Positions 1 through 41,962 of a stretch of DNA of 41,962 nucleotides are shown one piece after another. This DNA is from Flavobacteriales bacterium (GTDB lineage: Bacteria > Bacteroidota > Bacteroidia > Flavobacteriales > Flavobacteriaceae). The stretch is from assembly GCA_024229195.1 (NCBI GenBank), contig JAAESS010000064.1, positions 1-41,962 of the forward strand, written 5' to 3'. Numbering within the stretch: the stretch's first letter is position 1; the number at the start of each line of letters is the position of its first letter. Both the position numbers and the translations under genes were made by a program. The notes under the pieces were generated by a model that ran no database searches, was not told where the DNA came from, and saw nothing but the letters and a program-made list of their open reading frames with translations.

Positions 1-149
1 AAACTGGATAACTATTTTCCAGAATTATGAAATCTGAATAATTTCTATTAAAATTTTAGTCTGAATGATAAATTGCATCAACAAATTCATTTCTTAATAA
101 AATTTTAACATTTTGAATTGATTTTGGCATAAGATTTGCAGTTTAGAAA

Positions 150-240
150 AAAAGCAAAATTCCCCACTAATTTTGTTTTTATTATGATTAATTTTGAGTT
201 AGTAAGCTAAAAGCACCTTTATACTAAAGGTGCTTTTTTC
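150..240 (+). ncRNA. candidate structured small RNA, copy 1 of a tandem pair
   Basis: Seen: a 5' hairpin pairs 154-161 with 169-176 around the loop CCCCACT. A core follows at 184-210. A perfect 12-bp stem then pairs 210-221 with 225-236 and ends in a T-run, as in an intrinsic terminator. Copy 2 lies about 250 bases downstream with the same order of parts. The terminator stems differ at three base pairs, all still paired (C-G/T-A, T-A/C-G, A-T/G-C), while the core between the hairpins is nearly unchanged. That pattern fits a transcribed RNA better than a protein remnant. The plus strand is favoured because the longer T-run follows the stem on that strand. No convincing promoter is assignable: the TTTG at 112-115 and AAGATTTG at 131-138 are only 15 bases apart. 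Function is unknown, and I do not recognise the family. Confidence 0.6.
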
Positions 241-399
241 GTTTTAAGACTTCTTAAAGGTATTTAATTTTTTTTGCATATTATCTATGAATGTTTAAAA
301 ATAATAGTGATTTATAGTCAAAAATGCAATAATTGCACATTTTATGAATTTAATTCATCATTTATTTGTGAATATATTAATAATTTATTAGTTTCGAAA

Positions 400-490
400 C
401 GACAAAATGCCTCACAATATTTTGTCTTCATTAATGATTCATTTTGAGTTAGTAAGCTAAAGCACTTCTGTATCCAGAAGTGCTTTCTTC
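400..490 (+). ncRNA. candidate structured small RNA, copy 2 of a tandem pair
   Basis: Seen: hairpin GACAAAAT (401-408) pairs with ATTTTGTC (419-426) around a loop containing CCTCAC, which matches CCCCAC in copy 1. A core at 434-460 differs from copy 1 at a single base. A 12-bp stem pairs 459-470 with 475-486 around the loop TATC and runs into TTTCTTC. A weak promoter candidate (TTTG at 365-368, 19 bases, TTAGTTTC at 388-395) would start transcription close to the first hairpin. The 3' stem lies just before the convergent end of punA (stop at 501), so it may also act as a terminator for that gene. Function is unknown. Confidence 0.6.
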
Positions 491-500
491 TTTTAAAGAT

Positions 501-1313
501 TTATAATTTCTTAATAAACTCCTGAACAAGTTTACTAATCATATCTTCCGAAGATTTCGCTGCGATCTGAACAGCTTCGTGAGAAACTTCTTCAATTTTA
601 CCCTCTATACCCAGGTCAGTTATTACAGATAATCCAAAACATTCCATACCCATATGCTTGGCTACAATCACTTCTGGCACAGTACTCATTCCTACCGCGT
701 CTGCTCCCATTAGTTTTACCATATGGTATTCTGCTGGAGTTTCAAACGTAGGTCCTTGCAAAGCGAGATAAATCCCCTCTTTTACATCTATTTTATTTTC
801 TACAGCAATGGATCTCATCAATCTGATCATTTTCAAACTGTAGGGCTCGTGCATATCAACAAAACGAGGTCCAAATCTTTCTTCATTTTCACCTCTTAAT
901 GGATGCTCAGGCATCATATTGATATGGTCCTTTATGATCATAACGTCGCCAACTTTGAATTCAGGGTTGACGCCTCCACAAGCATTTGACACCATTAATT
1001 TCTCTATACCTATTAACTTCATTACACGAATTGGAAAGGTCACTTCAGACATTTCCCAACCCTCATAGTAGTGAAATCTTCCTTGCATGGCCACAACCTT
1101 TTTTCCTGACAATTCTCCATAAATTAAAGTCCCTGAGTGTCCTGAAACGGTGCTCACTGGAAAATTTGGAATATCATGATACGGAATTTTCTTTTCAACA
1201 TTGATCATTTTTACAATACCTCCGAGACCAGTTCCCAAAACGATACCAATTTCTGGTTTATCGATACCTATATCCCTTAAAAATCTGGCAGTTTCTTTAA
1301 TTTTTTCGTACAT
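501..1313 (-). CDS. punA: purine-nucleoside phosphorylase
   Basis: Cleaves inosine or guanosine with phosphate to free base and ribose-1-phosphate in cytosolic purine salvage. Family signatures of the trimeric class are present (numbered from the longer start at 1331): GTGLGG at 33-38, the phosphate-binding SGHSG at 63-67, then QGRFHYYEG, ACGGVNP, the purine-site GPTFETPAE and GMSTVPE. The length is normal for the family. I prefer the ATG at 1313 (protein begins MYEKIKE), which matches how the family usually starts. The ATG at 1331 adds six residues and deepens the overlap with lpxK. With the chosen start the gene overlaps the end of lpxK by 17 bases, so it is the last gene of the minus-strand run and probably translationally coupled. 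The paired stem at 459-486 lies just beyond its stop. Confidence 0.93.
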   Translation of the reverse strand: MYEKIKETARFLRDIGIDKPEIGIVLGTGLGGIVKMINVEKKIPYHDIPNFPVSTVSGHSGTLIYGELSGKKVVAMQGRFHYYEGWEMSEVTFPIRVMKLIGIEKLMVSNACGGVNPEFKVGDVMIIKDHINMMPEHPLRGENEERFGPRFVDMHEPYSLKMIRLMRSIAVENKIDVKEGIYLALQGPTFETPAEYHMVKLMGADAVGMSTVPEVIVAKHMGMECFGLSVITDLGIEGKIEEVSHEAVQIAAKSSEDMISKLVQEFIKKL

Positions 1314-2343
1314 AATTATGAATGATTTCATTAAACTTTTGATTACCTCCCAATATGCTCATTTTGATAGGTAAATAATAGACGGGTAATTCTACTTTTA
1401 GAAAACTTCGAACATAATCCTTTTCTGTGGTAAGAATTAGTTTTCTTTCGCCATTCATCTTATTAAATTTCAAAGCGATTTTTTTTTGCTGGTCTGCATT
1501 GATAAACTGATGATCAGCAAATTCTATATGCTCAATATCCAATCTATTATTCTGAAGAAATTCTACTAAGGGTTTTGAATTTGCGATTCCGGTAACCAAC
1601 AATATTTTATACGTGCTCAATTCATCCAAAGCAATTTTACCGTCTCCTGAATAAATACAGTTGTCATATTCAATCGAACTGAAAAATACTTTCTGATGCG
1701 TTTTGGGATCAATCCTTTTCAGGATATCCATACGTATGGTCTCACTCAAATTTGAAGGACATTTACTCACAAGGATCAAATCTGCTCTATCTGCTCCGTT
1801 TATCGGTTCTCTGAGATTTCCTGTTGGTAACATAAAATCGTCTATATACAAATCATCATAGGCTGTTAACAGAATATACTTTCCTGCTTTTACATAACGA
1901 TGCTGAAAAGCATCATCAAGCAATACCAAATCAAGATCAGGTTTTATTTGCTGTAGTGTTTCAATTCCTCTTACCCTCTTTTCATCAACTGCAACATCCA
2001 AATTCTTAAACTTACGATAGAATTGAAAAGGTTCATCTCCAAGGTCTACTGCTGTAGAATCGCTTGTTGCCATTAAGAATCCTTTAGTTTTTCTTCCGTA
2101 ACCACGACTTAATACAGCTGTATGACAGGATTCATTAAAAAGTCGTATCAAATATTCTATCATAGGCGATTTTCCGGTTCCTCCAACATTAAGATTACCA
2201 ACTGCTATGATTGGGATATCAAAGGATCGCGAATTTAATAAGCCTATATCAAATGCCATATTACGAATACTTGTGATGAGTCCGTACAAAAAGGAAATAG
2301 GATATAATATTTTTCGAATGAAATTCACTTCGACAAAGTACAA
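1297..2343 (-). CDS. lpxK: tetraacyldisaccharide 4'-kinase
   Basis: Phosphorylates the 4' position of the lipid A disaccharide at the inner membrane, the sixth step of the Raetz pathway. The ATP site GNLNVGGTGKS (49-59) follows an N-terminal amphipathic/hydrophobic stretch (about 10-25) expected for membrane association. The family motifs LSRGYGRKTKG and LLDDAFQHRYV are both present. The length of 348 residues is typical. It lies 17 bases after ribB and overlaps punA, so it is cotranscribed with both. Together with the LptF/G-type permease and lolA-like genes upstream it gives the operon an outer-membrane assembly theme. Confidence 0.95.
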   Translation of the reverse strand: MYFVEVNFIRKILYPISFLYGLITSIRNMAFDIGLLNSRSFDIPIIAVGNLNVGGTGKSPMIEYLIRLFNESCHTAVLSRGYGRKTKGFLMATSDSTAVDLGDEPFQFYRKFKNLDVAVDEKRVRGIETLQQIKPDLDLVLLDDAFQHRYVKAGKYILLTAYDDLYIDDFMLPTGNLREPINGADRADLILVSKCPSNLSETIRMDILKRIDPKTHQKVFFSSIEYDNCIYSGDGKIALDELSTYKILLVTGIANSKPLVEFLQNNRLDIEHIEFADHQFINADQQKKIALKFNKMNGERKLILTTEKDYVRSFLKVELPVYYLPIKMSILGGNQKFNEIIHNYVRKN

Positions 2344-2360
2344 AAATCCTTACGGATTAA

Positions 2361-3506
2361 CTAAAAAGAAACGTAATCGACAACCTCCAGACCATAACCG
2401 ATCATTCCAACTCGTTTACCTGAGTATTTACTGTTAGATATCAATTTGATCTTATTTATATTAAGATCATGAAGTATCTGAGCCCCGATTCCAAAGTCTT
2501 TATCATCCATTTTTAATAAGGGTTCAGGACTTTTCTTTCCACTCTCAATATTTTTTAGATATTTTAACCTGTTGATTAGATCAAATGAAGGATATTCCTG
2601 ATTGATAAAAACAATCGCACCTTTACCTTCTTCATTGATAATATCAAACATTTTAGCCAATTTATCATCAGGGTTGTTCATTAGCGTTCCAACAATATCA
2701 TTATTGATCAAAGTTGAATTTACCCTTACCAACACTTCTTCACCAATGTCCCAACTTCCTTTGGTGAGTGCAAGATGAATCTGTCCGTTTGTCGTTTGCT
2801 TATAGGCCCTTAAACAATATTTTCCAAACCTTGTTTCAACACCAAAATCTTCAATTTTATCAATTAAGGAATCATGATTCATTCTGTAGGCAACAAGGTC
2901 TTCAATTGATATGATCTTTAAGTCATATTTTTTAGCAACGATCATCAATTGAGGTAAGCGTGCCATAGTTCCGTCCTCATTTAATATCTCTACTAAGAGT
3001 CCTGCAGGCTGTAATCCAGCTAGCCTCGCCAGATCAATAGCTGCCTCAGTATGTCCTGTTCTTCTTAACACTCCACCTTCTTTGGCTCTTAGTGGGAAAA
3101 TATGTCCTGGCCTCCCAAGATCTTCTGCCTTAGTTTCGTTTAAGGTCAGTGCTTTTACTGTTTTTGATCTGTCATGAGTTGATATCCCAGTGGTACAACC
3201 ATGACCTATCAAATCGACAGATACTGTAAATTGGGTGTTATGAAGAACAGTATTTTTACCAACCATTAACTCAAGATCAAGCTCCTCACATCTGTTTTCG
3301 GTCAATGGCGCACAGATTAATCCGCGACCATTAGTCGCCATAAAATTAATCATTTCGGGTGTTACCATTTCAGCGGCCGCAACAAAATCACCTTCATTCT
3401 CTCTGCTTTCATCATCTACAACAATGATCATTTTTCCGGCTTTGATGTCTTCAATAGCCTCTTCAATTGAATTGAGTTTGATCACAGGTTTAGTTTTATT
3501 CTCCAT
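2361..3506 (-). CDS. ribB: 3,4-dihydroxy-2-butanone-4-phosphate synthase with a degenerate GTP cyclohydrolase II-like domain
   Basis: The N-terminal half (about 1-205) is an intact RibB, which turns ribulose-5-phosphate into the four-carbon riboflavin precursor. It has the acidic loop DDESRENEGD at 31-40, GHGCTTGISTHDRS at 101-114 and RPGHIFPLRAKEGG at 132-145. The C-terminal half (about 206-381) follows the RibA fold and keeps the late GIGAQIL and GYGLEVV motifs. Where active enzymes carry three zinc cysteines (RVHSECLTGD and the nearby CDCG) this protein has RVNSTLINND (261-270) with no cysteines. The RQEGRGIGL segment is replaced by NQEYPSFDL. From family knowledge, the GTP cyclohydrolase II activity should be absent and a separate RibA is expected elsewhere. 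The gene lies 10 bases after the permease gene. Confidence 0.92.
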   Translation of the reverse strand: MENKTKPVIKLNSIEEAIEDIKAGKMIIVVDDESRENEGDFVAAAEMVTPEMINFMATNGRGLICAPLTENRCEELDLELMVGKNTVLHNTQFTVSVDLIGHGCTTGISTHDRSKTVKALTLNETKAEDLGRPGHIFPLRAKEGGVLRRTGHTEAAIDLARLAGLQPAGLLVEILNEDGTMARLPQLMIVAKKYDLKIISIEDLVAYRMNHDSLIDKIEDFGVETRFGKYCLRAYKQTTNGQIHLALTKGSWDIGEEVLVRVNSTLINNDIVGTLMNNPDDKLAKMFDIINEEGKGAIVFINQEYPSFDLINRLKYLKNIESGKKSPEPLLKMDDKDFGIGAQILHDLNINKIKLISNSKYSGKRVGMIGYGLEVVDYVSF

Positions 3507-3516
3507 AAATCCCGAA

Positions 3517-4953
3517 TTATTTTTTATCTAATTTAAATATTTTATTAAAGAAATTAACCAAAGGTTGCAAAAACGCATCCAAATTGAAAATACCTTTATC
3601 ATTTGTCGCTCGAATCATCAATAAAATCCCAAAAGGAAGCAAAATAAAAGTTGCCAGCCATCCGCCAACAAATGGAGAAACCCTGCTTTGTTCAGCCATA
3701 TTCTTTCCAAATGTTGAAATAAAGAAATAGATCACAAATATGGAAACAGCAATGATCATCGGAAGACCGAAACCACCTTTCCTAATAATTGACCCAAGTG
3801 GTGTTCCCACAAAAAACAAAACCAGACAGGCAATCGAAAAAGCAATTCTTTTGTGAAACTCCACATTATAGCCATTAATGATTTTGCGTTTATCTTTTAA
3901 AGTTTCTTTAAAACTTTTCAGGTTTTGCAAGTTTCCCTGAGCAGCGATATAAGCGTTTTTTGCCACTAGCTTTTTGTCTTTATCTGTGAAATTGTCAATC
4001 ACCTCAGCTTCAAGAATTTCTCCGTCAACTGTATCTTTCATGAGCATATTTGCCTTTAATGTCTTATAAACACGATCTGCTCTATTATTTATAAAGTCAT
4101 GATAGGGGGTTTGAAGGGAGTCAATAAAAAAATCTAATTGTTTCAGACTGAGCATTTCCTTACCTGTCTTATACTTCACATCATCAGGATCAAAATCTCC
4201 GATACTTGAAACATCTATATTTACCTCATACTTGTCAAAATGTGCTTTTGTAAAAGGTGCTTTGGCTCTGGACTCAACGGTAGTCTTATTAGCAATCATA
4301 TCCTCAGCATAATATCCATCTTCCAATATAAGGGTAAGGTATCGACTTCCCTCTTCAGACACAATTTCTCCTTTTTTAGCAGTAATCACTTTATTATTGA
4401 CAGTATTTGATCTTAGATCATAAATCAATACATTTTTTAACAAGTTTTCATCTTCTCCATATTTTTCCTCAAACTTTATACTGTAATTTGGAATTTCTGT
4501 ATTAAAAGTACCAGGTACCAGAGCCAAACCAGGCTCTTTCATTTTCATATTATAAATCAGGTTTTTCGATTTTAACGAAGCATAGGGAAATACATAATTC
4601 AAAAACAGAAAATTGGAAAAGCTGAGCACCAACATCAATATAACCAATGGCCTGATAAATTTCTGAAGTGATATTCCTGCAGATTTAATAGCGGCAAACT
4701 CATAATTCTCTGCCATATTTCCGAGTGCCATGATAGAAGATAAAAGAATGGCAATGGGCAATGCTGTTGGTACCATCATAAGCGCCATATAACCCAGAAA
4801 TTTAAGGATGATCAGCACACTGATACCCTTTCCGGCAATTTTATCAAACTGTAACCATAAGGCCTGCATGATCAGCACAAACAGGATGATAAAAAACGTT
4901 GCTAAAAATGGCCCAAGAAAACTCTTAAGGATGTATCTGTTCAGGATTTTCAT
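3517..4953 (-). CDS. LptF/LptG family permease (YjgP/YjgQ)
   Basis: Inner-membrane permease of the lipopolysaccharide export type, which works with LptB and LptC to extract LPS. Three hydrophobic segments sit in the first 125 residues, a long polar periplasmic domain follows (roughly 130-360), and three more segments close the protein (FSIACLVLFFVGTPLG onward). This is the six-helix plan of the family, with a longer periplasmic loop than proteobacterial LptF/G. The opening MKILNRYILKSFLGPF is characteristic. The sequence alone does not say whether it is the LptF or the LptG partner. It follows the lolA-like gene by 29 bases and precedes ribB by 10. No partner LptB or second permease is in the window. 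Confidence 0.9.
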   Translation of the reverse strand: MKILNRYILKSFLGPFLATFFIILFVLIMQALWLQFDKIAGKGISVLIILKFLGYMALMMVPTALPIAILLSSIMALGNMAENYEFAAIKSAGISLQKFIRPLVILMLVLSFSNFLFLNYVFPYASLKSKNLIYNMKMKEPGLALVPGTFNTEIPNYSIKFEEKYGEDENLLKNVLIYDLRSNTVNNKVITAKKGEIVSEEGSRYLTLILEDGYYAEDMIANKTTVESRAKAPFTKAHFDKYEVNIDVSSIGDFDPDDVKYKTGKEMLSLKQLDFFIDSLQTPYHDFINNRADRVYKTLKANMLMKDTVDGEILEAEVIDNFTDKDKKLVAKNAYIAAQGNLQNLKSFKETLKDKRKIINGYNVEFHKRIAFSIACLVLFFVGTPLGSIIRKGGFGLPMIIAVSIFVIYFFISTFGKNMAEQSRVSPFVGGWLATFILLPFGILLMIRATNDKGIFNLDAFLQPLVNFFNKIFKLDKK

Positions 4954-4982
4954 ACAGCACTACGCATCATATAACGATCGAT

Positions 4983-5651
4983 TTAATTATTGATCATATA
5001 ATTTAATTCTTCATATTTTTTTTGATCAAAAGAAAAAACGGAGGCATTGATCTGTTGATTGGTCTTGATATTTTTAGCCGTCAAAATAGTCCGTGTTTGG
5101 TTGACTCCAATCTCAATCACCTGATAAATGTGATTTGTTTTTGTATCGATTCCTACCAAAATATTGGTGATTTCAGAATTGGTATCAATGGGAGTTAACT
5201 TTACAAATTGTATATTTTTACCATTGATTTTCTTTAACTCACCCAAGACATAAGTGTATCCAGACTCATAAAAAGAATAAAATTTTGAAGGAGTAAAAGT
5301 ATTTTCCTCATCTAAATCTGAGTCTGAAATGTTGACTTCTTCGTTTTCCGGAATAATAGTATAGGTATTTGTTCCATCGAATATTTGAGTAGAACCAAAT
5401 AAATTTACAACATATTTTTCTCCTTCAAGAATTACATCACCAGACATTTCTTGCTTTACATCTTCCGCTTTATTATCAAGCACATAATCAAAATCCATCG
5501 ATAAATTACTATAAGCTTTCATGGTGCTTGAAGCCTTATCTAAAATTGATTTTGCCATCGCATCTCCTTGTGCCAGGGCCAGATTAGAGCAAAGCACAGT
5601 CAATATAAGTGCTATACAAATCCCAAATTTTAATCTAATTTTTTTCATCAT
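4983..5651 (-). CDS. outer-membrane lipoprotein carrier LolA family protein
   Basis: A secreted or periplasmic protein with a clear signal peptide: a basic start MMKKIRLK, a hydrophobic core and a cut near ALAQG at about 25-28. The mature part has the LolA/LolB half-barrel pattern, with SNLSMDFDYVLDN, GDVILEGEKYVVNLFG and TYTIIPENEEV strands. Proteins of this family ferry lipoproteins, or in related forms other lipids, across the periplasm. The length of 222 residues is usual. Its start overlaps the end of ftsK by 17 bases, a conserved-looking arrangement that implies coupling. Bacteroidota LolA homologues are distant from the E. coli protein, so the cargo is an inference. Confidence 0.85.
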   Translation of the reverse strand: MMKKIRLKFGICIALILTVLCSNLALAQGDAMAKSILDKASSTMKAYSNLSMDFDYVLDNKAEDVKQEMSGDVILEGEKYVVNLFGSTQIFDGTNTYTIIPENEEVNISDSDLDEENTFTPSKFYSFYESGYTYVLGELKKINGKNIQFVKLTPIDTNSEITNILVGIDTKTNHIYQVIEIGVNQTRTILTAKNIKTNQQINASVFSFDQKKYEELNYMINN

Positions 5652-8058
5652 CTAATAATTGTTGGAGCGAAACCATGTCCGTAACAAGAACTTGTCTTGC
5701 CTTACTTCCTTCAAAAGGACCTACAATACCAGCTGCTTCAAGCTGATCGATGATCCTTCCCGCTCTGTTATATCCTAATTTTAACTTTCTTTGCAATAGA
5801 GAAGCAGATCCTTGTTGCGCAATCACCACTAATTTCGCTGCTTCTTCAAATAATTTATCTCTATCGTCAATATCTATGTCAAGACCTGTGCCATTTTCTT
5901 CACCAACATATTCCGGAAGATTATAAGCCGTGGCATAAGCCCGTTGAGAACCGATAAAATCTGTTAAATATTCTACTTCAGGCGTATCAATAAAAGCACA
6001 TTGTAGTCTTGTCAATTCATTTCCTGTTGAAATAAGCATATCTCCTTTTCCGATAAGCTGATCTGCACCCTGAAAGTCAAGTATGGTTCTCGAATCAATT
6101 TTAGAGGTAACTCGAAAAGCTACCCTTACCGGAAAGTTTGCTTTAATAATACCTGTAATAACATTCACAGATGGGCGTTGAGTAGCTACGATCAAGTGTA
6201 TACCAATCGCTCTTGCCAGTTGAGCCAATCGTGCAATTGGAGCTTCGATCTCCTTACCGGCTGTCATAATAAGGTCTGCAAATTCATCAATGACCAATAC
6301 GATATACGGTAAAAATTTATGCCCATTTTCCGGATTTAGTTTACGTGCTATAAACTTGGCATTGTATTCCTTGATATTTCGTACATAAGCATTTTTGAGA
6401 AGATCATATCGGTTATCCATCTCAATACAAAGTGAATTCAAAGTATTGATCACCATCTTGGTATCTGTGATGATGGCTTCCTCAGTATCCGGTAACTTGG
6501 CTAAATAATGCCTTTCTATTTTATTGAATAAGGTGAGTTCAACCTTTTTAGGATCTACAAGAACAAACTTCACCTCAGCAGGGTGCTTTTTGTATAACAA
6601 AGAGGCCAACACTGCATTTAATCCTACAGATTTTCCCTGACCGGTTGCCCCTGCCATCAATAAATGCGGCATTTTCGCCAGATCGATCACAAAAGTTTCA
6701 TTTGAAATCGTCTTTCCTAGTGCAATGGGCAAATCCATTTTTGTATTCTGAAACTTTTCAGATGACAGCACTGATTTCATGGAAACAATGGAAGGGTTCT
6801 TGTTTGGAACCTCAATCCCAATTGTACCTTTTCCCGGTATTGGAGCTATGATCCTTATACCCAGGGCTGATAATGACAAAGCAATATCGTCTTCAAGATT
6901 TTTAATTTTTGAGATCCTTACTCCTGCATCAGGTACGATCTCATAAAGGGTTACTGTCGGTCCTATGGTTGCTTTTATACTGGCAATACTAATTTTATAA
7001 TTGTTGAGCGTCTCAACTATCCTATTCTTATTGTTTTCCAGTTCCTGTTTATTGATATTAATGTTTTGATTAGAATAATCTTTCAGCAAATTGAGTTCCG
7101 GAAATTTATAGCGAGCCAGCTCAAGTTTCGGATCGAATTCACCAAAATCTTTTACCAAACTGTTGGCCAGATTTTTTTCAGTATGCTCTTCATGAACAGG
7201 ATTCTCAACAACGATTTCAATATCTTCTTCAGCTGATCCAATTTCGGAAGATTTAATCGTATCGATTGGATCATTTTTGGTTTTGGTTACTTCTGGCTCG
7301 AGAATAACAGCCTCCTCTTGAGTCGGCTCATTAGTCACGGTTTCAAATGAATCCAATTCTAACTCAAGGTCATTCTCCAGACTATCATAAGTTGTTGCTT
7401 TCAAAAAACCATCCTCAGTTACATCGTCATCAATTGCCCCTTCTTTTTTAAGCTTTGGTTTAGGTTTCGGAATCCATGACTTGATCTTGGCGGGTGTGAT
7501 CTTGAAACTTGCAATCAGAAAAACAAATAATGAAATCAATAAAAACAATAGAACACCAATTCCTCCAATATAAATCTGAAGAAATTCATTGATCTCAAAA
7601 CCTACCTTACCTCCCATTAAAGGGTAGTCCGGTTTTAGATAAGCAAGACCAAGAGATAACCAAATCATAATTAATAGTCCATTGAACCATGATTTGAATA
7701 ACTGTTTTACAGGAATATTTAAAATGATGTAAAGGCCCGTAAAAAATAATAGGATGGGAAATATAAAGGTGGCAACACCAAATCCGTCAAAAACAAAGAA
7801 ATTGCTAAGATTCGCACCTAATTTTCCTAATAAATTATTTGCATTTAGTGATTTATCTGAAAAGCTATTCAGGATACTTTGATCTTCTTTCCAATGTTGT
7901 AGAAATGAATAAAAAGAGATGAGCAAAAAAATTGCCGATGAAAATACCAAAACCCCAAATACCAAGTGTGTTTGCTGACTTTTGAACAAGCCGACAATCC
8001 TTGACGGTTTTTTTTTCTTTTTCTTGTTTCTGGAAGTTGTTTTTTTCCCTTTAGACAT
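5635..8058 (-). CDS. ftsK: DNA translocase FtsK
   Basis: Septal DNA pump that clears chromosome ends during division. Four membrane helices lie in about the first 190 residues after a very basic leader. An acidic linker (about 200-310) follows, then the alpha/beta motor with Walker A GATGQGKS at about 468-475 and Walker B LVIDEFADL at about 585. A winged-helix gamma domain (about 735-800, including RKLKLGYNRAGRIIDQLEAAG) reads KOPS-type orientation sites. The linker is short compared with E. coli FtsK, as in most Bacteroidota. No other Met lies near the start, and a strong promoter match ends only 6 bases before the ATG (see the promoter at 8065-8094). It heads the sub-run through punA. Confidence 0.96.
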   Translation of the reverse strand: MSKGKKTTSRNKKKKKKPSRIVGLFKSQQTHLVFGVLVFSSAIFLLISFYSFLQHWKEDQSILNSFSDKSLNANNLLGKLGANLSNFFVFDGFGVATFIFPILLFFTGLYIILNIPVKQLFKSWFNGLLIMIWLSLGLAYLKPDYPLMGGKVGFEINEFLQIYIGGIGVLLFLLISLFVFLIASFKITPAKIKSWIPKPKPKLKKEGAIDDDVTEDGFLKATTYDSLENDLELELDSFETVTNEPTQEEAVILEPEVTKTKNDPIDTIKSSEIGSAEEDIEIVVENPVHEEHTEKNLANSLVKDFGEFDPKLELARYKFPELNLLKDYSNQNININKQELENNKNRIVETLNNYKISIASIKATIGPTVTLYEIVPDAGVRISKIKNLEDDIALSLSALGIRIIAPIPGKGTIGIEVPNKNPSIVSMKSVLSSEKFQNTKMDLPIALGKTISNETFVIDLAKMPHLLMAGATGQGKSVGLNAVLASLLYKKHPAEVKFVLVDPKKVELTLFNKIERHYLAKLPDTEEAIITDTKMVINTLNSLCIEMDNRYDLLKNAYVRNIKEYNAKFIARKLNPENGHKFLPYIVLVIDEFADLIMTAGKEIEAPIARLAQLARAIGIHLIVATQRPSVNVITGIIKANFPVRVAFRVTSKIDSRTILDFQGADQLIGKGDMLISTGNELTRLQCAFIDTPEVEYLTDFIGSQRAYATAYNLPEYVGEENGTGLDIDIDDRDKLFEEAAKLVVIAQQGSASLLQRKLKLGYNRAGRIIDQLEAAGIVGPFEGSKARQVLVTDMVSLQQLLDDEKN

Positions 8059-8064
8059 AGGTCA

Positions 8065-8094
8065 CAAAAGTACATAAATAATTTAGCTTACAAA
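8065..8094 (-). promoter_or_regulatory. ftsK promoter, almost leaderless
   Basis: On the minus strand TTTG (8094-8091), 18 bases, then TACTTTTG (8072-8065), a full match to the Bacteroidota TAnnTTTG box. The ftsK ATG begins at 8058, so the expected transcript start lies within a few bases of the codon. Confidence 0.6.
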
Positions 8095-8125
8095 CCTAAG
8101 TATTCAAAACCAAACTAAATGAAAT

Positions 8126-8497
8126 CTAAAGAAATTTAGGCAAATATATGAATAGCCCGATTATTATGGCGCTAATTGCTGCGAAGCTCACGGCCCCAGC
8201 TGCAACATCCTTTATAAAACCAATCTTTTTATTGTACTCGGGATGGATAAAATCACAAAGCTTTTCTACTGCTGTATTCAAAGATTCCGCTACCAAAACA
8301 AGTCCGATAGCGAGAATCTGAAATAACCATTCTGTTTTTGAAATATCCAACCACCATCCAAGGAAAGTCATCACAGCAGCAAGGGTCATTTGAACCATAA
8401 TGCTATGTTCGGTTGTGATCAATAACCATAATCCTTTAAGAGCGAATTTCAAGCTTTTGATCCTACCTTTTACAAAACCATCTTGTTGATTATTCAT
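8126..8497 (-). CDS. dgkA: diacylglycerol kinase family membrane protein
   Basis: Small integral membrane kinase that phosphorylates diacylglycerol or undecaprenol. The DgkA signature is clear: VAESLNTAVEKLCDF carries the conserved Glu, Asn and Glu, and KKIGFIKDVAAGAV follows. Three hydrophobic helices are visible, at about 33-50, 58-78 and 98-120. The length of 123 residues matches the family. In Gram-positive bacteria many close relatives act on undecaprenol, and for this protein the substrate cannot be told. It lies 42 bases after tpx and 67 bases before ftsK; the gap to ftsK contains ftsK's own promoter. Confidence 0.92.
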   Translation of the reverse strand: MNNQQDGFVKGRIKSLKFALKGLWLLITTEHSIMVQMTLAAVMTFLGWWLDISKTEWLFQILAIGLVLVAESLNTAVEKLCDFIHPEYNKKIGFIKDVAAGAVSFAAISAIIIGLFIYLPKFL

Positions 8498-8539
8498 GGA
8501 TATGTTTACTTGCTCTTCTAAATGATGCCAGATAAATTT

Positions 8540-9040
8540 CTATTTTAAGGCCGCTAACACAGCTTCATAATCAGGTTCCTGAGCGATTTCAGGCACCTGT
8601 TGTGTATACGTTACCAGACCATTCTCGTCTACGATAACCACCGCTCTTGACAAGAGCCCTTTCATTGGTCCAGTTTTTACTGTTACACCATATCTTTTTC
8701 CAAATTTACTTGAGACGAAATCTGATAAGGTGATCACATTGTCTATTCCTTCTGCTGCACAAAAACGAGAATGAGCAAATGGAAGATCCTTTGAAACGTT
8801 TAATACCACCGTATTGTCTAATCCAGCAGCTTCCTCATTAAACTTTCTCAGTGAATTTGCACAAATCCCGGTATCAATACTAGGTGTAATATTGATCAAA
8901 ACCTTTTGACCCTTAAAATCTTTTAATTTCGCTGTTGATAAATCAGCTTTTACCAATTTAAATTTTGGTGCTTTTTTTCCAACTTTAGGTAATTTACCAA
9001 TGGTTTTTATCTGATTTCCTTTAAGTGTTATTTTTGTCAT
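8540..9040 (-). CDS. tpx: thiol peroxidase Tpx (atypical 2-Cys peroxiredoxin)
   Basis: Reduces hydrogen peroxide and small alkyl hydroperoxides in the cytosol using thioredoxin. The peroxidatic Cys60 sits in TPSIDTGIC and the resolving Cys94 in HSRFCAAEG, the same spacing as in E. coli Tpx. The length of 166 residues is normal. The start is set by the ATG at 9040 with a promoter match 25 bases upstream. A second peroxidase operon (9189-10442) lies directly upstream, separated by two hairpins, so the two are probably transcribed separately. Confidence 0.95.
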   Translation of the reverse strand: MTKITLKGNQIKTIGKLPKVGKKAPKFKLVKADLSTAKLKDFKGQKVLINITPSIDTGICANSLRKFNEEAAGLDNTVVLNVSKDLPFAHSRFCAAEGIDNVITLSDFVSSKFGKRYGVTVKTGPMKGLLSRAVVIVDENGLVTYTQQVPEIAQEPDYEAVLAALK

Positions 9041-9065
9041 TTTTGTTCATGTTTAAGTTCTAAAC

Positions 9066-9099
9066 CAAAGTTACGTAAAATAAAAAACTCCCTAAACAA
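9066..9099 (-). promoter_or_regulatory. tpx promoter
   Basis: On the minus strand TTG (9099-9097), 23 bases, TAACTTTG (9073-9066). The -7 box is a full TAnnTTTG match, and the spacing is at the long end of the known range. It overlaps the terminator hairpin at 9082-9113. Confidence 0.5.
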
Positions 9100-9113
9100 T
9101 TAGAGAGTTTTTT
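9082..9113. terminator. bidirectional terminator hairpin
   Basis: AAAAACTC-C-CTAA (9083-9095) pairs with TTAG-A-GAGTTTTT (9100-9112) around the loop ACAA, with one C/A mismatch. A or T runs flank both sides. It is the second of two hairpins after the peroxiredoxin operon (minus). Confidence 0.65.
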
Positions 9114-9130
9114 GTATCGGTTATTCATTT

Positions 9131-9164
9131 AAAAAAAATGGAAACTTGAAAGTCTCCATTTTTT
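9131..9164. terminator. terminator hairpin after the peroxiredoxin operon
   Basis: AAAAATGGA with ACT pairs with AGT and TCCATTTTT across the loop TGAA, with one A/C mismatch (9131-9146 with 9151-9164). It lies 25 bases beyond the stop at 9189 of the minus-strand gene. Confidence 0.65.
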
Positions 9165-9188
9165 ATTTCTAAACATGTCAAAAATAAA

Positions 9189-9446
9189 TCATTGATCTAT
9201 AGACCCCATCACCCTTTTCATAAAACCATTAAGTGCATCCTTTTTTGCTACACCTTTTTTTACCTCTGCATTCACCTCCAAAGCTCCATACATATTTGAG
9301 ATCAATTCTCCAATAACATCCAACTCTTCGTCTTTTAAAGAACTTACTTCCGTAAGATCCTCTAAAACCTCAATGGCTTCCACCAAATAATCTTCATCGT
9401 TATTGTCAATAAAAGTGCTCAAATGTTTGATCAAGGGTAATTTCAT
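9189..9446 (-). CDS. small acidic protein, DUF6952-type, of the peroxiredoxin-thioredoxin operon
   Basis: An 85-residue, mostly helical protein rich in Glu and Asp, with no signal peptide, no cysteine and no membrane segment. It resembles what I recall as the DUF6952 family of flavobacteria, recognisable by a start like MKLPLIKHL, a central SSLKDEELDVIGELISNMYGA and an end like LNGFMKRVMGSID. No function is known to me. It is the third gene after the peroxiredoxin and thioredoxin, each gap being 24 bases, and is followed by two terminators. It should therefore be made together with them. A role as chaperone or adaptor for that pair is only a guess from position. Confidence 0.8.
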   Translation of the reverse strand: MKLPLIKHLSTFIDNNDEDYLVEAIEVLEDLTEVSSLKDEELDVIGELISNMYGALEVNAEVKKGVAKKDALNGFMKRVMGSIDQ

Positions 9447-9470
9447 AATGATCTGTTCTTAAATGTTATT

Positions 9471-9779
9471 TTAAACGATTTCGTCTACCAATTCTTTTAG
9501 CACCTCAAACTTGTTGGTTTGAGTTTGATTCACTTTTTTTCCATCAACAAAAGTTGCAAAAGTTGGCAAATTATCAACAAGCGCTAATTTTCTTGATTCA
9601 GGAAATTTCTCCGCATCAACCAAAATAAATTCGGCATGTTCATTCTCTCTGGCAAGTTTCTTGAATTTAGGCTTCATAATTCTGCAATTACCGCACCAGC
9701 CAGCTGAATACTGAACTACCACTTTTGGTTTGTCTGCTATTATTTCAGCTAAAGTATCACTGTTTAACTCTGTTAACAT
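9471..9779 (-). CDS. thioredoxin-family protein with a CGNC active site
   Basis: A 102-residue single thioredoxin fold without a signal peptide, so cytosolic. The active site is WCGNC (Cys29, Cys32) instead of the classical WCGPC. The cis-Pro loop is visible in NLPTFATFVDGKK. Replacing Pro with Asn between the cysteines changes redox potential and partner choice in known thioredoxins. Lying 24 bases after the peroxiredoxin gene, with no AhpF in view, it is a natural candidate for that enzyme's dedicated reductant. That role is inferred from the operon, not shown by sequence. Confidence 0.9.
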   Translation of the reverse strand: MLTELNSDTLAEIIADKPKVVVQYSAGWCGNCRIMKPKFKKLARENEHAEFILVDAEKFPESRKLALVDNLPTFATFVDGKKVNQTQTNKFEVLKELVDEIV

Positions 9780-9803
9780 AAATCTGATTTTTATTTAGAT
9801 CAT

Positions 9804-10442
9804 TTAGTGTGAACTCAAATAGGAAGCTACACCGTCTCTGTTGGCTGTCATCGCATCTTTTCCTTCTTCCCAGTTTGCTGGACAAACCTCTCCTTTTTCC
9901 TGAACATGAGTATAAGCGTCGATCAAACGTAGATATTCTCCAACATTTCTTCCTAAAGGCATGTCATTTACACTTTCGTGGAAGATCTTTCCTTCTTCGT
10001 CGATCAAGTAAGTCGCTCTGTATGTTACATACGAACCGTCGATCATCACATTACCGGTTTCTTCATTAAAAGTTTCTGAAACAATGTCCAAAATTCCCAA
10101 TTGAGAAGAAAGGTTACGATTTGTATCTGCCAATAAAGGAAAAGTAACACCCTCGATACCTCCATTGTCTTTTGAGGTGTTCAACCATGCAAAGTGAACC
10201 TCTGCAGTATCTACTGAAGCTCCGATTACGATTGTATTTCTCTTCTCAAATTCTCCCAATGCATCTTGAAAAGCTCTGATCTCTGTCGGACAAACGAATG
10301 TAAAGTCTTTCGGGTACCAAAAAAGAAGTACTTTTTTTCCATTTTTCACCGCTTCATCATATACATTGATCTTGAATGTATCTCCCATTTCATTCATTGC
10401 GTCTACATCAAAATCTGGAAAGTTTTTTCCTACTAAAGCCAT
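9804..10442 (-). CDS. ahpC: typical 2-Cys peroxiredoxin (AhpC/Prx1 type)
   Basis: Cytosolic peroxidase for hydrogen and organic peroxides. The peroxidatic Cys51 lies in FTFVCPTEI and the resolving Cys187 in GEVCPANW near the C-terminus, the layout of typical dimeric 2-Cys enzymes. The length of 212 residues is slightly above that of E. coli AhpC. It is the first gene of a three-gene operon with thioredoxin and the DUF6952-type protein. A TATTTTTG box at 10497-10490 (minus) would give a leader of about 45 bases, but its -33 partner is poor. The flavoprotein AhpF is not adjacent. Confidence 0.95.
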   Translation of the reverse strand: MALVGKNFPDFDVDAMNEMGDTFKINVYDEAVKNGKKVLLFWYPKDFTFVCPTEIRAFQDALGEFEKRNTIVIGASVDTAEVHFAWLNTSKDNGGIEGVTFPLLADTNRNLSSQLGILDIVSETFNEETGNVMIDGSYVTYRATYLIDEEGKIFHESVNDMPLGRNVGEYLRLIDAYTHVQEKGEVCPANWEEGKDAMTANRDGVASYLSSH

Positions 10443-10711
10443 AATTTATTAATTTTAATAATTGATTAAATATTCTTTTTTTATCGGTGCAAAAATACGT
10501 CAAAATTGATCTTTTATCGACAGCTTTGATCTGAAATTTTTATGACAAAATAGATTTTTCTTATGACAGAACGAGACAAGAGAATTTTAGGTGAGTTTAC
10601 ACCATATGTGATTTTTTAAAAATAGCTCTAAACAGAGTCAAGTTGGGCTTCGTTCAATTAAAGACAAAAAAAGGAGGCTATTGGGCCTCCTTTTCTTTAA
10701 AAAAATTCTTT
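10443..10711. other. intergenic region upstream of ahpC
   Basis: 269 bases between ahpC and lpdA. It holds a TATTTTTG -7 box for ahpC at 10490-10497 and the lpdA terminator at 10666-10694. The middle (10500-10660) shows no feature I can support beyond an 18-codon plus-strand reading frame at 10563, which I do not believe is a gene. Confidence 0.6.
10666..10694 (-). terminator. intrinsic terminator of lpdA
   Basis: AAAAGGAGGC (10669-10678) pairs perfectly with GCCTCCTTTT (10685-10694) around a 6-base loop. On the minus strand the stem runs into a T-run (10672-10666). It lies 18 bases past the lpdA stop. Confidence 0.8.
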
Positions 10712-12100
10712 TTATAGATGTATCACTTCATCATAGGCATCAGCTACAGCTTCCATCACAGCCTCACTCATTGTGGGATGCGGATGAATTGCCTTCAAAA
10801 CTTCATGACCTGTAGTTTCAAGTTTTCTACCTAAAACCGCCTCAGCGATCATATCGGTAACTCCTGCTCCAATCATATGGCAACCTAACCATTCACCATA
10901 TTTTGCATCAAAGATCACTTTTACAAAACCCTCTTTAGTTCCTGCTGCAGAAGCTTTTCCTGAAGCTGAAAAAGGAAATTTACCAACTTTGATATCAAAA
11001 CCTTTTTCCTTTGCTTGATTTTCTGTCAATCCGACACTGGCGATTTCAGGACTGGCATAGGTACATCCCGGAATATTTCCATAATCAATAGGTTCCGGAT
11101 TCAAACCTGCAATCTTTTCAACACAAGTAATTCCCTCAGCTGATGCTACGTGAGCAAGCGCAGGGCCTGGCACAACATCACCAATCGCATAATAACCGGG
11201 TAGATTAGTTTGGTAGAAATCATTGACAAGTATTTTATCTTTATCTGTGACAATACCAACATCTTCTAAGCCAATATTTTCAATATTTGATTTGATACCA
11301 ACAGCAGACAAAACGATATCAGCTTCAAGGCTAATCTCACCTTTTTTTGTCGAAACAGTTGCTGTAACTCCTTTTCCGGCCGTATCAACTTTGGTAACAC
11401 TTGAATTAACCATCACTTTGATTCCTGACTTTTTCAAAGATCTTTCAAATTGCTTTGAAACTTCTTCATCTTCCAGAGGCACAACATTTGGTAAAAATTC
11501 TATAATAGTTACTTCAGTTCCCATTGAATTGTAGAAATAAGCAAATTCAACACCAATGGCTCCTGAACCGATAATGATCATCTTCTTGGGTTGCTCTGGT
11601 AAAACCATGGCCTGTCTGTAACCAATTACTTTTTTTCCGTCAATTGGAAGAAATGGTAATTCACGAGATCTTGCACCCGTAGCAATGATCACATGGTCAG
11701 CGTCATATTCAGCTACTTTAGCCTTTTCATCTGTAACCTCAACTTTCTTTCCGGTTTTGATTTTACCAAATCCCGCAATGATGTCTATTTTATTCTTTTT
11801 CATTAAAAATTGAACACCTTTACTCATTCCTTCAGCGACTCCCCGGCTTCTTTTCACTACCGCAGAAAAATCTTTATCTATTTCTTTGGCCTTTAAACCG
11901 TAACTATCAACGTGTTTCAAATACTCATACACCTGAGCGCTTTTTAAAAGGGCCTTTGTTGGGATACATCCCCAATTAAGACAAACACCACCTAATTCAG
12001 CTTTTTCAACAACAGCTACTTTAAAACCTAATTGAGACGCTCTGATGGCAGTTACATATCCTCCCGGACCGCTTCCAACAACAATAATATCGTATTTCAT
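10712..12100 (-). CDS. lpdA: dihydrolipoyl dehydrogenase
   Basis: FAD flavoenzyme (E3) that reoxidises dihydrolipoamide in pyruvate and 2-oxoglutarate dehydrogenase or glycine cleavage complexes. From the chosen start, the FAD site IIVVGSGPGGY opens the protein, and the redox disulfide is Cys40-Cys45 in GGVCLNWGCIPTK. An NAD site (IIIGSGAIGVEFA) and the C-terminal His-Glu pair in HPHPTMSEAV complete the set. I start at the ATG at 12100 because the protein then begins MKYDIIVVG, as the family does. An ATG at 12151 would add 17 unrelated residues. No E1 or E2 gene is nearby. A TAAATTTG box at 12175-12168 (minus) may drive it. Confidence 0.95.
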   Translation of the reverse strand: MKYDIIVVGSGPGGYVTAIRASQLGFKVAVVEKAELGGVCLNWGCIPTKALLKSAQVYEYLKHVDSYGLKAKEIDKDFSAVVKRSRGVAEGMSKGVQFLMKKNKIDIIAGFGKIKTGKKVEVTDEKAKVAEYDADHVIIATGARSRELPFLPIDGKKVIGYRQAMVLPEQPKKMIIIGSGAIGVEFAYFYNSMGTEVTIIEFLPNVVPLEDEEVSKQFERSLKKSGIKVMVNSSVTKVDTAGKGVTATVSTKKGEISLEADIVLSAVGIKSNIENIGLEDVGIVTDKDKILVNDFYQTNLPGYYAIGDVVPGPALAHVASAEGITCVEKIAGLNPEPIDYGNIPGCTYASPEIASVGLTENQAKEKGFDIKVGKFPFSASGKASAAGTKEGFVKVIFDAKYGEWLGCHMIGAGVTDMIAEAVLGRKLETTGHEVLKAIHPHPTMSEAVMEAVADAYDEVIHL

Positions 12101-12172
12101 ATGTTCAAAAAATTTTGTTTTTATTTCAAGATCGGCTTGACATCTAATCATACCGATTTTCGGAATGCAAAT

Positions 12173-13408
12173 TTAATCAAATTTTATGGCTTTTACGGGA
12201 CTAATTTTACTAACTATAAAAGAAGGCACAATAAGCATTAGCACACAAAGTAATAAGGTGCCCAAATTGATCCAAACGAGGGCCGAAATACTGAGATAAA
12301 CTGGTGCCTGATTCACATAATACGTTTCTGGATTAAGTGTAATTATACCAAAGTATTTTTGAATCATCAGAAAACCAACTCCTATTAAATTTCCCCAAAG
12401 CAATCCCTTTCCAATCAGAAAGGCAGCATTGTACAAAAATATCTTTCGAATACTCCAATTGTGATTGCCTAGAGCCTTTAAAATTCCTATCATTTGGGTT
12501 CTTTCCAGAATTAAAACAAGTAAAGCCGTAATCATATTGATCCCTGCAATTAGGATCATAATTGCAATGATCACAATGATATTTGTATCAAAAAGCGACA
12601 ACCATTCAAAAATAGCAGGAAATTTTTCGGCAATCGTGTAAGCATTCAATGATGGATCTATTTGTTCATATACCTCAAATCCAGTTTGTTTTAATTGATC
12701 AAAGTCATTCACAAATATTTCAAAACCTCCAACCTGATTCTCATCCCATTTATTGATTCTTTGAATATGTCTGATATCTCCCATCATAAAAGCCTCATCA
12801 AACTCTTCAAAACCAGAGTTAAAAATACCGCTAACTGCGAACTTTCTTGAATTGGGCGCTTTATTTGGATCGTTTTTTACAAAGAATATATGGAACTCAT
12901 CCCCAACACCAAGGCTTAATCGAGCTGCTGTTTTAGAGGAAATAAGCACATCATTAGAAATTTTTGAACCAATTTTAGGCACTTCTCCAGACGCGAGATA
13001 TTCCTTGAAAAATGACCAGTCATAATTTTGATCAACCCCTTTTAAAATTATACCTTCAAATTCATTTGGAGTTCTTATAATACCTGCCTTAGTAGCATAA
13101 ACCTGAACTTTTTTTACGTTGGGAATACTGTTAAAATTTGGATAAAAATCCTGATTTTTCGAAACAGGAGTAACAGTTACTCTGGAATTATTACTGTCAT
13201 AATTGACTATCTGTATGTGACCATTAAAACCAGATATTTTTTCTTTGATCCTTTTTTGAAGTCCAACCCCGGTGGCAACTGAAAATAGCATTACGATAAT
13301 TCCTATTGCAATCGCAAGAATTGAAATTTTTATTATAGGCGATGAAACACTATTTTTGTGTTGCTTTGAAGCGATGATCCGCTTGGCTATAAATAACTCG
13401 TAATTCAA
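12173..13408 (-). CDS. LolC/LolE-type ABC transporter permease (FtsX family)
   Basis: Inner-membrane permease of the type 7 ABC (MacB/LolCE) superfamily. One helix lies near the N-terminus (about 26-48), a periplasmic domain follows (50-260), and three helices form the C-terminal FtsX region. This fits lipoprotein-releasing permeases, though the substrate cannot be read from the sequence, and no LolD-like ATPase is in the window. The start is a TTG at 13408: an in-frame stop lies ten codons upstream and no ATG occurs before residue 40. The protein from this TTG (MNYELFIAKR) has the family's usual opening. The codon lies 5 bases from the divergent ATG at 13414. A TATTTTTG box at 13441-13434 lies inside that neighbour. 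Confidence 0.88.
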   Translation of the reverse strand: MNYELFIAKRIIASKQHKNSVSSPIIKISILAIAIGIIVMLFSVATGVGLQKRIKEKISGFNGHIQIVNYDSNNSRVTVTPVSKNQDFYPNFNSIPNVKKVQVYATKAGIIRTPNEFEGIILKGVDQNYDWSFFKEYLASGEVPKIGSKISNDVLISSKTAARLSLGVGDEFHIFFVKNDPNKAPNSRKFAVSGIFNSGFEEFDEAFMMGDIRHIQRINKWDENQVGGFEIFVNDFDQLKQTGFEVYEQIDPSLNAYTIAEKFPAIFEWLSLFDTNIIVIIAIMILIAGINMITALLVLILERTQMIGILKALGNHNWSIRKIFLYNAAFLIGKGLLWGNLIGVGFLMIQKYFGIITLNPETYYVNQAPVYLSISALVWINLGTLLLCVLMLIVPSFIVSKISPVKAIKFD

Positions 13409-13413
13409 CTGAA

Positions 13414-14682
13414 ATGAAAAGATTGATTCGGTTCAAAAATACATATTTAATTTTAGTAACTGAACTAATCATTTTCCTTTTTGTAATGTCTTCCTTTGAT
13501 AGTTCTGTAAGGAAAAACATCAATACGGATAAGTTGTCAAAACAGATTAGGTTTAGGGCTGCCGACAGCTTGATCATCTTGCCCGCAGCAGATCTGATGA
13601 ATTCTTATTTACCCTTATTGCAAGGAAAGAAAATTACAGTTGTCGCAAATCAGACCAGTATTATTCAAAAGGGTTCACGTCTGGACAAACCATCTTTTAC
13701 CCACTTGATCGATACCTTATTGACTCATGCGATTCAAATTGAAAAAGTTTTTGCACCTGAACACGGTTTTAGAGGAAGAATTGATGCCGGTGAAAAGGTT
13801 GCTGATGATAAAGACATCAAAACAGGTTTACCCATCATTTCGCTCTATGATAAAAATAAAAAGCCGGCTCCCGATCAATTAAAAGGAATTGACTATGTTT
13901 TATTTGACATTCAGGATGTTGGTGTTCGGTTCTATACCTATATCTCAACACTTAGCCTGGTCATGGAAGCCTGCGCCGAGATGAATATTCCTCTTTTGGT
14001 ATTAGATCGTCCGAATCCAAACGGTCATTATATTGATGGCCCAATGCTTGATTCAGCATTTAGTTCATTCGTGGGCATGCATGAGGTCCCACTTGTATAC
14101 GGAATGACCATTGGTGAATATGCACTAATGGTAAATGGGGAAGGTTGGTTAAAAGATCAGATTCAATGTGATCTGAAAATAATCAAAGCGTTAAATTATA
14201 CCCATTCGAGTAATTATAGTTTACCGGTTAGACCGTCACCTAATCTTCCCAATGATCACTCAATCAATCTATATCCCAGCCTTGGCTTTTTCGAAGGAAC
14301 CGTTATTAATGCAGGTAGAGGAACTGAGTTTCAATTTCAGCGCTATGGCGCACCCTTTTTTCCGGAAGATCAATTTTTTTACACTCCTGAGGCAAATTTT
14401 GGTGCAAAATACCCAAAGTTCAAAGGAGAAAAATGTTTTGGAGTCGATTTAAGTAAAACGGAACAACAAGACAAAGTTAATTTAGTTTGGCTTATCGATG
14501 CTTTCCAAAAAACACCAAAAGACAAAGCATTTTTCGGTGAAACTTTTACAATCCATGCTGGTAATGAGAATTTGCGACAACAAATAGAATCGGGAATGAC
14601 TTCGGAGGAAATAAGAGATACCTGGAAAACGGATCTTGAAAAATTTAAAAAAATAAGGGAAAATTATTTGCTCTACCCATAG
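13414..14682 (+). CDS. namZ: DUF1343 / NamZ-type exo-beta-N-acetylmuramidase
   Basis: Members of this family (GH171) release N-acetylmuramic acid from the ends of peptidoglycan fragments in cell-wall recycling. Characteristic segments are VVANQTS, FAPEHGFRG, GIDYVLFDIQDVGVRFYTYIST, VLDRPNPNG and ELSFNF-like late motifs. The length of 422 residues is standard. A hydrophobic segment at about 11-27 after KR and RFK acts as an export signal or membrane anchor, so the domain is probably periplasmic. The start lies 5 bases from the divergent permease's TTG. A TATTTTTG box at 13351-13358, inside the permease gene, could drive it. The gene ends 30 bases before a convergent gene. Confidence 0.9.
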   Translation: MKRLIRFKNTYLILVTELIIFLFVMSSFDSSVRKNINTDKLSKQIRFRAADSLIILPAADLMNSYLPLLQGKKITVVANQTSIIQKGSRLDKPSFTHLIDTLLTHAIQIEKVFAPEHGFRGRIDAGEKVADDKDIKTGLPIISLYDKNKKPAPDQLKGIDYVLFDIQDVGVRFYTYISTLSLVMEACAEMNIPLLVLDRPNPNGHYIDGPMLDSAFSSFVGMHEVPLVYGMTIGEYALMVNGEGWLKDQIQCDLKIIKALNYTHSSNYSLPVRPSPNLPNDHSINLYPSLGFFEGTVINAGRGTEFQFQRYGAPFFPEDQFFYTPEANFGAKYPKFKGEKCFGVDLSKTEQQDKVNLVWLIDAFQKTPKDKAFFGETFTIHAGNENLRQQIESGMTSEEIRDTWKTDLEKFKKIRENYLLYP

Positions 14683-14712
14683 TTTTAAAAACAGGAGATT
14701 CTTATTCGAAAC

Positions 14713-15207
14713 TTAGAGCGGTAGTTTTATTTTTAATGTTTCTACCATATTAAAAACAGCCGGGCAGACCTCGGTATTTTTTAATGTCAGGTCAGTCAAC
14801 TGAACAAATTTCTTTCTATTTGTATGTGGATATTCACTGCAGGCCTTGGGTCTGACATCATAGATAAAACAAGTATTATCATGATCTAAAAATGAACAGG
14901 GAGCGCTTTTCAGGACCATAAAGTCATCTTCATCTCTCTGCAAATACTGTTCTATAAACCGGCTCTCTTTCATCTTTAAGAATTTGGAAATTCTACTGAT
15001 GTCTTTTTCAGTAAAAATTGGGCTTGTTGTTTTACAGCAATTGGCGCAGGTTAAGCAATCAGTATGTTCAAATTCCTCCTTATGAATTTCCTGCATCAAA
15101 AGATCCAGTCTTTTTTGTTTCTTGCGCTTAAGTTTGGCAAAATACTTTTTGTTCTCTATCCATTTTTCCTTTGCTTTACCCGGTAATTCTTCAATAATTT
15201 TATCCAT
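14713..15207 (-). CDS. YkgJ-type cysteine-cluster (zinc/iron chelating) protein
   Basis: A soluble protein of about 164 residues built on the YkgJ/CxxCxxCC domain. The first cluster is DCLTCANCCKT, and the second part has APCSFLD, NTCFIYDVRPKACSEYP. Together these give about eight conserved cysteines that bind zinc or an iron-sulfur centre. The N-terminal 50 residues are a charged helix (KYFAKLKRKKQKR). The biochemical role of the family is not established. I start at the ATG at 15207 (MDKIIEEL). An ATG at 15228 would add seven residues. It is divergent from argS and convergent with namZ. Confidence 0.85.
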   Translation of the reverse strand: MDKIIEELPGKAKEKWIENKKYFAKLKRKKQKRLDLLMQEIHKEEFEHTDCLTCANCCKTTSPIFTEKDISRISKFLKMKESRFIEQYLQRDEDDFMVLKSAPCSFLDHDNTCFIYDVRPKACSEYPHTNRKKFVQLTDLTLKNTEVCPAVFNMVETLKIKLPL

Positions 15208-15296
15208 TTTAAACGCCGCTGAAATCAAATGTAATATAACTTATCCATTATCAAGTTAAAATAATTAATTTTGCGAATCTAAATATTGTAAATATC

Positions 15297-17066
15297 GTGG
15301 TTCAAAACATTTTAGATCCTATAGTTAAGCAAGGAATTCAATCTATTTTTAGTATTGACCTTGAAAAGATCGAATTTCAAGAGACAAGAAAAGACTTTGA
15401 AGGAGACATTACTATTGTGGTATTTCCGCTTTTAAAATTTATCAAAGGGAATCCTGTTCAAATAGCAACTCAAATAGGAGATTACCTAAAAGAGCATGCT
15501 GAGATAGTTCTTGAATTCAATGTTGTCAAAGGTTTCCTCAACTTGGTAATTTCTGACAAATACTATGTGGATGATTTCAATAAGGTTTCAGACTTTATGA
15601 ATTTTGGCGCAGTCAATGATAAATCCGGGGCAATAATGGTTGAATATTCTTCGCCCAATACCAATAAACCACTTCATCTTGGTCACATTAGAAACAATCT
15701 TCTTGGCTACTCCGTATCAGAGATCCTCTCTGCATCAGGTAAAAAAGTATATAAGACTCAGATCATTAACGACAGAGGTATACATATCTGTAAAAGCATG
15801 GTTGCCTGGTTGAAGTTTGGTGAAGGTAAAACTCCCGAAAGTACCGGCCTTAAAGGAGATAAACTTGTTGGTAATTATTATGTAAAATTTGACAAAGAAT
15901 ACAAAAAGGAAATTGGGATCTTAATTGCGGATGGAAAATCTGAAGATGAAGCTAAAAAAGAGGCTCCTATTTTACTTGAAGCTCAGGAAATGCTCCGTAA
16001 ATGGGAAGCTGAAGATGAAGCCACCGTCGCATTATGGAAAAAAATGAATGAATGGGTCTATAAAGGATTTGATCAAAGCTATAAAGAATTAGGCGTTGAT
16101 TTTGATATCAATTACTACGAGAGTAATACCTATTTACTTGGCAAGGAAGTTGTAGCCCGAGGATTGGAAAATGGTGTTTTCTATAAAAAAGAAGATGGTT
16201 CTGTCTGGATAGACCTGACGGATGAAGGGCTGGACGAAAAGATCGTACTAAGAGCTGACGGAACAGCTGTTTACATGACACAAGACATCGGTACGGCGAT
16301 ACAAAGAATTAAGGATTTTCCAGATATTGATGGTCTGGTTTACACTGTAGGTAATGAACAAGATTATCACTTTAAGGTCTTGTTTCTTATTCTAAAGAAA
16401 ATGGGCTTTGACTGGGCCCAGAATCTGCACCATCTTTCTTATGGTATGGTAGATCTTCCTGAGGGAAAAATGAAATCCAGAGAGGGTACCGTTGTTGATG
16501 CTGATGAACTGATGTACGAAATGACAAAAACTGCGGGTGACATCTCTGAAGAATTGGGAAAACTCGAAGGTTACACTGATATTGAAAAACACGAACTCTA
16601 TAAAATCATTGGTCTAGGTGCTTTAAAATATTTCATTTTAAAGGTAGATCCTAAAAAACGTATTCTTTTCGATCCGAAGGAATCAATTGATTTTAATGGC
16701 AATACCGGACCGTTTATTCAATATACCTATGCCAGGATCCAATCTATTCTCAGAAAAGCTGATTTTAGTGGTAAAGAAACTGTAAACGTGGAAAATTTAC
16801 ATGCAAAAGAAAAAGAACTGCTTAAATTACTTCAGACCTATCCTACAATTATTCAAAACGCAGCCGAAAATTTGAGTCCGGCACTTGTTGCCAACTATGC
16901 ATATGAACTGGTCAAAAGTTATAATTCTTTTTATCAGAGTGTTCCAATTTTTGGTGCCGATAATGAGGACGATAAGATTCTAAGGATTCAATTATCTTAT
17001 GCTGTGAGTTGCGTTATAAAATCTTCTTTTAAGTTATTGGGGATTGATGTTCCAGAAAGAATGTAA
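15297..17066 (+). CDS. argS: arginine--tRNA ligase
   Basis: Class I aminoacyl-tRNA synthetase that charges tRNA-Arg. The HIGH motif appears as HLGH at 127-130 in KPLHLGHIRNN, and the KMSKS loop as KMKSREGT at about 391. The N-terminal Add1 domain and the C-terminal anticodon-binding domain (about 460-589, ending GIDVPERM) are complete. The start is a GTG at 15297: no ATG occurs before residue 100, and the opening VQNILDPIVKQGIQ aligns with the family's usual N-terminus. A TAATTTTG box at 15266-15273 lies 23 bases before it. A terminator hairpin follows at 17149. Confidence 0.95.
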   Translation: MVQNILDPIVKQGIQSIFSIDLEKIEFQETRKDFEGDITIVVFPLLKFIKGNPVQIATQIGDYLKEHAEIVLEFNVVKGFLNLVISDKYYVDDFNKVSDFMNFGAVNDKSGAIMVEYSSPNTNKPLHLGHIRNNLLGYSVSEILSASGKKVYKTQIINDRGIHICKSMVAWLKFGEGKTPESTGLKGDKLVGNYYVKFDKEYKKEIGILIADGKSEDEAKKEAPILLEAQEMLRKWEAEDEATVALWKKMNEWVYKGFDQSYKELGVDFDINYYESNTYLLGKEVVARGLENGVFYKKEDGSVWIDLTDEGLDEKIVLRADGTAVYMTQDIGTAIQRIKDFPDIDGLVYTVGNEQDYHFKVLFLILKKMGFDWAQNLHHLSYGMVDLPEGKMKSREGTVVDADELMYEMTKTAGDISEELGKLEGYTDIEKHELYKIIGLGALKYFILKVDPKKRILFDPKESIDFNGNTGPFIQYTYARIQSILRKADFSGKETVNVENLHAKEKELLKLLQTYPTIIQNAAENLSPALVANYAYELVKSYNSFYQSVPIFGADNEDDKILRIQLSYAVSCVIKSSFKLLGIDVPERM

Positions 17067-17148
17067 CCTGGTATGGACTGCTAAAAGTATGCTTGTTTTT
17101 TGAATAATAGAATAAAAATTGGTAACTTCGAACCATTAATCCAAAAGC

Positions 17149-17178
17149 AAATACATCAAAACTTTGGTGTATTTTTTT
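17149..17178 (+). terminator. intrinsic terminator after argS (possible attenuator of the next gene)
   Basis: AAATACATCAAA (17149-17160) pairs with TTTGGTGTATTT (17163-17174), with one T-G pair and the two-base loop AC, followed by a T-run. It lies 82 bases past argS but only 12 bases before the next gene's ATG, and downstream of a promoter match at 17099-17130. Confidence 0.7.
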
Positions 17179-17190
17179 ATTAAAACAATT

Positions 17191-17721
17191 ATGAAGAAAA
17201 GAAAAATAATTATCCCTCTAATTTTATTTTTATCTTTTTACCTCGGACAGGCGCAATTGATAATGATTGATAGCGAAACTGGCGAGTACAGATATGAAGA
17301 AGTCGCGAGAGCAGAAGGAATAAGTAGTTCTGTAATTAACCAAAGAGCAGCGTCCTGGTTGAAAAACTATTATACGCAAATTAATCCTGTTAAATCAGAC
17401 ACCATTAGTGTAAAGCAATTGAATACTTTCCATTTTACTTGGAAATTAATTACCAAAAAAATTGATGTTGATGTCTTTTTTGACGTAACTATTATATCAA
17501 AAGATAGTCGGTACAAATATGACTTCAAAAACTTCAAAGTTGGGAAAATGGTCAAAGGTGACCTGCAAGCAATTAGCTTAAAGAAATATATTGACAGATT
17601 TCCTCATGATTACCAAATACTTATTGAGGAGCCCATTGATACTGAAATGATGAAAGCCATTGCCAGCCTAAATTATTATGTGAAAAATAATAAGTTAGAG
17701 CCTGAAGAGGATGATTGGTAA
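17191..17721 (+). CDS. small secreted protein, possibly DUF4468-like
   Basis: Begins with a textbook signal peptide: MKKRKIIIP, a hydrophobic core, then YLGQAQ with cleavage after about residue 21. The mature 155 residues start with a segment reading IDSETGEYRYEEV and continue with paired amphipathic strands and helices. The pattern reminds me of the DUF4468 (TBP-like fold) proteins of Bacteroidota, but I am not sure of the family. No lipobox or type IX C-terminal signal is visible. I start at the ATG at 17191; a GTG at 17164 would place the start inside the terminator stem. The stop lies 3 bases from the convergent end of murF, so the two genes share almost no termination region. Confidence 0.75.
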   Translation: MKKRKIIIPLILFLSFYLGQAQLIMIDSETGEYRYEEVARAEGISSSVINQRAASWLKNYYTQINPVKSDTISVKQLNTFHFTWKLITKKIDVDVFFDVTIISKDSRYKYDFKNFKVGKMVKGDLQAISLKKYIDRFPHDYQILIEEPIDTEMMKAIASLNYYVKNNKLEPEEDDW

Positions 17722-17724
17722 TCC

Positions 17725-19002
17725 TTACAAATAAGTTAAAATTCTTTCCAAAGCCATTCCTCGTGAAGCCTTTACAAGAAGAGTTGTATCTATAAATTCA
17801 TATTGATCAAACGATTCTGTAAACTTTTCAAAAGAACTGAATTGTAATAAACCTTTTCCTGAAGTTTTCGTGCGTGAAAATGCTTCACCAATTAAGAATA
17901 TACGGTCAAAGCCGGCATTAGCTGCAAGGTCTGTGATTCGCTGATGTTCTAAATCAGCATCTTTCCCTAACTCGAACATATCTCCTAAAATAGCAACTTT
18001 ATTTTTTGCCGATAGATTTTTCAGATTATCTATGGCAACCTCCATACTATTTGGATTCGCATTATAAGCATCCAAAATAATTCTGTTTGAATCACGTGTG
18101 ATGATTTGTGATCTGTTGTTGTCAGGAACAAATCCTTGAATTGCATTTTTGATCTTTTTGGTTTCTATGCCAAAATATTTTCCAATACTTACCGCAGCTG
18201 CAATATTCGCATAGTTATAGCTTCCGATCAATTGACTATCCATCTCTATTTCTTCAAAACTTATACTCACAAAAGGATCTGCTCCAATAAAAGTTACCTG
18301 ATAGTCATCTCCTTTGGGTCCAAATAAAACCCGATCCATACCAATTGATTTATCCATTTGAATAGGATCATCCTGATTCACAAACACCTTTTTACCTTGC
18401 GCCTGCAAATGTCTGTACATTTCAGTTTTTCCTTTCACAACACCTTCAAAACTGCCAAAACCCTCTAAATGAACCCTTCCGAAATTGGTAATAAAACCAA
18501 AATCCGGCAAGGCGATATCGCATAAATCCGCTATTTCCAATTGATGATTCGCCCCCATCTCAACGACCCCAAAATTATGTTCAGGTGTCATTGATAAGAG
18601 TGTTAATGGTACGCCGATGTGATTGTTCAAATTACCTTTGGTTGCATAGCAATTGTATTTCTCGTTCAATACAGCATTGATCAATTCTTTTGTTGTGGTT
18701 TTGCCATTACTTCCTGTTAAGGCCAAAATCTGTATATCCAACTGCTGCCTGTGGTAATTTGAGAGTTCTTGCAAGCAGGTCAATACATCCTCAACTAAGA
18801 TCATGCGCTTATCAGTATGATAACTCTTCTGATCAATTACCGCATAATTTGCTCCATTTTCCAAAGCCTGAAGTGCATACTGATTACCATTAAAACTTTC
18901 TCCTTTTAAAGAAAAATAAATACTGTTTGTGACATCTTCTCTAGTATCCTTCACAACTTTATAACTCTTCTTGTATAGGTTATATAATTCTTCTATTCCC
19001 AT
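17725..19002 (-). CDS. murF: UDP-N-acetylmuramoyl-tripeptide--D-alanyl-D-alanine ligase
   Basis: Adds D-Ala-D-Ala to the UDP-MurNAc tripeptide in the last cytoplasmic peptidoglycan step. The ATP loop is TGSNGKTTTK (96-105). The central-domain signature VVEMGANHQLEIADL and the C-terminal ligase segment ILDAYNANPNSM are typical. The length of 425 residues is slightly short for the family but complete. It lies downstream of gldJ, a neighbourhood I recall from other gliding flavobacteria. A strong hairpin (19015-19052) separates them, so murF probably has its own promoter, which I cannot assign confidently. Confidence 0.95.
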   Translation of the reverse strand: MGIEELYNLYKKSYKVVKDTREDVTNSIYFSLKGESFNGNQYALQALENGANYAVIDQKSYHTDKRMILVEDVLTCLQELSNYHRQQLDIQILALTGSNGKTTTKELINAVLNEKYNCYATKGNLNNHIGVPLTLLSMTPEHNFGVVEMGANHQLEIADLCDIALPDFGFITNFGRVHLEGFGSFEGVVKGKTEMYRHLQAQGKKVFVNQDDPIQMDKSIGMDRVLFGPKGDDYQVTFIGADPFVSISFEEIEMDSQLIGSYNYANIAAAVSIGKYFGIETKKIKNAIQGFVPDNNRSQIITRDSNRIILDAYNANPNSMEVAIDNLKNLSAKNKVAILGDMFELGKDADLEHQRITDLAANAGFDRIFLIGEAFSRTKTSGKGLLQFSSFEKFTESFDQYEFIDTTLLVKASRGMALERILTYL

Positions 19003-19014
19003 AAAGTAAATGTA

Positions 19015-19052
19015 AAAAAAAACTCAATATCAGTAGTGATATTGAGTTTTTT
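19015..19052. terminator. strong bidirectional terminator between gldJ and murF
   Basis: A perfect 16-bp stem: AAAAAACTCAATATCA (19017-19032) pairs with TGATATTGAGTTTTTT (19037-19052) around the loop GTAG. It lies 22 bases past the gldJ stop and 12 bases before murF. Confidence 0.85.
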
Positions 19053-19074
19053 AAATCTTATCGAACAAGAACCT

Positions 19075-20745
19075 TTATTTTGATTCTTTTCTTCTTCTTG
19101 AGTAAGACATCTGACCTAATTTATCAGTAGCACATCTGAAACCGATAAAGTTTGTCGCCATATACTCAGGTAAGTATCTTCTTTGAGCTGGATCTAACCA
19201 AAATGCTCTGTCTTTCCATGATCCACCTTTGAATACTCTGGTTTGATCACTTATCAAAGTGTTTCTTGTTTTGGTATCGTATTGTTGAATGATCAATCCA
19301 CTTTCTCCAATCTGTCTTGGTATTTTTGGAGAATTGTACATTCTTGGTTTTTCTTCCGATTCATCTTCATCTCTGAAGTATTGCTTGGTAGAAGCCAAGT
19401 CACCGTCGCGATTATCAATGTTATATGCCTTTTCATAATTGTTTCTCATAAAGGCATCCCTTTTTGTAACAGGAACATATTTAACGCTACCTGGAAGATC
19501 TCTAGGTACAATTTTACCGTTATCAAGGGTATCGAATTCCACGTTATTGTAATCAACAACAACTACATTTCCTTCCTTATCAATTTGTTTTTTGTTAAAA
19601 ACATTTCCTCTAAAGTAACTGAAATCATTAGCATCATTATCAATTATTGGTCTGTAAACATCAGCTACCCATTCAGCAACGTTTCCACTCATATCATATA
19701 GACCAAAAGCATTCGGCTTGTATGATTTAATTTTCATTGTGATATCAGCACCGTCATTACTCCAACCGGCTAAACCACTATAATCTCCTTTACCTTGCTT
19801 AAAGTTGGCCAGTTGGTCACCTTTATATCTTCTTGACTCTTCACGAGTTGAATGACCATTCCATGAATATTTCTTTCTTCCACGAATGGAATTGTATTCT
19901 CTGTTCTCGATCTCAGCCTTGGCAGCATATTCCCATTCTGCTTCTGTAGGCAGTCTGAAACGTTGTGCAAGGATTCCGTCTGATGTTTTCACATGACGTC
20001 CTGTAAAAGAACCTTGTGGTTTTTTATCTTTTTTCGAAAAATCTCTGATCCCTTTGTAATAGATACTTGAATCACCATCAAAAAGTAAGTTTGGATTTGT
20101 TAAATACGTTTCCGTATCAAATCGATTTGCTCCTTCAACATCCAATGAGTCCATATCGAATAAAGTATGTAATACACCTTTATCAATCAATATTTTTTCA
20201 TTTACCCTGTCAGTTCTCCATTTACAGTATTCTGAAGCTTGTCTCCAGGATACTCCAACTACAGGATATTCAGCATAGGCTGGATGTCTTAGATAGTTTT
20301 CTGTTAATAATTCATTGAAACCTAATGTATTTCTCCATACCAATGTATCGGGCAAAGCAGCCTGATAGATCTTTCTGTATGTATCGTCAGATGGTGGAAA
20401 TACTTTTTCCAAATACTGAAGATACAATAGGTACTCAATATTGGATACTTCGGCTTCATCCATATAAAAGGAACGAACCTGTTGTTTTACCGGAGTTGTA
20501 TTCCAGTCAAACATAACGTCATCCTGTACACTACCCATGGTAAACGTACCTCCCTCGATTAAAACCATTCCTGGTGGAGGTCCTTGTTCGCGATAATTTG
20601 AATTCGCTTGAAACCCACCGTATTTAGGATTGTTATATTCCCAACCCGTTAAAGTGGATACACTCTTATTACTTTTTGAACAACTTACCATAAGGACAGT
20701 TGCTACTAGTAGGAGTAAAACTTTGTTACTGTTAAACTTTTTCAT
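19075..20745 (-). CDS. gldJ: gliding motility lipoprotein GldJ
   Basis: Outer-membrane-associated lipoprotein needed for gliding and for stability of the type IX secretion machinery in flavobacteria. The lipobox VLMVSC places the lipidated Cys at 22. The rest is a formylglycine-generating-enzyme/SUMF-like fold: GGTFTMGS near 65-75, GVSWRQASEYCKWRT, RLPTEAEWEYAAK, DMSGNVAEWV, and GGSWKDR with FIGFRCA at the end. GldJ is not known to act as an enzyme. The length of 556 residues is typical. It is divergent from porU across 136 to 166 bases and ends at a strong terminator. This order with porU-porV is what I know from Flavobacterium. Confidence 0.94.
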   Translation of the reverse strand: MKKFNSNKVLLLLVATVLMVSCSKSNKSVSTLTGWEYNNPKYGGFQANSNYREQGPPPGMVLIEGGTFTMGSVQDDVMFDWNTTPVKQQVRSFYMDEAEVSNIEYLLYLQYLEKVFPPSDDTYRKIYQAALPDTLVWRNTLGFNELLTENYLRHPAYAEYPVVGVSWRQASEYCKWRTDRVNEKILIDKGVLHTLFDMDSLDVEGANRFDTETYLTNPNLLFDGDSSIYYKGIRDFSKKDKKPQGSFTGRHVKTSDGILAQRFRLPTEAEWEYAAKAEIENREYNSIRGRKKYSWNGHSTREESRRYKGDQLANFKQGKGDYSGLAGWSNDGADITMKIKSYKPNAFGLYDMSGNVAEWVADVYRPIIDNDANDFSYFRGNVFNKKQIDKEGNVVVVDYNNVEFDTLDNGKIVPRDLPGSVKYVPVTKRDAFMRNNYEKAYNIDNRDGDLASTKQYFRDEDESEEKPRMYNSPKIPRQIGESGLIIQQYDTKTRNTLISDQTRVFKGGSWKDRAFWLDPAQRRYLPEYMATNFIGFRCATDKLGQMSYSRRRKESK

Positions 20746-20911
20746 AATTATTGATTGACTATTTTTTTAGATAAATACAAAAACTATTGAACTGGATCGT
20801 TAAAGATATTTCTTAAATTTTTCCGACTTCAATGCTTGTATAACGATTGTTTTATTTCTTTAGTATGTTTAATATTATAAAATGTTTAATTTTGAAGGAT
20901 TTAACACCTGT
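20746..20911. promoter_or_regulatory. gldJ-porU divergent control region
   Basis: A very AT-rich spacer. A full TAATTTTG box at 20887-20894 (plus) lies 17 bases before the porU ATG at 20912, but no matching TTG is at the usual distance. On the minus strand TAGTTTTTG before gldJ is one base too long for the consensus. No operator is evident. Confidence 0.4.
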
Positions 20912-23900
20912 ATGACCCTAAAAAAGCATTTCTTTTTTTTTATCCTATTTTTTCAACTCTTGCTTTCATATGCTCAAATTTCTGAATCCAAGACATTTAC
21001 CTTGTCATGGAATGATGAAAAATTAGTCCATCTGAATAAAGAAACTTCCCTAATATTACCTATAGTTGACGGCAATTTTGTCGACGAAAATAATATTCCT
21101 CATTCCTCTCATTTATTCAACGTACAAAACAACACAATAGTACAGGAATACAAAATAAAAAATGTTAAATTTTCAGACCTTTCCTCCTCCGAGTCAAAAA
21201 ACATTCAGCTAAACAAAATTCCAACTAAAATCCAGAGTGAATTTCAGACCTCAAAAATAAAAAATAATTCTGTAGCAATTCTGGACCTGATCCCTCTTGT
21301 AAACGAAAACGGACGCTTAAAAAAAATCATTTCATTTACGCTGGACTACACGCTAATTACCAATAATTCTAGTGAGATTAAAAATAAAAGCGGGGTTTTA
21401 TACATAGATCGATCCGTTCTTTCAAATGGTTCCTGGTATAAATTTAAGGTAGACACTACCGGATTCTTTAAAATTGACAAAGACCTCTTACAGCAAATTG
21501 GCATAAGTACATCGAATCTAAATCCCAAGAATTTAAGAATTTATGGCAATGGTGGAAAAATGCTAGCGCAACTTAATAGTGATTTTAGATATGATGATTT
21601 GAAGGAAAATGCGATACATGTGGCAGGGGAAGAAGATGGGATTTTTGATGATTCAGATTACATTCTTTTCTATGCACAGGGACCTCATCATTGGAATATC
21701 AACCAAGACCAGTTTAAGTTTTCAAAACACACAACAAATATATACAGTGACTTCGCTTACTATTTTATCACAGCTGATAATGGTCCGGGTAAAAGAGTGA
21801 CTACCTCAAGCCCAATCAATGAGCCTGCAAACAGTCAAATCAATAGCTATCACAAATTTGATTTTCATGAGAGAGAAAATGTAAATCTTTTTGCAAACGG
21901 TCAGCAATGGCTCGGAGAAGATTTTAGTTCTGCTGAATCCCAGAATTTTATTTTTGATTTCAAGGATTTGGATGCAAGTGAAGACGTGAGTATCCGAGTC
22001 AGAGGTGTTGCCTTTTCGAGCTCTGATACAAAAATGACTATCCTGGTAAATGGAAAAGAATTGATGGATTTATACTACCCTTCAATACCACGAAATTCTC
22101 TGAGAAAGGCATCCTCTGATGAAAAAGCCCGAACCGTTCTCCTTAATAATGAACAGATTGATGTTCAAATTATATACAATAATGCAGGAAATCCATCTTC
22201 GAGGGGCTATCTTGATTTTATTGAAGTCATCGGAAATTGCGAGCTTGTAGCAAGGGGTTCTCAGTTTTCATTTCAAAATACAGATGCAAATGATCCGGGA
22301 AGTATTTATTCATATACAATTTCGAATGCAGATAATGTCAAGGAACTTTGGGATATAAGTGATCCGATCAATCCTAAAAAAATCCTTAACACAAGCGACA
22401 CAAATGATTTTGTGTACAGGGCCGAGGGCGGCAATAAAACCTATGCTGTACAAGGAACAGAATCTTATTTTGTTCCAGAAACCATTGAAGAAAACGAGGT
22501 GCCCAATCAGAATCTACACGGCTTGAAAGACATTGATTATGTTATTATCAGTCAAGATTATTTATTTTCAGAAGCTGAACGTCTGGCCGACTATCATCGT
22601 GAAAATTCAGGATTAACAGTCTCGGTGATAAACTTGGAAGAAATTTATAATGAATTTGGATCCGGATCACCTGATCTGACTGCAATTCGCGATTTTATAA
22701 GATTTCTGTATTTGAATGCCACAAATGAGGAGAGTCGGGTTAGGTATGTCTGTCTTTTTGGTGATGCCTCATTTGATTTTAAAGATAGAATATCAGGTAA
22801 TAATAATGTGATCCCGGCATTTCAATCATATGAAAGCTTTAATCTTGCTACTGGCTACGTCACTGATGACTATTTTGGAATGATGGATGGCAATGAAGGA
22901 AATCTTGGAAGCGCTGACTTACAGGATGTTGCCACGGGCCGCTATCCTGTAACTTCACTAAAAGAAGCAAGAGAAACTATTGATAAAACGCTTAATTACT
23001 ATGCGAATAGCTCTCTGGGAAACTGGAGGAATACCCTGACGTTTGTAGCCGATGATCCTGATAATGACGAGGAATTCATACTTCAAAAAGGACTTGATTT
23101 GATTACCGAAGAAATTGATGAAAAAAAACCTGCCTTTAACATTAAAAAAATCTACGCAGACGCCTATCAACAGGAATCTTCGGCTGGAGGGGAACTATAC
23201 CCTGCTGTAAATGAAGCCATTAATAATGCTGTCGAAACAGGCACATTATTTTTGGATTATTTTGGGCATGGAGGAGTAAATGGCTGGGCTGCAGAAAGAA
23301 TCCTGGAAATTCCCCAGATACAGAATTGGAATAACGTCAACAATCTTCCTCTTTTTATAACGGTTACCTGTGAATTTACAAGATTTGATAATCCTAGCAG
23401 ACTTTCAGCAGGTGAATACACAATGTGGAATGCACGAGGCGGCACTTCTCATTTGATTTCAACAACCAGAGAGATTTTTATCAGAGAAGGAAACGATTTT
23501 AATCGAAATTTGATTCTCAACCTCTTAAGCGCTGAAGAAGAGGATTACAGCATATCAGAGGTTTTGATGTATACGAAGCATCAATCCTTTTCCTCACAAC
23601 GATTTTTTGTGTATAGTTTTGGTGATCCGGCTATGAAATTGGCTCTGCCAAAACCCAGCATCAATTTAACAAAAATGAATGGTATCGAAATCAGTAAAAG
23701 TCGCGATACTTTAAAAGCCTTATCAAAAATTAAGTTTGAGGGCATCATTGCGGATCAAAACGGTCAGCTTATAAATGATTTTAACGGTTCAATGTCTGCA
23801 ACTATATACGACAAACCTCTTGATAAAATTACCTTGGACAATGATCAATTGGGTAAAACAATGGAGTTTACAGCCATTGAAAGTAAAATTTTTAGCGGGC

Positions 23901-24736
23901 GGGCGTCTGTAGATAATGGTGAATTTTCTTTTGAATTTATAGTTCCCAAAGATATTCGAATTGCATATGGGAATGCAAAGATCTCTTTGTATGCAGATAA
24001 TATCATATCAGATCGAAACGGTTCGGACCCCAGTATCATTATTGGAGGCCTAAATCCTGATGCTCCTTCAGATTCTCAGGGTCCGGAAATCAAGCTATTT
24101 ATGAATGATGAATCATTTGTTGACGGGGGTAATACAAGCTCATCTCCTCTTCTCTTTGCAATTTTGGAAGATACCTCGGGAATTAACACCTCAATTACCG
24201 CAGTGGATCATGATATAGTCGCGATTTTAGACGATGACAATAACAATCCATATATCTTAAATGACTATTATGAAACAGAGTTAAACGACTTCCAAAAAGG
24301 GAAAGTTAAGTTCCCTTTTCGAGACCTTGAGCCTGGTTTACATACAATTAAATTAAAATGTTGGGATACATACAATAATCCATCAGAATCAACGTTAACT
24401 TTTATTGTAGTCAATGACAATGACTTAATATTAAGTAATGTATTGAATTATCCGAACCCGTTCATTAATTACACCGAATTTTGGTTTAATCACAATAAAC
24501 CAAATGAAACACTAGATGTTCAGGTGCAAATTTTTACGGTTTCCGGAAAGCTTATAAAAACCCTTAACCGATCTGTGCAGTCAGACGGACTCTTATCCAG
24601 AGAAATTTCCTGGAATGGTCTTGATGATTTTGGCAACAAAATTGGTAAGGGCGTTTATGTATACAAACTTCATGTTAGGTCTCAAATATCAAATGCGAAA
24701 GCAGAAAAATTTGAAAAACTTGTCATATTACAATAA
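20912..24736 (+). CDS. porU: type IX secretion system sortase PorU
   Basis: Cell-surface cysteine protease that removes the C-terminal secretion signal from type IX cargo and joins it to surface lipid. It belongs to the gingipain (C25) family. The catalytic His is in YFGHGGVNGW (about residue 785 from this start) and the Cys in VTCEFTRFD (about 820). An N-terminal propeptide-like region precedes the C25 domain. The C-terminus (LNYPNPF, then ISWNGLDDFGNKIGKGVYVYKL) is a FlgD/CTD-like domain. I prefer the ATG at 20912, which gives a clean signal peptide MTLKKHFFFF...SYAQ and follows a TAATTTTG box. The ATG at 20882 adds ten residues. porV follows 38 bases later. Confidence 0.93.
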   Translation: MTLKKHFFFFILFFQLLLSYAQISESKTFTLSWNDEKLVHLNKETSLILPIVDGNFVDENNIPHSSHLFNVQNNTIVQEYKIKNVKFSDLSSSESKNIQLNKIPTKIQSEFQTSKIKNNSVAILDLIPLVNENGRLKKIISFTLDYTLITNNSSEIKNKSGVLYIDRSVLSNGSWYKFKVDTTGFFKIDKDLLQQIGISTSNLNPKNLRIYGNGGKMLAQLNSDFRYDDLKENAIHVAGEEDGIFDDSDYILFYAQGPHHWNINQDQFKFSKHTTNIYSDFAYYFITADNGPGKRVTTSSPINEPANSQINSYHKFDFHERENVNLFANGQQWLGEDFSSAESQNFIFDFKDLDASEDVSIRVRGVAFSSSDTKMTILVNGKELMDLYYPSIPRNSLRKASSDEKARTVLLNNEQIDVQIIYNNAGNPSSRGYLDFIEVIGNCELVARGSQFSFQNTDANDPGSIYSYTISNADNVKELWDISDPINPKKILNTSDTNDFVYRAEGGNKTYAVQGTESYFVPETIEENEVPNQNLHGLKDIDYVIISQDYLFSEAERLADYHRENSGLTVSVINLEEIYNEFGSGSPDLTAIRDFIRFLYLNATNEESRVRYVCLFGDASFDFKDRISGNNNVIPAFQSYESFNLATGYVTDDYFGMMDGNEGNLGSADLQDVATGRYPVTSLKEARETIDKTLNYYANSSLGNWRNTLTFVADDPDNDEEFILQKGLDLITEEIDEKKPAFNIKKIYADAYQQESSAGGELYPAVNEAINNAVETGTLFLDYFGHGGVNGWAAERILEIPQIQNWNNVNNLPLFITVTCEFTRFDNPSRLSAGEYTMWNARGGTSHLISTTREIFIREGNDFNRNLILNLLSAEEEDYSISEVLMYTKHQSFSSQRFFVYSFGDPAMKLALPKPSINLTKMNGIEISKSRDTLKALSKIKFEGIIADQNGQLINDFNGSMSATIYDKPLDKITLDNDQLGKTMEFTAIESKIFSGRASVDNGEFSFEFIVPKDIRIAYGNAKISLYADNIISDRNGSDPSIIIGGLNPDAPSDSQGPEIKLFMNDESFVDGGNTSSSPLLFAILEDTSGINTSITAVDHDIVAILDDDNNNPYILNDYYETELNDFQKGKVKFPFRDLEPGLHTIKLKCWDTYNNPSESTLTFIVVNDNDLILSNVLNYPNPFINYTEFWFNHNKPNETLDVQVQIFTVSGKLIKTLNRSVQSDGLLSREISWNGLDDFGNKIGKGVYVYKLHVRSQISNAKAEKFEKLVILQ

Positions 24737-24774
24737 CAATTTAAGATCTAAATCCCTAAAATCAGAATCATTAG

Positions 24775-25920
24775 ATGAAAAAATTAAGTCTAATTGCCAT
24801 CGCTACACTTCTTGGAATTTTTAGTTCCTATGCTCAAGATGAGGTAAACCCTATTACAACTGCTGCACCATTTTTATTGATCGCTCCTGATGCAAGAGCC
24901 GGAGGTTTGGCTGATATGGGAGCTGCTACATCTTCAGATGCCAGTTCCATGCATTATAATGCTGCGAAATATGCCTTTTCGGAATCACAATGGAAGATCG
25001 GGCTCAATTATACACCATGGCTCCGAAATTTAACTAATGATGTGAGTCTTACGAGTTTATTTGTATCAAATAAAATCAATGAAAGAAGTGCCTGGTCATC
25101 AAGTTTGACTTATTTCTCTCTTGGCTCAATAGAGTTGACCGATGGGTCGGGAATTAGCCTTGGTTCTGAAAATCCAAATGAATTTGCCATTGACGGCGCC
25201 TATTCACTGAAGTTGAGCGAGGTTATCTCAATGGCCGTAGGGTTGAGATTTATTCACTCTGACCTTGCTGTTAGAGTTGATAATTCAGAAATTCAAACTG
25301 TAAATACCTTTGCGGTCGATGTTTCGATGTTTTACCAAAGTGAAGAAAAAAATTACAATAGTTTTAATGGTAGATGGAGAGCCGGAGTTAATTTATCCAA
25401 TATGGGACCGAAAGTGGAACTTGTATTGGGTGGTCAAGAAAGCTTCATACCTTCCAATCTAAAAATGGGAGGTGGATTTGATTTTATATTGGATAATGCC
25501 AATACGATCACCACTAACCTTGAGATCAATAAGCTATTGGTACCAACACCTCCAATTCGAGACAATGCCACAGGAGAAATTATCTCAGGAAAAGATGACA
25601 ATGTCGGTTTCCTTCAAGGAATGTTTCAATCATGGTATGATGCACCAAGAGGGTTTGAAGAGGAAATGGAAGAATTTATATGGCAGGCCAGTGCAGAATA
25701 TTTATACAACGAGGTATTTTCTGTTAGAGCCGGTTATTTTCATGAATCTGCCAACAAAGGAAACAGGCAATTCTTTACTTTAGGTGCAGGTTTTAAATTC
25801 AGAAGTACAATCCTTGATGTTTCTTATTTGATCAATGCCTCAGATGTTAACAATCCGCTAGAGAGTACCTTGAGATTCTCCTTAACGATCAACTTGGGTG
25901 ATTCATATGCTTACTTCTAG
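24775..25920 (+). CDS. porV: type IX secretion system outer-membrane protein PorV
   Basis: Outer-membrane beta-barrel of the FadL type that carries cargo from the SprA/Sov translocon to PorU for signal removal. The signal peptide ends near SSYAQ (about residue 20). The conserved opening of the mature protein, TAAPFLLIAPDARAGGLADMGAATS, is followed by alternating amphipathic strands and an aromatic C-terminus (GDSYAYF). The length of 381 residues is normal. It lies 38 bases after porU on the same strand, and the two act as one functional unit in known systems. Confidence 0.94.
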   Translation: MKKLSLIAIATLLGIFSSYAQDEVNPITTAAPFLLIAPDARAGGLADMGAATSSDASSMHYNAAKYAFSESQWKIGLNYTPWLRNLTNDVSLTSLFVSNKINERSAWSSSLTYFSLGSIELTDGSGISLGSENPNEFAIDGAYSLKLSEVISMAVGLRFIHSDLAVRVDNSEIQTVNTFAVDVSMFYQSEEKNYNSFNGRWRAGVNLSNMGPKVELVLGGQESFIPSNLKMGGGFDFILDNANTITTNLEINKLLVPTPPIRDNATGEIISGKDDNVGFLQGMFQSWYDAPRGFEEEMEEFIWQASAEYLYNEVFSVRAGYFHESANKGNRQFFTLGAGFKFRSTILDVSYLINASDVNNPLESTLRFSLTINLGDSYAYF

Positions 25921-26037
25921 GATATAATAAAGTAATCTTAAAAAAAGATTTGGACTTAAAGTATTTTAAAATTTCTTACTTTGAATTTTAGGATTGAAAA
26001 CCCTATATTTAAAGAAATAATTTTAGCAGACTCCAAT

Positions 26038-26523
26038 ATGCATGATCACAAAATTTCAACGAATTTCACCGTTTATGAAAGTTCAGATGAACTTTCTGTT
26101 GTGGAAAAAGAGATGCTGAAAAGAGCCATAGAAGTTAGAGATACGGCATATGCTCGCTACTCTGGTTTTAAGGTTGGTGCCTCAGTACTCATGCAAAATA
26201 ATGATATCATTGTTGGTAATAATCAGGAAAATGCGGCATACCCATCAGGTATGTGTGCTGAAAGGGTTGCCATATGGAGTGCCATGTCAGCTTTTCCTGA
26301 GGGAAGGATCAAGAAGATCTTTATTTCTGCCCGCTCTGAAAAAACTTCGGTTGATCGACCGGTAGCTCCTTGTGGAGCCTGTCGTCAGGCAATCGCTGAA
26401 TATGAAGTAAAACAAGAACGCGACATCGAAATCTTTTTTACCGGTGAAGTTGGCAAAATTGTAAAAGCGTATTCTATCAAAGATTTACTTCCGTGGATGT
26501 TCGATAATTCAATGTTATCATGA
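26038..26523 (+). CDS. cdd: cytidine deaminase
   Basis: Deaminates cytidine and deoxycytidine to the uridine forms in cytosolic pyrimidine salvage. The zinc site is complete: Cys73-Ala-Glu75 in GMCAERVA, and Cys112 and Cys115 in PCGACRQ. Substrate residues appear in NQENAAYPSG. I start at the ATG at 26038 (161 residues). A TTG at 25981 would add 19 residues without family support and would overlap the likely -7 box TTACTTTG (25976-25983). The stop codon overlaps the next gene's ATG (ATGA), so translation is coupled to a truncated haemoglobin. Confidence 0.93.
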   Translation: MHDHKISTNFTVYESSDELSVVEKEMLKRAIEVRDTAYARYSGFKVGASVLMQNNDIIVGNNQENAAYPSGMCAERVAIWSAMSAFPEGRIKKIFISARSEKTSVDRPVAPCGACRQAIAEYEVKQERDIEIFFTGEVGKIVKAYSIKDLLPWMFDNSMLS

Positions 26524-26903
26524 GAAAGGATATTCATTCTCGGGATGATTTGATGCTTGTTGTTCGTGATTTTTACAGCTTGCTTTTTCAAAGTGATGAG
26601 TTAAAAGATTTTTTTGAAGACTTTAAAGATCAAGAAGTTCTGGATAAACACTTGAAAACCTTAGTAGATTTCTGGGACAACACATTGTTCTATTCAGGTA
26701 GTTACAAAAAAAACGCCATGAAGCCGCATATTGAACTTCATGAAAAAAAAAGTATCCATAGTGATCATTTCAATGAATGGCTAAGCTTATTAACCAAAGC
26801 AATCGATAAGAATTTCGCAGGAGTTAATACCCAAACTATGAAAAACAGAGCGCTCTCAATAGCCAGAGTGATGAAAATCAAGTTAGGGCTTGAGACAAGC
26901 TAG
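26520..26903 (+). CDS. group III truncated haemoglobin
   Basis: A 127-residue haem protein of the 2-over-2 globin fold, cytosolic. Features typical of group III are the opening KDIHSRDDLMLVVRDFYSLL, the block LVDFWDNTLFYSG, then KPHIELHEK and the proximal-His helix HSDHFNEWL. Group III members are proposed to handle nitric oxide, cyanide-like ligands or oxygen, but no common role is proven. The ATG overlaps the cdd stop by 4 bases. Pairing with a pyrimidine salvage gene has no obvious metabolic reason and may only reflect gene packing. Confidence 0.9.
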   Translation: MRKDIHSRDDLMLVVRDFYSLLFQSDELKDFFEDFKDQEVLDKHLKTLVDFWDNTLFYSGSYKKNAMKPHIELHEKKSIHSDHFNEWLSLLTKAIDKNFAGVNTQTMKNRALSIARVMKIKLGLETS

Positions 26904-26908
26904 AAATT

Positions 26909-26984
26909 TTTGTGTTTTTTACTATGCATGCATAATATATTTTTATATATTTACGCCTGACAAATTTGTCATAAATCTCATCCA
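26909..26984 (+). promoter_or_regulatory. control region of the FabH-like gene with a 14-bp palindrome
   Basis: TTTG (26909-26912), 23 bases, TATATTTT (26936-26943, one mismatch) form a promoter candidate. Between it and the ATG at 26985 is TGACAAATTTGTCA (26958-26971), a perfect palindrome in the place where a repressor would block elongation or initiation. Confidence 0.45.
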
Positions 26985-28043
26985 ATGAGTTCAATAATAA
27001 GTGGTACCGGAAGCTATATTCCAAAAGAAATTCAGTCAAACAAGGTTTTCCTTGAAAATGAATTTTATGATACCAATCATCTTCCACTTGAAGATAATAA
27101 TGAGGTCATTATTGAAAAATTCAAAAAGATTACAGGAATAGAAGAACGCAGGTATCTGTCTGATGAGCTTGATAATAGTGATATCGCGGCAATAGCTGCC
27201 AAAAGAGCCATCAAAGAAGCTGATATTGATCCCGAAAGCATTGATCAGATCATTGTTGCTCATAATTTTGGTAATCTTGTTGGAAATGGGAAACAAACAG
27301 ATATGCTCCCAAGTATTGCTTCGAAAGTCAAACATTTATTGGGCATTTCTAATCCCAACTGTGTCGCTTATGACATCGTATTTGGCTGCCCGGGTTGGAT
27401 ACAGGGGATGATTCAGGCAGATCAATTCATTCAATCAGGTCTAGCTTCGAGATGTTTGGTTATCGGATCTGAAACACTTTCAAGAATTATTGACCCTAAT
27501 GACAGAGATTCTATGATCTATGCTGATGGTGCAGGGGCTTGTATTTTAGAAAAAGGAATCAAACCGGAAAAAGGGATAATGAGTTATGCCAGCCAGACTT
27601 TTACCTTAGAAGAATCAAATTATATATTTTTTGGTGAATCGAACAAGAAGGACAGTGATGATACTTTTTATTTGAAGATGCATGGTCGAAAAATATATGA
27701 ATTTGCCTTAAACAAGGTGCCTTCGGCGATGAAACTTGCATTAGAGAAATCAGGAATTCCTATTGAAAAAGTAAAAAAGATTCTTATCCATCAGGCAAAT
27801 GAAAAAATGGATGAAGCTATTATCAAAAGGTTTTATCGACTTTTCAAAACGAAGGTACCCGATGGAATTATGCCCATGAGCATAAATAAATTAGGAAATA
27901 GTTCTGTTGCCACTGTTCCTACCCTACTCGATCTTATTCTCAATAAAAAACTTGATGAACATCAGATATCTGAAGGTGATGCTATCATTCTTGCCTCTGT
28001 AGGAGCTGGTATGAATATCAATGCCTTGGTTTATCAATACTAA
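26985..28043 (+). CDS. beta-ketoacyl-ACP synthase III family protein (FabH-like)
   Basis: A thiolase-fold condensing enzyme. The catalytic triad is visible: Cys135 in VFGCPGW, His at about 269 in LIHQANEKM and Asn at about 304 in LGNSSVAT. FabH enzymes start fatty acid synthesis from acyl-CoA and malonyl-ACP. The gene stands alone, away from acpP, fabD, fabF or plsX, and has an extended N-terminal loop (about 25-45) relative to E. coli FabH (352 against about 317 residues). It could therefore be a second, specialised synthase, for example for branched starters or a secondary lipid, but the substrate cannot be read. A palindrome just upstream suggests regulation. Confidence 0.88.
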   Translation: MSSIISGTGSYIPKEIQSNKVFLENEFYDTNHLPLEDNNEVIIEKFKKITGIEERRYLSDELDNSDIAAIAAKRAIKEADIDPESIDQIIVAHNFGNLVGNGKQTDMLPSIASKVKHLLGISNPNCVAYDIVFGCPGWIQGMIQADQFIQSGLASRCLVIGSETLSRIIDPNDRDSMIYADGAGACILEKGIKPEKGIMSYASQTFTLEESNYIFFGESNKKDSDDTFYLKMHGRKIYEFALNKVPSAMKLALEKSGIPIEKVKKILIHQANEKMDEAIIKRFYRLFKTKVPDGIMPMSINKLGNSSVATVPTLLDLILNKKLDEHQISEGDAIILASVGAGMNINALVYQY

Positions 28044-28072
28044 AAAAACAGTACTATATTTTTTATTTGTGA

Positions 28073-28101
28073 TTGCTAATTCGTAAAATTAGTTAATTTT
28101 G
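28073..28101 (+). promoter_or_regulatory. promoter of the DUF5362-type gene
   Basis: TTG (28073-28075), 18 bases, TAATTTTG (28094-28101), a full -7 match, 19 bases before the ATG at 28121. Confidence 0.6.
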
Positions 28102-28120
28102 AATTAAAAAAACTACTGCC

Positions 28121-28528
28121 ATGCAACTTAGCGACCAAGCAAAACAATATCTTTTAGAGGCCTCTAAATGGGCAAATTTTATAGCTATTGTAGGATTTAT
28201 TGCAATCGGATTACTGATCATTATGTCATTTTCAATTGGAACTATTTTGGCCAGTCTTCCGGAGGGATCACTGGGAGGACTTCCTCCTAAATTCTTTTCA
28301 TTTTTCTATCTAATTGCTGCAGGAATTTACTTTATTCCTGTTTTTTTCCTTTTTCAATTTGGTCAAAAAGTAAAACAAGCCATTGTAGAAGATAACCATA
28401 ATCTAATGACTTTTGGTTTAAAGAAATTGCGATCTCACTACAAGTTTATCGGGATTTTGTTTATTATTTTTATTGCACTTTACTTTTTTCTCATTCTCTT
28501 TGGAGCCTTTAGCGCTTTGTTTGTATAG
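28121..28528 (+). CDS. DUF5362-type integral membrane protein
   Basis: A 135-residue inner-membrane protein with four hydrophobic segments, roughly 18-38, 40-55 (weaker), 62-85 and 108-132, and a charged linker QKVKQAIVEDNHNLMTFGLKKLRSHYK. The opening LSDQAKQYLLEASKWANFIAIVGFI matches what I recall of DUF5362. No function is known. It has its own promoter and converges on pepE with 8 bases between the stops, so no terminator is visible between them. Confidence 0.75.
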   Translation: MQLSDQAKQYLLEASKWANFIAIVGFIAIGLLIIMSFSIGTILASLPEGSLGGLPPKFFSFFYLIAAGIYFIPVFFLFQFGQKVKQAIVEDNHNLMTFGLKKLRSHYKFIGILFIIFIALYFFLILFGAFSALFV

Positions 28529-28536
28529 CAAAATAC

Positions 28537-29244
28537 TCAAATCAGTTGTTGTAGATCACTATTGGGCGGTAATTCAAATGGGGCTTTACCCTGTTTAAAA
28601 ATTCTTGCATTAAATTCTCCTTTTAGTAGCATTTGTTTATCCTTTACTGAGATCCAGCTTCCTTCTCTCAGACCAATCACTGTGGTATTATTACAACTAT
28701 GAAACTCCTTAATTCTGGTTTCTCTGGTCTCCCCCTTATGTTTGGAATCAGGGTCCGGATCTAGATAATGCGGATTGATATTGAAAGGTATCATACCAAG
28801 TGCCTCCAATGTTTCAGGATGAACAATGGGCATATCATTTGTAGTCTTTACCGATAGGCCGACGATATTACTACCTGCACTGGTTCCAAGGTAAGGAATT
28901 CCATTTTCCAACCGCTTTTTTAAAGGCTTGATCAGGTCTTGACGATACAACTGATCAACCAAAACAAAAGTATTTCCTCCGCCAACAAAAACAGCTTCAG
29001 CCTGATCAATGGCCAGTTTTGCATCATCAAACTCATGGATGCCTTTTACCGCAAAAGAAAAATCCTTTAATGCCTCTGCCACAATACTTGTGTAGGAATC
29101 ATAACTAATTCCTCCGGGTCTGGCATAAGGAATAAATAAAAGAGTATTAATTCCTTTAAAATGCTCTTTTAGTTCAGGTAACAGGTATTGAAGAAAATGG
29201 CCGCCGAAAATTGTAGAAGTACTTGCTACGAGTAAGTTTTTCAT
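28537..29244 (-). CDS. pepE: peptidase E (alpha-aspartyl dipeptidase)
   Basis: Serine peptidase of family S51 that splits Asp-X dipeptides in the cytosol. The nucleophile Ser122 lies in GTSAGSN and the His159 partner in NPHYLDPD, close to the Salmonella enzyme's S120 and H157. The length of 235 residues is standard. The start is clear, with an excellent promoter 14 bases upstream and a very short leader. It is divergent from the secreted protein gene at 29341. Confidence 0.94.
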   Translation of the reverse strand: MKNLLVASTSTIFGGHFLQYLLPELKEHFKGINTLLFIPYARPGGISYDSYTSIVAEALKDFSFAVKGIHEFDDAKLAIDQAEAVFVGGGNTFVLVDQLYRQDLIKPLKKRLENGIPYLGTSAGSNIVGLSVKTTNDMPIVHPETLEALGMIPFNINPHYLDPDPDSKHKGETRETRIKEFHSCNNTTVIGLREGSWISVKDKQMLLKGEFNARIFKQGKAPFELPPNSDLQQLI

Positions 29245-29257
29245 ATTCTTGTTTTCA

Positions 29258-29287
29258 CAAAATTAGGTAAAGTCATCCTTTAACAAA
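29258..29287 (-). promoter_or_regulatory. pepE promoter
   Basis: On the minus strand TTTG (29287-29284), 18 bases, TAATTTTG (29265-29258). Both boxes match fully. The ATG at 29244 leaves a leader of only about ten bases. Confidence 0.65.
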
Positions 29288-29340
29288 ACATTATAACGAC
29301 AATAATATTTATTTTGGCCTAAGAATCGTTTCTTTGAATA

Positions 29341-30117
29341 ATGAATCGGTTCCCCCTTCTGTGTTTCCTTTTTATCTGGTTTTCCGCCTCTGGTCAGGAA
29401 AACAGGGTATTGATTACAGGAAAAGTAAAAAATGATTCTATTCCTATTGAAAACGTTCATATCATTAATAAAAACTCCCAAAAAGGAACCATCACTAATC
29501 GATTGGGACAGTTTAAGATTTCAGTGACCGATAAAGATACGCTGATGATCTCTGACATACAGTATAGCAATAAGATAATTGTTATCAGTCAAGATAATTT
29601 ACTTAACAAGTATTTGGAAATCAACTTACTAGAGCTCACTAACGAACTTGATGAGGTCATTGTTAAGCAATTTGATGATATGTCTGAAGAACTCGGACTT
29701 CCCAATGCAGGAAAAAAACCATTAAATAAGCTGGAGAGAAATCTAAACCACTACAGTCAGAAGTCTACTCCAATTGTGATCCTGGAAGCCTTACTTTTTA
29801 AACCAGGGGGCATCGATGATGTCTATAATATTATTTCCGGGAATAGAAAACGCGACCGAAAACTCAAGGCACTTATTGATGAAGATCGAATGACCGCTTC
29901 AAAACAGGATTATGTCATTAAAATAAAGGATCATTTTCAAGAAGATTTTTTTATCAAGTCTGTCAAAATTGATAAGGAACATATCAATAGTTATATTTTT
30001 TATTGTATGCCTCAGGGCATTGGAGAACTGTATGACAAAGGCCGACTCATTGAAGTAATCGATATTTTACTCAAAAGTAAAGACTCTTATTTTGAATCTC
30101 TAACAGAACCGGAATGA
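29341..30117 (+). CDS. secreted carboxypeptidase-regulatory-like domain protein
   Basis: A signal peptide (MNRFPLLCFLFIWFSASGQ) is followed by a beta-sandwich domain of the CarboxypepD_reg type at about 22-105: ITGKVKNDSIPIENVHIINK, GTITNRLGQFKISV. This module is common at the front of TonB-dependent receptors, but here there is no barrel. The C-terminal 150 residues (KLERNLNHYSQKS, PGGIDDVYNIISGNRKRDRK) are soluble and resemble the many stand-alone 'carboxypeptidase-like regulatory' proteins of flavobacteria. These are likely periplasmic or outer-membrane-facing, with no defined function. It ends 6 bases before the convergent alkA-like gene. Confidence 0.82.
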   Translation: MNRFPLLCFLFIWFSASGQENRVLITGKVKNDSIPIENVHIINKNSQKGTITNRLGQFKISVTDKDTLMISDIQYSNKIIVISQDNLLNKYLEINLLELTNELDEVIVKQFDDMSEELGLPNAGKKPLNKLERNLNHYSQKSTPIVILEALLFKPGGIDDVYNIISGNRKRDRKLKALIDEDRMTASKQDYVIKIKDHFQEDFFIKSVKIDKEHINSYIFYCMPQGIGELYDKGRLIEVIDILLKSKDSYFESLTEPE

Positions 30118-30123
30118 TCAGGA

Positions 30124-30732
30124 TCATGTCCCCAAAATTTTCCATAAATATTTAGAAGCTGCCGTTCTGTAGGGATCCCAGACTCTTGCAATGTCAGTCA
30201 TTCTTGTCTTGAGTTCTTTTTTCTCAAGTTGAATCTTATAAAGCGCTTTCATAGCATTTTGAATACCTAGATCATCAACAGGAAAAACATTGGGACGATC
30301 CATAGGAAACATCAAGATCATCTGAACTGTCCATTTCCCTACACCTTTTATCTGACTTAAGTAATCAATGATTTCTTCATCTGACTTTGTCTGGAGATAA
30401 TCAAAAGTCATATCATTGGATAATTTGAATTCTGCAACATTCTTTACATAATTTACCTTACTGTTAGATAAACCAATCCCTCTTAGAATATCATGATCTT
30501 TCGACAAAAGACTCTCTGGATCCGGATAACCCTGAACAAACAGATCCGTAAACCTGTTCCAGATAATTTTTACAACTTTGGTGGAAAGCTGCTGAGAAAC
30601 AATAGAACCTAATAGAGAGTGATAGATATCGATATTCAGCTCTGGACGTATCTCAATATTGAGGTCCGCAATCGCTTTGTATAAAATCTCATCTCTTTTA
30701 AGGTGCTTTAATATCTCTTTATTTGTGCTCAA
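30124..30732 (-). CDS. DNA-3-methyladenine glycosylase (AlkA-like, HhH-GPD)
   Basis: Base-excision repair enzyme that removes alkylated purines. The helix-hairpin-helix IKGVGKWTVQMIL (128-140) and the catalytic Asp154 in FPVDDLGIQ define the HhH-GPD family. There is no iron-sulfur cluster loop and no N-terminal AlkA domain, so it is the short form. The start is a TTG at 30732, since no ATG occurs in the first 100 codons and the family N-terminus lies here. It diverges from the DUF6702-type gene, whose promoter overlaps this start region. Confidence 0.88.
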   Translation of the reverse strand: MSTNKEILKHLKRDEILYKAIADLNIEIRPELNIDIYHSLLGSIVSQQLSTKVVKIIWNRFTDLFVQGYPDPESLLSKDHDILRGIGLSNSKVNYVKNVAEFKLSNDMTFDYLQTKSDEEIIDYLSQIKGVGKWTVQMILMFPMDRPNVFPVDDLGIQNAMKALYKIQLEKKELKTRMTDIARVWDPYRTAASKYLWKILGT

Positions 30733-30745
30733 GTTTAACTTTTTA

Positions 30746-30780
30746 TTTGATATTTATAATTGATAGTCTGTGTACATTTG
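30746..30780 (+). promoter_or_regulatory. promoter of the DUF6702-type gene
   Basis: TTTG (30746-30749), 23 bases, TACATTTG (30773-30780), a full -7 match. It overlaps the GTG at 30770, which rules that codon out as a start for the gene and supports the ATG at 30809. Confidence 0.55.
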
Positions 30781-30808
30781 CAACATTAAAAATAATACTT
30801 TTATTCAG

Positions 30809-31306
30809 ATGACACGCTTTCGCAACATGATTTGGCTATTGATCATTCCTTTACTTGCCTTTGGAATTCATAAACATTATATCAGCCTTACAAAAATAGA
30901 ATTCATTAAAGAGGAAAAAGCAGTTCAAATTACCATGAAATTTTTTCTGGATGATATAGAACTTGCATTGGAAAACCGAATAGGAGAATCAATGGAACTG
31001 GCTTCAAAATATGAAAATAAATTAGCTGATAAATACTTAGAAACCTATATCAGACAAAAATTCAAGATTTGGATCGATGAAAAAGAAATGACTTATAATT
31101 TTTTGGGAAAGGAATATGATAACAACGAAGTGTTCTTTTATATTGAACTCCAAAACATTGATAAAATCAATACAATTGAAGTTGAAAATAGTATGTTGTT
31201 TGAAACATATGCAGAACAACAAAATTACATTAAGTTCACTATCGAAGAAACTCAGAAAACTTTTATTCTGGTAAAATCTAATGTGAAAGAAATGTTAAAA
31301 CTTTAA
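30809..31306 (+). CDS. DUF6702-type protein
   Basis: A 165-residue protein with a signal peptide or anchor (MTRFRNMIWLLIIPLLAFGIHKHY) and a beta-rich soluble part: KIEFIKEEKAVQITMKFFLDDIELAL, then WIDEKEMTYNFLGKEYDNNEVFFYIEL. The pattern is what I recall of DUF6702, often found beside M1 peptidases in flavobacteria, with no known function. I start at the ATG at 30809 because the promoter's -7 box covers the alternative GTG at 30770. The M1 peptidase follows after 66 bases on the same strand, and the two may be transcribed together. Confidence 0.8.
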   Translation: MTRFRNMIWLLIIPLLAFGIHKHYISLTKIEFIKEEKAVQITMKFFLDDIELALENRIGESMELASKYENKLADKYLETYIRQKFKIWIDEKEMTYNFLGKEYDNNEVFFYIELQNIDKINTIEVENSMLFETYAEQQNYIKFTIEETQKTFILVKSNVKEMLKL

Positions 31307-31372
31307 GCATTTTTCATATTTATATTAAAATCGCTATTTTCGGCGGAGACATTGAAAAAACTACTACATGAT

Positions 31373-33643
31373 ATGAAGAAATTTACATTATTTATCGCAG
31401 CAATATTGATCAGTTCAATCGGTTTTGCTCAGGAAGGTGAAACAACCAAGGAAAAGCAACAAGGACATTATAATATCAGTAAGTTTAGACAGTTAAAGCA
31501 GGAATTACCTACGCCAAACATCTACAGAACAGCATCAGGAGCTCCAGGTCATGAATATTATCAGCAAAAAGCAGATTATAAAATGGATATCATCCTAGAT
31601 GATGAAAACCAGAGAATTTATGGAGAGGAACTCATAACCTATTTTAATAACTCACCGGATGAACTTGAATATTTATGGGTTCAATTGGATCAAAATATCA
31701 GGGCACCGGATGCAATCACAAATGATGTGCAGGGATCTGGAGCTTCGACCATGTATAATCCAAAGAAATTTACTGAAGAATTTCTCGGGAAACCTTTTCC
31801 AGGAGGATTTCATATAGATTATGTTAAAAATGCATCAGATGGAGACATGGATTATGTTGTGAATAATACAATGATGAGAATTGATCTTCCCAAAGTATTA
31901 AAGACAGGAGAAAAAGTGAGCTTTAAAATTAAATGGTGGTATAATATTCCGAATCATGTAATTGATGGAGGGAGATCTGGTTTTGAACATTTTGAAGATG
32001 GAAATAACAATTATGTAATTGCTCAGTTTTTCCCAAGAATGGCAGTATACAATGACGTAGAAGGATGGCAAAACCTTCAGTTTCTTGGAAGAGGTGAATT
32101 TGCACTCGTCTTTGGGGATTATGAAGTCAATATCACTACGCCTGCCGATCATATTCTTGACGGAACCGGTGTAATCACTAATCGCAAGGAAATGCTTACT
32201 TCGAAGCAGTGGAAAAGATATGAAAAGGCTTTGAAATCTTATGATGATCCTGTTGTGATTGTGACCCAGGAAGAAGCTGAAGAAAATGAGAAAAAAATTT
32301 CGAAAAAAACCAAAACCTGGAAGCTGAAAGCTAAAAACGTGCGTGATTTTGCATTTGCTTCTTCAAGAAAATATATTTTGGATGGCCAGGCAGTAAAAAT
32401 TGGAGATCGTTCAGTTATGGCAATCTCCTTATATTCCAGAGAAGGTAATCCATTATGGGGTGAATATTCAACAAGAGTAGTAGCAAGTACTTTAAAGTCT
32501 TACTCTGCGCAAATGTTTGACTATCCTTATCACAAGGCCATTTCAGTTCATGCTCAAAGACAAGGTATGGAGTATCCTATGATCTGTTTTAATTTTGGAA
32601 GACCAAAACCAGACGGAACTTATTCTGAAAGAACCAGAAACGGAATGATCGGAGTGATCATTCACGAAGTTGGACACAACTGGTTCCCAATGATCATCAA
32701 TTCGGATGAACGCCAATGGGGCTGGATGGATGAAGGTTTGAACACCTTTGCTCAATTGCTTGCAGAACAAGATTTTGAACCTGGATTCCCATCACGAGGG
32801 TACCCAAAAAATGTAGTGTCTTATATGGATGGAGACCAAAGTAGAATAACTCCAATCATGACGCAACATGACAATGTTTTTAATAGTGGTGCCAATGCCT
32901 ATTCTAAACCGGCAGCGGGCTTATACATTTTGAGAGAAGTCGTGTTAGGACATGATCTTTTTGACAAAGCTTTTAAAACCTATGCCGAAAGATGGAGATT
33001 TAAACATCCTACACCTGCTGACTTTTTTAGAACCATGGAAGATGCCTCAGGGACAGATCTTGATTGGTTTTGGAGAGGATGGTTCTACACAACTGACTAT
33101 ACTGATATAGGTATTAAGGATATCAAAAAATACAAGGTAACTGATGAACCAAGTGAAAGAGCCATCAGTATGTATAAAAGGTATGGTATGACTAAAGACG
33201 ATTTAAAAGGCAGATATCTTTTCTTGACTGAAATGGATGCGAATGAAAAATCAACAGCGACTGGCGCTGATTCGTATGCAGACATCTCAACTTTAACAGA
33301 ATATCTCTCAGATAATTTTACGGAAGCTGAAAGAGCAGAGCTAAAGAATACCAAGTATTTTTATGAAATTGTATTTGAAAAACCAGGAGGACTGGTAATG
33401 CCTATTTTAGCTGAGATCACTTACGCGGATGGAAGCAAGGAAAACAAATATTACCCTGCAGAAATATGGAGATTCAATGATAAAGAAGTGAGAAAAGTAT
33501 TGGGCTCTGAAAAAGAGATCACAGCAATCGTAATTGATCCAAATCAACTCACATCGGATGTAAATCAGGATAACAATAGTTGGCCGAAAAAAGAACAAGA
33601 TTCGAAATTCGACACTTTCAAAAAGAAATCCGTTAATGACTAA
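31373..33643 (+). CDS. secreted M1-family zinc metallopeptidase
   Basis: An aminopeptidase-like gluzincin with signal peptide MKKFTLFIAAILISSIGFAQ, so periplasmic or outside the inner membrane. The zinc site HEVGHNW (about 429-435) is followed by the third ligand Glu in WMDEGLN about 20 residues on. The substrate-side GxMEN-like element appears as QGMEYPMI. N-terminal beta-saddle and C-terminal regions are complete; no type IX C-terminal signal is evident. I start at the ATG at 31373, not the TTG at 31352, because only the former gives a standard signal peptide. Proteins of this size (756 residues) are usual in flavobacteria and probably digest peptides in the periplasm. Confidence 0.9.
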   Translation: MKKFTLFIAAILISSIGFAQEGETTKEKQQGHYNISKFRQLKQELPTPNIYRTASGAPGHEYYQQKADYKMDIILDDENQRIYGEELITYFNNSPDELEYLWVQLDQNIRAPDAITNDVQGSGASTMYNPKKFTEEFLGKPFPGGFHIDYVKNASDGDMDYVVNNTMMRIDLPKVLKTGEKVSFKIKWWYNIPNHVIDGGRSGFEHFEDGNNNYVIAQFFPRMAVYNDVEGWQNLQFLGRGEFALVFGDYEVNITTPADHILDGTGVITNRKEMLTSKQWKRYEKALKSYDDPVVIVTQEEAEENEKKISKKTKTWKLKAKNVRDFAFASSRKYILDGQAVKIGDRSVMAISLYSREGNPLWGEYSTRVVASTLKSYSAQMFDYPYHKAISVHAQRQGMEYPMICFNFGRPKPDGTYSERTRNGMIGVIIHEVGHNWFPMIINSDERQWGWMDEGLNTFAQLLAEQDFEPGFPSRGYPKNVVSYMDGDQSRITPIMTQHDNVFNSGANAYSKPAAGLYILREVVLGHDLFDKAFKTYAERWRFKHPTPADFFRTMEDASGTDLDWFWRGWFYTTDYTDIGIKDIKKYKVTDEPSERAISMYKRYGMTKDDLKGRYLFLTEMDANEKSTATGADSYADISTLTEYLSDNFTEAERAELKNTKYFYEIVFEKPGGLVMPILAEITYADGSKENKYYPAEIWRFNDKEVRKVLGSEKEITAIVIDPNQLTSDVNQDNNSWPKKEQDSKFDTFKKKSVND

Positions 33644-33661
33644 TTAAAAAGAAAAATTGAA

Positions 33662-34255
33662 ATGAAAAAAATTATAAAAAATACAATTTACGGTCTTATG
33701 CTTTTCAGCACAATTGCTGTTTGGAGTCAAGACCAATTTATAGCTGACACAGAAGCTTCAAAGATTAATTGGAAAGGATTTAAGCCAACTGGAGAACACT
33801 TTGGCATTGTTAAAGTAAAAAGCGGCTCCTTTACTGTTGAGAACAAAATGATCACAGCAGGAGATTTTGAAATTGATATGAATTCTATCGTTGTACTCGA
33901 TATTCCTTCAGATGAGAGCTCAAACGCTAAGCTTACAAAGCATTTAAAAAATGATGATTTCTTTGGGGTAAAAAAACATCCTGTGGCAATATTCAAATTG
34001 ACCTCCACAGAAGCTAAAACTGAGAAATTTTTAGTGAAAGGAGATCTGACCATTAAAGGAATTACACATCCTGTTTCTTTTTTAGCTGAGGTAAGTACAG
34101 ATGGAGAATCGGTTCTATTAAAAAGTGAAAAGTTTGAAATTGACCGATCTAAATGGAATATCAAATACAAGTCTCAATCTTTCTTTAGTGACCTTGGAGA
34201 CAAATTTATTTCTGATGACATGGAGCTTTCTGTTGAAGTACATGCTGTTAAGTAA
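33662..34255 (+). CDS. YceI-family lipid-binding-like protein
   Basis: A small periplasmic protein with signal peptide ending near VWSQ (about residue 21), then the YceI beta-barrel: FIADTEASKINWKGFKPTGEHFGIVKVKSG, and KGDLTIKGITHPVSF. YceI proteins bind polyisoprenoid lipids in a lipocalin-like pocket, and the role here is unknown. It starts 18 bases after the M1 peptidase stop, so it is probably cotranscribed with it. It ends at a bidirectional terminator. Confidence 0.92.
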   Translation: MKKIIKNTIYGLMLFSTIAVWSQDQFIADTEASKINWKGFKPTGEHFGIVKVKSGSFTVENKMITAGDFEIDMNSIVVLDIPSDESSNAKLTKHLKNDDFFGVKKHPVAIFKLTSTEAKTEKFLVKGDLTIKGITHPVSFLAEVSTDGESVLLKSEKFEIDRSKWNIKYKSQSFFSDLGDKFISDDMELSVEVHAVK

Positions 34256-34275
34256 AAGTTCATCTTACAAATTAG

Positions 34276-34301
34276 AAAAGGGCCTTTCAGGCCCTTTTTT
34301 T
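34276..34301. terminator. bidirectional terminator between yceI and lrp
   Basis: AAAAGGGCC (34276-34284) pairs with GGCCCTTTT (34290-34298) around the loop TTTCA, with a T-run after it. The last bases overlap the stop codon of the convergent Lrp gene (34300-34302). Confidence 0.85.
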
Positions 34302-34758
34302 ATGCAAATTCTATGGTATGTGTATTTTTAACCTCATTAATAATAAAGGTGCTGTGCGCGCTTCCTATATGATCTAGATAGGTTAATTTATCATTGAGAA
34401 ACTGATGATAGCCTCCCATATCTTTGACCGTAATTTTTAAAAGATAATCGTAATCTCCGCTCACATTATAGCACTCCAGAACCTCATTGAATTTAATTAC
34501 TTCCCTTTCAAATTTTACAAGATACTCATGCCTGTGTTCTTTTAACTTGATCTGACAAAAGACAACGAAACCAAGATCAACCAGTTTCTTATTGATGCGT
34601 GCAGCATAGGCTTCAATAATTCCTTTTCGCTCCATCTTACGAATCCTTTCATACACAGCAGTTGCCGACAACTCCAAATGAACAGACAACTCCTTAATGG
34701 TGACCTTACTATCTTTCTGTAAAAAAGATAAAATACGTTTATCCAATTGATCTAACAT
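34300..34758 (-). CDS. Lrp/AsnC-family transcriptional regulator
   Basis: 152 residues: an N-terminal helix-turn-helix (about 18-45, including TIKELSVHLELSATAVYERIRKME), then a RAM ligand domain with VSGDYDYLLKI. Such proteins form octamers and sense amino acids. It diverges from the Cys/Met-metabolism PLP gene at 34927, the usual sign of a regulator and its target, so methionine or a related amino acid is the likely effector (inference). The spacer contains two copies of a TTAA(T)TCAAATATA repeat 20 bases apart. Confidence 0.93.
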   Translation of the reverse strand: MLDQLDKRILSFLQKDSKVTIKELSVHLELSATAVYERIRKMERKGIIEAYAARINKKLVDLGFVVFCQIKLKEHRHEYLVKFEREVIKFNEVLECYNVSGDYDYLLKITVKDMGGYHQFLNDKLTYLDHIGSAHSTFIINEVKNTHTIEFA

Positions 34759-34798
34759 AGGTGATGTTTTTTCTAAAGAAGTATATATAATTCTTTAT

Positions 34799-34831
34799 TT
34801 AATTCAAATATATCTAAATTAATCAAATATA
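34799..34831. repeat. direct repeat in the lrp-PLP spacer
   Basis: TTAATTCAAATATA (34799-34812) and TTAATCAAATATA (34819-34831) start 20 bases apart, about two helical turns. On the minus strand each contains a TATATTTG box, so they are either tandem -7 elements for the regulator or its binding sites. Confidence 0.45.
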
Positions 34832-34863
34832 ATAGTTTTATTTTCCTAATATTAAACATATGA

Positions 34864-34894
34864 TTGATTTTTAATCTATATTTTTATAATTTTG
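34864..34894 (+). promoter_or_regulatory. promoter of the PLP-enzyme gene
   Basis: TTG (34864-34866), 20 bases, TAATTTTG (34887-34894), a full -7 match, 32 bases before the ATG at 34927. Confidence 0.6.
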
Positions 34895-34926
34895 CTTTAT
34901 ATTATATGAACTAAAATCATTTTATT

Positions 34927-36141
34927 ATGGAATTCAATCCTGCTGACAATATTCAAGATCTACAGTATTTTGGTGAATTTGGAGGAGTCAATCCTTCAAT
35001 ATCAGATTCTTCTACCTATACGTTTCTCGCTGCCAAATCGATGATGGATACTTTTGAAGGAAATCTGGAAGGGTGCTATTTGTATTCAAGACACTCCAGC
35101 CCGTCTAATTTGTATTTAGGTCAAGCCCTGGCGGCTATGGAAGGAACTGAAGCGGCAAATGTTTCAGCCTCAGGAATGGGAGCTATTTCATCAGTTTTGA
35201 TGCAATTGTGTTCTCAAGGGGATCATATTGTTTCTTCTAGAACTATCTACGGAGGAACCTATGCCTTTTTAAAGAATTTTACGCCTAAATTTGGCATCGA
35301 CACCTCGTTTGTAGACATCACTGATCTTGACAAAGTAAAAGCTTCGATCAACGAGCATACAAAAATTTTGTATTGTGAAAGTGTGAGTAATCCATTACTT
35401 GAAATTGCAGATATCAAGGCTTTATCAAAGATTGCGAAAGAGCATAAACTTGCACTCGTAGTTGACAATACCTTTTCACCTCTGCAAATTTCACCTGCAG
35501 TTTTAGGAGCCGATGTAGTGATCCATAGTTTGACAAAGTTTATCAATGGAACAAGCGATACAGTTGGTGGTGTAATTTGTGGTTCAAATGATTTTATTGA
35601 CAGTCTTAGAAATGTGAATGATGGAGCCAGCATGCTACTTGGACCAGTGATGGATAGTCTTCGTTCTGCCAGTGTTCTTAAAAATTTGAGAACCCTTCAT
35701 ATCAGGATGAAAAAACACAGTGAAAATGCCTTGTACCTTGCGCAAAAATTCGAGGAAGATGGATACAAAGTGATGTATCCTGGTCTTAAAAGCCATCCTC
35801 AGCACAATCTCTACGAATCGCTTTATAATGAAGAGTACGGATTTGGAGGATTGCTAACACTCGATGCCGGATCACTTGAAAAAGCAGATGAACTCATGGA
35901 ACTTATGCAAGAGAGAAATCTGGGCTACTTAGCAGTAAGCCTTGGCTTTTATAAAACCTTGTTCAATGCCCCTGGAACAGCTACCTCATCTGAAATTCCA
36001 TTAGACGAACAAAAAGAAATGGGCTTAACAGATGGACTTATACGTTTCTCAATTGGTTTGGACAACCATATCGAGAGAACATACAAGGATATGAAATATT
36101 GTATGGAAAGTCTGGGGATCCTGACTTTAGCAAAAATTTAA
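34927..36141 (+). CDS. Cys/Met-metabolism PLP-dependent enzyme (methionine gamma-lyase / cystathionine lyase family)
   Basis: A fold-type I PLP enzyme of 404 residues, cytosolic. The PLP lysine is Lys204 in HSLTKFINGTSD, with Asp180 (VVDNTFSP) pairing the ring nitrogen and an Arg late in the protein (GLIRFSIGLDN) for the substrate carboxylate. The phosphate clamp reads YSRHSSPSN instead of the usual YSRxxNPT. At the position where methionine gamma-lyases carry Cys after TxYG, this protein has Gly (IYGGTYAFL), as in cystathionine lyases. The exact reaction is therefore open: methionine, cystathionine or homocysteine cleavage. The divergent Lrp regulator supports amino-acid breakdown. Confidence 0.88.
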   Translation: MEFNPADNIQDLQYFGEFGGVNPSISDSSTYTFLAAKSMMDTFEGNLEGCYLYSRHSSPSNLYLGQALAAMEGTEAANVSASGMGAISSVLMQLCSQGDHIVSSRTIYGGTYAFLKNFTPKFGIDTSFVDITDLDKVKASINEHTKILYCESVSNPLLEIADIKALSKIAKEHKLALVVDNTFSPLQISPAVLGADVVIHSLTKFINGTSDTVGGVICGSNDFIDSLRNVNDGASMLLGPVMDSLRSASVLKNLRTLHIRMKKHSENALYLAQKFEEDGYKVMYPGLKSHPQHNLYESLYNEEYGFGGLLTLDAGSLEKADELMELMQERNLGYLAVSLGFYKTLFNAPGTATSSEIPLDEQKEMGLTDGLIRFSIGLDNHIERTYKDMKYCMESLGILTLAKI

Positions 36142-36176
36142 GTCAATATATTCCGTTTTTTTGAATAAAGTGGGTT

Positions 36177-37130
36177 TTAGTCCATCTTTCCGAAAAATGA
36201 GTTGACGTTGCGATCAATTCGGGCCATCATATTATCGGTATTCGCTTTTTCAAAAGTTTTACCGGTAATATTTTCATACAATTCAATATAACGCTCCGAA
36301 ATTTCATTGATCTTTTCATCAGACATCTCTGGAATCACCTGACCCTCTAATCCCTGGAAACCATTCTGGATAAGCCATTGCCTCACAAACTCCTTTGAAA
36401 GCTGTTTTTGCATTTCTCCTTTATCCTGTCTGTCCTGATATCCATCAGCGTAAAAATATCTGGAAGAATCCGGGGTATGGATTTCATCAATTAAGACGAT
36501 GGTACCGTCGCTGGTTTTTCCAAACTCATATTTGGTATCCACCAGGATCAAATCCCTTTCTGCGGCCATTTCTGTTCCTCTTTGAAAAAGTTTACGTGTA
36601 TAATCTTCCAGCACTAAATAATCAGATTCTGAAACGATCTGTTGTGCAATGATATCTTCTCTTGAAATATCTTCATCATGTAAACCATCCGAAGCCTTTG
36701 TAGACGGAGTCAGTATCGGTTCTGGAAATTTATCATTCTCTTTCATACCTTCAGGCATTGCCACCCCACAAATCATTCTTTTTCCATCACGATATTCTCT
36801 CCAGGCATGTCCTGATAAATATCCTCGAATCACCATCTCAACTTTAAATGGTTGAGCCAAATGACCCACTGCGACATTCTCATCCGGACAAGCGATCAGC
36901 CAATTTGGAACGATATCTCTTGTTGCTTCCAGCATGGTTGCTGCAATTTGATTTAATATCTGACCTTTATAAGGGATTTGACGTGGCATGATCACATCAA
37001 AAGCTGACAAACGATCACTTGCGATCATTACAAGGTATGTATCATCTATATTATACACTTCTCTTACCTTTCCTTTATAAACATCTTTTTGTCCTGGAAA
37101 ATGAAAATCGGTATTATTAATGGTATTCAT
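36177..37130 (-). CDS. purC: phosphoribosylaminoimidazole-succinocarboxamide synthase
   Basis: SAICAR synthase: joins aspartate to CAIR using ATP in purine synthesis. The front motif [27 protein letters not shown] and the later [34 protein letters not shown] and [12 protein letters not shown] blocks match the family. At 317 residues it is the long form, closer to eukaryotic and flavobacterial types than to the 237-residue E. coli enzyme. It lies 21 bases after phoH, probably in the same transcript, and converges on the PLP-enzyme gene without a visible terminator. Confidence 0.95.
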
Positions 37131-37151
37131 CTGATTGGAATTAGTCGTTTT

Positions 37152-38096
37152 TTAGTCTGATTCAATATTTTTGTAGGCTCCTATAATGTCTTTGACCAAT
37201 TGATGCCTGATCACATCCTTTTCATCAAGATGGACAAAGCCAATTCCTTTGATTCCTTTCAAAGTCAGCAAAGCCTCCTTTAATCCTGAAACCTGACGTC
37301 GTGGTAAATCAATTTGTCCAGGATCTCCGTTGATAATGAATTTCGCATGTTTTCCCATACGGGTCAAAAACATTTTCATCTGGTTATGAGTCGTATTTTG
37401 CGCTTCATCCAAAATAACAAAAGCACTATCCAGGGTCCGTCCTCTCATAAAAGCCAAAGGAGCGATCTGTATAGTTCCATTTTCGATAAAAGATTCTAAC
37501 TTTTCAAATGGGATCATATCTCTCAAGGCATCATACAATGGTTGCATATAAGGATCGAGTTTCTCTTTTAGATCTCCTGGTAAAAAACCTAGATTTTCTC
37601 CTGATTCTACTGCAGGACGTGTCAAAATAATTCTTTTAACTTCCCTTTCCTTTAAAGCCTTTACTGCCAGGGCAACCGCAGTATATGTTTTACCTGTACC
37701 TGCCGGTCCAATAGCGAACAACATATCGTTTTTTTCGATCAGATCTACCATTTTTCGCTGGTTCACCGATTGGGCCTTGATCAGTCTACCTGAAATTCCA
37801 TGAACCAATACACCATCAGAAAGCTTTGAGTTTTTATCCTGACTTACTGTTGAAAGTATTCTTTCTATACTATTGTCATCAAGTTTATTGTAGCGATTAA
37901 AAAAAGTAATCAAGGAATTGAACTTTTTTTCAAAAGCATCTAACATGATTGCTTCTCCATAGACCTTCACCTTGTTTCCTCTTGCAACAATCTTTAATTT
38001 TGGAAACGATTTCTTGACCTTCTCCATGTTTCTATTATGCGGGCCAAAAAATTCACTTGGAGACATATCCTCCAGTTCAATTATTCTTTCGTTCAA
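37152..38096 (-). CDS. phoH: PhoH-family ATPase
   Basis: Cytosolic ATPase, linked to RNA metabolism in related bacteria. An N-terminal KH-like region (about 20-65) is followed by the P-loop GPAGTGKT (130-137), Walker B VILDEAQN (about 230-237) and the sensor segment GDPGQIDLPR. The length of 314 residues is that of PhoH/YbeZ-type proteins. YbeZ usually sits with YbeY, but no ybeY is near. Its promoter lies 73 bases upstream, and purC follows after 21 bases. Confidence 0.92.
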   Translation of the reverse strand: MNERIIELEDMSPSEFFGPHNRNMEKVKKSFPKLKIVARGNKVKVYGEAIMLDAFEKKFNSLITFFNRYNKLDDNSIERILSTVSQDKNSKLSDGVLVHGISGRLIKAQSVNQRKMVDLIEKNDMLFAIGPAGTGKTYTAVALAVKALKEREVKRIILTRPAVESGENLGFLPGDLKEKLDPYMQPLYDALRDMIPFEKLESFIENGTIQIAPLAFMRGRTLDSAFVILDEAQNTTHNQMKMFLTRMGKHAKFIINGDPGQIDLPRRQVSGLKEALLTLKGIKGIGFVHLDEKDVIRHQLVKDIIGAYKNIESD

Positions 38097-38169
38097 TCCT
38101 AAAATGTTTAGTTTAAAAATTAAGCCTTAAGTGCTTTTTTAATATTTTAATTTCATTAGATTTGTACAA

Positions 38170-38202
38170 CAAAAATAGCACATTTTAGCAGTAAATTACC
38201 AA
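38170..38202 (-). promoter_or_regulatory. phoH promoter
   Basis: On the minus strand TTG (38202-38200), 22 bases, TATTTTTG (38177-38170), a full -7 match. A plus-strand TAGATTTG (38157-38164) sits back to back with it and may serve the divergent gene at 38249, although that box lacks a -33 partner. Confidence 0.5.
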
Positions 38203-38248
38203 TTGTTCGTAATATTATATTGCTGCATCCTGAACCATTAAAAAAAAT

Positions 38249-39079
38249 ATGCCAATCATAACTTTGACAACCGATTTTGGAACAAAAGATCACTTTGTTG
38301 GTGCTGTCAAAGGTTCTATCTACGGAGAATTAGATGAAATTAGAGTAGTTGATATCAGTCATGAAATCACTCCTTTTAACATCACTGAAACGGCGTATAT
38401 TCTAAAAAATGCCTATAAAAACTTTCCTGCAGGAACGATTCATATTGTGGGAGTAGATTCTGAAATCAGTTTAGAAAACAAACCACTGGCCATAAAAATG
38501 GATGATCAGTTTTTTATTTGTTGTGACAATGGTATCCTTTCTATGATCACCAATGAGATTAATCCGGAAAAAATTGTTGAGATTACCATACAGGAGCCGG
38601 AAGACATGAAACTACCGATTCTTGGATTATTTATAAAAGTAGCCTGTCATATAGCAAGAGGAGGCACGCTTGAGGTCATCGGAAAGCGAATTGATGATAT
38701 TAAAAAGATTTTCGAAATACAGCCACAGGTTAATGCTGAAAGCAATCAGATCGTGGGAAGCATCATATACATTGATAATTTTGGGAACGTCATTAGTAAT
38801 ATCTCGAGAAGTACCTTTCACAATGTGGGTAAAGGCCGAGAATTTGAAATCGTGGCAAGAAATTATAAATTCGAAAAAATTTACGAAAAGTACAATGACA
38901 TTGTTGATTTCAGTGTTCCTGTTGAAAAAAGACAGGATGATGGAAAAAAACTAGCCATTTTTAATTGTGCCAACTATTTGGAAATTTCTATTTACAGAAG
39001 TAATTTAAAGACTGTTGGTGGTGCTTCAAACCTGCTTGGACTGGATTATCGTGATAATATTACCATCCGCTTTATATAA
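38249..39079 (+). CDS. SAM hydroxide adenosyltransferase / SAM hydrolase family protein (DUF62)
   Basis: Of the fold of the SAM-dependent chlorinase and fluorinase. Most family members cleave SAM with water to adenosine and methionine and do not halogenate. The opening IITLTTDFGTKDHFVGAVKG with its TDFG Asp, the segment VVDISHEITPFNITETAYIL, and the later GSIIYIDNFGNVISNIS (nucleoside-binding) are characteristic. The length of 276 residues is normal. Nothing points to halogenation, so hydrolase is the likely role. It is the first of a plus-strand run with the ABM protein and gldFG; the gap to the next gene is 10 bases. Confidence 0.9.
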   Translation: MPIITLTTDFGTKDHFVGAVKGSIYGELDEIRVVDISHEITPFNITETAYILKNAYKNFPAGTIHIVGVDSEISLENKPLAIKMDDQFFICCDNGILSMITNEINPEKIVEITIQEPEDMKLPILGLFIKVACHIARGGTLEVIGKRIDDIKKIFEIQPQVNAESNQIVGSIIYIDNFGNVISNISRSTFHNVGKGREFEIVARNYKFEKIYEKYNDIVDFSVPVEKRQDDGKKLAIFNCANYLEISIYRSNLKTVGGASNLLGLDYRDNITIRFI

Positions 39080-39089
39080 TTTAAGAAAT

Positions 39090-39389
39090 ATGCTCGTAAG
39101 AATTGTAAAGATGACCTTTTCTGCAAATAAAACAGATGAATTTCAGACTCGTTTTCACAATATAAAACATACAATTCTTGAATTCGAAGGCTGTGAATTA
39201 CTTGAATTGTATCAGGATAAAAAAGATTCCACTATTTTTTTTACCTATAGCTATTGGCAATCAGAGGAATACCTTAATCGCTACAGAAATTCAGATTTTT
39301 TCAAGGAGGTCTGGAGTCACACAAAAAAAATGTTTACAAGCAAGCCTGAGGCATGGAGTGTAGATAAAATCGTAAGTTTGAAGCAATAA
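39090..39389 (+). CDS. small ABM-fold protein (putative quinol monooxygenase family)
   Basis: A 99-residue cytosolic protein of the dimeric alpha/beta barrel, antibiotic biosynthesis monooxygenase-like group. MLVRIVKMTFSANKTDEFQTRF, GCELLELYQDKKD, TIFFTYSYWQSEEYLNRYRNSDFF, and TKKMFTSKP follow the family order. Such proteins range from monooxygenases to haem-degrading or unknown factors, and no catalytic residue decides it here. I start at the ATG at 39090, ten bases after the SAM hydrolase stop; a GTG at 39015 would lie inside that gene. It precedes gldF by 17 bases, so it is in one transcript with it. Confidence 0.85.
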   Translation: MLVRIVKMTFSANKTDEFQTRFHNIKHTILEFEGCELLELYQDKKDSTIFFTYSYWQSEEYLNRYRNSDFFKEVWSHTKKMFTSKPEAWSVDKIVSLKQ

Positions 39390-39406
39390 AACACCAAGTA
39401 AAATAA

Positions 39407-40129
39407 ATGATAGCCATTTTAAAAAAAGAACTGAATCTATTTTTCGCAACACCCATTGGTTATTTGGTTATTGGCATATTCCTATTAGCTAACGGTTTAT
39501 TTTTATGGGTGTTTAAAGGGGATTTTAATATCCTGGATGCCAACTTTGCGGATCTTAATAGTTTCTTTTTTATCGCGCCATGGTTTTTTATATTTATGAT
39601 TCCAGCGATCACCATGAGAACGTTCTCAGATGAGATCAGGTTAGGCACAATTGAGATCATAAAAACCAAACCCATCAGTACCTGGGACATCATCCTTGGA
39701 AAATATTTAGGCTCTTTGACTTTGATCATCATTGCCCTAACCCCTACACTGATTTATGTTTATACGATCACACAGTTAGCAGCCACTTCTGAAAATATTG
39801 ATTTTGGAAGTATTATTGGATCATATTTTGGTTTGTTGTTTCTGGCTAGTGCAATCACAGCTATTGGCATGTTCACCTCTACCCTTTCCAATAATCAAAT
39901 TGTTGCTTTTATCATTGGTCTGACACTTTCGTTTTTTATGTTTTACGGATTTGAAGCTGTGAATGAACTGATCAATTCAGAACAATATGACTTGAAAAAT
40001 TTTGGGCTTTATGCGCATTTTATAAATATTGGAAGAGGAGTTATTGACACAAAAGACCTGATATACTTTGTGAGTGTTACCTTTTTCTTTCTGTATATCA
40101 CAAAAACTAACTTTGATCAACAACAATAA
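39407..40129 (+). CDS. gldF: gliding motility ABC transporter permease GldF
   Basis: ABC-2 type inner-membrane permease with six hydrophobic segments in 240 residues: PIGYLVIGIFLLANGLFLW near the start, then FIAPWFFIFMIPAITMRTFSDE, and helices at about 100-120, 135-160, 165-190 and 220-237. The SDEIRLGTIEIIKTKPIS segment is the coupling-helix motif of the family. GldF, GldG and the ATPase GldA form a transporter required for gliding in some flavobacteria. GldA is not in the window. gldG begins 16 bases after the stop. Confidence 0.93.
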   Translation: MIAILKKELNLFFATPIGYLVIGIFLLANGLFLWVFKGDFNILDANFADLNSFFFIAPWFFIFMIPAITMRTFSDEIRLGTIEIIKTKPISTWDIILGKYLGSLTLIIIALTPTLIYVYTITQLAATSENIDFGSIIGSYFGLLFLASAITAIGMFTSTLSNNQIVAFIIGLTLSFFMFYGFEAVNELINSEQYDLKNFGLYAHFINIGRGVIDTKDLIYFVSVTFFFLYITKTNFDQQQ

Positions 40130-40145
40130 TAGACAAGAAATTAGG

Positions 40146-41792
40146 ATGATCCGAAACAAATCATATAGCACCGTATTGATTGTACTGATTGTACTAATAG
40201 CGCTCAATTTTGCAGGAACTCACCTATCTAAGCGTTTTGATCTTACCCAAGACAAGAGGTATACCTTGTCAAACGAAACCATTAGGTTGGTGGAGCAGAT
40301 CGAAAAACCTTTATTTATTAAGGTCTATCTGCAAGGAGATTTTCCGGCTGAATTTAAAAGGCTTCAGCTTGAAACTGATCAGTTGTTGGAAGAATTGAGT
40401 GAAATCAACGACCTTATTCAATTCAGATTCATTGATCCAATCAGTTCGTCAAAAGACCTGATTAAAAAGGGATTGCAACCCAGTCGTCTCACTGTACAGG
40501 AAGATGGAAAAGTATCTGAAGCTTTGATTTTTCCGTGGGCTGTAATTGATTTTGATGAAAAAGAAGCAAATGTACCTCTGCTGGTGAATGCCATTTCACC
40601 TAGTCAAGAACAGCAACTCCAGAGCTCCATAGAAAATCTGGAATATGAATTCGCAAACGCAATTCATAAAATAAGTGAAGAAAAAAGTAAGTCAATTGCT
40701 ATTTTAAAAGGTAATGGACAGCCTGACGACATATATCTGTACAGTTTTTTGAAGAGTCTGAGCGAATATTATCAATTGGCAGAGTTCACACTGGATTCAG
40801 TTGAAAACAATCCTTTTAAGACTTTAAAAGAACTTTCGAGTTATGATCTGTCGATCATTGCAAAGCCTTCCCAATCATTTGATGAAAAAGAGAAGTTTGT
40901 ACTTGATCAATATATTATGCAGGGAGGTAAAACATTGTGGCTACTTGACAATGTGCATGCAGAAATGGATAGTTTGATGCTTACGGGTAAATCTTTGGCT
41001 TTTAATCGAGACCTCAACCTTACTGACATGCTTTTTAGCTATGGCGTCAGAATCAATTATAATATAACGAAAGACCTGTATAGTAGTAGTATCCGTCTTG
41101 CAGCGGGGAGCACCGGTAATCAGGTTCAATATGAAAATTTTAGATGGCCATATTTTCCTCTAATCTTTGCAGATAACTCTCATTCCATTACTAAAAATAT
41201 CGATCCTGTTTTGATGAAATTTCCAAGTAGTTTGGATACTTTACAAAATCAAATCAAGAAGAAAATATTATTGGAATCATCACCGCTGGCAAAAATTATT
41301 GGGACACCTACAAATATAAACCTGAATGAAGTCGCCATCGAACAGAATAAAGAGGAGTTTCAGGATTCAAATACGAATTTTGGAGTTTTACTGGAGGGAG
41401 CTTTCACTTCTGCCTATGCCAATCGAATTGCCCCTGTTGAAATTGGCAATTTCACCAGGACAGGTAGTCAAAATAAAATGATCGTTATCAGCGACGGAGA
41501 CATCGCAGTTAATGATGTTTTTAGAGGAGAACCACTGCCTCTTGATAAAGATAAGTGGACCAATCAGAATTATGGAAACATAGATTTCCTTTTAAATAGT
41601 GTGCATTATTTACTCGATGACAGCGGCCTGCTCAACCTAAGGTCCAAATCGCTACAAATTCAATTTCTTGACAAAGAAAAAGTTTTTGAGCAAAGAGGCT
41701 ATTGGCAGCTGATTAACCTTGCTCTTCCTCTTATCATTCTTTTTGGATTTGGATTTCTTTTTAATTTTATGAGGAAAAGACGATACCACTAA
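40146..41792 (+). CDS. gldG: gliding motility-associated ABC transporter substrate-binding protein GldG
   Basis: Membrane-anchored auxiliary protein of the GldFG-GldA transporter. An N-terminal anchor (about 8-27: TVLIVLIVLIALNFAG) and a C-terminal helix (LINLALPLIILFGFGFLFNF) flank a long periplasmic part of the GldG/ABC_transp_aux type. KRYTLSNETIRLVEQIEKPLFIKVYL and AILKGNGQPDD are typical segments. I start at the ATG at 40146 (548 residues), 16 bases after gldF. An upstream Met at 40074 lies inside gldF and yields no family sequence. Confidence 0.93.
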   Translation: MIRNKSYSTVLIVLIVLIALNFAGTHLSKRFDLTQDKRYTLSNETIRLVEQIEKPLFIKVYLQGDFPAEFKRLQLETDQLLEELSEINDLIQFRFIDPISSSKDLIKKGLQPSRLTVQEDGKVSEALIFPWAVIDFDEKEANVPLLVNAISPSQEQQLQSSIENLEYEFANAIHKISEEKSKSIAILKGNGQPDDIYLYSFLKSLSEYYQLAEFTLDSVENNPFKTLKELSSYDLSIIAKPSQSFDEKEKFVLDQYIMQGGKTLWLLDNVHAEMDSLMLTGKSLAFNRDLNLTDMLFSYGVRINYNITKDLYSSSIRLAAGSTGNQVQYENFRWPYFPLIFADNSHSITKNIDPVLMKFPSSLDTLQNQIKKKILLESSPLAKIIGTPTNINLNEVAIEQNKEEFQDSNTNFGVLLEGAFTSAYANRIAPVEIGNFTRTGSQNKMIVISDGDIAVNDVFRGEPLPLDKDKWTNQNYGNIDFLLNSVHYLLDDSGLLNLRSKSLQIQFLDKEKVFEQRGYWQLINLALPLIILFGFGFLFNFMRKRRYH

Positions 41793-41909
41793 TTTTTGAT
41801 CGATTGCCGGCGTGTATCTATCCCTCATAAACTTTTGTTAAAATAATGATGAGTTTATAAGGATACCCTAGAATTCATGTAATTTTAAGCTGTATTAACA
41901 AAAAAACTA
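41793..41909 (+). other. gldG downstream spacer with an imperfect hairpin
   Basis: CCTCATAAACT (41823-41833) pairs with AGTTTATAAGG (41852-41862) with one C/A mismatch and an 18-base loop. No T-run follows it, so it is not a plain terminator. The rest of the spacer shows no convincing promoter. Confidence 0.4.
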
Positions 41910-41962
41910 ATGTTTATGCAAACCAAATTAATTACACTTTTATTAATATTCGGCGCTTTTAC
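41910..41962 (+). CDS. start of a secreted protein gene, cut by the window end
   Basis: Only 17 full codons are present. From the ATG at 41910 (or 41916) the protein reads MFMQTKLITLLLIFGAF, a basic residue followed by a hydrophobic core, so a signal peptide is likely. The family cannot be named. Confidence 0.6.
   Translation, partial: MFMQTKLITLLLIFGAF

Follow-up and report, generated by a model that had tools for sequence, protein, structure and literature searches.

The elements in the window

The window, the whole stretch of 41,962 nucleotides that was analysed, is contig C64 of the 415-contig genome of a marine bacterium. Near its 5′ end two copies of one structured RNA, B (150-240) and C (403-490), lie on the plus strand. 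They face a convergent purine nucleoside phosphorylase gene (501-1331, minus strand; PF01048) that lies outside the RNAs and is a syntenic neighbour, the order being as in the Lutimonas genome G012. From the 5′ side, copy B is preceded by the direct repeat TAAT-N7-TAAC (95-109), with an 11-bp period, a candidate activator site, and then by a putative sigma-54 promoter, TTGGCATAAGATTTGC (124-139), whose GG (126-127) and GC (138-139) have the GG-N10-G[CTA] geometry. The small RNA is predicted to extend from 150 to 238, as judged from promoter and terminator. It begins with a hairpin (150-180 in the minimum free energy fold; helix 1 in the covariation analysis) in which CAAAAT (155-160) pairs with ATTTTG (170-175) around the C-rich loop CCCCAC, continues as the conserved core (184-210), and ends in an intrinsic terminator (209-239) with perfectly paired arms of 13 bp (209-221 with 225-237). 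Copy C follows a probable housekeeping-type promoter (365-396) made up of TTTG (365-368) and TAGTTTCG (389-396). Its predicted RNA (401-490, plus strand) has the same parts: a 5′ hairpin (401-426 by minimum free energy; 403-408 with 419-424, loop CCTCAC), the core (434-460), and an intrinsic terminator (459-490) with arms of 12 bp, also perfect (459-470 with 475-486).

The two 27-base cores differ at a single position, A at 190 and C at 440. Three pairs of the terminator stem are changed between copies B and C, each on both sides: C-G at 217-229 becomes T-A at 466-479, T-A at 219-227 becomes C-G at 468-477, and A-T at 221-225 becomes G-C at 470-475. Both copies fold better than all of their dinucleotide shuffles (0/200 as good in each case), with z of -4.15 for copy B and -5.72 for copy C. 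The covariance model R1, of which both are training sequences, scores them at 107.5 bits (E 3.9e-18) and 77.5 bits (E 3.1e-12) respectively. A sequence-only reading of this DNA had described two plus-strand elements of about 90 bases with the CAAAAT/ATTTTG hairpin and a CCyCAC loop, cores differing at one base, a 12-bp terminator stem and three compensatory pairs, and this description holds, the stem being of 13 bp in copy B. It took the two for a tandem pair; two copies are indeed present, but they are what the contig end has left of a tandem triplet.

Distribution and synteny in Lutimonas

The 22 genus members among 60 relatives belong to Lutimonas (Flavobacteriaceae), where matches in L. 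halocynthiae (L049) and L. saemankumensis (L061) place them. The 21-base pattern ATTTTGAGTTAGTAAGCTAAA, with up to two mismatches, matches 19 of the 60 relatives, all within these 22, and its reversed control gives 0 matches in the 60. The 20-base complement with up to three mismatches matches 22/22 genus genomes, in a search where the reversed control also gives scattered matches. The three genomes missed by ATTTTGAGTTAGTAAGCTAAA carry RNA-like copies (L129, L142 and L143), those of L142 and L143 being of a type without hairpin 1, and core-bearing RNA-like copies are present in all 22 Lutimonas genomes searched.

Three copies lie 240-283 bases apart in eight genomes (G001, G004, G009, G012, G013, G014, G017 and G020); the remaining genus genomes have one or two copies together, or scattered copies, and many of the assemblies are fragmented. 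In G012 (L179) the triplet is located between lipA and the phosphorylase gene. The genome of the window has a further copy directly after lipA (G000:C256:3410-3473), truncated by the end of contig C256; with one copy cut there and the window starting within the array, the array is where the assembly breaks. Copies with strong model matches also occur in two genomes of a second genus, g165, and at one of its loci (L147) they adjoin genes resembling the phosphorylase and lipA by sequence. Extra copies in some species adjoin sppA, folK-dNK and gldC genes (L050; L082 by resemblance).

From 69 elements listed, 63 were kept. Matches in Mycoplasmatota, Oceanobacillus and Deferribacteraceae records (L048, L053 and L057) were taken as chance, the family layout being absent by eye; an inverted repeat lies upstream of the core-like match at L053. 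The others dropped were L110, located within a coding frame, L016:1590, a false match that lies opposite a real copy on the other strand, and L041, from the genome of the window, a one-mismatch core downstream of a gene with a hairpin after it and no clear T run.

Covariation and the conserved core

In an unfitted MAFFT alignment (43 elements), changes on both sides are seen in 14 of 21 pairs and 81.0% of the cells are paired, and 0/500 shuffles are as high on either measure. When the structure is slid along this alignment 43-63% of the cells are paired; sliding by -1 gives nine such pairs and 62.8% paired, yet equals the unslid structure in its count of doubly changed cells (25). In the alignment fitted to the model, which comprises 75 matches (72 distinct) and leans towards the structure, 20/21 pairs are changed on both sides and 93.2% of the cells are paired, with 0/500 shuffles as high and 42-55% paired for slid partners. 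Homologues with covarying stems, which the sequence-only reading had proposed to seek with a covariance model, occur genus-wide, and the model matches are strong in the second genus.

The core GATTAATTTTGAGTTAGTAAG, of about 20 bases, is nearly invariant across the copies, in part as a selection effect, core similarity having been the basis on which the elements were collected. Both RNAalifold and the single-sequence fold propose a weak helix within it; this helix is without covariation support because the core hardly varies, but it may leave the core partly closed.

Promoters and sigma-54 machinery

A GG-N10-G[C/T/A] sigma-54 promoter sequence is found upstream of 42 of the 63 copies (C in 28, T in 8 and A in 6), and in 39 of the 42 the -12 base is 47-49 nt before the core. 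The usual sigma-54 geometry sets the transcript start relative to the -12 base, and the start predicted in this way falls on the first bases of the 5′ hairpin; those 42 copies by sequence place the promoter at the predicted RNA start, as in a Qrr-like sigma-54 small RNA. The earlier statement that the pair has no neighbour that it obviously regulates overlooks the promoter at 124-139.

Upstream of the promoter the direct repeat TAAY-N7-TAAC is present in 40/42 sigma-54 copies and 0/21 other copies, a count made on the very copies that had suggested the pattern and in which the other class includes L016:1590 and omits L010. Forty of its 43 occurrences begin 31-33 nt before GG, and other repeat spacings are found in at most 6/42 sigma-54 copies. 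The pattern TTGGYAYN4TTTGC occurs three times in the genome of the window (control 0). The strict promoter has 0 occurrences in a sample of 0.8 Mb from G012, where repeat plus promoter occurs once, in poor form, with the array locus giving two.

Copy C, beside the phosphorylase gene, has a TTTG / TAnnTTTG-like promoter and no sigma-54 match. Its TAGTTTCG fits five of the six specified letters of TAnnTTTG, the housekeeping box consensus according to PMC9723704 (section 15). There is a further type of copy in which the core lies right at a TAnnTTTG-like promoter and no CAAAAT/ATTTTG hairpin is seen by eye (L046, L059, L064, L075 and L079).

RpoN is present in 59 of the 60 relatives, including the genome of the window. 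In that genome the sigma-54 activator domain has nine matches, of which two are strong. One of the two (L115:1081-2244, in G000:C9) is a protein of 387 aa with receiver and AAA+ domains, in which a DNA-binding domain was not detected; we take it to resemble the FlgR-type activators. The second is an AAA+ protein with a Fis-type HTH, flanked by genes that, from their sequence, are presumably miaB and lptE. In Flavobacterium psychrophilum a sigma-54 regulator gene is followed by lptE, and sigma-54 promoters precede groESL, dnaK, grpE-dnaJ, htpG, lon, clpB and skp, as well as gliding genes and the putative RNA Rfp36 (PMC9723704, section 15).

Target searches

Pairing of the core was calculated for 640 start regions from 0.8 Mb of a Lutimonas genome. 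None of 40 shuffled cores reaches as many start regions at -12 kcal/mol, and 2/40 have as good a top ten. At this energy there are 145 coding interiors vs 177 start regions, the shuffles covering start regions only. Signal-peptide genes are not preferred in this sample (9 of the top 40, shuffle mean 10.2), and the lean of 28 lipoprotein-like genes towards the core (3/60 shuffles as extreme) is not significant (p 0.38). In the target prediction that the sequence-only reading had suggested, the core pairs more strongly with start regions than shuffled cores do, but with coding interiors almost as strongly, and these figures do not establish that start regions are targeted. Its assignment as a trans-acting small RNA fits the conserved core and covarying stems well, but the duplex energies do not establish the core as an antisense seed. 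That the core acts by antisense pairing is probable rather than demonstrated.

Several individual sites are complementary to the core. A SusC-like start region (named by eye) of one species matches at 18 of 20 bases (L132); complementary sites also lie before lipoprotein starts (by eye), one in three genomes (read at L126 and L127) and another at L138, and before the start of a transporter-like gene (by eye; L135). The lipoprotein and SusC-like sites are leads only. A further site, upstream of rplS (L19), has 17/20 complementary bases (L124:682-701 and L125:696-715), and the 20-mer is identical in six genus genomes (the two loci being those read). It was rejected as a target: the L19-Flavobacteria leader RF03130, a known element, adjoins it and can account for its conservation without a small RNA.

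Wider occurrence of the short motif

A shorter form of the core, UUUGAGUUAGU, recurs before hairpins elsewhere in the Flavobacteriaceae, including places downstream of coding genes (by eye). Among 397 genomes of the family, R1 matches 35 at E up to 0.01, comprising three Lutimonas and two g165 genomes with strong matches and 30 with weak ones, where about four genomes are expected by chance and the E-values of R1 are rough. The sequence GAGTTAGT is contained in 14 of 25 fetched weak-hit loci vs 1/436 control windows, an enrichment partly built in by the model, and its sites in these loci precede hairpins by eye. The pattern WTTTGAGTTAGTNA has 435 occurrences, in 249 genomes, vs 227 for the reversed control, and at least five matches are found in 28 genomes vs 1, with a control that incompletely corrects codon and strand bias.

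In G162 a terminator is flagged after seven of the 12 sites read (10/12 by eye), and the motif occurs in free-standing units arranged in tandem as well as downstream of coding genes. The corresponding number is 2/8 for the motif-rich G087, and 10 for 30 loci taken one per genome. A sigma-54-plus-core pattern matched eight of the 397 family genomes, with one control match; its gap range misses the spacing of the window by one base, no Lutimonas matched, and blanks are uninformative on that spacing. Of the eight, only the two of genus g138 look real by eye. Both g138 genomes seen have the full layout of sigma-54 promoter, hairpin, core and terminator.

Some related arrangements were seen in passing. 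At L154, L157, L166, L173, L195, L208 and L210 (L166 and L210 being the same place), from several Flavobacteriaceae genera, GAGTTAGTTAGT is followed by a nearly constant hairpin, ACCGGTGGGAGCACCGGT; the four of these units that were scanned (L154, L157, L166 and L173) have no Rfam match. Three tandem short units at L213 (G162:C1:139400-140200) have TTAACA and TAAATTTG-like promoters, with ATTTGAGTTAGT before the hairpins. A variant, TTTGAGTTAGTCA, lies beside or just after hairpins near gene ends at part of the G087 sites (L222-L226), a context that differs from that of the Lutimonas elements. At L133 and L140, in two species, a core-like motif and then a hairpin are located downstream of SusD-like genes (by eye).

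Interpretation and rival explanations

The family of paralogous sRNA-like elements is real, genus-wide and absent from Rfam, and its promoters are predominantly of the sigma-54 type. On its best reading, which we hold to be probable, it is a new family of sigma-54-controlled paralogous trans-acting small RNAs, working like Qrr or FopS. Of a tandem triplet of free-standing small RNA genes, each of about 90 nt, the window would contain the second (B) and the third (C). Copies A and B would be transcribed by sigma-54 RNA polymerase with an obligatory AAA+ activator, so sharp induction would be possible, and copy C would supply a basal level from a weak housekeeping promoter. Each RNA would start at the hairpin with the C-rich loop, expose the almost invariant core of 20 nt, and end in the intrinsic terminator. 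The core would then base pair in trans with several mRNAs, presumably without Hfq, and copy number would set the dose. Judged by what sigma-54 controls in F. psychrophilum, stress in protein folding or in the envelope is the most likely signal.

A broader proposal is that UUUGAGUUAGU is a common word of a Flavobacteriaceae-wide RNA network, lying before terminators in small RNAs and mRNA 3′ UTRs, partly under sigma-54 stress control and operating without Hfq or RRM proteins; we regard this as possible but doubtful. The presence of the short motif before hairpins downstream of coding genes also makes a protein-binding 3′ element a serious rival. The core would then be the recognition site of an RNA-binding protein or a 3′-end factor, and the small RNAs would be sponges or stable 3′-end modules. 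Such a site would account for UUUGAGUUAGU standing directly before terminator-like hairpins in stand-alone units and downstream of stop codons alike (by eye), and for the excess of WTTTGAGTTAGTNA over its reversed control, although some codon and strand bias is left in that comparison. It sits less well with the few terminators flagged in G087, with the lack of enrichment of the core downstream of genes in the 0.8 Mb Lutimonas sample (counted without a shuffled control), and with an invariant stretch in Lutimonas of about 20 nt, longer than the shared motif of 11 nt. We hold it to be unlikely, if well worth keeping in view.

Two further explanations are far less probable. Both window cores run exactly from ATG to TAA as frames of nine codons, encoding MINFELVS in copy B and MIHFELVS in copy C, so the 27-base core might be a tiny gene; ATG, GTG or TTG together with the stop at codon 9 is kept in 36 of the 43 aligned elements. 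However, an uninterrupted ATG-to-stop frame ending at codon 9 is present in 31/43 and lost in 12, a stop interrupts the frame of one element, and no wobble base varies in codons 2-7, variation at wobble positions being confined to the start codon, the last sense codon and the stop codon, which is opposite to coding constraint. The peptide was rejected as very improbable. That the elements are ordinary repeats, either duplicated terminators or a functionless mobile repeat, is suggested by several copies per genome, tandem and dispersed, but the fixed promoter geometry, the covarying stems and the finding of tandem arrays at the same locus in several species argue strongly against it. Spread by phage or plasmid was likewise rejected, since neither 50,697 phage records nor 72,556 plasmid records contain a match, and a repeat origin is hardly credible.

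In soil, in the sea and in fresh water, Flavobacteriaceae make up a major part of the community, and few of their small RNAs have been described. A multicopy sigma-54 family with a near-invariant core and no known chaperone would offer a compact, testable entry into their post-transcriptional control and stress response.

Comparison with known systems

Rfam has no family at gathering score in the window and nothing near cut-off in 100-510, and membership of the RNAs in any of its families was rejected. This agrees with the sequence-only reading, which could name no known family and wished Flavo-1 excluded. Flavo-1 (RF01705) is likewise a small RNA of Flavobacteria, but does not match in the window; near one distant model hit (L168) there is a Flavo-1 match that adjoins the hit without overlapping it. 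Among the Rfam matches listed at E up to 10 (n=25) the sole Bacteroides-labelled family is BTnc231, at 17.6 bits against a cut-off of 80.4. The open-licence literature in PubMed Central gave nothing on Lutimonas with small RNA, and for the core 11-mer only papers unrelated by title. Hfq is found in 0/22 Lutimonas genomes and RRM_1 has no match in the genome of the window (n=1, 90% complete), which leaves no known small RNA chaperone.

The Qrr small RNAs of Vibrio comprise several paralogues with sigma-54 promoters, a shared core and an AAA+ activator, and serve quorum sensing together with Hfq and the response regulator LuxO. The Lutimonas RNAs resemble them in the paralogous copies, the sigma-54 promoters, the shared core and, presumably, the AAA+ activator. 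They differ in that Qrr depends on Hfq, absent from the 22 Lutimonas genomes searched, and they have no Rfam match.

The FopS RNAs of Bacteroides thetaiotaomicron (PMC11697453) are multicopy paralogues with a common unpaired stretch followed by a terminator, one member deriving from a 3′ UTR. They have a single-stranded 5′ end and sigma-ABfr promoters, bind the RRM protein RbpB, and pair near the start codons of susC-like mRNAs. Their authors state there that a Rfam model was deposited; no FopS label is among the 25 matches listed, from a library that may or may not hold that model. Both families are from Bacteroidota and consist of multicopy paralogues with one conserved stretch before the terminator, but in most Lutimonas copies a 5′ hairpin replaces the single-stranded end and the promoter is of the sigma-54 type in place of sigma-ABfr, and the RbpB partner contrasts with the absence of an RRM_1 match in the genome of the window. 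Rfp36 of F. psychrophilum (PMC9723704), with its transcription start at 840245, is a putative regulatory RNA of the same family of bacteria and also has a sigma-54 promoter.
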